NCBI GenBank assembly: GCA_016871675.1
Contig: VHCN01000024.1
Span: 1-42,998, forward strand
Direction of reading: 5' to 3'
From: Verrucomicrobiota bacterium
GTDB lineage: Bacteria; Verrucomicrobiota; Verrucomicrobiia; Limisphaerales; VHCN01
DNA length: 42,998 nucleotides
The translations under genes and the position numbers were made by a program. The notes below the pieces were generated by a model that did not search any database, was not told where the DNA came from, and saw nothing but the letters and a program-made list of their open reading frames with translations. This document shows, piece after piece, positions 1 to 42,998 of this stretch. Each line of letters begins with the position of its first letter. The stretch's first letter is position 1.

Positions 1-88
1 CGGCGCGGGGGAGCAGCGTGCCGAGTTTGATCAACTGCTGCTCGATGGCATCCGGTGAAGGCAGGTTTGGAGTTCGGTCCTTGTTCAT
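1..88 (-). CDS. Partial unknown protein, N-terminal 29 residues
   Basis: A minus-strand reading frame opens with ATG at 88-86 and runs off the left edge. It encodes MNKDRTPNLPSPDAIEQQLI and then KLGTLLPRA. GAGG lies a few bases upstream of the ATG, a reasonable ribosome binding site and better than most starts in this window. No family can be recognised from 29 residues. It is codirectional with the hypothetical gene at 395-829, and may belong to the same accessory block as the ArdC and VWA genes further right. Confidence 0.5.
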   Translation of the reverse strand, partial: MNKDRTPNLPSPDAIEQQLIKLGTLLPRA

Positions 89-394
89 GTCATCCTCATT
101 GGTTTTGGGGTTTCTCGGTTGCAAACTCTGCAATTCTTCTTTTGCACGCGCGTGATGCAAGGAGTGCCCAACTCGATCGTCTCGTGATGCGCACGGATCA
201 CGGCGGCGCAGGCGAGTCCGCGCCCGAATCGCTGAGAGAATCGCATGCCAGTGATCAGGTTCGTTGTCGCTCTGGAGGAGGTTGTCCTTTGCTACAGGCC
301 GCCGGAGGGCGAGTCAAGCCGCGGTGAAAAAACCTCCACGGCGGCGCGGAAGGTGTCCAAGTGCAGCGGCAGCAGCTTCTTTCGTAGCGGTTCC
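89..394. other. Intergenic stretch, no convincing gene
   Basis: About 300 bp between two minus-strand genes. A minus-strand open stretch ending at 292 reads EEPLRKKLLPLHLDTFRAAV with plausible codon use. It has no ATG start outside the neighbouring gene and no recognisable family, so it is either a decayed 3' end or chance. Nothing else is supported. Confidence 0.3.
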
Positions 395-829
395 TCATAT
401 CCGCCGACGGACGACCTTGGCGGGCTTCGAATCAGGGACCAGCTTGAGTTCCTGAGGATAGATGCCGCTGCCCCATCCGACGGCATGGACGCCGGCTGCG
501 ATGATGGTTCCATCTTCGTCCCGCTCCAACCCGACGATCGCTTCGGCCCCTTTCAGATAGCACTCGTAGAGGAGAGCTGCTCCGCCGCGCCAGACGACCT
601 TCTCCATCTTCACGGCGTGCCCGATCTTTCGGCCCTTGCAGGTGACCTTGAGCCTGCCGCCTTCGGTGGTGTCCCGAACCCCGTCGGTTGAACTTGCAGT
701 AGGCACGGAACGAGTTCCGTCATCCGAGAGCTTGAAGGTCGCCGGGCCGCGCAGGATGACGCGCCACCGCCGCCACGGGTTCGGCTTCCGGGGTTTCTGT
801 GGCGATGCGTATGCTGGGGAAGTGTTCAT
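395..829 (-). CDS. Hypothetical protein, 144 aa
   Basis: No family is recognised. The protein has a basic, proline-rich N-terminus (PQKPRKPNPWRRWRVILRGP), a serine/threonine-rich middle, and a C-terminal half rich in beta-type segments (KMEKVVWRGGAALLYECYLK, then EAIVGLERDEDGTIIAAG). It has no signal peptide or membrane segment. The frame is open for its whole length with high third-position GC. The ATG at 829-827 has no clear ribosome binding site. It sits between an unknown partial gene and a DUF3293 gene. The accessory setting suggests a mobile-element or strain-specific protein, which is inference only. Confidence 0.5.
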   Translation of the reverse strand: MNTSPAYASPQKPRKPNPWRRWRVILRGPATFKLSDDGTRSVPTASSTDGVRDTTEGGRLKVTCKGRKIGHAVKMEKVVWRGGAALLYECYLKGAEAIVGLERDEDGTIIAAGVHAVGWGSGIYPQELKLVPDSKPAKVVRRRI

Positions 830-1003
830 GTGCGTTCAGGAGAAAGAATCAGTTCAGTTCTGCGGAGTGGTGCTGTCCGGTGCCGCGCCCGGTTTCGACG
901 GGGCTTCACGCTGCGCGCATCGCAACGAGCGCTGCAGGCTGAAGCGGCGTGCTTGCGATGCGGGCTGGTTCCAATGAACACGCGCCACCGGCGATGGTGA
1001 AAC

Positions 1004-1618
1004 ATGCGGACCGGGATTCTGAACCCGGCGATTCCATTCGAGCCGTCATTCGAGTCGTGCATACAGACGCATCCTAAGCGAACCCCTCCGACAACCACAG
1101 TCCATGGCGCGGGAATTCGCCCGCGGGCGATCGATCCACCCGGCGCGTCATCCCGCTACCACCACGTGGCCAACGCGCGGCTTGATGCCTGGAAGGCCCG
1201 TGCGCACTCTGCCGCGGTGAAGGACGCCTACCACCAAACCGTGTTCCTTGTGCTGGACGATGGGAAGTCGTGGCCGCGCGAGTTTGCCGTCCTCACGGCG
1301 TGCAACCCGGACGGCACGCTCATCGGGGACGACGAAAACGCGCGACGGACGGAAGCGCTACGACGCCAACTCGAAGCGCGCGGCTTGGTGCTCGGCCGCG
1401 TGGACGGTTGTTCGCCCGACCTCGTGCATCGCGAACCTGGGTTCGCGGCCCGGCTCACCGTCGAGGACGCGGTCGTGCTTGGACGGTGGTTCCAGCAGGA
1501 AGCGGTTTTCTTTGTGCGCGGCGACGAGGTATTGCTGGTGCCGTGCGATGGTGCCGTGCCCGTTTCGCTCGGATCTTGGCAGAAACGCGCCATCACGACC
1601 CGGGGCATTGCGCGCTGA
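1004..1618 (+). CDS. DUF3293 domain protein
   Basis: The C-terminal 130 residues follow the pattern I associate with DUF3293: an AYHQT-FLV strand, then FAVLTACNPDG (family: ITAWNP-G), a DDENARR--ALRRQLEARG helix, an EPGFAARLT segment, and a LGRWFQQEAVFFVRGDEVLL end. The function of the family is unknown; the proteins are small and cytoplasmic. The first 60-70 residues are not part of the domain and are proline-rich. The true start may therefore be the in-frame GTG at 1166 rather than ATG at 1004; neither has a clear ribosome binding site. It converges on a degenerate ArdC fragment on the opposite strand. Confidence 0.65.
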   Translation: MRTGILNPAIPFEPSFESCIQTHPKRTPPTTTVHGAGIRPRAIDPPGASSRYHHVANARLDAWKARAHSAAVKDAYHQTVFLVLDDGKSWPREFAVLTACNPDGTLIGDDENARRTEALRRQLEARGLVLGRVDGCSPDLVHREPGFAARLTVEDAVVLGRWFQQEAVFFVRGDEVLLVPCDGAVPVSLGSWQKRAITTRGIAR

Positions 1619-1699
1619 CGTGGACAAGCCGGTCGGGGGGCTCGAAGCGGCGCATTGGCGGTCGTGGGTTTCCGGCGATGCGCCTGCATTGGCTGACTT

Positions 1700-1921
1700 G
1701 CGTTCGCCGCGCACCCAGTCCGCGGCCTTCTGCGCCTTGGACGCGGCCGCGAGGAGGAAGCGCCTGTCCGACTTCAGCGCCTTGAGCCAATGCTGCAGGT
1801 AGGCTGCCGAGTTCTTCGCGGTCTTGGACACCATCCCCGTTTCCGCGCACAGGAACGTCGCGCCGAGTTCCGCCACCAGTTCTTCCCGCGCAGACGAGGC
1901 GGCAGAGCGCGTCGGCGGCAT
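1700..1921 (-). pseudogene. Duplicated C-terminal fragment of the ArdC-like gene
   Basis: From about residue 11 (REELVAELGATFLC) to WVRGER, this frame matches the C-terminus of the upstream ArdC-like protein at 45 of 64 positions by eye. That includes the shared TAKNSAAY and KALxxDxRFL blocks. The rest of the protein, including the HELVH metal site, is absent. Downstream of the match the frame continues into the antisense of the DUF3293 gene without a natural stop. It begins only 25 bp after the stop of the full gene. The divergence argues for an old tandem duplication or recombination with a second ardC family member, followed by loss of the 5' part. Confidence 0.7.
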
Positions 1922-1945
1922 CGAGACTCGGATGCTCAGAACGCG

Positions 1946-3016
1946 TTATTCGAAATCGCCCCATCCGGGATCCAGGACCATGCTGTCGACTTCTGTCGCC
2001 CCGGTCCCATCGCCGGTTGGCCGCTTCCCCAAAATCCAATCGCTGGCCTTCTGCGCGTTGCCGGCGGCCCAGAAGAGGAACCGCTTGTCGTGACGCAGCG
2101 CCTTGAGCCAGCTCTGCACGTAGGCGGCGGAGTTCTTGGCCGTGCGCGACTGGAAGCCCGCCTTCGCGCACAGGAACGACGCGCCCAGTTCCGCGACGAG
2201 TTCCTCCCGCGCATAGGCCTCGACACAGTCCCGCCGCCACTTGCCTTTGAGCAGCCGTTGGGTCCGCTTCTCGTGTCCTGTCGAGTGCACGAGTTCATGG
2301 AACAGCGTCGCATAAAACTCCTCCACTGAAATGAAATCATGCCGGCTCGGCATCCCGACAATGTCCGCGTGCGGCCGGTAGTAAGCGCGGGTGTCGTTCT
2401 CGCGCATGACGGGCGGGTCGATGTAACCCCGGACAATCTGCTCCGCCTCCTCGATGGGATGAAAGTCAACGCTCGGCCCAGGTGGCCTGTGTTTTTCGAG
2501 TCCCTCGGTCTGGTCGAAGTTGAACACGTCGTGGATACGCACCATGAGATGCGGGACATGGATGTGGCGTCCCGAACCGTCCCGGGTGAGATAGGTGCAC
2601 CGCCGGACGCAGAAGACAAAGCTGGACTTGTCGAGTTGGTCGGCGCGGATTGCCCCGCCGAGCTTGGCCGCCTGCTTGGCCGTGATCCACCAGCTTGTCT
2701 TGTAGCCGCAGCACTTACGTTGAGACTCAAGCACGAAGGAGTTGAGGCATTGATACTCCCGCTTGGAATACAGGTTGGCTGGCAACTGGCAGAACCACGG
2801 CCTCTGCCACGGCATCTCGCCTTGTTCCATCGCGGCGATCAGTTCCGCGACCAGCTTGTCGTAGAGGGCGTCGGCCTTGGACTTTGGCTTCGGCTCGGCG
2901 GCGACATTCTCGCGAAGGGCGGTTTCATGCGCAGACTCCTCGGCTGCGCCAGGGTGCGCGACCTCTTCCACCCAACTTCCCGGCTCGGCCATCAGATAGG
3001 TCGCTGGGTCGCTCAT
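1946..3016 (-). CDS. ardC: ArdC-like antirestriction / zincin metallopeptidase protein
   Basis: A 356-residue protein of the ArdC/DUF1738 type. The N-terminal ssDNA-binding domain covers roughly residues 48-165 (ALYDKLVAELIAAMEQGEMP WQRPW, then YSKREYQCLNSFVL and TSWWITAKQA). The C-terminal zincin domain carries HELVH at 240-244, His248 and a downstream EELVAELGASFLC helix with a likely third ligand. Plasmid ArdC proteins bind single-stranded DNA and protect incoming DNA from restriction; whether this copy does so is inferred. The start at 3016 is chosen because GAGGAAG precedes it and its ATG overlaps the stop of the VWA gene (ATGA), implying translational coupling. The family is usually plasmid, ICE or phage-borne. 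Confidence 0.85.
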   Translation of the reverse strand: MSDPATYLMAEPGSWVEEVAHPGAAEESAHETALRENVAAEPKPKSKADALYDKLVAELIAAMEQGEMPWQRPWFCQLPANLYSKREYQCLNSFVLESQRKCCGYKTSWWITAKQAAKLGGAIRADQLDKSSFVFCVRRCTYLTRDGSGRHIHVPHLMVRIHDVFNFDQTEGLEKHRPPGPSVDFHPIEEAEQIVRGYIDPPVMRENDTRAYYRPHADIVGMPSRHDFISVEEFYATLFHELVHSTGHEKRTQRLLKGKWRRDCVEAYAREELVAELGASFLCAKAGFQSRTAKNSAAYVQSWLKALRHDKRFLFWAAGNAQKASDWILGKRPTGDGTGATEVDSMVLDPGWGDFE

Positions 3017-4353
3017 GACTTCCTCGCGCGCTTGGGGTTCGCCGGTTTTTTGTAGCTGGGCACAGATGCCTGCTCGGCGCACCACATTTCCCCGGAGCTC
3101 ATCTTCCGATGGCTCGCGCTCAGGTAACAAGCGAGCTTGCGGGAACGGCCGTCCCAGCCGTCCTCGGCGATGCGCCGCTCGACGTCGTCCAACGAGCGGA
3201 GGGCGTCCTGCACCGCGGGCGTCGGCGCGTAGCGTCGAAACTCCGCGCCGGCCTCGCGCAGGAGCGAGTGCGCGCCGCGTTCATCCCCGGCGTCCATCCG
3301 GCGCGTGACTTCCTGCAACACCTTGCCCGCCTGCTGCACGGCCACCCAGCCGATCACTTCGCCGTTCTGCTTCACCTGTCCCGGATCCTGCGTGGCCTGG
3401 ATGCGCACGGTTTGCGTATAGGTGCGCGACACGAGGCTGTCCGCGCCGACCTCGTCATACACCACCTCCACGCCGAGCAGTTGCTCGCCTTCCAGGCTCA
3501 CGACGGGCCGGTTGTTCACCACGGGCAGCGGCAGCACCTTCACCGCGAAGCACACGACCCGCTCCTCTTCGCTCACGAAATCGCCAAGCGCAAACTCCCA
3601 GCGGCCATCGGGCAGCCGCGTCGCCGGATACTCGCCGAGCGGCAGGAAGTCCTCGCAAAAGTCGAGCTTCTGAAGCCGCAGCCGCGCGTTGTGCGCGGAC
3701 AGCCGCTGAAGCCCGTCGAGCTCGGCTGTGAAGATGGCCGGGAGCTTCTCCGGCGACGCCGCGTCGTAGAATGCGCCGTTCGTGGAGCGCGCCATCCCGG
3801 CCAGGAGGTCCTCGTTGTAGCCGTCGCCGAGGCCGAGGCAGGCGGTGCGGATGCGGTCCTGCTCGAGTCCCGCCGCGGTGAGGCGCTGGACGGCGCCGGG
3901 TTCGACGATGCCGCAGTTGAGGTGGCCGTCGCTCAGGAGCAGCAGCCGGCGCGAGGCGGCCGGCGGCGCCTTGCGGAGTTCATCGCGGCCGAGGAGCCAG
4001 CCGCCCGAGAGGTTGGTGCTGCCGGCGTCGCGGATCCCCGAGATGGCGTGCTGCACGGCGGATTTGTCCTTCACCGCTTCCAAGGGCACGACGACCTGCG
4101 CCTCGGTGTCGAATACCACGAGGCCGAACTGGTCCCCGGCGCGGAGGTGTTTCACGGCGAGCGCGGCGGCCTGTCGGGCGTGGTCGAGCGGCGCGCCCGC
4201 CATGGACCCGCTGCGGTCGAGCACGACGCAGAAGGCGGCGGGCGCGGGCCGCGGCTGTGCAAGGGACTCCGCGGTGAACTTGAGCGCGAAGAACACTGGC
4301 GTGGGTTGGTTGGCGAGGATGGTCTGGTGGTCGAGATGGGATTCGATTTTCAT
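3013..4353 (-). CDS. von Willebrand factor A domain protein
   Basis: A 446-residue protein. The VWA domain occupies roughly residues 38-215. Its MIDAS metal site is complete: DRSGS at 46-50, Thr113 in STNLSGG and Asp142 in LLSDGH. A beta-rich region follows (about 220-330), then a helical tail with a basic C-terminus (KKPANPKRARKS). There is no signal peptide or membrane helix, so it is probably cytoplasmic. VWA proteins commonly act as metal-dependent protein-binding scaffolds; the partner here is unknown. The gene overlaps the ArdC-like gene by ATGA and so forms an operon with it. A TAGAGT hexamer 6 nt before the ATG suggests a leaderless transcript. Confidence 0.85.
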   Translation of the reverse strand: MKIESHLDHQTILANQPTPVFFALKFTAESLAQPRPAPAAFCVVLDRSGSMAGAPLDHARQAAALAVKHLRAGDQFGLVVFDTEAQVVVPLEAVKDKSAVQHAISGIRDAGSTNLSGGWLLGRDELRKAPPAASRRLLLLSDGHLNCGIVEPGAVQRLTAAGLEQDRIRTACLGLGDGYNEDLLAGMARSTNGAFYDAASPEKLPAIFTAELDGLQRLSAHNARLRLQKLDFCEDFLPLGEYPATRLPDGRWEFALGDFVSEEERVVCFAVKVLPLPVVNNRPVVSLEGEQLLGVEVVYDEVGADSLVSRTYTQTVRIQATQDPGQVKQNGEVIGWVAVQQAGKVLQEVTRRMDAGDERGAHSLLREAGAEFRRYAPTPAVQDALRSLDDVERRIAEDGWDGRSRKLACYLSASHRKMSSGEMWCAEQASVPSYKKPANPKRARKS

Positions 4354-4365
4354 AAACGGACTCTA
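4354..4365 (-). promoter_or_regulatory. Putative -10 element of the VWA-ardC operon, leaderless
   Basis: On the minus strand TAGAGT (4365-4360) is followed by six bases (CCGTTT) and then the ATG. The spacing places the transcription start at or next to the A of the start codon. No ribosome binding site is present. No convincing -35 is visible. Confidence 0.45.
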
Positions 4366-4730
4366 CCATGCCCCCTCGGACAAATGCGGTCCGAGCTGCG
4401 AGAAATCTCTCGAGCCGTCATGGGGCGGGATTTCACCGGGTTGGCCGAGGCCGGGAGTGCTCACGAATTCTGCTCCCGGCTCGCCGCATGGCGCCGCTGC
4501 AGGTCGTGAGGTAGATGTCGGGCATGTTGCTGGAGAACGTCCAGCGGATTCGTTGTGCCAGCGAAGGAAAGCCGTTCGTCGTGCAGGGTCGGGTGACGGA
4601 TTCCGGATCAACGGGGGAGAAACACGAGGTCCGCCTGTCGCTGAATCGCCTGTCCGAGGTCGGCAGGAAGCAGGCGGGTGGATGCCTGAACCGCCGATTG
4701 CACGCCAGCCGGGAGCCCGGACACTCCAGT
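4366..4730. other. Intergenic stretch without a supported gene
   Basis: 365 bp between the VWA gene start and the cysK stop. It contains an imperfect hairpin, GCCGGGAG (4450-4457) with CTCCCGGC (4473-4480) and a 15-nt loop. The minus frame crossing it is arginine/serine/proline-rich in the manner of antisense noise. No RNA gene is recognised. Confidence 0.4.
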
Positions 4731-5726
4731 TCATCCGCCCACTTCAGCGCGCGCCTCGGCTGCGAGCGCGGTGCTGAGGTAGCGTTCGCCGGTCGAGGGG
4801 AGAATGGTGACGACCATCTTGCCCTTGTTCTCCGGGCGCCGGGCCACTTCGATGGCGGCCCAAACGTTCGCGCCGGAGGAAATACCGACGAGCAGGCCCT
4901 CCTCCTTGGAGAGCCGGCGCGCCATTGCGAATGCGTCGTCGTTGCTCACCTGCACGCATTCCGTGATCTGTGCGTTGCCCTGTGCGTCCTTGAGATGGAG
5001 GTTGTTGGGGACGAATCCCGCGCCGGTGCCTTGAATCTTGTGCGGTCCGGGCTTCACGGGCTGGCCGGAGAGCGTCTGCGAAATGACGGGCGAGTCCTTC
5101 GGCTCCACTGCGACGGCCGTGAAACTCGATTTGCGCGCGTGCAGGACTTCGTAGCAGCCGGAGATCGTGCCGCCGGTGCCGACCGCGGCGACAAGGATGT
5201 CCACCTTGCCGCCGGTGTCCTCCCAGATTTCGAGCGCGGTGGTCTTGCGGTGGACCTCGGGATTGGATGGGTTGTTGAACTGCTGCGGAATCCACGAGTT
5301 GGGGGTTTCCTTGGCGAGTTGCTCGGCGCGGGTGATCGCGCCTCTCATGCCCTCGGCGCCGGGGGTGAGCACAAGCTTGGCGCCGAGCATGGCGAGCAAC
5401 ACGCGGCGCTCGACGGACATGGTCTCGGGCATGGTGAGGATGAGCTTGTAGCCCTTGGCGGCCGCGACGAAGGCGAGTGCAATGCCTGTGTTGCCGGAGG
5501 TGGGCTCGATGATCACGGTGTCCTTCGTGAGCACGCCGCGGCGCTCGGCATCCTCGATCATGCTCATGCCGATGCGGTCCTTGACGGAGCCGAGGGGGTT
5601 GAAGAACTCGCACTTGACGAGCACGGCGGTGGACGAATCCACGCCGAGGCTCTGAGGGATGCGGTTGAGGCGCACGAGCGGTGTGCGGCCGATGGTTTCG
5701 ACGATGTTGTTATAGATGCGGCCCAT
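4731..5726 (-). CDS. cysK: Cysteine synthase (O-acetylserine sulfhydrylase)
   Basis: A 331-residue fold-type II PLP enzyme that makes L-cysteine from O-acetylserine and sulfide in the cytoplasm. The PLP lysine is Lys49 in [11 protein letters not shown]. The substrate loop is TSGNTG (77-81 region), the phosphate-binding loop is GTGGTISG, and the C-terminal GISSGAN motif is present. Length and start ([20 protein letters not shown]) match the CysK/CysM family closely. There is no linked serine acetyltransferase. It is transcribed alone, with 230 bp of featureless DNA upstream. Confidence 0.95.
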
Positions 5727-5960
5727 GGCGGTGAGCGTGGAGGTTCAGTGTCGCGTCAAGCGCCGCGGATTCTGGCCGAACGGGTGGACGCGGCAAGCGA
5801 GATTTTTGGTTTCGTCCTGGTTGCTGATGGCGGGAATGAAAACACGAGCATCGGCGAGACACGCGCGAAGCCTCGATAGCGCATCCACCCGCACGTTTTC
5901 ACGCTTTTCCCCTGTGCGCGGGCCGTTCTCCGGGGAAGAAGACGATTGTGCTGACCCGGC

Positions 5961-6689
5961 TTACTCCGCGGCGGCCAGTTCCATGTCGCGCGTGTAGTAG
6001 AGAATGCGGCCGCAGTGGGGGCAGGTGTTGAGCTCGTCGGCGGTCCGGCACGCGATGAGCACTTGCGCGGGAAGTTTCATGTGGCAGCCGCCGCAAACCG
6101 CGTGGTCGATGCCGACGAGGACGTTGCCTCCGCGTTGCTTGAAGATCCGTTCGTATCGGTGCAGGACGGCTTCGTCCACCGCGGCCGCGAGGTCTCCGCG
6201 GCGGGCCTGCACTTCGGCGAGTTGCTGCTGCAAGTTGGTTTCCATCGAGGCCAGCGCGGACACGGCGACGTCGGCTTCCTTCCTGATCTCCCCGGCGGCC
6301 CGGTTGGCGGCGGCGATTTCGCGGGCGAGCGCGTCGGCCTGCTCCATGAGCTCGAGTTGGGCGTCCTCCAGCTTGGCGATCACTTCCTTGCAACCGTCGA
6401 TTTCATGGGAGAGGGCGCGGTATTCCTCGTTCTTGCGGGTCTGGAGTTGTTGGGCGCCGTATTTCTCGATGAGCAGCTTCTTGGCGTCCACTTCGAGTTC
6501 GAGTTTCTTGCGCTCGGACTCGATCTTCTTGCCGCGCAGCTTCGTTTCGTCGAGGTTGGAATTCGCGGCAAGGAGCTTGGTTTGGGTGGCCGCGCGTTGC
6601 GGGGCGATGCCCGCGAGTTCGGTCTGCGTGCGCAAAATTCTGCGGTCGCAGTCCTGCAGGATCAGCAGCTTTTCAATCACGTCGTGCAT
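5961..6689 (-). CDS. Coiled-coil protein with C4 zinc ribbon (CT398-like)
   Basis: A 242-residue protein. A long antiparallel coiled coil covers residues 1-175 (heptad-rich; starts MHDVIEKLLILQDCDRRILR). A C-terminal zinc ribbon with CGGCHMKLP and CPHCGRILYY supplies two CxxC pairs. This is the architecture of the Chlamydia CT398 / PF02591 zinc-ribbon family, reported to interact with RNA-polymerase or secretion components in some bacteria; its role here is not established. The family is widespread in Verrucomicrobia and Chlamydiae. The ATG at 6689 lies about 20 nt from a possible TTGACT/GATAAC promoter. Confidence 0.85.
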   Translation of the reverse strand: MHDVIEKLLILQDCDRRILRTQTELAGIAPQRAATQTKLLAANSNLDETKLRGKKIESERKKLELEVDAKKLLIEKYGAQQLQTRKNEEYRALSHEIDGCKEVIAKLEDAQLELMEQADALAREIAAANRAAGEIRKEADVAVSALASMETNLQQQLAEVQARRGDLAAAVDEAVLHRYERIFKQRGGNVLVGIDHAVCGGCHMKLPAQVLIACRTADELNTCPHCGRILYYTRDMELAAAE

Positions 6690-6715
6690 TTGACTTCGTC
6701 CTTCGGTTCGCGAAA

Positions 6716-6742
6716 GTTATCGGCCGCGCAATGGCAAGTCAA
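6716..6742 (-). promoter_or_regulatory. Candidate sigma-70 promoter of the zinc-ribbon gene
   Basis: On the minus strand TTGACT (6742-6737) and GATAAC (6721-6716) are separated by 15 bp, shorter than ideal. The -10 sits about 27 bp before the ATG at 6689. The hexamers resemble the better promoter at 8755-8782. Confidence 0.35.
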
Positions 6743-6809
6743 TGACCGCGGCTGCAGTTTGAACAAATCCGCGGCGCAACCATTCCAAACGGCAGTGAAA
6801 CTCAAGACC

Positions 6810-8282
6810 ATGAAACCTTTGCCCCAAGCTCTCCTGCTTCTCGCGCTCGCGTCCGCCCTCGCAGCGCCCGGTTCCGCGGCGGACAAACCGTCGCCCGCCC
6901 TCGAGATGGCGCGACAGTTGAACCAGGCCTTCATCGAAGTCGCCGACAAGGCGTCCGCGTCCGTCGTCGTCCTGCGCGTCGCGCACAAGCCCGGCTACCA
7001 GTCGCCCGAGGAGGAGGCCAATCCGTTGTGGGAGATGGTGCCGAAGGAATTCCGCAAACAGCTCGAAGACCAGATGGAGCGGCGCCGCCAGCGCCGGCAG
7101 CGCAGCAGCGAGCCGATCTTCGACGGGCAGGGTTCCGGCGTGATCATCCGCGAGGATGGCTACATTCTCACCAACCGCCACGTGGTGGACGGCGCGGAGA
7201 AGATCAAGGTGAAGTTGAAGGACGGCAAGGAATACGACGCCGAGATCAAGGGAGTGGACGCGCTCAGCGACATCGCCGTGATCAAAATCACCGCCAGGGG
7301 ATTGCCGACGGCGAAGCTTGCCGATTCGGACAAAACGCGCGTGGGCGAGTTTGCGATCGCCATCGGTGCGCCGTTCGATCTGGATTACAGCGTCACGTTT
7401 GGCCACGTGAGCGCGAAGGGCCGCTCGCGGATCATTCCGAATTTCGTCGGGGGCAACCGCATGGATCAGGATTTCATCCAGACCGATGCAAACATCAACC
7501 CTGGCAATTCCGGCGGGCCGCTTGTGAACATTCATGGCGAAATCATCGGCATCAACACGCTCATCCGCGGCATGAGCACGGGGATTGGTTTTGCGATTCC
7601 TTCCAATCTCGCGCGCCGCGTCTCCGACCAGCTCATTGCCGAGGGGCGCTACGCGCGGCTTTGGCTTGGCGTGGGCGTCGAGCCGCTCGGAGAGACCGAC
7701 CTCCGTTCACTTGCCCGCGGCGTCACCGAAGGACTCGTCGTCGGTTCAATCGAGCGCGATGGCCCGGCGGCCAAATCCGACCTCCGGCCCGCGGACATCA
7801 TCACCACCGTGGACGGCAAGCCGGTGCGGCAGGTGCAGGACTTGCGGAACGAAGTGCGCTCCAAGAAGCCGGGGCAGGCCATCACGCTCGACGTGGTCCG
7901 CAATGGGAAGAAAATGCAGGTCAAGGTCACACCGGAGGAAATGCCCGACGACCCGGCGCTCGCGCGGCGGACGCCACCCGAGCCGGAGCCCACGGCGAAT
8001 TCCATCGGAGTTACCGTCCTTCCCGTGTCCCCGGAACTGGCGGAGAAGTTCAACCTCAAACAATCGCAGGGGCTCGTCGTATTGCAGGTGGAGGAGGACA
8101 GCCCCGCGGATGCGAAGGGCATCCGCCGCGGCGACGTGATCACGGAGATCAACCAGAAGCCCGTGAAGTCGATCAAGGATTTCACCGAAGCGCTCAAGGC
8201 AGGCGACCTGAAGAAGGGGGTCACCGTCAAGTTCGTCAGCCGCGGCACGACGTTGTCCGAGGTTTTGAAGGAGCCGAAGTAA
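6810..8282 (+). CDS. Periplasmic serine protease, HtrA/DegP family with two PDZ domains
   Basis: A 490-residue exported quality-control protease. A signal peptide covers residues 1-24 (KPLPQALLLLALASALAAPG, then SAA). The trypsin-like domain has the full catalytic triad: His124 in TNRHVV, Asp154 in LSDIAVIKI and Ser234 in GNSGGP. Two PDZ domains follow, near 275-370 (GLVVGSIERDGPAAKS) and 395-485 (GLVVLQVEEDSPADAKGIRR). Both sizes fit DegP/DegQ. The ATG at 6810 is chosen because it begins the signal peptide; the frame is open further upstream but that part is antisense to the zinc-ribbon gene. A charged RRRQRRQR stretch (91-98) in the LA loop region is unusual. Confidence 0.95.
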   Translation: MKPLPQALLLLALASALAAPGSAADKPSPALEMARQLNQAFIEVADKASASVVVLRVAHKPGYQSPEEEANPLWEMVPKEFRKQLEDQMERRRQRRQRSSEPIFDGQGSGVIIREDGYILTNRHVVDGAEKIKVKLKDGKEYDAEIKGVDALSDIAVIKITARGLPTAKLADSDKTRVGEFAIAIGAPFDLDYSVTFGHVSAKGRSRIIPNFVGGNRMDQDFIQTDANINPGNSGGPLVNIHGEIIGINTLIRGMSTGIGFAIPSNLARRVSDQLIAEGRYARLWLGVGVEPLGETDLRSLARGVTEGLVVGSIERDGPAAKSDLRPADIITTVDGKPVRQVQDLRNEVRSKKPGQAITLDVVRNGKKMQVKVTPEEMPDDPALARRTPPEPEPTANSIGVTVLPVSPELAEKFNLKQSQGLVVLQVEEDSPADAKGIRRGDVITEINQKPVKSIKDFTEALKAGDLKKGVTVKFVSRGTTLSEVLKEPK

Positions 8283-8322
8283 GCGGGTTGCGATTCTCAC
8301 TGGCAATCGTCACGGGCCGGCG

Positions 8323-8334
8323 TAGGCTCGCGCC
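8323..8334 (+). promoter_or_regulatory. Putative -10 element, leaderless lipoprotein gene
   Basis: TAGGCT (8323-8328), then six bases (CGCGCC), then ATG. There is no Shine-Dalgarno sequence. TGGCAA at 8301-8306 lies 16 bp upstream as a possible weak -35. Confidence 0.45.
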
Positions 8335-8712
8335 ATGAAACTTCCCGCATTGGTTGTTGCCGCCGTCTGCCTCGTCACCGCGTCCTGCAAGAAGGACGAG
8401 CCCGCACCCGCGCCCAAGTCGGAGCCCAAGAAGAATTCGCACCTCGACAGCAACTCGAGCGGGAATCCCATGACCGCGCCGGTGGATTACCTCGGCGCCG
8501 TCGCGAAGGCCAAGCGCACGGCCGAGAAAGTCACCGAGGAGGCGAGCCTTTCGAAGCACATCCAGATGTTTCAAAGCCAGGAGGGGCGCTTCCCGCAGAG
8601 CCTCGACGAGTTGGTGAAGGAAAAATACATCCCCGCCGTGCCGCCGCCTCCTTTCGGCCACAAGTATCAATACAATCCCGCCAGCGGCGAATTGAAGGTC
8701 GTGCGGCAATGA
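8335..8712 (+). CDS. Small lipoprotein with a GspG-like C-terminal segment
   Basis: A 125-residue protein with a type II signal peptide and lipobox-like VTASC, so Cys18 would be lipidated. A proline/lysine-rich linker follows. The final 65 residues (HIQMFQSQEGRFPQSLDELV, then YIPAVPPPPFGHKYQYNP) resemble the C-terminal part of type II secretion pseudopilin G. That pattern is common in planctomycete and verrucomicrobial lipoproteins of unknown role. It follows htrA by 52 bp with its own possible promoter, and ends inside a terminator hairpin. Confidence 0.7.
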   Translation: MKLPALVVAAVCLVTASCKKDEPAPAPKSEPKKNSHLDSNSSGNPMTAPVDYLGAVAKAKRTAEKVTEEASLSKHIQMFQSQEGRFPQSLDELVKEKYIPAVPPPPFGHKYQYNPASGELKVVRQ

Positions 8713-8729
8713 CCGCGGAAACCGCGGTC
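8711..8729 (+). terminator. Hairpin terminator after the lipoprotein gene
   Basis: Perfect 8-bp stem GACCGCGG / CCGCGGTC with an AAA loop, starting within the TGA stop codon. A partly T-rich tract (CCTTGGGTGGTTTT) follows. Confidence 0.6.
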
Positions 8730-8754
8730 CCTTGGGTGGTTTTCGGAAATCCGT

Positions 8755-8782
8755 TTGACTTGAATAGGCCAATGCAGATAAT
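8755..8782 (+). promoter_or_regulatory. Sigma-70-type promoter of the FHA gene
   Basis: TTGACT (8755-8760), 16-bp spacer, GATAAT (8777-8782). This is the best canonical promoter in the window. The predicted start near 8789 would leave a leader of only about 12 nt before the ATG at 8801. No ribosome binding site is visible. Confidence 0.6.
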
Positions 8783-8800
8783 CCGTTGTAACCACTCCAT

Positions 8801-9316
8801 ATGCCGAGACTCGTCCTACTCAGCGAAGGCTTCACGGGACGTTCCTTTGAGCTGAAGACCGAGAAGTCAACCGTCGGGCGGCACGAGGACAACACCTGCC
8901 AGATTCCGGCGGCTTCCGTCTCAGGTCACCACGCCGAACTTACGATCAAGGGCAACGACCTCCACGTCAAAGACCTCGGCTCGACCAACGGCACCTTCAT
9001 GAACGGCGAGGCGGTTCAGGAAACGGTCGTCCAGCCCGGCCAGATCATCCGGTTCGGAATGATCGAGGCGCGGTTCGAAGTGTCCCCGGCACCCGGCGCC
9101 CCGCCGCAGAAAAAGGTCTTGGACAAGACCACCGTGGTGCCGCAGGGCGTCAAGCTCAACGAACTCGAGCAGGGCACCCAGAAAGTCACGTTCGACGCCA
9201 AGAATTCCCCGTTCCAAAAGAAGAAGAACACCGTCCGCAACATCTTCATCTTCATTGCCATCATCCTCGGCCTCGGCATCGTCGCCGTGTTTATTCTCCT
9301 CATCCGCGGGGGATGA
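8801..9316 (+). CDS. FHA domain protein with C-terminal membrane anchor
   Basis: A 171-residue protein. The FHA domain covers residues 1-90 with the phosphothreonine-binding signature: VGRHEDN, SVSGHHAEL and LGSTNGTFMNG. A linker follows, then one transmembrane helix near the C-terminus (IFIFIAIILGLGIVAVFILL). FHA domains bind phosphothreonine, so this is probably a membrane-tethered receptor for a Ser/Thr kinase target. No kinase is encoded in the window. It is expressed from a recognisable promoter and isolated by the upstream terminator. Confidence 0.9.
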   Translation: MPRLVLLSEGFTGRSFELKTEKSTVGRHEDNTCQIPAASVSGHHAELTIKGNDLHVKDLGSTNGTFMNGEAVQETVVQPGQIIRFGMIEARFEVSPAPGAPPQKKVLDKTTVVPQGVKLNELEQGTQKVTFDAKNSPFQKKKNTVRNIFIFIAIILGLGIVAVFILLIRGG

Positions 9317-9424
9317 GGCATCGTCGGTGTGTTGGTGATGCTCTTCAACTGAGCCCGCGGACGGGTGCGGATCGTGTCGTCGCGGGTTCGCGCGCTGCCC
9401 CTTGGGTCGCAGCAACGCGGTTGG

Positions 9425-10435
9425 TCAGCCTTTGCGCAGCCACCCCGCCACGTCCACCGCCGAATACGTGATCAACACATCCGCACCCGCGCGTCGCATC
9501 GCGAGCAGGCTTTCCAACGTCACCGCGCGTTCGTCGATCCATCCCTTCGCCGCCGCCGCCTTGATCATCGAATACTCCCCGCTTACCGCGTAAGCCGCGG
9601 TCGGGTATCCAAATTCAGTCTTCACCCGCCGGAGGATGTCGAGATACGCCAACGCGGGCTTCACCATCACCATGTCGGCGCCCTCGGCGAGATCGAGCGC
9701 CACTTCGCGCATCGCTTCGTCGCCGTTCGCGGGATCCATCTGATACGTCCGCCGGTCCCCGAACCGCGGCGCGGACTCCGCCGCTTCACGAAACGGGCCA
9801 TAAAAAGCGGACGCGAACTTCGCCGCATAGGACAAGATGGGAATGTCTTCGAATCCCGCCTTGTCGAGCCGCGCGCGAATCGTGCGGACGCGCCCGTCCA
9901 TCATGTCGCTCGGCGCCACGAGGTCCGCGCCGGCCTCCGCGTGGCTCAACGCGGCCTGCCCGAGCAGCTTCAACGTGGCATCGTTCACCACCTCCCAGTG
10001 CATCCTCCTGCCCTGCCGCACCAAGCCGCAGTGGCCGTGGCTCATGTATTCGCAGAGGCAGACGTCCGTGATGACCAGCAGCTCGGCGAACTCGCGCTTC
10101 AACGCCCGCACCGCCTGCTGCACCACGCCGTTCTTCGCCCAGGCGCCGCTCGCGCGATCGTCCTTCACCGCCGGGATGCCAAACAACAACACCGCCGGAA
10201 CGCCCGCCTTCACCGCGGCCTCGGCGTCCTTGAGCAACTCATCGCACGAGAACTGGAACACACCCGGCATCGAGCCGATCGGTCGGCGCTCCTTGCGCCC
10301 GGCCCGCACGAACATCGGCAGGACCAGTTGCTCCGCGCTCAGCCGCGTCTCCGCCACCAGTCGCCGAAGCGCCGGCGTTCGGCGCAAGCGTCGCGGACGA
10401 TACGCAGGAAACTGGCCGCTCGGCACAAAACTCAT
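9425..10435 (-). CDS. hemB: Porphobilinogen synthase (delta-aminolevulinate dehydratase)
   Basis: A 336-residue enzyme that condenses two aminolevulinate molecules into porphobilinogen in tetrapyrrole synthesis. The zinc site is the cysteine type: Cys126, Cys128 and Cys136 in DVCLCEYMSHGHCG. The catalytic lysines are Lys206 in SYAAKFASAFYGPFREA and Lys259 in MVMVKPALAYLD. Length is typical. No other heme gene is nearby. A TAGACT hexamer six bases before ATG suggests a leaderless mRNA. It converges with the FHA gene. Confidence 0.95.
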   Translation of the reverse strand: MSFVPSGQFPAYRPRRLRRTPALRRLVAETRLSAEQLVLPMFVRAGRKERRPIGSMPGVFQFSCDELLKDAEAAVKAGVPAVLLFGIPAVKDDRASGAWAKNGVVQQAVRALKREFAELLVITDVCLCEYMSHGHCGLVRQGRRMHWEVVNDATLKLLGQAALSHAEAGADLVAPSDMMDGRVRTIRARLDKAGFEDIPILSYAAKFASAFYGPFREAAESAPRFGDRRTYQMDPANGDEAMREVALDLAEGADMVMVKPALAYLDILRRVKTEFGYPTAAYAVSGEYSMIKAAAAKGWIDERAVTLESLLAMRRAGADVLITYSAVDVAGWLRKG

Positions 10436-10469
10436 GGCGCAAGTCTAGGAATCGCCGCGACACTTCAAA
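10436..10469 (-). promoter_or_regulatory. Putative hemB promoter, leaderless
   Basis: On the minus strand TTTGAA (10469-10464), 16-bp spacer, TAGACT (10447-10442), then TGCGCC and the ATG. The -10 is placed so that transcription should begin at or near the start codon. Confidence 0.5.
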
Positions 10470-10642
10470 GGTCAAAGTTTCGCCGCGGCATGCCTCGCGA
10501 GCCTGAATCGGAATTGACTCAACATCTGCCCCGACTGAAATTGGGCGCCGAAAACAGCGGATGCCCTCCACCCAGCCCATACTTCCCTCGAGAGGCCGTC
10601 GCGCCCCGACCCGGGACCACCTTCTCTCCGCTCCAACCGGCC

Positions 10643-10665
10643 ATCGGCAACCGGCAACCGGCAAT
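10643..10665 (+). repeat. Heptamer tandem repeat (ATCGGCA-type)
   Basis: Three heptamer units, ATCGGCA ACCGGCA ACCGGCA, plus two bases. They lie just upstream of the probable deoC start. The same heptamer, rotated, recurs inside leuS at 27857-27890. Confidence 0.6.
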
Positions 10666-10692
10666 CCCCGCGTCCCGACCGTGGACGCCATC

Positions 10693-11550
10693 ATGGTCGA
10701 GGAACGCGCAGCCTCGTTCACCAAGCGCAGCATCAAGACGTCGTCCAAACTCGCCGGCCTCAAGCTCGCCGTCTCGATGATGGACCTCACCACGCTCGAG
10801 GGCAAAGACACGCCGGGCAAGGTCGCGTTCCTGTGCCGCAAAGCCCTGCAACCGCTCGACCCCAGATACGACGTGCCCCCGTGCGGCGCGGTCTGCGTGT
10901 ATCCGAACATGGTCAGGTTCGCCCGGCGATTCCTCGGCGAATCGTCACCGGTGCACGTCGCCTCAGTCGCCACGGGCTTCCCCAGCGGCCAATACCCGCT
11001 CCCGACCAAGCTCACCGAAGTCCGCCGCGCCGTGGCCGAAGGCGCGGACGAAATCGACATGGTCATCGACCGCTGCGCCTTCCTCGCCGGCGACCACGCG
11101 CGCGTCTTCGACGAAATCGCCGCGACCAGACAGGCGTGCGGCGCGGCGCACTTGAAGGTCATCCTCGAAACCGGCGAACTCGTCACCTACGACAACGTCC
11201 GCGTCGCAAGCCGGCTTGCGATGGACGCGGGCGCGGACTTCATCAAGACCAGCACCGGCAAGGTCGCGCCCGCCGCCACCATGCCCGTCACGCTCGTGAT
11301 GCTGGAAGCCATCCGCGACCACTTCTTCGCGACCGGTGTGCGCATCGGCATGAAACCCGCCGGCGGCATCCGCACCGCCAAGCAGGCGTTGCACTACCTC
11401 GTCATGGTCAAGGAAACCCTCGGCGACGACTGGCTCACGCCCGACCTGTTCCGCTTCGGCGCGAGCACACTCGTCAACGACGTCCTCATGCAAATCGTCA
11501 AGACCGTGGACGGCAACTACCAGGCCGCGGATTACTTCTCGCTGCCGTGA
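10693..11550 (+). CDS. deoC: Deoxyribose-phosphate aldolase
   Basis: A class I aldolase cleaving 2-deoxyribose-5-phosphate to acetaldehyde and glyceraldehyde-3-phosphate. It belongs to the longer DERA subtype. The Schiff-base lysine is Lys185 in DFIKTSTGK, and the acidic relay lies in EIDMVID. The second lysine is in GMKPAGGI, and DLTTLEGKDTPGKV is at the N-terminus. ATG 10693 gives 285 residues; GTG 10681 is an alternative. The frame stays open to ATG 10561, but that extension would translate the heptamer repeat. The aldehyde dehydrogenase at 12893 probably oxidises the acetaldehyde product, as in known deoC-ALDH clusters. Confidence 0.92.
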   Translation: MVEERAASFTKRSIKTSSKLAGLKLAVSMMDLTTLEGKDTPGKVAFLCRKALQPLDPRYDVPPCGAVCVYPNMVRFARRFLGESSPVHVASVATGFPSGQYPLPTKLTEVRRAVAEGADEIDMVIDRCAFLAGDHARVFDEIAATRQACGAAHLKVILETGELVTYDNVRVASRLAMDAGADFIKTSTGKVAPAATMPVTLVMLEAIRDHFFATGVRIGMKPAGGIRTAKQALHYLVMVKETLGDDWLTPDLFRFGASTLVNDVLMQIVKTVDGNYQAADYFSLP

Positions 11551-11944
11551 AGTTTGACCACGTCGCGGAAACCATGCAGACTGACGTGAATATGTCAGCG
11601 TCGACCAAAGAACTTGTCGCACTCGCCACGGCCGCGTTGAAGGCGACCGTGGCGCGGACTTGCGGGTTCATGAAGTAGGCGCCGGGCACCACTTCTGCCA
11701 GCACACCGAAGCTTGCGGAGTCTTCGGCCTGAAGTTCCTTCACCGCGTCACCGGGTTTGCGGCCCTTCGCGTTTTGCAAAATCTTTTTCAGCCCAGCTGC
11801 CAGGTCGGGCCGCACGGCGAGTAACTGGTCGAGTCCTTCACCGGCCGCGCCGGCTGCGCTCGCAGAAAGGAATCCTTCACTGGCAGGAATCAGCACGTCA
11901 GCCAGGCCGGCCAGCGTCGTGCGCTCGTTCAGGTCGAAGTTCAT
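11498..11944 (-). pseudogene. Gluconate 2-dehydrogenase subunit 3-like gene, 3' truncated
   Basis: Residues 1 to about 97 (FDLNERTTLAGLADVLIPAS, RPDLAAGLKKIL and AYFMNPQVRA) resemble the small subunit 3 of membrane gluconate dehydrogenases. That subunit normally partners a GMC flavoprotein encoded next to it. After NPQVRA the family pattern is lost, and the frame runs into the antisense of the deoC 3' end. The conserved C-terminal part, usually another 50-100 residues, is missing. The neighbouring GMC partner is also broken, so the pair is best treated as dead. Confidence 0.65.
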
Positions 11945-11963
11945 GGAGTTCTGTCAGAGTTCC

Positions 11964-12105
11964 GGGGAGCGCACGCGTCACGCGTGCAGCCGAGGGCGTC
12001 ACGCCGTCGGCTTCGTAATCTCACTCTTTTCCGAGTTCGACCATCGAGAGTGTCGAAGCTTGCGGCATGACGCCGCAAACGGCACGCCGGCGGCGTGCGC
12101 TCCCC
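11964..12105. mobile_element. 142-bp palindromic element (MITE/REP-like)
   Basis: Perfect 13-bp terminal inverted repeats: GGGGAGCGCACGC (11964-11976) and GCGTGCGCTCCCC (12093-12105). Internally it is built of hairpins: GCACGCG-TCA-CGCGTGC (11971-11987), AGCCGA...TCGGCT just after it, TTCGAC...GTCGAA, TGCGGC...GCCGCA and GCACGCC-GGC-GGCGTGC. No open frame. It lies between the two halves of a decayed GMC/subunit 3 pair. It has MITE-like structure, but no target-site duplication was identified. Confidence 0.6.
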
Positions 12106-12122
12106 GTGCTGGTTGATCGCGT

Positions 12123-12570
12123 TCATGCTGCCACCGTCTGGTTGCGCCGGTCCTCGACGAGGTGTTCCGCGCAGCGCAGCGCGAGCGCGGCGATGAACGG
12201 AGCGCGCGGGGTCAGTGCCCATCGTGGCGGTGGCGAGCAGGTGCCAGCCGGTCTCGCAGATGAGCGGCGCGATCACCGTGCCGCCGCCGACGGCATTGTA
12301 GAGCACCGCGCCGATGTCGGAGTCGGTGTCGGAGATGGGATAGTCCGCAGGCGCCTTGCGTCGATTCGGATTCGCCGCCCAATAGCTGCCGGCCGTGACT
12401 TTGTAGTCCGGGTGACCGGCGCGCGCCTTCGAGTAATCGGGCCAGTCGCCCTGTTCCAGCACCACGACGCTCATGCCCGCCTCGGCGAAGCGCTTCGCCG
12501 CCACCGCGCCGGTCGGCCCCGCGCCGATGATGAGCACATCGGGGGTTGGATTCGAACCGGAGGCGCTCAT
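12123..12570 (-). pseudogene. GMC oxidoreductase remnant with internal deletions
   Basis: The first 99 codons encode a sound FAD-binding start (PDVLIIGAGPTGAVAAKRFA, then VVVLEQG and YNAVGGGTVI). The frame then jumps directly to a C-terminal GMC segment, GWHLLATATMGTDPA, leaving out the roughly 400 residues normally between them. After that the frame shifts: the adjacent frame reads APFIAALALRCAEHLVEDRR and ends QTVAA with a TGA at 12125-12123, which is the usual extreme C-terminus. An N-terminus, a piece of the C-terminus and the end thus survive in order. Intact relatives oxidise sugars or alcohols at the membrane with subunit 3. Confidence 0.8.
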
Positions 12571-12892
12571 CGTCGCATCGCTTGCAGTGGTGCGGCGGAA
12601 GACTGTCCGCGAGGCTTGGGTCGTCGAGCGATTTCAAGGGCGCGCTTCAGCGCGGAGCGCAAGCCAGTTTCTGGCGGCGCCGCATTCCGGGAAGCCCGCC
12701 TCAGTCCCGCGCTTGCGCCCCGCGGCGAAACCAAACAGACTCGCGCCCGACTCAACTCGCCGGACCGTCCCGACCGATGCCATGAAAGCCACGCTGAGAG
12801 CCAGAAGCGCACGCACCTCGAAGGCGGCAACCGTGCGACTTCGCGCGGGTGCCGTCACGAAGCCCCCGGCCGGGCCGCGCCCGGTCGTTCCC
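12571..12892. other. Region between the GMC remnant and the aldehyde dehydrogenase
   Basis: The plus frame is open through here into the aldehyde dehydrogenase, with an alternative ATG at 12782. The encoded residues are basic and low in conservation, so this is treated as upstream DNA. No promoter of good quality and no RNA gene is seen. A minus-strand stretch with a short hydrophobic segment (ALLALSVAFMASVGTV) is judged to be chance. Confidence 0.35.
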
Positions 12893-14365
12893 ATGCGCGA
12901 GCGCGCGCTCAACTTCGGCTCCAAGTGGGACTACGCGCCGGCGCCCGAGGACTTCAAATACATCGCCGTGGCGCCGAGGCACGAGCTGTTCATCGGCGGC
13001 AAGTTCATCGCGCCCCATTCGGGCCGCTACTTCGACTCCGTCAACCCCGCCTCCGAGGAGAAACTCACCGAAATCGCCGAGGCTGACACGCCCGACGTGG
13101 ACCGCGCGGTGCAGTCCGCGCGCCGCGCTTACGACAAGGTGTGGAGCCGGATGCCGGGACGAGAGCGCGGGAAGTTTCTCTACCGCATCGCGCGCATCAT
13201 CCAGGAGAAGTCGCGCGAGCTGGCCGTGCTCGAAACGATGGACGGCGGCAAGCCCATCAAGGAATCGCGCGACGTGGACCTGCCGCTCGTCGCCGCGCAC
13301 TTCTTCTACCACGCGGGCTGGGCGGACAAGTTGAAGTATGCGTTCCCCGGCCGCCGGGCGGAGGACGTCCGCCCGCTCGGCGTCGCGGCGCAGATCATCC
13401 CGTGGAACTTCCCGCTGCTGATGGCCGCGTGGAAAATCGCGCCCGCCCTCGCGTGCGGCAACACCGTGGTGCTCAAGCCCGCCGAGACCACGAGCATCAC
13501 CGCGATGCGGCTCGCGCAGGTTTTTCAGGAGGCGGAGTTGCCCGACGGCGTCGTGAACATCGTCACCGGCGCGGGAGAGACAGGCGCGGCGCTCGTCCAT
13601 CACCCGGACATCGACAAGCTCGCGTTCACCGGTTCGACGGAAGTTGGAAAGCGAATTGCCCAGGCCGTCGCGGGCACGAAGAAGAAGCTCACCCTCGAGC
13701 TCGGCGGCAAGGCCGCGAACATCCTCTTCGAGGACGCACCGCTCGACCAGGCCGTCGAGGGCATCATCGCCGGCATTTACTTCAACCAGGGCCACGTCTG
13801 CTGCGCCGGCTCGCGCCTGTTCGTGCAGGAAGGCGCCTACCCAGCCGTCATCAAGAAACTGCGCGACCGCATCCAGACGCTGCGCGTCGGCAACCCGCTC
13901 GACAAGAACACGGACATCGGCGCCATCAACTCGCGGCCGCAGCTCGACAAGATACGCGCGCTCGTGAAGTGCGGCGTGGCCGAGGGCGCGCGACTCGAAC
14001 AATCGCGCTGCGCGCTGCCCGCGCGCGGCTACTGGTTCCCGCCGAGCTTCCTGACCGGCGTGACCATGAGCCATCGCGTGGCGCAGGAGGAAATCTTCGG
14101 CCCCGTGCTGAGCGTGATGACGTTCCGCACGCCGGAGGAGGCCTTCGAGCGCGCGAACAACACACCCTACGGCCTGAGCGCGGGCGTGTGGACCGACAAA
14201 GGCAGCAAGATTTTCAAGATGGTCAACAAGCTGCGCGCCGGCGTGGTGTGGGCGAACACTTACAACAAGTTTGATCCCACGAGTCCTTTCGGCGGCTACA
14301 AGGAAAGCGGCTTCGGCCGCGAGGGCGGACTGCAAGGGCTGGCGGCGTATTGCCGGACCGGCTGA
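12893..14365 (+). CDS. Aldehyde dehydrogenase
   Basis: A 490-residue NAD(P)-dependent aldehyde dehydrogenase. Catalytic Cys303/304 lie in NQGHVCCAGSRL, general base Glu269 in LELGGK, and the cofactor Asn in IPWNFPLLM. FTGST is present, as is the FGGYKESGFGREGG C-terminal motif. The protein is full length. The start at MRERALNF fits the family's N-terminal WDYAPAPE segment; ATG 12782 would add 37 basic residues. In related clusters a deoC gene is followed by two such dehydrogenases that dispose of acetaldehyde. Here only one is present, separated from deoC by decayed genes. It converges with the amidohydrolase gene. Confidence 0.92.
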   Translation: MRERALNFGSKWDYAPAPEDFKYIAVAPRHELFIGGKFIAPHSGRYFDSVNPASEEKLTEIAEADTPDVDRAVQSARRAYDKVWSRMPGRERGKFLYRIARIIQEKSRELAVLETMDGGKPIKESRDVDLPLVAAHFFYHAGWADKLKYAFPGRRAEDVRPLGVAAQIIPWNFPLLMAAWKIAPALACGNTVVLKPAETTSITAMRLAQVFQEAELPDGVVNIVTGAGETGAALVHHPDIDKLAFTGSTEVGKRIAQAVAGTKKKLTLELGGKAANILFEDAPLDQAVEGIIAGIYFNQGHVCCAGSRLFVQEGAYPAVIKKLRDRIQTLRVGNPLDKNTDIGAINSRPQLDKIRALVKCGVAEGARLEQSRCALPARGYWFPPSFLTGVTMSHRVAQEEIFGPVLSVMTFRTPEEAFERANNTPYGLSAGVWTDKGSKIFKMVNKLRAGVVWANTYNKFDPTSPFGGYKESGFGREGGLQGLAAYCRTG

Positions 14366-14429
14366 GTGCGTCGCGAGAAAGACCGGACTCCACGCATCGT
14401 CCGGCTCGAATTGCCGCCCGCTCGGGGAG

Positions 14430-16175
14430 CTACGGCTCGCGCGCGTCGTGCACCAATCTGCCCGCGAGATAAGTCTGCAGGACTCGCGTGGCCACGATCG
14501 CGGGCTCGGGGCAGGTCATCACGTCGGTGTCGAGGACCGCCAGATCCGCTTCCTTGCCGGCTTCGATGCTGCCTGTGCGTTCCTCGGCGAACAGGAGATA
14601 CGCGTTGTTCGACGTGTAAAACCGGAGCGCCTGTTCCCGCGTGAGCGCTTCCTCGGGATGAAGTTGTCCGTCGTGCCATCGCGCGCGGCGCGTGATGGCG
14701 GTTTGAAGTCCCAAGAACGGGCTGTAAGGATTGACGCTGCGGAATGAGCCGACTTTTTGCATGTGGTCCGAGCCCCCGCCCGCGATGCCGCCCGCCGCAA
14801 AGATGCTCTGGAGCGGTTGAAAGTAGCGCAGCCGGTCGTATCCGAACTGGGCCACCAGCGTGCGCGTGTCGAGGTAGAGCCATGCTGGCTGGACATCCAC
14901 TACGACTCCCAGCCGCGCCGCGGTCTCCACGGACTCCTTGCTCATGAAGTTTGAGTGGGTGATGCACGCGCGCGTCCCTCGCACGGGCAGACCTTCCTTC
15001 GCCAATTCGTCGTAGACCTCGATCAGCGCGTGGACGGCGCCATCGCCGACGGAGTGCGCGGTGAACTGCAAGCCGCTTTCCACGGCGGCGCGCACGATGG
15101 GCTTCAGCCGCTCCTTTGGAATGAACAATGTGCCGCGATACTGCGGATCGGTGATGGAGTAGATGCTGCTCACGCCCCACGGCTGCCGCATGTAGGCGCT
15201 GCCCGTGAGCATTCCACCATCGAGGAAGGTCTTGATGCCGATGACGCGCAGCATCGGGTCGGGCGCCCGCAACGCGTGCTTCCCGACTTCGCGGATGCGC
15301 TTTTGAATGTCCTCGACCGGCCCGAGCGTGGCGATGTTCGGCGACAAGGCGACGCGCACGGTGAGCTGCCCGTTGGTCCGCAGCCTCTCGTATCGCGCGA
15401 GGTCGGCCATGCCCGTCGACCGGTCGGCGATGCTCGTGATCCCCACGGCGTTGTAGTCGCGGAAGAGCTCGAGCAAGCGCGCCGTGCGCTCCTCCTCGGT
15501 TGCATTCCGGGCGCCGGTGTTGCCCGTCTTGAAGTAGTTTCCCGCCGTCCGCAAAATCCCGGTGGGCTCGCCGCCTGCGTCGGTCTCGACCTTGCCGGGG
15601 ACGCCGTCGGGAATCTTGAAGTTGCGGTCGATGTTGTTGAGCTTGAGCGCGAGCGAATTCACCGACGCATCGGGGCCGGTTCGAAACGCGACAGGATGCT
15701 TCGGAGCCGCGGCGTCGAGTTCCGCCCGTGTCGGGTAACGCTGCTCGCGCAAGCGCGTGATGAACACCTGCTGAAGGACGATCCAGTCGCCTTCCTTGAC
15801 CACCTTCGCGCGCGCCCGGATGTAGTCGAGCACATCGGCGACCCTCTCGAAATCCGGCAGCGCGTGGTCGAACTCGTGCATGCTTGCGCCCGTCGGATGC
15901 GTGTGCGAGTCGATCAATCCGGGAATCACCGTGCGGCCGCGCAGGTCCACGACTTTCGTCAGCGGCCCGCGCAATCGAAGCACGTCCCGGTTGCTTCCCA
16001 CCTGCAGGATGCGGCCGTTCAAGACCGCGATGGCCTCGGCGATCGTCGAGTGCGCGTCGAGCGTGATCACCTTGCTGCGGTGGAGAATCAGGTCCGGTTG
16101 CGGCGCGGGACGCGGTGGCTGCGCTGCGACCGCGCTGCCTGCGATGAGGACGAGGATTCGAACCAAGTGGAGCAT
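14430..16175 (-). CDS. Exported amidohydrolase, YtcJ-like
   Basis: A 581-residue protein of the amidohydrolase 3 (YtcJ) family. The signal peptide is at 1-18 (LHLVRILVLIAGSAVAA). The metal-binding HxH is in GLIDSHTHP. GIKTFLDGG, HSVGDGAVH and THSNFMS supply further ligands, and GGGSDHM carries the catalytic aspartate. The C-terminal beta-sandwich contains GSIEAGKEADLAVLD. The family hydrolyses amide or imide bonds of largely unknown substrates; the export signal suggests periplasmic action. A TAGAAA sequence six bases from ATG is an imperfect version of the leaderless motif. Confidence 0.88.
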   Translation of the reverse strand: MLHLVRILVLIAGSAVAAQPPRPAPQPDLILHRSKVITLDAHSTIAEAIAVLNGRILQVGSNRDVLRLRGPLTKVVDLRGRTVIPGLIDSHTHPTGASMHEFDHALPDFERVADVLDYIRARAKVVKEGDWIVLQQVFITRLREQRYPTRAELDAAAPKHPVAFRTGPDASVNSLALKLNNIDRNFKIPDGVPGKVETDAGGEPTGILRTAGNYFKTGNTGARNATEEERTARLLELFRDYNAVGITSIADRSTGMADLARYERLRTNGQLTVRVALSPNIATLGPVEDIQKRIREVGKHALRAPDPMLRVIGIKTFLDGGMLTGSAYMRQPWGVSSIYSITDPQYRGTLFIPKERLKPIVRAAVESGLQFTAHSVGDGAVHALIEVYDELAKEGLPVRGTRACITHSNFMSKESVETAARLGVVVDVQPAWLYLDTRTLVAQFGYDRLRYFQPLQSIFAAGGIAGGGSDHMQKVGSFRSVNPYSPFLGLQTAITRRARWHDGQLHPEEALTREQALRFYTSNNAYLLFAEERTGSIEAGKEADLAVLDTDVMTCPEPAIVATRVLQTYLAGRLVHDAREP

Positions 16176-16235
16176 GGGTGGTTTCTAACGCGCCATGTCG
16201 CGAGCGGCTAGAAAAGAATTCCACACGGGCCACCG

Positions 16236-16925
16236 ATGGTTATCGTCCGGGCGAATTCAGTGAGCGCTGCGCGTCGGCACACCGGGCCGGATCGGTTTCA
16301 CTTCGAGAGCACGTTGCTTGGAAGTGGGGCGGGGGACATTGCGGGCGTGGACGAGGCGGGCCGCGGGCCTCTCGCGGGACCCGTCGTCGCGGCGGCGGTG
16401 ATCCTGCCGCGCGAGTGGGTCGAGCGCGGGCTGCCGGCAGAACTCGACGGGCTGGACGACTCGAAGCAACTCACCGAGCCGCAGCGCGAGCGGTTCTTCG
16501 AGTTCATCTCTGCAAGCCGCGCGGTGCGCAGCGCCGTGCGTCGGTGCGACGTGGACGTCATCGACAGCATCAACATCCTCCAGGCGACGCACCGGGCGAT
16601 GCGCGAGTCGCTCGCGGCGTTGCAGCCATCGCACGCGCTCGTGGACGGGCTCGAAGTGCCCGCGCTCGGCTGGCCGCAGACGGCCATCGTGAAGGGCGAC
16701 ACGCTCAGCTACTCCATCGCGGCCGCAAGCGTGCTGGCCAAGGTCACGCGCGACCGGTTGATGATCGAGTTTGACCGCGAATTCCCCGGCTACGGATTCG
16801 CGGGGCACAAAGGCTACGGCACGCCGCAGCACCTTGCCGCGCTGGCCGCGCTCGGCCCGTGCCCGATTCACCGCAGGAGTTTCGCGCCGCTGCGCACGCA
16901 GGGGGCGCAGCCTGGGTGGATTTGA
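16236..16925 (+). CDS. rnhB: Ribonuclease HII
   Basis: A 229-residue endonuclease removing RNA from RNA-DNA hybrids and misincorporated ribonucleotides. Motifs are GVDEAGRGPLAGPV (Asp39, Glu40), DDSKQLT, LVDGLEVP and SYSIAAASVLAKVTRD, with GHKGYGT near the end. The start is uncertain. ATG 16236 has no ribosome site, and TATCGT at 16241-16246 could be a -10 element feeding the in-frame GTG at 16260 instead. It is followed after 11 bp by the YraN gene, a widely conserved rnhB-yraN pairing. Confidence 0.93.
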   Translation: MVIVRANSVSAARRHTGPDRFHFESTLLGSGAGDIAGVDEAGRGPLAGPVVAAAVILPREWVERGLPAELDGLDDSKQLTEPQRERFFEFISASRAVRSAVRRCDVDVIDSINILQATHRAMRESLAALQPSHALVDGLEVPALGWPQTAIVKGDTLSYSIAAASVLAKVTRDRLMIEFDREFPGYGFAGHKGYGTPQHLAALAALGPCPIHRRSFAPLRTQGAQPGWI

Positions 16926-16936
16926 GCTCGCCGCGC

Positions 16937-17362
16937 ATGAACCTGCTGAAACGACTCGTGGCGAAGTTCCGCGACGACCAACCCGAGCACTTGCGCCGCG
17001 GCGAGCTCGGCGAACGCGCGGCCAGGTCGCACCTGCAATCCCTCGGGCTCAAGTTTCTCACCGCGAACTTCCGGTCCGACCACGGCGAAATCGACCTCGT
17101 GTTCCGCGAAGGCGACTGCCTCGTGTTCGTGGAGGTGAAGACGCGTTCGGGCGGGTCGTGGACGCGCCCTGCCGCGGCCGTGAACGCCGCCAAGCGCCGC
17201 AGGCTCTCGAGGACCGCGCTCGACTACCTGCGCCTGCTCGACGACCCGCGCGTGAAGACGCGTTTCGACATCGTGGAGGTGCTGCTGGACGATGGGCGTG
17301 TCCGCGAAGTGCGCCATCTGGCAAACACGTTCACACTGTCGAAGCCCTTCCGCCACGGCTGA
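16937..17362 (+). CDS. YraN/UPF0102 family endonuclease-fold protein
   Basis: A 141-residue protein with the restriction-endonuclease-like core of UPF0102. GELGERAA is at the N-terminus, followed by ANFRSDHGEIDLVFREGDCL and FVEVKTR, which give an E/D...D...ExK active-site arrangement (Glu51, Asp53, Glu66, Lys68). The family is often encoded beside rnhB, as here, and is related to Holliday-junction resolvases; activity remains poorly defined. The start MNLLKRLV is chosen because the preceding 26 in-frame codons overlap the end of rnhB. Confidence 0.88.
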   Translation: MNLLKRLVAKFRDDQPEHLRRGELGERAARSHLQSLGLKFLTANFRSDHGEIDLVFREGDCLVFVEVKTRSGGSWTRPAAAVNAAKRRRLSRTALDYLRLLDDPRVKTRFDIVEVLLDDGRVREVRHLANTFTLSKPFRHG

Positions 17363-17417
17363 CGCGCCCGCGACGCGCGGGGTGGACTCCGCGCCGCGAT
17401 TCGTTCATCCTCCGCGG

Positions 17418-18377
17418 ATGAAACTCTGCCGCTTCTCCGAAGGCGGCGCTTCGCGCGCCGGCTTTTTCCTGGACTCGCACATCGTCCCTCTCGACGCCGC
17501 GGCGCGCATCCATCAGGACCGCACGCATCGCCCGATCACGCTGCCCGCGGGCGACGATTTGCTCGCGCTGCTCCCCGGCGGCGCGTTGCACGATGCGGGA
17601 CGAGCGCTCGGCGCGTGGCTTGCGGCCAATCGCGGGGTGGCCGACGGCGTGGCGATTCCCGTCGCGAAGGCGCAGTTGCTCACGCCCATCGCGCGCCCGC
17701 CGAAAATCATCCTGCTCGCCGGCAATTACAACGAGCACATCAAGGAGGGAGGCGGCCGCGAGACCGAGCGAGCGAAGACGTTTCCGTATCTCTTCCAAAA
17801 GCCCGTGAGCACCACGCTCAATCACCCCGGCGCGGCTGTCGTCATCCCGGCGGTGTCGCCCAACTCGATTGATTGGGAGTGCGAACTCGGTGTCGTGATG
17901 GGCCGGCGCTGCCGTCACGTGAAGGAGGCCGGTGCGCTCAAGTTTGTCGCCGGCTACACGGTGGTGAACGACATTTCCGACCGCAAGTTCCGCCCCAATC
18001 CGGGCCGCGAAAAGCGCGACAAGGACTCCTTCTTCGACTGGCAGCATGGCAAGTGGCACGACACGTTCTGCCCCGTCGGCCCGTGCGTGGCCTCGTCCGA
18101 CGCCATCCCCGACCCGCAGAAACTGAAACTCACGCTCAAGGTCAACGGCAAGACGTGGCAGGACGCCACGACCGCGCAGATGATCTTCTCCGTCGCAGCC
18201 ATCATCGAATTCGTCTCCGCCATCGTGACCCTCGAACCCGGCGACATCATCTCGACAGGCACGCCCGCGGGTGTCGGCAACACCACCGGCACCTACCTGA
18301 AACCCGGCGACAAGATGGAAGCCGCCATCGAAGGCATCGGCGTCCTGCACAACCACATGGTGGCAGAGAAGGCGTGA
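17418..18377 (+). CDS. Fumarylacetoacetate hydrolase-family protein
   Basis: A 319-residue protein. The C-terminal FAH fold begins around residue 95 with PPKIILLAGNYNEH. Metal ligands are Glu154 and Glu156 in DWECELGVVMG and Asp185 in TVVNDISDR, with the later GDIISTGTPAGVG motif. Members cleave C-C bonds of acylpyruvates or dehydrate/decarboxylate related keto acids; the substrate cannot be told. The start follows the YraN stop by 55 bp and may be in the same transcript as rnhB. A hairpin terminator lies 38 bp after its stop. Confidence 0.88.
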   Translation: MKLCRFSEGGASRAGFFLDSHIVPLDAAARIHQDRTHRPITLPAGDDLLALLPGGALHDAGRALGAWLAANRGVADGVAIPVAKAQLLTPIARPPKIILLAGNYNEHIKEGGGRETERAKTFPYLFQKPVSTTLNHPGAAVVIPAVSPNSIDWECELGVVMGRRCRHVKEAGALKFVAGYTVVNDISDRKFRPNPGREKRDKDSFFDWQHGKWHDTFCPVGPCVASSDAIPDPQKLKLTLKVNGKTWQDATTAQMIFSVAAIIEFVSAIVTLEPGDIISTGTPAGVGNTTGTYLKPGDKMEAAIEGIGVLHNHMVAEKA

Positions 18378-18414
18378 AACTCTCGTTCCCAAACCTGCGG
18401 TGTGAAAGCAGAGA

Positions 18415-18435
18415 GGGCGCAGCCGAACTGCGCCC
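18415..18435. terminator. Bidirectional hairpin terminator
   Basis: GGGCGCAG / CTGCGCCC, 8-bp perfect stem with a CCGAA loop, between convergent genes. On the minus strand it is followed by the pyrimidine-rich TCTCTGCTTT, which would serve the Spy-like gene best. Confidence 0.55.
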
Positions 18436-18462
18436 CCTTGCACTGAAACTGAAACCTGCCGG

Positions 18463-19104
18463 TTACTTGTCCTTCTTGATCTTCACCGCGTTCGCGGCGG
18501 CGGCCTTTTCTTCCTCGGCGGCTTTCTCGCGGGCGGCGCGTTGCGCGGGCGTGAGGTAGCTGTTGATGCGGTTGAGGAACTCGGCATCGAGCTTTGTGGT
18601 GAACTCTTCCTGGATTTTCTTCCGCGCCTCCGCATCGGTCTTGTCAACCGTCGCGAAGCGGTTTTGAAACTCATCCTGCAAGGCGGTCCGCGCCTCGGCG
18701 TGGGTCGCGCCGATTTTCGCGATGAGCGCCTTCTGCTCGGCGGTGAGGATGCGGTCCACGCGATCGGTCAGCTCGGCTTGCGCCTTGTCGAACGCGGCCT
18801 TCGCGGCATCGCGCTCGGCGGCGCTCACGTTGGCGTCCTTGACCTTTGTCGCCCGCGACTTGAGTTCGTCCGAGCCGAGGGTCTCCTGCCGGGCCTCGTG
18901 AATCTTGTGGATTTGTTCGTCGGTGAGCTGGAGCACCGCGTTGAGGCCGGGGACGTATTGGCCGGAGTTGGAGCCGGCCTTGGCCTTGATGGCGGGCCAG
19001 AACGGGAAGTTGCCGATGCTGGCTTTCTTGTCCTTCTGCGCGAAGGCGGCGGGCGTGGCGACGGTGAGCGCGAGGCCGAGGGCGATGAGCGTGCGGGTGT
19101 TCAT
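18463..19104 (-). CDS. Spy/CpxP-like periplasmic helical protein
   Basis: A 213-residue secreted protein. The signal peptide is MNTRTLIALGLALTVATPAA, then FAQ. The mature part is almost wholly helical and charged, with three LTxxQ-type motifs (LQLTDEQIHKI, LTAEQKALI, LTPAQRAA) recalling Spy/CpxP periplasmic chaperones. It ends in an Ala/Lys/Glu-rich tail. Whether it binds unfolded proteins is inference from those motifs only. MNTRTLIA at 19104 is preferred over an upstream in-frame ATG because it begins a normal signal peptide. Confidence 0.7.
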   Translation of the reverse strand: MNTRTLIALGLALTVATPAAFAQKDKKASIGNFPFWPAIKAKAGSNSGQYVPGLNAVLQLTDEQIHKIHEARQETLGSDELKSRATKVKDANVSAAERDAAKAAFDKAQAELTDRVDRILTAEQKALIAKIGATHAEARTALQDEFQNRFATVDKTDAEARKKIQEEFTTKLDAEFLNRINSYLTPAQRAAREKAAEEEKAAAANAVKIKKDK

Positions 19105-19233
19105 GGTGGTGATGGATGGTTGCGGTGCTTTGACGCAGCGTCGGGAGGTTTTGCTCATCGGCCTTGGTTGTCAAGGCCCGCACTCGCGCCTTGCGGGGTG
19201 GGCCCAAGCCGCTAACCTCCCTTCACTGCCCTG

Positions 19234-19260
19234 ATGATCGAACTGCCGCATTTGCCATGA
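19234..19260 (+). other. Eight-codon upstream ORF overlapping the oxidoreductase start
   Basis: ATG at 19234 encodes MIELPHLP. Its TGA overlaps the next gene's ATG (ATGA at 19257-19260). It may couple or tune translation; it may also be chance. A TAACCT hexamer at 19213-19218 could be the -10 element. Confidence 0.3.
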
Positions 19261-20555
19261 ATTCAACCGTTGGTTACGCCACCACGTCCGTTTCGCGCCG
19301 ACAGTTCATCGCAGCATCCGGCGCGGCCGCAGCCGCCCTGACCGCGGCGCCCGGGCTTCAGGCGCAAGGCAATTCCGCCATGCTTCGCGTCGGGCTCATC
19401 GGCTGCGGCGGACGCGGCACCGGCGCGGCTTCGCAGGCGCTTCATGCCGATTCGGACGTGAAGCTCGTCGCGATGGGCGACGCCTTCGCCGACCGCATCA
19501 AGCTGAGCTTGGAAACGCTGAAGAAGGACCAGGAGATCGCCTCGAAGGTCGCCGTGCCGGAGGAGAACCAGTTCACCGGCCTCGACGCCTACCAGAAGGT
19601 CATCGAGAAATCCGACGTCGTCCTGCTCACCACGCCGCCGGGCTTCCGGCCCATCCACATCAAGGCCGCGGTTGACGCCGGCAAGCACGTCTTCGCCGAG
19701 AAGCCCGTCGCGGTGGACGCGCCCGGCGTGCGCAGCGTGCTCGCCACGTGCGAGGAGGCGCGGCGCAAGAAGCTCGCCGTCGTCAGCGGCTTGTGCATCC
19801 GCTACTCGTATGGCTTCCAGGAAATCATCAAGCGCATCCACAACGGCGCGCTCGGCAGGGTGCGCACGCTTCAGGCGAACGACTTCCGCGGCCCCATCTG
19901 GGTCAAGCCACGCGAGCCGGGCCAGACCGACATGCAATATCAGATTCGCAACTGGTATTACTTCACGTGGCTGTCCGGCGACTTCAACGTCGAGCAGCAC
20001 GTCCACATGCTCGACGTGTGCGCGTGGGTGATGAACGGCGAGTATCCCGCCACCGCGCTCGGCATCGGCGGACGCGCCCAACGCACCGGGCCGGACTTCG
20101 GCAACATCTACGACCACCACGCCGTCATCTACGAATGGGCCAACGGCACGCGCCTGCACGCCTATTGCCGCCAGCAAAGCGGGCTGCGCGGCGACATCTC
20201 CGTCCACGTCGCCGGCGAGAAGGGCATCGCGAAACTCGCCGAGCGCGACCGCGGGCTGGTTCTCGAAACCGGCGACCGCTGGGCCTACGACGGCCCGAAG
20301 AACAACATCTACCAGACCGAGCACGACGAACTCTTCGCGAGCATCCGCAAGGGCCAGCCCATCAACAACGGCGACTACATGTGCAAGAGCACGCTCATGG
20401 CCATCATGGGCCGCATGGCCACCTACACCGGCCAGCAAATCACGTGGGAACAGGCGATGAACTCCAAGGAGAACCTCTCACCTGACGGCTGGACGTGGGA
20501 CTCGAACCCGCCGAAGTCCCCCGTCGCCGTGCCGGGCGTGACGAAGTTTGTGTGA
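19257..20555 (+). CDS. Tat-exported Gfo/Idh/MocA family oxidoreductase
   Basis: A 432-residue NAD(P)-dependent oxidoreductase. The N-terminus has a twin-arginine signal (SVSRRQFIAASGAAAAALTA), so it is probably exported folded with its cofactor. The Rossmann motif GLIGCGGRG is near residue 44, and the catalytic-region EKPVAVD follows. NVEQHVHMLDV carries the conserved histidine. Such secreted sugar or inositol dehydrogenases are expanded in Planctomycetes and Verrucomicrobia; the substrate is unknown. It converges with the truncated racemase, itself a Tat-type protein, so the two may have been functional neighbours. Confidence 0.9.
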   Translation: MNSTVGYATTSVSRRQFIAASGAAAAALTAAPGLQAQGNSAMLRVGLIGCGGRGTGAASQALHADSDVKLVAMGDAFADRIKLSLETLKKDQEIASKVAVPEENQFTGLDAYQKVIEKSDVVLLTTPPGFRPIHIKAAVDAGKHVFAEKPVAVDAPGVRSVLATCEEARRKKLAVVSGLCIRYSYGFQEIIKRIHNGALGRVRTLQANDFRGPIWVKPREPGQTDMQYQIRNWYYFTWLSGDFNVEQHVHMLDVCAWVMNGEYPATALGIGGRAQRTGPDFGNIYDHHAVIYEWANGTRLHAYCRQQSGLRGDISVHVAGEKGIAKLAERDRGLVLETGDRWAYDGPKNNIYQTEHDELFASIRKGQPINNGDYMCKSTLMAIMGRMATYTGQQITWEQAMNSKENLSPDGWTWDSNPPKSPVAVPGVTKFV

Positions 20556-20663
20556 ACCCCGCGTTGCACTTGGCGCATCAGCACGGCGTTCCCGTCTTGA
20601 TGATATTGCGGCGAGGGAATGCTGGGATTGCGTTCACAAATCGCGCAGATGGCGAGTATTTCA

Positions 20664-21158
20664 TCACGCGAAAGTCCCTTCAGCTTGGCCTCGCGACCGT
20701 CCGCCGAGCAGCCGATACACGGGGACGCCGTGCAGCTTGCCCGCGATATCCCACAGCGCGACGTCGATGGCCGAAAGCGTGTGCGTGAGGAAGGAGCCGC
20801 CGCGGATGTTGCGGTGCGACCGGTAAATCTTCTGCCAGAGATGCTCGATGCGTGTCGGGTTCTCGCCATCGAGCAACTCGAAGAGCGAACGCGCGAGCTG
20901 GCAGGAAATCTCCGGCTCGAGCCCGGTGACTTCGCCCCAGCCGAAGATGGCGTGGCTGGTTTCGACCTTGATGTAGGCCTTGGTGCCGACACGCGACGCC
21001 TTGAGCCCGGTGATCTTGATGGCGGACGCGCGGTCCGCGACATGGGCCGCGGGATTGTCCGCGCCGACGGCGTCGTTGAGCAGCGCAAGTCCCGCCGTGG
21101 CGAGTGCGCCTGTGGCGAATGCGTCGCGTCGGGAGAGATCGGCGGGTGATTGCTTCAT
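20664..21158 (-). pseudogene. Mandelate racemase/enolase-superfamily gene, N-terminal remnant
   Basis: 164 codons: a Tat-like signal (LSRRDAFATGALATAGLALL), then the capping domain of the mandelate racemase/muconate lactonizing family. Recognisable parts are IKVETSHAIFGWGEVTG and THTLSAIDVALWDIAGKLHG, ending at VPVYRLLGG. The frame stops soon after. The entire barrel domain with the catalytic lysines and metal ligands, about 250 residues, is missing; the convergent oxidoreductase ends just 108 bp away. Past the break another frame reads LKGLSRDEILAICAICERNP, which I do not recognise. Confidence 0.75.
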
Positions 21159-21351
21159 CGCGGTGCACAACGGACGTGGCGGGCGGGGGGGGGTGTTCAG
21201 GCTTCAACTCCCCGCACGTGCGCGGAGACCGGGCATGGGGTCCGCGCACTGCGGAGGTTGAACTTTGAACACGGATTCACGCGGCGTTCCGCCGGATTTC
21301 GCCGTTGACGATTGAGTGCCCCAGCCGCAACGTCTTTTCACGCAGTTGGGC

Positions 21352-23526
21352 ATGAAGACCATCCTGTTCGTTTGCACCGGCAACATCTGCCGCAGCCCGA
21401 TGGCCGAGGGGATTTTCCGGCATGCGGTGCGAAATCGTGCCCAGCAATTTCGGGTGATTTCGGCAGGCGTCGGCGCGATCAACGGCCAGTCCGCCAGCGG
21501 ACACGCGATGAGCGCGCTGCGCGAGATCGGGATCGACCTGTCGGGCTTCCGCAGCCGCATGCTCACGGGGCAACTGGTCGGCGACGCGGACCTGATCTTC
21601 GGCATGACCCGCGGGCACGTCGAGGCGGTGTCGCTGCTGTATCCGCAGGCGATGGAGAAGACGCTCCTGCTCCGCGAGTTCGACGAGACGCTGGATTTTT
21701 TTGAGAAGGACATTTCAGACCCCATCGGCGGCAGTTACGAGGTCTACTTGAACTGCCGCGACCAGATCGAGCAAGGCATCCAATCCATGTTGAAATACCT
21801 CGAGCAAGCAGACGGGCCCGCAGCCGAAGCCGCGGGCGCAGCCAGGGCCGCCACCATCGCGCTCGGGGCCGACCACGGCGGATTCGAGTTGAAGAACGCC
21901 ATCCGCGCGCACCTCCAGCAATCCGGGCGCACCGTCGTGGACTTCGGCACGAACGCGACCGGGTCCTCCGATTACCCGGACTTCGCGCACGCGGTCGCGG
22001 GCAGCGTCGCCGCGCACAAGGCCGACCTCGGGCTGCTCGTCTGCACGACCGGCGTCGGGATGAGCATCACGGCCAACAAGGTCGCCGGGGTCCGAGCCGC
22101 GCTTGTGTTCGACGAAAAGATGGCCGCGCTCGCGCGCCAGCACAACGACGCGAACATCCTGTGCCTCGGGCAGAAGTTCACGCCGCCCGACCTCGCGCTG
22201 AAGATTGTCGATGCGTTCCTTGCCGCCCAGTTCGAGGGCGGGCGCCACGGGCGGCGCGTGGGCAAGATGGAATCCGCCTGCGCCGCGGGCGGGTCGAAGG
22301 TCGCGCGCGTGGATCCCGAGACCGCCGACGCCATCGCGCTCGAGCGCAAGCGCCAGTCCGAGAACATCGAGCTCATCGCGAGCGAGAATTTCGTGAGCGG
22401 CGCCGTGATGGAGGCCCAGGGCTCGGTGCTCACCAACAAATACGCCGAGGGTTACCCCGGAAAACGGTGGTATGGCGGCTGCGAGTTTGTGGACATCGTC
22501 GAGCAGCTCGCCATCGACCGCGCGAAACAGCTCTTCGGCGCCGAGCACGCCAACGTGCAGCCGCACTCCGGCTCGGGCGCGAACATGGCGTGCTATTTCG
22601 CCGTGCTGAAGCCCGGCGACAAGATGCTCACGATGGACCTCTCGCACGGCGGTCATCTCACGCACGGCAACAAGGCGAACTTCTCCGGCCGCTTCTTCGA
22701 GATCGTCCACTACGGCGTGCGCAAGGACGATGAGCGCATCGACTACGACCAGCTCGCCGCGATGGCGCGCGAGCACAAGCCGCGCATGATCACCGTGGGC
22801 GCGAGCGCGTATCCCCGCATCATCGACTTCGAGCGCATGGGCGCGATCGCGCGCGAAGCGGGCGCGTATCTCCTCGCCGACATCGCGCACATCGCGGGAC
22901 TCGTCGCCGCGGGCCTTCACCCGAGCCCCGTCGGGCATGCGGACTTCGTCACGACCACGACGCACAAGACGCTTCGCGGCCCGCGCGGCGGCCTTGTGAT
23001 GTGCAGGGCGAAGTTCGCCAAGGAGATTGACTCGCAGGCCTTCCCCGGAATCCAGGGCGGCCCGCTCATGCACGTCATCGCCGCCAAGGCCGTGTGCCTG
23101 AAGGAGGCCTTGGAGCCCGCGTTCAAGGACTATCAAGCGCAGCTCGCGAAGAACGCGAAGGCGCTGGCCGAGGGGATGAAACGCAACGGCTTCCGCCTCG
23201 TGAGCGGCGGCACGGACAATCATCTCATGCTCGTGGATGTCGGCGCGCGCGGTCTCACCGGCAAGGAATGCCAGCTCGCCCTCGACGCGGCGGGGATCAC
23301 GGTGAACAAGAACACGATCCCGTTCGAGACGCGCTCGCCGTTCCAGGCCAGCGGGGTGCGGCTTGGCTCGCCCGCAGTGACGACTCGCGGCATGAAGGAA
23401 CCCGAGATGGGCGCGATCGCCGACATGATTTCCGAGGTGCTGCTCGACATCAAGAACGCCGAGACGGCGCACAACGTCCGCGCGCGGGTGCGCGGGCTGA
23501 CCGCTAGATTCCCGCTGCCGGCTTGA
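21352..23526 (+). CDS. Fused LMW phosphatase - ribose-5-phosphate isomerase B - serine hydroxymethyltransferase
   Basis: One uninterrupted 724-codon frame with three complete domains. Residues 1-152: low-molecular-weight phosphatase with P-loop CTGNICRS (Cys8, Arg14) and acid loop SDPIGG. Residues 166-303: RpiB, starting [13 protein letters not shown], with catalytic Cys231 in [10 protein letters not shown]; it interconverts ribose- and ribulose-5-phosphate. Residues 306-724: serine hydroxymethyltransferase with LIASENF, HSGSGAN and the PLP lysine Lys538 in [14 protein letters not shown]. An Ala-rich linker joins the first two. The second junction has no linker. The internal Met306 (ATG 22267) would give a normal 419-residue GlyA, so a separate product is possible, but no stop and no clear ribosome site are present there. 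Confidence 0.9.
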
Positions 23527-23656
23527 GCGCGTGGTTCGTGCCGGGCACGTCGAGCGCGGCTTGCGTGATCTCGGAGTGCGGCCCCCCCGCGAAGGCGCGC
23601 AGCGCGAGGGCCGCCCCGAAAGGCACGGCGGTCCAGCGGAGAAGGGAGGACTTCAT
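23504..23656 (-). pseudogene. N-terminal remnant of a secreted protein
   Basis: A 50-codon minus frame: MKSSLLRWTAVPFGAALALR, then AFAGGPHSEITQAALDVPG. It looks like a signal peptide followed by the beginning of a mature secreted protein; GPHSEITQAALD recalls the N-terminal His motif of exported zinc phospholipase/nuclease-like proteins. It then ends inside the 3' end of the fused gene. Too short to be a complete member of any such family. Confidence 0.4.
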
Positions 23657-23720
23657 GGACGCAGCTTCGCGATGCAGTTCGGGGTGGCCCGGTTCGCCGA
23701 GGCCCGCGTCGCATCGCGAA

Positions 23721-25607
23721 CTACTTCACGCCCGGGGGCGTGGGCACAAACGTCTTGAAGCTGATGCCCGTGGCGTCGGCGTTCGCGGACTGCACCGTGA
23801 AGTGGAAATACTTCGCGACCTTGTCGAACGTCGGCAGGAGCGTGAAGTCGAACCAGTCCTTGAATCCTTTCGCGCCCGCGGCGGGCAGCGGCACGCCGGG
23901 CACGGAGAACATCTTCGAGAGGTAATCAGGATCCTGCTTGAGGGCGTCCATGAGGATGCGAAGCGTTTCGGACTCGTTCTCGTATCCGAACCAACCTGTG
24001 CCGGTGCCGCCGACCATTTGCGCGGCGTCCGCGAGGCCGCCGGTCTCGGAGAGCGGGCGGAGCTTCGACTCGCTGCTGCGCAGGTAATCCTCGAGCATCG
24101 GCGTGTCGAACGTGACGGCGAGATAGCCGCCGCTCGCGGCGAACGTGAGGCTCCGTTGCACCGGCTTGCCGTCGGGGCCGAATTGCGCGGGCAATTCCAC
24201 GGAATACACCTTGCGGCCGAGCAGCTCGCGCTCCTTCATCTCGGTAAACGACCCGACCGCGGTGCGGAGGGCGGAACTGAGTTCCTCCGGCTTGGGAGAA
24301 CCGATGAGGAAGATCTGCGGCGGACTGTCGAGGTCCGCAAGCTTCGCGCTGCGCGGGGCCTTTTGCAGCATGAGGATGTCCGTGCCGAGGTTGCCGATGA
24401 CGTTTTTCTTGAAGTCGAAGTTCGGGTCCTTGTCCTTGCCGGCGTTCGCAACGCCAAGCTGCATGAGGGCGCCGAGTTGCGGGCTGAGTTCATTCACCAT
24501 CTCCTCGATGGTGGCCCAGAACTTCTGGCCGTCGAGGCGGATTCGCGCGAACTTGGTCACGTCGCCCGGCACAAACGCAGGCGGGGCGGCGTCCTTCCTG
24601 TCCACGACGAGCAGCTTGATAAGCCCGCGGCGCTCGGCCTCGGGCACGCCGAGGAAGAACTGCACAAACGTGCCTTCCTTGGACTGGTTGAGGTTGAAGG
24701 CCACGGTGCGGAGGCCCGCAAAGCCGAGCGCGGTGATTGCGTTCTGCGGCTGGAGTCCGAGCGGGTTCGCGTCGTCCGCGGGCACGCGGTCCGTGATGGC
24801 CTTGGTGAGGAGTTCGACCAGCGTGCGGGCGTTGACCCAACCATACATCGTGGCGTTGCGGAAATGGGCGGCGTGATTCGCCTCATACAACGGCTGTTCG
24901 CCGAGCGCGGGCGCCGAGCCGCCGGACTGCCGCGCGAGGATTTTCTCGAGGTCGCCGCGGCGGTTGCCAATGAGGAGCAGGGAACCGGACTGGCCGATGA
25001 GCAATTCAGACTTCGCGCCCGGGGCCGCGCCACCGCCCGCCGCCTCGCGCGCGGCCTTCGCGCCGGGGAAGGCCTTGTCGAGGCTCTTGCCGAGTTCCTC
25101 GCCGGCGTTGACGAGTATGGTGAACTCGGCGTCGCGGATTTTCTCGGACTTCATCTGCTTGCCGCCGTCGGCCCATTTCTTGCGAAGGTCCGCGATGGTC
25201 TTCTTGAGCGCGTCGGCCTGGCCCTTGGCATCCACGATCAAGACAGCTCCGGGGCTGCCTTCCTTGCCGCCCTTCCAGCCGTTCTGGGTGATGGCCATGG
25301 TGACCTGGCCGCGGGCGAGGTCGGAATAATCGCCGAACTTCACGCCCAGCTCGCGCTCGATCGGGGTGAGCACATCCTCGCGGAACTTGTTGCCGAGCTT
25401 GTCGGCGAAGGCCTTCATCGAAGGATCCTTCCAAAGCCGGTTCATCGCCGAGTCGCCGATCTGCGATCCGGCGCGGTCCATGTCGGGCACGGTGAAGACG
25501 GCGATGGTGTCGGCGGGCAGGAGCTTCTCCGGCGGGAGTTCAGCGCGCGACGACAGTGAGGCGGCGGCGAACAAGGCGAGCGAGAGGCAGGTGAGTCGGG
25601 ATTTCAT
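23721..25607 (-). CDS. Large secreted protein of unknown function
   Basis: A 628-residue exported protein. The signal peptide is residues 1-22 (KSRLTCLSLALFAAASLSSR). The mature part begins ELPPEKLLPADTIAVFTVPD. It has alternating helical and beta segments, with several LLIGNRRGDLEKIL-like and GYLAVTFDTPMLEDYL-like pieces suggesting two related halves. No catalytic motif or membrane helix is evident. I know similar signal-bearing proteins as conserved but uncharacterised in Verrucomicrobia; this is recall, not a search. The frame is intact with high third-position GC and ends at TFVPTPPGVK. It is probably a monocistronic unit. Confidence 0.75.
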   Translation of the reverse strand: MKSRLTCLSLALFAAASLSSRAELPPEKLLPADTIAVFTVPDMDRAGSQIGDSAMNRLWKDPSMKAFADKLGNKFREDVLTPIERELGVKFGDYSDLARGQVTMAITQNGWKGGKEGSPGAVLIVDAKGQADALKKTIADLRKKWADGGKQMKSEKIRDAEFTILVNAGEELGKSLDKAFPGAKAAREAAGGGAAPGAKSELLIGQSGSLLLIGNRRGDLEKILARQSGGSAPALGEQPLYEANHAAHFRNATMYGWVNARTLVELLTKAITDRVPADDANPLGLQPQNAITALGFAGLRTVAFNLNQSKEGTFVQFFLGVPEAERRGLIKLLVVDRKDAAPPAFVPGDVTKFARIRLDGQKFWATIEEMVNELSPQLGALMQLGVANAGKDKDPNFDFKKNVIGNLGTDILMLQKAPRSAKLADLDSPPQIFLIGSPKPEELSSALRTAVGSFTEMKERELLGRKVYSVELPAQFGPDGKPVQRSLTFAASGGYLAVTFDTPMLEDYLRSSESKLRPLSETGGLADAAQMVGGTGTGWFGYENESETLRILMDALKQDPDYLSKMFSVPGVPLPAAGAKGFKDWFDFTLLPTFDKVAKYFHFTVQSANADATGISFKTFVPTPPGVK

Positions 25608-25739
25608 GGCTTGGGATCGAACACCGTCATGGCGGCGTGAGTTTCAGTTAGTGGCGATTGGCGCGGGAATCAGACCACACCCGCATGCCCGGCGCAACAC
25701 CCGTGAATCCGCACCGCACGGGAGGGGAACCCCCCGCGG

Positions 25740-25899
25740 CTACGCGCCCTTGAGAAGTGCCACGCCGCAATCGCGGTTCATCTTCGCGATGAAGTGCAGG
25801 GGAATGTCCTTCGGGCAGACGGCCTCGCACGAGCCGGTGACGGTGCAGGCGCCAAAGCCCGCGTCGTCCATCGTGCGGACCATGTTGAGGACGCGGCGG
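25740..25899 (-). pseudogene. sdhB: 3' remnant of succinate dehydrogenase iron-sulfur subunit
   Basis: The minus frame ends [20 protein letters not shown], then [20 protein letters not shown] and [12 protein letters not shown], with a TAG at 25742-25740. This is the C-terminus of the SdhB/FrdB family of the GACTNTGxCEAxCPK type and includes a cysteine cluster. Upstream of RRV the pattern vanishes, so the 2Fe-2S domain and most of the protein (roughly 200 residues) are absent. There is no sdhA or sdhC nearby. It lies downstream of leuS on the same strand. Confidence 0.75.
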
Positions 25900-25979
25900 T
25901 CTACGGGTGGCGGCGATCAACGGCCGACCCGTGCAGCCACGCGGGTCGCAGCGGCCCGCCCGCGGCGAGATCCATGGTG

Positions 25980-28766
<2,787 letters not shown>

Positions 28767-28870
28767 AGAGCGGTGATATTGGGCAAACGCCCGGGGCGGG
28801 GCGAGTGAGAAGTTGGCGCTTGGAACTTCGACCCCGATGGCTACCGTTTCCGAAGGCATCCTCGCCGAGC

Positions 28871-29230
28871 ATGAACCACTCCAACGGTCTTGACCCCGCC
28901 GCGCTCGAGCGGTTGCACAAGATCGGCGGCGCGATACTCGCGGCGGACATGCTCGCGATCTACCTTGATTACGCGCCCGCGCGCTTCGCCGAGGTGCGCG
29001 CCGCCGTGCCGCAGGGCGACCTGCCCGCCGTGGAGAAGTCCGCGCACGCGCTCAAGTCCGCGGCGAACCACGTCGGCGCGAGCGCGGTGTTCGACCTGGC
29101 CCGCCAGCTCGAAGGGCTTGCGCGCTCGAAGACGGCCGAGCTCATCCCCGAGATGGTTGAGGAACTCGGCGCGGCGATGGAGGAAGTCCGGCCACGCATC
29201 GAGTCGGCGCTGCGAGAGGCGCGGCCGTGA
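28871..29230 (+). CDS. Orphan Hpt (histidine phosphotransfer) protein
   Basis: A 119-residue four-helix phosphotransfer domain. The phosphorylatable His59 lies in the signature [14 protein letters not shown], followed by a long C-terminal helix. There is no kinase or receiver domain attached, so it would shuttle phosphate between a hybrid kinase and a response regulator encoded elsewhere. The NarL-type regulator at 40454 is not an obvious partner, since its kinase phosphorylates directly. It is divergent from leuS and convergent with the lipid kinase gene, 8 bp away. Confidence 0.88.
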
Positions 29231-29238
29231 AGTCCATC

Positions 29239-30132
29239 TCATTTCACGATCACCCGAAGCGCTCCGGGCACCACGCGGAATGTCACCGGCAATTCGCCCG
29301 CCACGTCGCCCTCAAGCTGAAAGCTCGTGCGCGCCGTGCTCGTCAGGGTCAGTGACGCCGCTTGGAAGTAACTCATGTCGCGTGGCGGGAAAACACGGCG
29401 CGTGATGTAGCCCGCCGCGTAGCGCAGCACGGTGCCGACGGTGGCGCGCGGGAACACGCACACGTCGAGCAAGCCGTCGTCGAGCCGGGCGCGGTGAAAG
29501 ACTGGCAGCGGGCCGCCGTAGAATCGTCCGTTGCCGATGAGCACTTGCCGGCCGGATGCCGAGTCGCCGGTGGCGCACTCGCACCCCACTTCGGGCAATG
29601 GTCCGCGCAAGGCGCGGATTCCGGCGATGACGTAGGCGAGTTGCGCGACGCGTTTCTTGTGTTCCCAATCCACGAGTTCGATGGCCCGGGAGTCGAGTCC
29701 CGCGCCCGCCATCTGAGCGAAGTAGCGGCGCCGCGGCTTGCCGCCTGTGGTGAATTCAGCGGACGGCAAGTCCACGGCGCGCCCGCGTCCCGCACGGATC
29801 GCCTGCCACGCGGGCGCGAGCTTGAGTGGCAGCGCGAGTTCGCGGGCGAATACGTTCACCGTGCCGAGCGGTAGCACGGCGAGGCGCGCTCGCGCGAAGC
29901 CATCCGGCGCGTCGCTGATGCCGTTGAGGACTTCGTTGACCGTGCCATCGCCGCCGGCCGCGACGAGTGTGTCGAAGCCTTCCTCGACGGCTTGGGCGGC
30001 GAGCGCCCGGCCGTGACCCGCGGCGTCGGTGGGCTTCAACACGGCGTCACCGCTGAAGTCGCGCACGTGACGCAGGAAGTGACGCGCCTTGTCGCCCCGG
30101 GCCGAGGGATTGAAGATGATGCAGGCACGCAC
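29239..30132 (-). CDS. Diacylglycerol/lipid kinase family protein
   Basis: A 297-residue DAGK-catalytic-domain protein (YegS/DgkB type). The start is IIFNPSARG. The nucleotide motif is AAGGDGTVNEVLNG, and the PLGTVNVFARELALP segment follows, with the C-terminal beta-sandwich domain ending in GDVAGELPVTFRVVPGALRV. It phosphorylates diacylglycerol or a related membrane lipid. GTG at 30132 is taken as the start because the family begins right there (RACIIFNP); upstream in-frame residues would translate a repeat-containing intergenic segment. Confidence 0.88.
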   Translation of the reverse strand: MRACIIFNPSARGDKARHFLRHVRDFSGDAVLKPTDAAGHGRALAAQAVEEGFDTLVAAGGDGTVNEVLNGISDAPDGFARARLAVLPLGTVNVFARELALPLKLAPAWQAIRAGRGRAVDLPSAEFTTGGKPRRRYFAQMAGAGLDSRAIELVDWEHKKRVAQLAYVIAGIRALRGPLPEVGCECATGDSASGRQVLIGNGRFYGGPLPVFHRARLDDGLLDVCVFPRATVGTVLRYAAGYITRRVFPPRDMSYFQAASLTLTSTARTSFQLEGDVAGELPVTFRVVPGALRVIVK

Positions 30133-30144
30133 AGGCGGGACTTT

Positions 30145-30169
30145 GACGCAAAGGGGCAAGGACGCAAAG
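30145..30169. repeat. Direct repeat GACGCAAAG
   Basis: Two exact copies of GACGCAAAG (30145-30153 and 30161-30169) separated by GGGCAAG, between the lipid kinase and hisC genes. The function is unknown. Confidence 0.4.
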
Positions 30170-30296
30170 ACAGGACGTGGGGCGTGAAGACCGGGACGAA
30201 CGCGCGCTTCCGCATCCCTCGCCCCGCCCCGCGATTGCCGACTTTCCACTTCAATTCGAACCTTCCCGGTGCTTTGCTCCGGGCGGCAGACGACCG

Positions 30297-31403
30297 ATGA
30301 AAGGGCATTCTCTCACCTTCAATCCGTCGCTCGAGTCACTGCCGGTGTATCAGCCGGGCCGGCCGATTGACGAGGTGGCGCGCGAGCTGGGCTTGCAGGC
30401 CGATGGCATCATCAAGCTCGCGTCGAATGAGAATCCGCTCGGGCCGTCCCCGCGCGCGGTCGCGGCGATGCAGAAGGCCGCCGGCCAACTGCACCTGTAT
30501 CCCGATGGCAACGCGTATCACCTCAAGCGCAAGCTCGCCACGTCGCTCGGCGTCGAGCCCGCGAGCCTCGTGCTGGGCAATGGCTCCAACGAGATACTCG
30601 AGTTCGTCGGGCACGCGCTGATGGCGCCGGGCGCGGAAGTGGTCGTGTCGGACTATTGCTTCGCGGTGTATCCGATCGTCACCCGGCTTTGCGGCGCGGA
30701 ATTGGTGAATGTGCCGGCGCGGCAATTCGGCCACGACCTGCCCGCAATGCTCGGCGCGGTCACGGCGCAGACGCGCGTGATGTTCGTGGCGAACCCGAAC
30801 AACCCGACCGGCACGCTCGCGCCCGCGGCCGACGTGTTGCGCCTCATCGAGGAACTGCCCGCGCACGTGCTGCTCGTGATGGACGAGGCCTACATCGAGT
30901 TCCTCGAAGCGCCACAAGATTTGCTGCCATTCGTGCGGCGGGGCGACCGACCGAATCTCCTGCTCACGCGGACGTTCTCCAAGATTTACGGGCTGGCGGG
31001 CACGCGCATTGGATACGGCATCGGGAATCCGGACGTGATTGCCGCGCTCGAAAAAATCCGCCAGCCGTTCAACGTCAACGCTGCGGCGCAAGCCGGCGCG
31101 CTCGCGGCGTTGGACGATAACGAACACGTGGCGCGAACGCGCCGCAACAATGCGTCGGGCCTGCGCTTTTTCGAGCGAGAACTCGCGCAGGCAGGCATCG
31201 AGTTCCTCCCGTCCGCGGCGAATTTCATTCTCGCGCGCGTGGGCGACGGGCAAAGGGCCTTCGAGGCGATGCAGCGCGAGGGCGTCATCACCCGGCCGAT
31301 GGGCATTTACAAGCTGCCCGAGTGGCTGCGCATCACGATCGGCACTCCCGCGGAGAACGCGCGATGCCTCGCCTCGTTGAAACATGCGCTGAACCGGCGC
31401 TGA
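30297..31403 (+). CDS. hisC: Histidinol-phosphate aminotransferase
   Basis: A 368-residue class I/II PLP aminotransferase converting imidazole-acetol phosphate to histidinol phosphate. Motifs are KLASNENPLGPSP, LGNGSNEILE, FVANPNNPTGT, VMDEAYIEF and the PLP lysine Lys229 in TRTFSKIYGLAGTRIGYG. The C-terminal LRITIGTPAEN is typical of HisC. No other his genes are present, so an aromatic or other imidazole-like substrate cannot be excluded. ATG 30297 gives the expected N-terminus; a weak upstream region contains the GACGCAAAG repeat. Confidence 0.9.
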   Translation: MKGHSLTFNPSLESLPVYQPGRPIDEVARELGLQADGIIKLASNENPLGPSPRAVAAMQKAAGQLHLYPDGNAYHLKRKLATSLGVEPASLVLGNGSNEILEFVGHALMAPGAEVVVSDYCFAVYPIVTRLCGAELVNVPARQFGHDLPAMLGAVTAQTRVMFVANPNNPTGTLAPAADVLRLIEELPAHVLLVMDEAYIEFLEAPQDLLPFVRRGDRPNLLLTRTFSKIYGLAGTRIGYGIGNPDVIAALEKIRQPFNVNAAAQAGALAALDDNEHVARTRRNNASGLRFFERELAQAGIEFLPSAANFILARVGDGQRAFEAMQREGVITRPMGIYKLPEWLRITIGTPAENARCLASLKHALNRR

Positions 31404-31543
31404 ATACAGCCGTGGCCGTGAGGCGTCCATACCCGCAATGCGACAAGACCCGCGCCGACATTTGGCTTGCGCCGCGCGAGGATTTGGCCGTATTAGTCAA
31501 CCTGTCATGACAGCCGCCCGTCAGCAGACCGTCGATACGCTAC

Positions 31544-31576
31544 ATGGATAACCTTCAACTGAAGAGGGCGTCTTGA
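31544..31576 (+). other. Ten-codon upstream ORF overlapping the infC start
   Basis: ATG 31544 encodes MDNLQLKRAS. Its TGA (31574-31576) overlaps the infC TTG start codon at 31573 (TTGA). The AGAGGG within it also serves as the infC ribosome binding site. Possible leader peptide or reinitiation device. Confidence 0.4.
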
Positions 31577-32340
31577 GTCGCCCCTTCCCCTCCCGCGGTT
31601 CCTCGTCCGGCACTCCATTCATCAGGATCAACGGAAAGATTCGTGCCCGTGAAGTCCGCGTCATTGGCCCCGACGGCCATCAACTGGGCGTGATGAGCCT
31701 GAACGACGCGCTTGCCCAGGCGCGCCGGCACGGAGTGGACTTGGTCGAGATCGCTGCGACCGCGCAGCCGCCCGTTTGCAAGGTGGTGGACTTCGGCAAG
31801 TATCGCTACGAAATCGCCAAGAAGGAAAAGGAGTCCAAGAAGCATCACCACGCGGGCAAGGTGAAGGAAATCCAGCTCAGCGCGAACATCGACCCGCACG
31901 ACTTCGGCGTGAAGTTTTCCCATGCGGTGGATTTCCTTTGCGAGGACATGAAGGTGAAGCTCGCGCTGCGTTTTCGCGGGCGAGAGATGGCGCACACGGA
32001 ATTTGGCTTCCAGGTCGTGAACAAGTTCATCACCAACGCCGCGCCGTGGGCGCACCCCGACTCGACGCCGAAGCTTGTCGGCAAAAGCATCAATGTGATG
32101 TTGAGCCCGCATCCGCGGAACAAGCGGGCCAAGCACCCGGGCGAAGGCCAACCCAACCACGCGCCTGCGGCCCAGGCCGCCCCGGGAAGCGCCACCGTGG
32201 CTTCGGGTGACGTGGCGCCGTCGCCCAAATCCATGACAGTCGCGCCGAAACTCGCCGGGTTTTCGAACAACCCGTTTTCGGACATCGACCTCAGCCGGGT
32301 GGACAAGCGCGCCAAGCCGGGCGACGCTGCCGCAGCCTGA
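31573..32340 (+). CDS. infC: Translation initiation factor IF-3, TTG start
   Basis: A 255-residue IF-3. The N-domain has RINGKIRAREVRVIGPDG and GVDLVEIAATAQPPVCKVVD, the linker is lysine-rich, and the C-domain has KVKLALRFRGREMAHTEFG. The core ends near residue 187. A 68-residue Ala/Pro-rich extension follows, ending FSDIDLSRVDKRAKPGDAAA. The start must be TTG 31573 or a rarer codon: an in-frame TAA lies 24 nt upstream and no ATG or GTG lies between. AGAGGG at 31563-31568 is a good ribosome site. Rare infC start codons are the basis of IF-3 autoregulation in E. coli (AUU). No rpmI or rplT follows. Confidence 0.93.
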   Translation: MSRPFPSRGSSSGTPFIRINGKIRAREVRVIGPDGHQLGVMSLNDALAQARRHGVDLVEIAATAQPPVCKVVDFGKYRYEIAKKEKESKKHHHAGKVKEIQLSANIDPHDFGVKFSHAVDFLCEDMKVKLALRFRGREMAHTEFGFQVVNKFITNAAPWAHPDSTPKLVGKSINVMLSPHPRNKRAKHPGEGQPNHAPAAQAAPGSATVASGDVAPSPKSMTVAPKLAGFSNNPFSDIDLSRVDKRAKPGDAAAA

Positions 32341-32395
32341 TCGCAACGGTGCGAGGCCGCGTCAGCCGGGCTGAGTCGAAACGAGTCCGCACCCC

Positions 32396-33550
32396 ATGCC
32401 ACTGCTCGACGCCATCCTCGCCGCGAACCATCGGCTCGGCACGGACCACAAGGCGCCGCTGCTCGACACGCAGCAATCGCGCGACTCACTCCCGCTTGCG
32501 GCGCTGACGTGCATCGACGCGCGGCTCAACCACCTGTTCCCGGACGTGCTGGGAATCCCCGAGTCAGAGTTCATCTGGCTGCGCAACTCTGGCAACATCA
32601 TCTTCGGAACGACGAGCGCGATGATGCGTTCGCTCGCGCTCGCCTGCGCCATCAAGGGCGCGAGGGAGATTGCCGTCATCGGCCACACGGACTGCCTCGT
32701 GTGCAAGTCCACCGTGCTTTCGCTCACCGACCGTTTCAAGGCGCTTGGCGTCGAGCGCTCGAAGCTGCCGGACGACCTTGTCGATTTCTTCGGCCTCTTC
32801 GCCAGCGAGCGCCAGAATGTCATGAAGGCCTGCGATACCATTCGCAACAGCCCGTTGATTGGGCCAAAGATCCCGATCCACGGCCTGCTTGTGGACACCC
32901 ACACGGGACGGCTCGAGCGCATTGTCAACGGCTACGAGAGCTTGGTTGCCGTGGCCGCGCCGGTGCCTGCGGCCGATACAAACGCCCCGGTCGGATCAAC
33001 CGCCTCCGGACCCGCGGGCATGTCCGGGCTCGCACCGCTCACACCGATGCCAAGTTTTGAAATCGGCGCAATCAAGTTCCCCGAGTCAAAGATCGGCGAA
33101 CTCGCAGGAGACGTGCAGCGAACCTCGGTCGCGGCGAAGGAGCTGCTCACGGACCTGAAGCATCGCGAGTTCCGCCCCGCTTGGGAGTCCGCGAAGGCAC
33201 TCGCCGCCGAGGTCAAGGAGACGGTGCGCGACGCGCGCGAAGCCGCGAGCCAGGCACGCCAGACCGCGCGCGATTTGAAATCGATGTCGCCCGCCGAGCG
33301 CGTCGCGCTGCTTGCGCGCCGTGTCGACAGGGCGGTCCGCTATCGCGTCATCGGCGCCGACCAGAAGCAATACGGCCCGATCTCCGGCGCAAAGCTACTC
33401 GAGTGGCTTGCGGACGACCGCATCGGCGCCGACACGGCGATTCAGGTTGAAGGCACGAAGCTCTGGCAACGGCTCGGCCAGCTCGCGGAGTCCAGGACGT
33501 CCAAGCCTCCGCCAATCGGGGACACGGAACAACGGACGAAGCGGCAATGA
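32396..33550 (+). CDS. Beta-carbonic anhydrase-like domain fused to a GYF_2 domain
   Basis: A 384-residue protein. Residues 1-175 have the beta-carbonic anhydrase zinc site: Cys39-Asp41-Arg43 in LTCIDARLNHL, then His97 and Cys100 in AVIGHTDCLVC, with RNSGNIIF between. It should hydrate CO2 if active. A proline/alanine linker and a helical segment with a repeated Ala/Arg pattern (EVKETVRDAREAASQARQTA) follow. The C-terminus, about 325-370, is GYF_2-like: YRVIGADQKQYGPISGAKLL and then LADDRIGADTAIQVEGTKLW. GYF_2 domains are presumed to bind proline-rich peptides. There is no signal peptide. It lies 55 bp downstream of infC and may be cotranscribed. Confidence 0.85.
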   Translation: MPLLDAILAANHRLGTDHKAPLLDTQQSRDSLPLAALTCIDARLNHLFPDVLGIPESEFIWLRNSGNIIFGTTSAMMRSLALACAIKGAREIAVIGHTDCLVCKSTVLSLTDRFKALGVERSKLPDDLVDFFGLFASERQNVMKACDTIRNSPLIGPKIPIHGLLVDTHTGRLERIVNGYESLVAVAAPVPAADTNAPVGSTASGPAGMSGLAPLTPMPSFEIGAIKFPESKIGELAGDVQRTSVAAKELLTDLKHREFRPAWESAKALAAEVKETVRDAREAASQARQTARDLKSMSPAERVALLARRVDRAVRYRVIGADQKQYGPISGAKLLEWLADDRIGADTAIQVEGTKLWQRLGQLAESRTSKPPPIGDTEQRTKRQ

Positions 33551-33568
33551 GCGCCCGGACTGGAGCAC

Positions 33569-34675
33569 TCAGACGTTCCGCACGAACATCTTTCCGGGGA
33601 GTTGTTTCACGAGGCGTTTCATTTCGAGGCCCAGCAAGCCGACCGAAACTGCGGACGCGGGCAGGCCGCTCTTCCAGATGACTTCGTCGATGCTGCGCTC
33701 CTCCTTGTCGAGTGCGGCGTAGATTTTCTGCTCGTGGTCGGAAAGGGTGAGCGCCGGCAGGGTTCCCGTCTCGGCGGTCGAGGGCGGCCGGTTGCTTGCG
33801 GGGAAGAGATACTCGAACTCGCCCAGGATGTCGTCGGCGCCTTCGCACAACTTCGCGCCTTTCTTGATCAGTTCGTGGCAGCCCTTGCTGCGAGGCGAGT
33901 CGATGCGCCCGGGCACGGCGAAGACCTGCCGTCCGCAGTCCACCGCCATGTTTGCGGTGATGAGCGCGCCGCTGGTGAGGTTCGCCTCGACGACGACGGT
34001 GCCGAGCGTCATGCCTGCGACGATGCGGTTGCGGATGGGGAACGACTGCTTGTCCGCCGGGCGGTTGAACGGAAACTGGGAGATCACGGCGCCGTTCGAT
34101 GCAATGCGTTCAAAGAGTTCCGCGTTCTCCGCCGGGAACACGAGGTTGATGCCGGTGCCGAGCACGGCGACGGTTCGGCCCTTCGCCGCGAGCGCGCCCT
34201 GATGCGCCGCCGTGTCGATGCCGCGCGCGCCGCCGCTCACGACGGTGACGCCCACGTAGGCGAGCTGGTAGGCGAGCTTTCGGGACGTCTCGAGCCCATA
34301 CGGCGTCGTCTGCCGCGAGCCCACGATGGCAACGGCGTTCTTGTCATTCCCCGTGAGCGCGCCCTTCACGTAGAGCACGATGGGCGGGTCGTAAATGTGC
34401 CGCAGCAGTTCCGGGTATCCGGGGTCGGATTGGATGAGTACCGAGCAGCCGGAGTCGGCGATGCGCTTGAGCTCGCCCGAAAGGTCGGTGGTCTTTTCCC
34501 AACCCGCGATGGACTCGGCGGTGTCCTCGCCGATGCCCCGCACCTGCTGCAACGCGGACTTGGACGCGCGGAGAATCGCCGGTGCCTCGCCGAAATGGTC
34601 GAGCAACTGGCGCACACGCACCGGGCCGACGCGTTCGATGAGGTTCAGGGCGATGAAGGCCTCGCGCGTGTCCAT
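33569..34675 (-). CDS. dprA: DNA processing protein DprA
   Basis: A 368-residue protein that loads RecA onto incoming single-stranded DNA during natural transformation. The N-terminal helix-hairpin-helix region is IERVGPVRVRQLLDHFGEAP. The Rossmann-fold core has VAIVGSRQTTPYG, VVSGGARGIDTAAHQGAL, TVAVLGTGINLVFPAEN and PFPIRNR-type FPIRNRIVAG. The C-terminal winged helix covers about 310-365. All parts are intact. It is the last gene of a probable three-gene minus-strand unit after the phosphoesterase and a hypothetical gene. Confidence 0.94.
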   Translation of the reverse strand: MDTREAFIALNLIERVGPVRVRQLLDHFGEAPAILRASKSALQQVRGIGEDTAESIAGWEKTTDLSGELKRIADSGCSVLIQSDPGYPELLRHIYDPPIVLYVKGALTGNDKNAVAIVGSRQTTPYGLETSRKLAYQLAYVGVTVVSGGARGIDTAAHQGALAAKGRTVAVLGTGINLVFPAENAELFERIASNGAVISQFPFNRPADKQSFPIRNRIVAGMTLGTVVVEANLTSGALITANMAVDCGRQVFAVPGRIDSPRSKGCHELIKKGAKLCEGADDILGEFEYLFPASNRPPSTAETGTLPALTLSDHEQKIYAALDKEERSIDEVIWKSGLPASAVSVGLLGLEMKRLVKQLPGKMFVRNV

Positions 34676-34723
34676 GCCGTCGTCGGGTCGAGGTGTCGGT
34701 GCGGTTGCGTCGCGGGTCGCCGT

Positions 34724-35935
34724 TCAGCTTGACCGCCGGAATTCGCCCATGAGCCGGAGGATTTCCTCGCGAATCTCGAACAGCTCGCGCCGCGTCGAGA
34801 CGCAGAGTTCGTCGGGCAGAAGCTTCTTGCCCTCGACTTGGATGAGCGCGGCTTGGGCGCTGTGGAGGTGGCCGAGGGCGCGCTTGAGCCTTGCGACGAC
34901 GAACGGCGCATCGCTGGTGTCGCGCCCGTAGGCGAGGCTGTCGAGGGCGCCGGACAACTTCGCGCTCGTGATCTGGAAGCTGGTGATCAGGTCGGCGAGG
35001 TCCGCGTCGTCCCCATCGGCGACGTCGAGGTCGTCGCACTTGTCCCACAGGTCCATGCTGCTGTTGAAGGCGCGGAGCGAGAGCGGGTGCGACACGCCTC
35101 CGTCCTCTTCGCGCACCCAGTCCACGCCCTCGGTTTGCGGGTCGGGCTTGAGTTCATCGACCTCGGAGGCGTCCGCCGCCTCGAACAGCGGTTCGTCGTC
35201 GTCCGGGTCCGAGTTCGCGGCCCCCTCGGACTCGGCGCGCTCGCGGGCTTCGAGGGCTTCCTCGAGTTTCTCCCAGCCCATCTCGCGCGCGATGATTTTC
35301 TCGCGGTCGGGATGGTCGCGATACTTGTCCATCAACTCCATCACCTTGTCCGTGCGGGCGTCGCTTTCCCGCATGAGCTTCTCGTAGTCGAATTCGTCCC
35401 ACTCCTTGTCCTCGGGCGGTTCGTGCCGGGCGCGTTCGAGCGCCTCGGTGACCTTCTCCATGAAACCTTTGAAGGCCGCCTCGGCACTGCCCTGCCGCTG
35501 TTTCTCGAGTTCGGGCGTGAGCTTCCATGCGGGCGTCGAAATCGTAAGTTTGAAGTCCGGGCTCTCGATCACCACGCGCCCGTTGGTCTCGCTGAACCAC
35601 TCGAGGAACAGAAAGTTGGCGACGCGCTCGGGTTGCGGGCACCGGCCCGACTCGTCGTCGAGATCTTCGGGCAGCTTCACCTTGCGCGAGGCCGTGAGGT
35701 CGCCGATGGAGCCGCGCTGCGTCGGGGCGATGCGGGCGTCCTTCGGCAGCGCGTAGGTTTTGGCCGGGTTCTCAAACGTCAACAGGCAACCTGCGAGGTC
35801 GGCGCAGGCGTTGCCGCTGAGTTCAAGTTGCAGCGGGTCGGGCTGGCCGTGCAGCCACAACCGCCCGGTGACGATGCCGCAGACGCGGTTGTCGATTTCT
35901 CCGCGGACGACGCTTTGTTCGATGCGCCAGGCCAT
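34724..35935 (-). CDS. Conserved-looking hypothetical protein, 403 aa
   Basis: No family is recognised. The N-terminal third is beta-rich (IDNRVCGIVTGRLWLHGQPD). The middle is long, acidic and helical (EALERARHEPPEDKEWDEFD). An Asp/Glu-rich linker follows, then a helical C-terminal domain (ARLKRALGHLHSAQAALIQV). No signal peptide or membrane helix, so probably cytoplasmic. It lies 48 bp upstream of dprA and 40 bp downstream of the phosphoesterase gene, in one direction, consistent with an operon. The acidic middle suggests interaction with a basic partner; this is speculation. Confidence 0.75.
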   Translation of the reverse strand: MAWRIEQSVVRGEIDNRVCGIVTGRLWLHGQPDPLQLELSGNACADLAGCLLTFENPAKTYALPKDARIAPTQRGSIGDLTASRKVKLPEDLDDESGRCPQPERVANFLFLEWFSETNGRVVIESPDFKLTISTPAWKLTPELEKQRQGSAEAAFKGFMEKVTEALERARHEPPEDKEWDEFDYEKLMRESDARTDKVMELMDKYRDHPDREKIIAREMGWEKLEEALEARERAESEGAANSDPDDDEPLFEAADASEVDELKPDPQTEGVDWVREEDGGVSHPLSLRAFNSSMDLWDKCDDLDVADGDDADLADLITSFQITSAKLSGALDSLAYGRDTSDAPFVVARLKRALGHLHSAQAALIQVEGKKLLPDELCVSTRRELFEIREEILRLMGEFRRSS

Positions 35936-35975
35936 CAGTGGTGGGGTCCGTGTTGCGACTCGGAAAGGACCCGCG

Positions 35976-36881
35976 TCAGGCGCGCCACTTCAACTGGGTT
36001 TTTTGGGCGTGCGCCTCGTGCCGGGCGTCATGCGCGCGCAACTCGAGCGTCGCGCCCGTTGCGGTGAGGCGGCAGTCCACCCAACCGGTCGGCTGCGCCT
36101 TGTTGAACGCGTAGGAAACGGCCGGGAGGTTGATGAGGTGCAAGCCGTCGCGCTCGTCGAGTTGCCAGCGATGCGTGTGGCCGAAGAGCAGCGCTTTCAC
36201 GTGCCGGCGCGGGACGAGGATTTCGTAAAGCTCCGCGGTGTCGAGCAGGCCGAAGGATTTCTGGTCCGGTCGCAAGCCGGGGTCGTGATGGACCATGACA
36301 AGCGCGGGCTTGTCCTTGTGCTCATCGAGCGCGCGCGCGAGCCACTCGCGCTGGGGCTTCTCGAGCTTGCCGGGCGTCTTGTCAACTTGGTCGAGCGAAT
36401 CGAGCAGGAACCAGTTTGCGTGCGCGGACTTCACGATCGAGACGTGGCGGCCTTCCACGGCGCGCGCGCCGTCCTTTGACGCCGCGAGCGCGCTGGAGAA
36501 ATTCCCGCGGTCGTCATGGTTGCCGAGCGTCATGTGCACGGGCAGCCGCGCCTCGACCAGCGGCTTCAGGAGAGCGGTGAGCGTCTTGTAGTCGTCGGGG
36601 AATCCGGCCTTGAGCGCGCAGTCGCCGTTGATGAACACGGCCGCGGGTGGATCGCCGGCAAGCACCTGCCTGACCGTGGAGCTTAGATTCGCCGCCATGT
36701 TCGCCTCGCGCGAAATGGCCGCGGCGTCCGCCGCCACGTGCGTGTCCGAGAGCAGCGCCCAGCGCGACCCGTCGCCTGCATCCGCCGCGGCCAACTCGCG
36801 GACGGACACGAGCGCACCCGCGGCAAGCGCGGCGCGGCGAAGGAAGTTGCGGCGTGAAATCGGGGTGAGGTGCAGCGGCAT
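35976..36881 (-). CDS. Tat-exported calcineurin-like phosphoesterase
   Basis: A 301-residue metallophosphoesterase. The twin-arginine signal is PISRRNFLRRAALAAGALVS. Dimetal-site motifs are LLSDTH (Asp46, His48), INGD (Asp86), GNHDD (Asn120, His121), MVHHDP and FGHTHRW. The export signal points to extracytoplasmic phosphate-ester hydrolysis; substrate unknown. MPLHLTPIS is taken as the start because it directly precedes the Tat motif. It is the first gene of the unit leading to dprA. Confidence 0.9.
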   Translation of the reverse strand: MPLHLTPISRRNFLRRAALAAGALVSVRELAAADAGDGSRWALLSDTHVAADAAAISREANMAANLSSTVRQVLAGDPPAAVFINGDCALKAGFPDDYKTLTALLKPLVEARLPVHMTLGNHDDRGNFSSALAASKDGARAVEGRHVSIVKSAHANWFLLDSLDQVDKTPGKLEKPQREWLARALDEHKDKPALVMVHHDPGLRPDQKSFGLLDTAELYEILVPRRHVKALLFGHTHRWQLDERDGLHLINLPAVSYAFNKAQPTGWVDCRLTATGATLELRAHDARHEAHAQKTQLKWRA

Positions 36882-36985
36882 GGTCGGGGCGGGTTGAGCG
36901 TTCGCCCGAAAAGAAGCCCGGCCAAAGCCGGAGCGCAAGCTGCAAATCGAGCTCCCACGGCGCGTGCGGCGGCTCGAGAATCCAT

Positions 36986-37014
36986 TTGCCCGGTGCGTGG
37001 GCGGTGCCTACGCT
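36986..37014 (+). promoter_or_regulatory. Promoter of the Dabb gene, leaderless
   Basis: TTGCCC (36986-36991), 17-bp spacer, TACGCT (37009-37014), then seven bases to the ATG at 37022. No ribosome binding site. Both boxes and the spacing fit sigma-70. Confidence 0.5.
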
Positions 37015-37021
37015 CCGCGCC

Positions 37022-37321
37022 ATGTTTTCGCATGTCGTCATCTTTTGGACGGACCCGGCCAAGCCGGACGCGGCCGATGAACTGATCGCCGGCGCCACGA
37101 AGTGGCTCGCGCCGATTCCCGGCATCGTGCACTTCCACGTGGGCAGGATGGCGCCAAGCCACCGGCCCGTGGTGGAGCAGAGCTACCAGGTGGCGCTGAA
37201 CGTGGTCTTCACCGACCCGCAGGCGCAGGACGTTTACCAAGTGCACCCGCTGCACATGGAGTTTGTGGAGAAGGCCTTCAAGCCGAACTGCACGAAGGTG
37301 GTGGTCTACGACTTCGAGTAG
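37022..37321 (+). CDS. Stress-responsive Dabb (dimeric alpha/beta barrel) protein
   Basis: A 99-residue Dabb/EthD-like fold: MFSHVVIFWT strand, GIVHFHVGRM strand, then SYQVALNVVFTDPQAQDVYQ and HPLHMEFVEK, ending in VVVYDFE. Single-domain members dimerise into a barrel; biochemical roles are mostly unknown. The HPLHMEF motif is characteristic of the family. Monocistronic, with two hairpins downstream. Confidence 0.85.
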   Translation: MFSHVVIFWTDPAKPDAADELIAGATKWLAPIPGIVHFHVGRMAPSHRPVVEQSYQVALNVVFTDPQAQDVYQVHPLHMEFVEKAFKPNCTKVVVYDFE

Positions 37322-37395
37322 CGGAACGCCGGACGCCGCCCGGCGCCTCGGAATCACGTCGAGACCGCGCAATACCCATCCTGCGCCGGTGTAGT

Positions 37396-37458
37396 GTCCG
37401 GCCTGTGGCCGGACTTTCCGGGGAATCTGGCATGGTCCGTCGAGGCGCAGCCTCGACG
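37396..37458. repeat. Pair of perfect stem-loops between convergent genes
   Basis: GTCCGGCC-TGT-GGCCGGAC (37396-37414) and CGTCGAGGC-GCA-GCCTCGACG (37438-37458). Each is a perfect stem with a 3-nt loop. They could terminate both convergent genes. The short-loop architecture resembles the hairpins of the element at 11964-12105. Confidence 0.55.
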
Positions 37459-37478
37459 CTGCACGTTTTGCGGAGGTC

Positions 37479-38855
37479 TCACTTCATCGCCGCGACGGCT
37501 TCGTCCGTCGATTCACCCAGCACGGCGAGCCCTTCCTCCAGCGCGTCGCGTGTGATCGTGAGCGGCGGCGAAATCTTCACGGTCTGCCCCCACGCGCCGA
37601 CGGGCGCGAACAGCAGCAATCCCTTCCACACGCAGCGCCCGATGATCGCGTGCGCGAGGTCGTGGTCGGGTTCCTTGCGGCCACGCTTCACGGTTTGGAG
37701 GCCGGCAACGAGTCCGCGCGCGGAGACGTGCCCGACGACTTCGGCGTGACGCGACTGAATCGCGCGGAGGCCCGCGAGCAGAACCGGCCCGAGTGCGGCG
37801 GCGTTCTCGGTGAGCTTCTGCTCGAGAATTTTCTTCACGCTCGCCATCGCCGCGGCGCAGCAGACGGGGTTGCCCGTGTGCGTGCTGGTCATCGAGCCGG
37901 GCGGGAATTGGTCCATGATGGACTCCCGCCCGATGACGGCTGAAAGCGGAAGCGAGCTGCTGATGCCCTTGCCGCAGCAGATGAGGTCGGGCGTGACGCC
38001 GTAATGCTCGAAGCCCCAAAACCGCCCCGTGCGCCCGAAGCCCGCCTGGACTTCGTCGAACACGAGCACGACGCCGTGGGCACGGCACCAATCCGCGAGG
38101 CGGCGGATATACTCAACCGGGGCGAAATCCGGCCCGACACCCTGATACGTCTCCATCATCACGCCGGCGATGTTCTCAGCCTGAAGCCCGGCGCGGTCGA
38201 GCGTTTCGAGAAAGCCCTCGAACCGCGTGTCCTCGGTCCAGTAGCCGTCGGGAAACGGCATGTTCACGATGGCCGGGTCGAGGTTCACGATCCATGACTT
38301 CTGCCCCGCCATGCCGCCGGCCTGTTGCGCGCCAAGCGTGCGGCCGTGGAAGCCCCGCTCGAAGCCGACGATGCCGATTTTTTTCTTGCCGCCGGCTTTC
38401 AACCCGTGCGCACGGCTGAGCTTGATGGCGCACTCGGTCGCCTCGGAGCCGGTCGTGAGCAGGAACACCTTCCGCAACCCCTCCGGCGCGAGGCCGGCAA
38501 GCGTCTCGGCGAGTTGCGCGCGCTCCTCGCTGGGGAAACAGTAGTTGTGCAGAAGGCCCGTGTTGACCTGGTCCACGATGGCTTCGCGCACCTCGGCCGC
38601 GCCGTGGCCGGCGTTGGTCACAAGCACGCCGCTCGACCAGTCGAGCCAGCGGTTGCCGTGCTTGTCGAAGACGTAAACATCCTCCGCGCGGTCCCACACG
38701 ATCGGCGGCTGGCCGCGCATGGATTGCGGCTCGAAGCGGCGGAGTTTCTCAAGCGTTGCGACGGAGTCCGGGTGCGGCAGGGGCGTGACGATGCGGCGGT
38801 GGCGGGTTTCCACGCGCGGAACGTCGCGCGGGATGGTGCTGAATTCCTTGCCCAT
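37479..38855 (-). CDS. Class III aminotransferase (4-aminobutyrate/ornithine type)
   Basis: A 458-residue PLP enzyme. LTTGSEATECAIKLSRAHG, FERGFHGRTLGA, VFDEVQAGFGRTG (Asp267) and the PLP lysine Lys296 in LICCGKGISSSLP are all present. The sequence is nearest in feel to 4-aminobutyrate aminotransferases, but the amino donor cannot be decided. It starts 12 bp after the substrate-binding lipoprotein gene. The two are therefore cotranscribed, which suggests uptake and transamination of an amino acid. Confidence 0.9.
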   Translation of the reverse strand: MGKEFSTIPRDVPRVETRHRRIVTPLPHPDSVATLEKLRRFEPQSMRGQPPIVWDRAEDVYVFDKHGNRWLDWSSGVLVTNAGHGAAEVREAIVDQVNTGLLHNYCFPSEERAQLAETLAGLAPEGLRKVFLLTTGSEATECAIKLSRAHGLKAGGKKKIGIVGFERGFHGRTLGAQQAGGMAGQKSWIVNLDPAIVNMPFPDGYWTEDTRFEGFLETLDRAGLQAENIAGVMMETYQGVGPDFAPVEYIRRLADWCRAHGVVLVFDEVQAGFGRTGRFWGFEHYGVTPDLICCGKGISSSLPLSAVIGRESIMDQFPPGSMTSTHTGNPVCCAAAMASVKKILEQKLTENAAALGPVLLAGLRAIQSRHAEVVGHVSARGLVAGLQTVKRGRKEPDHDLAHAIIGRCVWKGLLLFAPVGAWGQTVKISPPLTITRDALEEGLAVLGESTDEAVAAMK

Positions 38856-38867
38856 GGTTTGGTGCGG

Positions 38868-40052
38868 TCACGGCGCGACGGTCTCGACGTATTTGAACTT
38901 GCCGTCCTTGACGGTGAGGATGACAGCGGGCTTGGTTGCGTTGCGTTTGGCGTCGAGCGTGATGGTGCCGGCCACGCCCGCGTGGTCCCTGGTGGCGGCG
39001 AGCGCCTCGCGCAGCTTCGGCCCCTCGGTGGTGCCGGCCTTCTTGATCGCCGCGGCGAGCACCATCGCCGAATCGTAGCCGAGCGCGGCCATCGCGTCGG
39101 GCAGTTCGCCATACTTGGCCTTGAACTTCGCGGCGAATTGTTTCACGAGCGGCACGTCCGCCTCGGGCGAGAAGTGCGTCGAGAAGTAAGTCCCCTCCGC
39201 GTCCTTGCCGCCGATCTCGATGAGCTTGGAGGATTCCCAGCCGTCGCCGCCAAAGATCGGCACCGTGAGGCCGAGTTGCTTCGCCTGCTTCACGATGAGT
39301 CCGACGTCGGTGTAATACCCGGTGATGAGGATGGCGTCCGGTCCCGCGGCCTTCACCGCCGTGAGCTGGCCCCTGAAATCCTTGTCCCCGCCGTTGTAAA
39401 CCTGCTCGACGAGGACCTTGCCGCCCGCCGCGGTGAAGGGCGCCTTGAAGTCGCGCGTGAGCCCGACGCTGTAATCGGACTTCGTGTCCGTGAGGATCGC
39501 GACCTTCTCCGCCTTGAGCGTGCGCTGGGCAAAGTTCGCCAGCAGCTTGCCCTGGAACTCGTCCGTGAAGCAGACGCGGAAAATGTAGTCGCCCATTTCG
39601 GTGAGCTTCACGTTTGTGGACGACGGCGAGATCTGCGGAATCTTGTTCTGCTGGCAAATCGGCGCGGCCTCCATCGAGCGGGACGAGGCAACCTCGCCGA
39701 GAATGGCAACCACGCGGTCGCGCGAGATGAGTTTCTTGACGACCGTCGCCGGCTCGCCGGCCTTGGACTGCGTGTCTTCCGTGAGCAGCTTGAGTTTCTT
39801 GCCGAGCAAGCCGCCCGCGGCGTTGAGTTCCTCGATCGCAATCTCGGTGCCGTGATGCGACATCTGGCCGAACGTCGCCTCCTTGCCCGTCAGCGACGCG
39901 AATTCGCCGATCTTGATGACGTCGCCCGGTGCGGCAGGTTCGCCACTGCCGCCGCCTGTGCCAGGACCGGCGGGCTTGTTGCAGGAGGTCACGCCGAGCG
40001 CGAGCACGGCGCACGTGATTGGGACGATCCAAGACTGACGTGGCGATTTCAT
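38868..40052 (-). CDS. Branched-chain amino acid-type ABC substrate-binding lipoprotein
   Basis: A 394-residue periplasmic binding protein of the LivJ/Leu-Ile-Val family. The lipobox is LGVTSC, so Cys24 is the lipid anchor. A Gly/Pro linker precedes IKIGEFASLTGKEATFGQMS, and AILGEVASSRSMEAAPICQQ and GYDSAMVLAAAIKKAG mark the two lobes. No matching permease or ATPase genes are present here; they may lie elsewhere. It leads an operon with the aminotransferase. Confidence 0.92.
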   Translation of the reverse strand: MKSPRQSWIVPITCAVLALGVTSCNKPAGPGTGGGSGEPAAPGDVIKIGEFASLTGKEATFGQMSHHGTEIAIEELNAAGGLLGKKLKLLTEDTQSKAGEPATVVKKLISRDRVVAILGEVASSRSMEAAPICQQNKIPQISPSSTNVKLTEMGDYIFRVCFTDEFQGKLLANFAQRTLKAEKVAILTDTKSDYSVGLTRDFKAPFTAAGGKVLVEQVYNGGDKDFRGQLTAVKAAGPDAILITGYYTDVGLIVKQAKQLGLTVPIFGGDGWESSKLIEIGGKDAEGTYFSTHFSPEADVPLVKQFAAKFKAKYGELPDAMAALGYDSAMVLAAAIKKAGTTEGPKLREALAATRDHAGVAGTITLDAKRNATKPAVILTVKDGKFKYVETVAP

Positions 40053-40192
40053 GGGGGGTCGATGTTGGCGTTTGACCGCAGAGACAAACCCGGCGGCGTC
40101 GGTGCGGGAAACTAGGCAAACGTCCCGCTGGATTCAACCCTCAAAGCGGGGCCGTGATTTGTCCGCCCGTTCCGCACGACCGGCGCCGCGAA

Positions 40193-40363
40193 TCAAGCGG
40201 TCTCCTGCCGGAACCGCAGCGCGCTGAGCACGAACAACACGCTCCCGTGGCGCCGAAGGTGGCGAGGTGTTGCGCGAACTCCTGGAGGCTCGCGCGTCGC
40301 GACGAGGCACTCCTTGTAGAGGATGGCGGTGAAGCCGCGGAAGGGCGCCGGTGCGGTGTTCCT
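40193..40363 (-). pseudogene. ABC-2-type permease remnant (ends joined, centre lost)
   Basis: A continuous minus frame reads NTAPAPFRGFTAILYKECLV and ends GSVLFVLSALRFRQETA with TGA at 40195-40193. The first part looks like the cytoplasmic N-terminus, and the last like the final helix plus basic tail, of ABC-2 transporter permeases. The roughly 200-300 residues of membrane helices between are missing. The codon before NTAP is AGG, where an ATG would be expected, so a start mutation is possible. Very short evidence. Confidence 0.4.
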
Positions 40364-40453
40364 GGTTTCGGGATTGGCTTTCGCGTTCCGTGGGGGGAGC
40401 TGGGCGCTGATTCCCGCGCACCCTTGCCCGGGTTCGGGCGGGCGCTCCGGACG

Positions 40454-41110
40454 TCACGGGGCCACGATGTTGTTGCGCACCGCGTAGCGGACGAGTTCGC
40501 CCACGGAGTGAAAGCGCAGCTTGCGCATGATGTTGGTGCGGTGGGTCTCGACGGTCTTGACGCTGATGTTGAGCGCGCTGGCGACTTCCTTGTTGCTCTT
40601 GCCCTCGGCGAGCAATTGGACGATCTCGCGTTCGCGCGGCGTGAGGCGGCTGCCGATGTCGCTCGCTTCGACCGCTCCGAGTCCCTCGCGCAGGTTGCTT
40701 TCGGAGACCATCTGCGACACGCGTGTGGTGAAGAACGCCTGTTTGCGGCTCACGGCCTCGACGGCTTTCACGAGGTCGCGGCCGGCGTCGGACTTGAGGA
40801 TGTAGCCGCGTGCGCCGGCCTTGAGGACTTCGTGCGCGATTTGCTCGGACTCGTGCATGGTGAGCACGAGCACTTCGGTGTCGGGATGCTGCTTGCGGAT
40901 TTGCCGCGTCGCCTCGAGCCCGTTGAGGTCGGGCATGGTCACGTCCATGATGGCGACGTTGGGTTTGTGTTGCTTGACGCGTTCGAGCGCCATGCGGCCG
41001 TTGTTGGCCTCGGCGCACACCTCCCAGCCGGGCACGTCCTCGAGCAGGCTCTTCAACCCGCGCCGCACCACGTCGTGGTCATCTGCGATCAGGATCTTCA
41101 ATGCGCTCAT
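40454..41110 (-). CDS. NarL/FixJ-family response regulator
   Basis: A 218-residue regulator. The receiver domain has Asp10-Asp11, phosphoacceptor Asp56 in VAIMDVTMPDLNG and Lys in GYILKSDAGRD. A LuxR-type DNA-binding domain covers about 150-215: LTPREREIVQLLAEGKSNKE, then VKTVETHRTNIMRKL. Its ATG overlaps the kinase stop (ATGA), so the two are translationally coupled and form a cognate pair. Targets are unknown. Confidence 0.95.
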   Translation of the reverse strand: MSALKILIADDHDVVRRGLKSLLEDVPGWEVCAEANNGRMALERVKQHKPNVAIMDVTMPDLNGLEATRQIRKQHPDTEVLVLTMHESEQIAHEVLKAGARGYILKSDAGRDLVKAVEAVSRKQAFFTTRVSQMVSESNLREGLGAVEASDIGSRLTPREREIVQLLAEGKSNKEVASALNISVKTVETHRTNIMRKLRFHSVGELVRYAVRNNIVAP

Positions 41111-42222
41111 TTGACTTCTCCTTCAAGGGGCAGGACGACGGTGACGGTTGTCCCGCGGCTGTTGGATGTGATGTCGAGGTCACCGCCGAATTGTCGCACG
41201 CGCTCCCAGATGCCGGCGATGCCGACGCCGAGCCCGGAGATGTTGCCGTTCACGCGCTCGAGCTTCTCCGGCGGGATGCCCTGTCCCTCGTCCTTCACTT
41301 CGAGCACCACCTCGCCGGTGTTGCGGACGAGCTTGATGCGGGCGCTGGGGCTGCCGGAATGGCGCGTGATGTTGTTCATGCTCTCCTGCACGATGCGAAA
41401 GAGCGTGGTCTCGATGTCGTTGGGCAGTCGGTCGAGCTTTTCCGGGACGTCCACGGTCACCTGGATGTTCGCGCGCTGCTGGACGCCGTTGGCGAACCAT
41501 TGGACTGCGGGGCCGAGGCCGGCCTCCTCGAGCATCGGCGGGTGCAGGAGGTAGCTGAGCGTGCGGATTTCCTGCTGGCACGCGCTCGTCAGCGCGACAC
41601 TGTCGGCGAGGAGGTCCGCGGCCTTGGGCGCGAGGTCGGGCGCGAGGGTTTCGATCCGCGAGAGGTTCATGCTCACGGCCGCGAGGCTTTGCGCCGTGGT
41701 GTCGTGAAGCTCGCGCGCGATGCGCCGGCGCTCGTCGTCCTGCGCGGTGAGCAGGTGGGTGGAAAGCTGGCGCAGAGCGGCCTCGGCGTTCTCGCGATCG
41801 GTGATCTCGGCCTTCAGCTCCGCGTTGGCGCGGGCGAGTTCGTTCGAGTGGTCGCGGATTTGATTCTCCAGCTTCTCGTGCATCTCCTGGAACTTGTCCT
41901 CCTCCTGCCGCCGCACCATCGCAATCGTGGCGACGACCCAGACGGCGACGAGGCTGATCATGCGGTTGCCAAACTCGAAGCCGCGCTCCTCGGGCACCGG
42001 CAGGCTGCGATAGCCGAGCACGATGAGCAGCGTGGCGGCATTCGCGATGAACAGCGTGTGCCAGCGTCTCGGCGCCCACATCGTCAGCAGAATCGGCGCG
42101 AGGTAGAAGAGCGACACCGCGAGCCCCGGCGACTTCCGGCGGTCCACGAGGAACACCGCGACCGTGAGCACGCCGGCTGCGATGACGGCCCAGTTGCGGA
42201 TTGGGAGCTTGGTGTCCACCAT
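41107..42222 (-). CDS. Membrane sensor histidine kinase, NarX/HisKA_3 type
   Basis: A 371-residue kinase. Three to four hydrophobic segments lie within residues 11-103 (WAVIAAGVLTVAVFLV, SLFYLAPILLTMWA, LVAVWVVATIAMV). A coiled coil at 108-150 follows. The dimerisation/phosphorylation motif is RRRIARELHDTTAQSL with His173. The ATPase domain has NNITRHSGSPS, DEGQGIPPEKL and GLGVGIAGI. There is no large periplasmic sensor domain, so the signal is probably membrane-intrinsic. It is upstream of and overlaps its regulator. Confidence 0.94.
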   Translation of the reverse strand: MVDTKLPIRNWAVIAAGVLTVAVFLVDRRKSPGLAVSLFYLAPILLTMWAPRRWHTLFIANAATLLIVLGYRSLPVPEERGFEFGNRMISLVAVWVVATIAMVRRQEEDKFQEMHEKLENQIRDHSNELARANAELKAEITDRENAEAALRQLSTHLLTAQDDERRRIARELHDTTAQSLAAVSMNLSRIETLAPDLAPKAADLLADSVALTSACQQEIRTLSYLLHPPMLEEAGLGPAVQWFANGVQQRANIQVTVDVPEKLDRLPNDIETTLFRIVQESMNNITRHSGSPSARIKLVRNTGEVVLEVKDEGQGIPPEKLERVNGNISGLGVGIAGIWERVRQFGGDLDITSNSRGTTVTVVLPLEGEVK

Positions 42223-42402
42223 TAGGATGAAGGCGCTGCGTTCGAGCCGGCACTCTGACCACCGCGACCGCGAGTTGACCGAAACTGCAGGTGGTGTCGT
42301 TGCCGGAATCTAGGGCCGCGAGTGCGCGAGGGCAAGCCCCGCCAAACCCTGAGCGCGCAAGGCGTGTCCGGGCCACGGGTGGTGCTCAGCGTGGAATCGG
42401 AC

Positions 42403-42431
42403 TTGTCCGGCCCACCGGGAGTTTCTACTGT
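42403..42431 (+). promoter_or_regulatory. Promoter of the nuclease gene, leaderless
   Basis: TTGTCC (42403-42408), 17-bp spacer, TACTGT (42426-42431), then five bases to ATG 42437. No ribosome binding site. Confidence 0.45.
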
Positions 42432-42436
42432 CCGCC

Positions 42437-42814
42437 ATGCCCACCCCCACGGCCGTTGCGCCCACGCAGTTGTTCCAATACCGCGCGCTCGTCACCGCCG
42501 TTTACGACGGCGACACATGCACGGTGGACATCGACCTCGGTCTCGGCGTCTGGGTGCGCGGCGAAAAGCTCAGGCTCAACCGCATCAATGCGCCCGAGAT
42601 GACCGGCAGCGATGCGCCGAAGGGCAAGCCCGCGCGCGACCATCTCAAGTCGCTTGTGGAGGGGAAGGAAGTCCTGCTGCAAACCATCAAGGACCGGCGC
42701 GAGAAATACGGCCGTTACCTCGCCGAAATCTGGCTCGAACAAACCGGCGCGCAGGCGCGGAACGTGAACGACGCGATGGTCTCAGCGGGACACGCGCGTT
42801 ACCAAGACTACTAA
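42437..42814 (+). CDS. Staphylococcal nuclease-fold (thermonuclease) protein
   Basis: A 125-residue SNase/OB-fold nuclease. The calcium and catalytic residues are present: YDGDT (Asp24, Asp26), LRLNRINAPE (Arg49, Glu54) and DRREKYGRYLAEIW (Arg93). No signal peptide is seen, unlike secreted nucleases, so it is probably cytoplasmic. It ends 6 bp before the sulfatase start and may be cotranscribed with it. Confidence 0.9.
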   Translation: MPTPTAVAPTQLFQYRALVTAVYDGDTCTVDIDLGLGVWVRGEKLRLNRINAPEMTGSDAPKGKPARDHLKSLVEGKEVLLQTIKDRREKYGRYLAEIWLEQTGAQARNVNDAMVSAGHARYQDY

Positions 42815-42820
42815 GCCGCC

Positions 42821-42998
42821 ATGAATTCCATTGTCCGTCCGCTGCTCGGCGCGTTCGTTCTCTCCGTCCTATCCGTCGCGCCCGCCGCGCCCGCCCCGCG
42901 CCTGCCGAACATCATCGTCATCTTCTGCGACGACCTCGGCTATGCGGACATCGGCCCCTTTGGCTGCAAGGCTTACACCACGCCGCACCTCGACCGCA
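42821..42998 (+). CDS. Secreted sulfatase, 5' part only
   Basis: Fifty-nine codons before the window ends. A signal peptide ([19 protein letters not shown]) is followed by the sulfatase opening [20 protein letters not shown], then [13 protein letters not shown]. The two aspartates of CDDLGYAD are metal ligands. The formylglycine CxPxR site lies beyond the edge. Secreted sulfatases acting on sulfated polysaccharides are abundant in Planctomycetes and Verrucomicrobia. Confidence 0.92.

Follow-up and report, generated by a model that had tools for sequence, protein, structure and literature searches.

The window, by which we mean the whole 42,998-nucleotide stretch of DNA that was analysed, carries on its forward strand at 32396–33550 a single open reading frame of 384 codons plus stop with an ATG start, which we refer to as the CA-GYF gene. 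The N-terminal part of its product (residues 1–182; 32396–32941, + strand) was identified as a beta-carbonic anhydrase (CA) domain by Pfam (Pro_CA), phmmer, Foldseek and VIA-align, and a GYF_2-like domain (residues 321–365; 33356–33490, + strand) was found towards the C-terminus by Pfam, a six-frame search and an AlphaFold model. The preliminary description had claimed such a fusion, and it is real, as both domains were recovered from one 384-residue frame in the Pfam search and in the model. The gene upstream on the same strand, named from its sequence as that of initiation factor IF-3 (ORF; 31573–32340), ends ~50 nucleotides before the CA-GYF gene and has a long Ala/Pro-rich C-terminal extension.

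The Pro_CA match extends over residues 36–108 (38.4 bits, E-value 2e-9; cut-off 25.7), and phmmer matched the CA domain to the Cab-type CA 1g5c at 3.4e-22. The structure comparisons, which cover residues 24–189 and so concern the CA part of the protein, gave 1g5c as the best superposition (VIA-align, Z 18.2, rmsd 2.1 over 153 residues); CS2 and COS hydrolases were also among the structural neighbours (Foldseek, VIA-align), the COS hydrolase with Z 14.5. In the AlphaFold model, which was built with a 49-sequence alignment, pLDDT over the CA domain is mostly 85–95. All five active-site residues named in the preliminary description proved to be where it had placed them, by position check and family alignment: the zinc ligand Cys39 and the Asp41-Arg43 dyad at 32510–32524, and the zinc ligands His97 and Cys100 at 32684–32698 (all + strand). 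Among the 102 family members collected, C39 and R43 are present in all 102, and D41, H97 and C100 each in 101. The protein thus has the Cys-His-Cys ligands (CxDxR ... HxxC), Asp-Arg dyad, fold and Pro_CA profile of a beta-class CA, from which we infer that it would hydrate CO2. The residue after the second zinc Cys is Gly in the aligned beta-CAs and Leu in the window protein (residue 101; 32696–32698); across the family it is Leu in 42 members, Gln in 39, Arg in nine, other residues in the rest, and Gly in none (0/102). As this Gly is replaced throughout the family, the activity or the substrate could differ from that of other CAs. The CA domain has a dN/dS of 0.11–0.23.

Beyond the CA domain lies a linker (residues ~190–235) predicted to be disordered, which includes a conserved motif, FEIGAIKFPESKIGE (33056–33100, + strand; family consensus from the alignment xxIGEMKFPETKIGE; pLDDT ~50). 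Nearly all of the 102 family members have a short IGEMKFPETKIGE-like motif at this place (I233 in 98/102 and G234 in 101/102) despite the divergence of the linker around it. The model then shows a long helical segment at residues 240–309 (33113–33322, + strand), so that the Ala/Arg-rich helical linker of the preliminary description holds for this segment and gives way to predicted disorder at ~190–235. A match of the helical linker to Rv2743c/PspM (Pfam/NCBIfam) was far under the cut-off and was rejected; low-complexity Ala/Arg helices often yield weak profile matches of this kind. The protein ends in a tail (residues 369–384; 33500–33547, + strand) that contains PPPI and, by alignment, is a reduced version of the proline-rich/basic family tail.

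The GYF_2-like domain is a borderline match by score. In the window protein it reached 24.5 bits (E-value 2.3e-5), 1.3 under the curated cut-off of 25.8, and the identical stretch scored 28.3 bits, above the cut-off, in the genome-wide six-frame search; two relatives also reached the cut-off (L074 with 27.6 and L077 with 26.0) and most scored below it. AlphaFold places a separate C-terminal domain at ~311–368 with pLDDT ~95. Seven pairs of relatives have a dN/dS of 0–0.12 for the GYF segment, and comparing the window protein with L073, its nearest relative, gives 0.36. Given the homologous segments in 27/102 members, the confidence of the model and these ratios, the segment is not a chance match, and the domain is under constraint. 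When the GYF segment was compared with PDB sequences, nothing beyond short matches to repeat proteins was returned. The motif of the eukaryotic-type GYF domain (PF02213) is GP[YF]xxxx[MV]xxWxxx[GN]YF (PMC12034629); the window segment, GPISGAKLLEWLADDRI, retains its GP and W and fails the motif elsewhere, with F replaced by I, M/V by L and GYF by DRI. The motif Trp is retained in 27/27 GYF-containing members, but two aromatic motif positions are lost in the window protein (GPI..., DRI), which weakens the case for proline binding, and such binding by this domain appears doubtful. As a separate observation, the six-frame search found nine GYF_2 matches in the window's 3.6 Mb genome and none in 14 well-known control genomes, and many relatives have runs of neighbouring GYF_2 ORFs. 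One GYF-like segment elsewhere in the window's genome (L164; G000:C2:14237-14371, − strand), VDDVVYGPVDLPTLVEWIADERVLADT, has the Trp as in CA-GYF.

The CA domain is common to all 102 distinct family proteins, 27 with the GYF-like domain and 75 without. The family is one of Verrucomicrobiota, with most of its members in the Limisphaerales. Orthologues were identified in 44 of 97 Limisphaerales genomes, and further loci came from a scan of named genomes, mostly Verrucomicrobiota, many of them Limisphaerales or Pedosphaera. The CA-GYF combination, with its 27 members, is no singleton, and within the genomes searched it belongs to a single clade; the nearest relative of the window protein is the GYF-containing L073, which is 64% identical to it and comes from a Lake Baikal Pedosphaera sp. 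In a phylogeny built from the CA domain only, the presence of GYF changes nine times, at least three of these changes being forced by well-supported branches; the domain has thus been gained and/or lost repeatedly, the counts giving no direction. Most family members end in a short proline-rich/basic tail: those without GYF usually terminate in a proline-rich stretch, e.g., PPKIPLPPPIRP, followed by basic residues, and those with GYF often have this tail in reduced form. A strict version of the tail motif occurs in 6/27 GYF-containing versus 55/75 GYF-lacking members (Fisher p 6e-6), a difference that comes down to three phylogenetically independent comparisons on the tree and is not significant there. 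We also considered whether the proline tail might fold back onto the GYF domain of its own chain; in the model of L075, a relative with both elements, the tail was predicted with low confidence (pLDDT ~43–52) and no contact is supported, and this idea was rejected. Separately, the searches returned beta-CA matches within frames of 800–900 residues (G068:C255:26065, G082:C53:10392 and G036:C13:20067), possibly transporter-CA fusions.

Similarity clustering of the genes around the family loci revealed two recurrent neighbours on the CA strand, proteins of ~500 and ~195 residues encoded just upstream (41 loci). The larger is a flotillin (Band_7 6e-34 and Flot 3.6e-8, both over the cut-off) and the smaller is weakly NfeD-like (E-values 0.0015 and 2e-4, below the cut-off), the arrangement of a flotillin (SPFH2)-NfeD2 operon; the remaining entries of the neighbour table, which lie on the other strand or overlap these genes, look like shadow frames. 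A flotillin gene lies upstream of the CA gene on the same strand and within 3.5 kb in 78/102 family loci, and the NfeD-like membrane-protein gene usually precedes it. As several of the unlinked loci are on short contigs or near contig ends, this linkage is if anything underestimated. The spacing between the flotillin and CA genes is ≤100 bp in 18, ≤400 bp in 39 and >400 bp in 31 of the 70 loci measured, and because of the latter a single transcript is not assured. Same-strand flotillin was found at 16/27 loci with GYF and 62/75 without; a tie between GYF presence and loss of flotillin linkage was considered and set aside, being weak and unsupported on the tree. We likewise rejected the notion that GYF binds prolines at the C-terminus of the flotillin, as flotillin tails have no consistent proline motif.

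The CA and the flotillin are also inherited together. Of the 97 genomes of the order, 39 have both, five the CA only, seven the flotillin only and 46 neither (Fisher p 1.6e-14, kinship ignored); for genomes at least 90% complete the corresponding counts are 25, 0, 6 and 33 (Fisher p 1.8e-12, again ignoring kinship), all five CA-only genomes being under 90% complete. Sampling across the phylum gave three CA-bearing genomes among 387 and three with the flotillin among 288, and these were the identical three: the window's genome and two from another family of the same class. The latter two were the only genomes outside the order with either gene, and in each both genes were present and adjacent. 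Flotillin without the CA occurs, and the CA without flotillin is absent from good genomes, the pattern expected of a dependent partner.

The window's own genome departs from this gene order, as the usual flotillin neighbour is absent beside its CA gene; another contig of the same genome (C32) carries the flotillin gene together with the NfeD-like one. This separation is probably recent in the window lineage, because the nearest relative, L073, keeps the operon, with flotillin 67 bp upstream of the CA and NfeD further up. The genome also encodes a second, canonical beta-CA (C15:49827-50282, E-value 3e-52), and the CA-GYF protein need not be its housekeeping enzyme as a consequence.

Considering the observed domain content, catalytic residues, linker motif, gene order of the relatives and co-occurrence with flotillin, we believe the protein to be, with reasonable probability, a flotillin-microdomain-associated beta-CA tethered by its C-terminal modules. 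A cytoplasmic, zinc-dependent beta-class CA would interconvert CO2 and bicarbonate, and its C-terminal extension would tether it to a membrane platform formed by the co-inherited flotillin (SPFH) and its NfeD-like partner; the CA may physically contact either of these. The invariant linker motif would be the best candidate for a universal dock, although the tail could also serve as a docking site, and both are predicted to be disordered. GYF cannot account for all of the tethering because 75/102 relatives are without it, usually having a proline-rich tail; the GYF domain and/or the proline-rich basic tail may instead be interchangeable extra adaptors. The preliminary description had suggested that the GYF domain could localise CO2 hydration to a proline-rich protein or a membrane complex; the latter agrees with the conserved NfeD/flotillin/CA gene order and the co-occurrence, and the loss of motif aromatics speaks against the former.

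An ordinary soluble housekeeping beta-CA, its adjacency to flotillin reflecting shared regulation only and its GYF domain and tail being dispensable, would fit the absence of GYF from most of the family and the unlinked gene in the window's genome, and the family CA can indeed be the sole beta-CA, as it is the only Pro_CA match in 18 of the 44 CA-bearing genomes (a count that leaves out G023, where the single match is another CA). We nevertheless regard this as unlikely, since the window's genome has its second beta-CA, the linker motif is kept in nearly all members while the linker around it diverges, and every CA-bearing genome that is at least 90% complete also has the flotillin. The replacement of the HxxC-G glycine in 102/102 members and the presence of CS2 and COS hydrolases among the structural neighbours raise instead the prospect of a beta-CA fold with other chemistry, such as a COS/CS2-type hydrolase, or of a bicarbonate/CO2-sensing subunit of a flotillin complex; the zinc ligands and the Asp-Arg dyad are intact, however, and the Cab-type CA is the closest structure by a clear margin (Z 18.2 against 14.5), which makes this quite improbable.

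The opposed distributions of GYF and the strict tail motif, together with the canonical Trp in every GYF-containing member, might also suggest that the enzyme polymerises, the proline tail of each CA being bound by a GYF domain that belongs to a second CA or to some other GYF protein. We give this very little credence, as the opposition reduces to three independent pairs on the tree without significance, the L075 model supports no docking, two GYF motif aromatic positions are lost, and the mutual exclusion of GYF and tail within one protein speaks against their use in cis. Returning to the flotillin-associated CA, we more tentatively speculate that it is the dedicated third component of a flotillin platform, forming a membrane-microdomain module for CO2/bicarbonate (or local pH) that the conserved disordered motif would anchor, with the GYF domain or the proline-rich tail as swappable adaptors. 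The position of the gene beside flotillin genes in the relatives suggests that CO2/bicarbonate chemistry is tethered to membrane patches in these bacteria. What bacterial flotillins do, and for which clients, is poorly defined, and a conserved enzyme that is co-inherited with a flotillin and encoded next to it offers a specific, testable candidate client with a biochemical readout (CO2, HCO3- or pH at the membrane). The CA-GYF family is also one of a small number of openings into what GYF_2-like domains do in bacteria.

Among known systems, the window CA resembles the Cab-type beta-CA of Methanobacterium thermoautotrophicum (PDB 1g5c) in fold, ligands and dyad, with 33% identity, but differs in its extra C-terminal extension of ~200 residues, in the Leu for Gly after the zinc Cys and in the operon with flotillin found in its relatives. 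Its GYF domain shares with bacterial GYF_2 (PF14237) and eukaryotic, CD2BP2-type GYF domains the GP....W core spacing, a Pfam match and a compact modelled domain, and departs from them in the Ile for the GP[YF] aromatic, the Asp-Arg-Ile triplet and the borderline Pfam score. DAB2 (DabA2-DabB2; PMC13144422) also has a beta-CA-like protein at the membrane, a location that for the window family we infer from its genes; DabB2, however, is a proton-conducting transmembrane subunit, whereas the neighbours here are flotillin and NfeD, and, in contrast to DAB2, the window-family CA keeps its dyad. A loose parallel is the modulation of the bicarbonate exchanger AE1 by the red-cell SPFH protein stomatin (PMC5383999). 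In the open-licence literature we found no paper on a CA with GYF, as the preliminary description had supposed, or on one with a bacterial flotillin, although such an absence is not proof, and the word 'carbonic' does not appear in a survey of SPFH operons in prokaryotes (PMC2636767). The SPFH2-NfeD2 operons it describes (flotillin/YuaG with YuaF/YqiJ) have a small NfeD-like gene followed by a flotillin gene, as here, but in the Limisphaerales-type loci a beta-CA gene comes next; the components are of known kinds, and the CA-GYF combination and the flotillin-CA operon appear to be a new variation on them.
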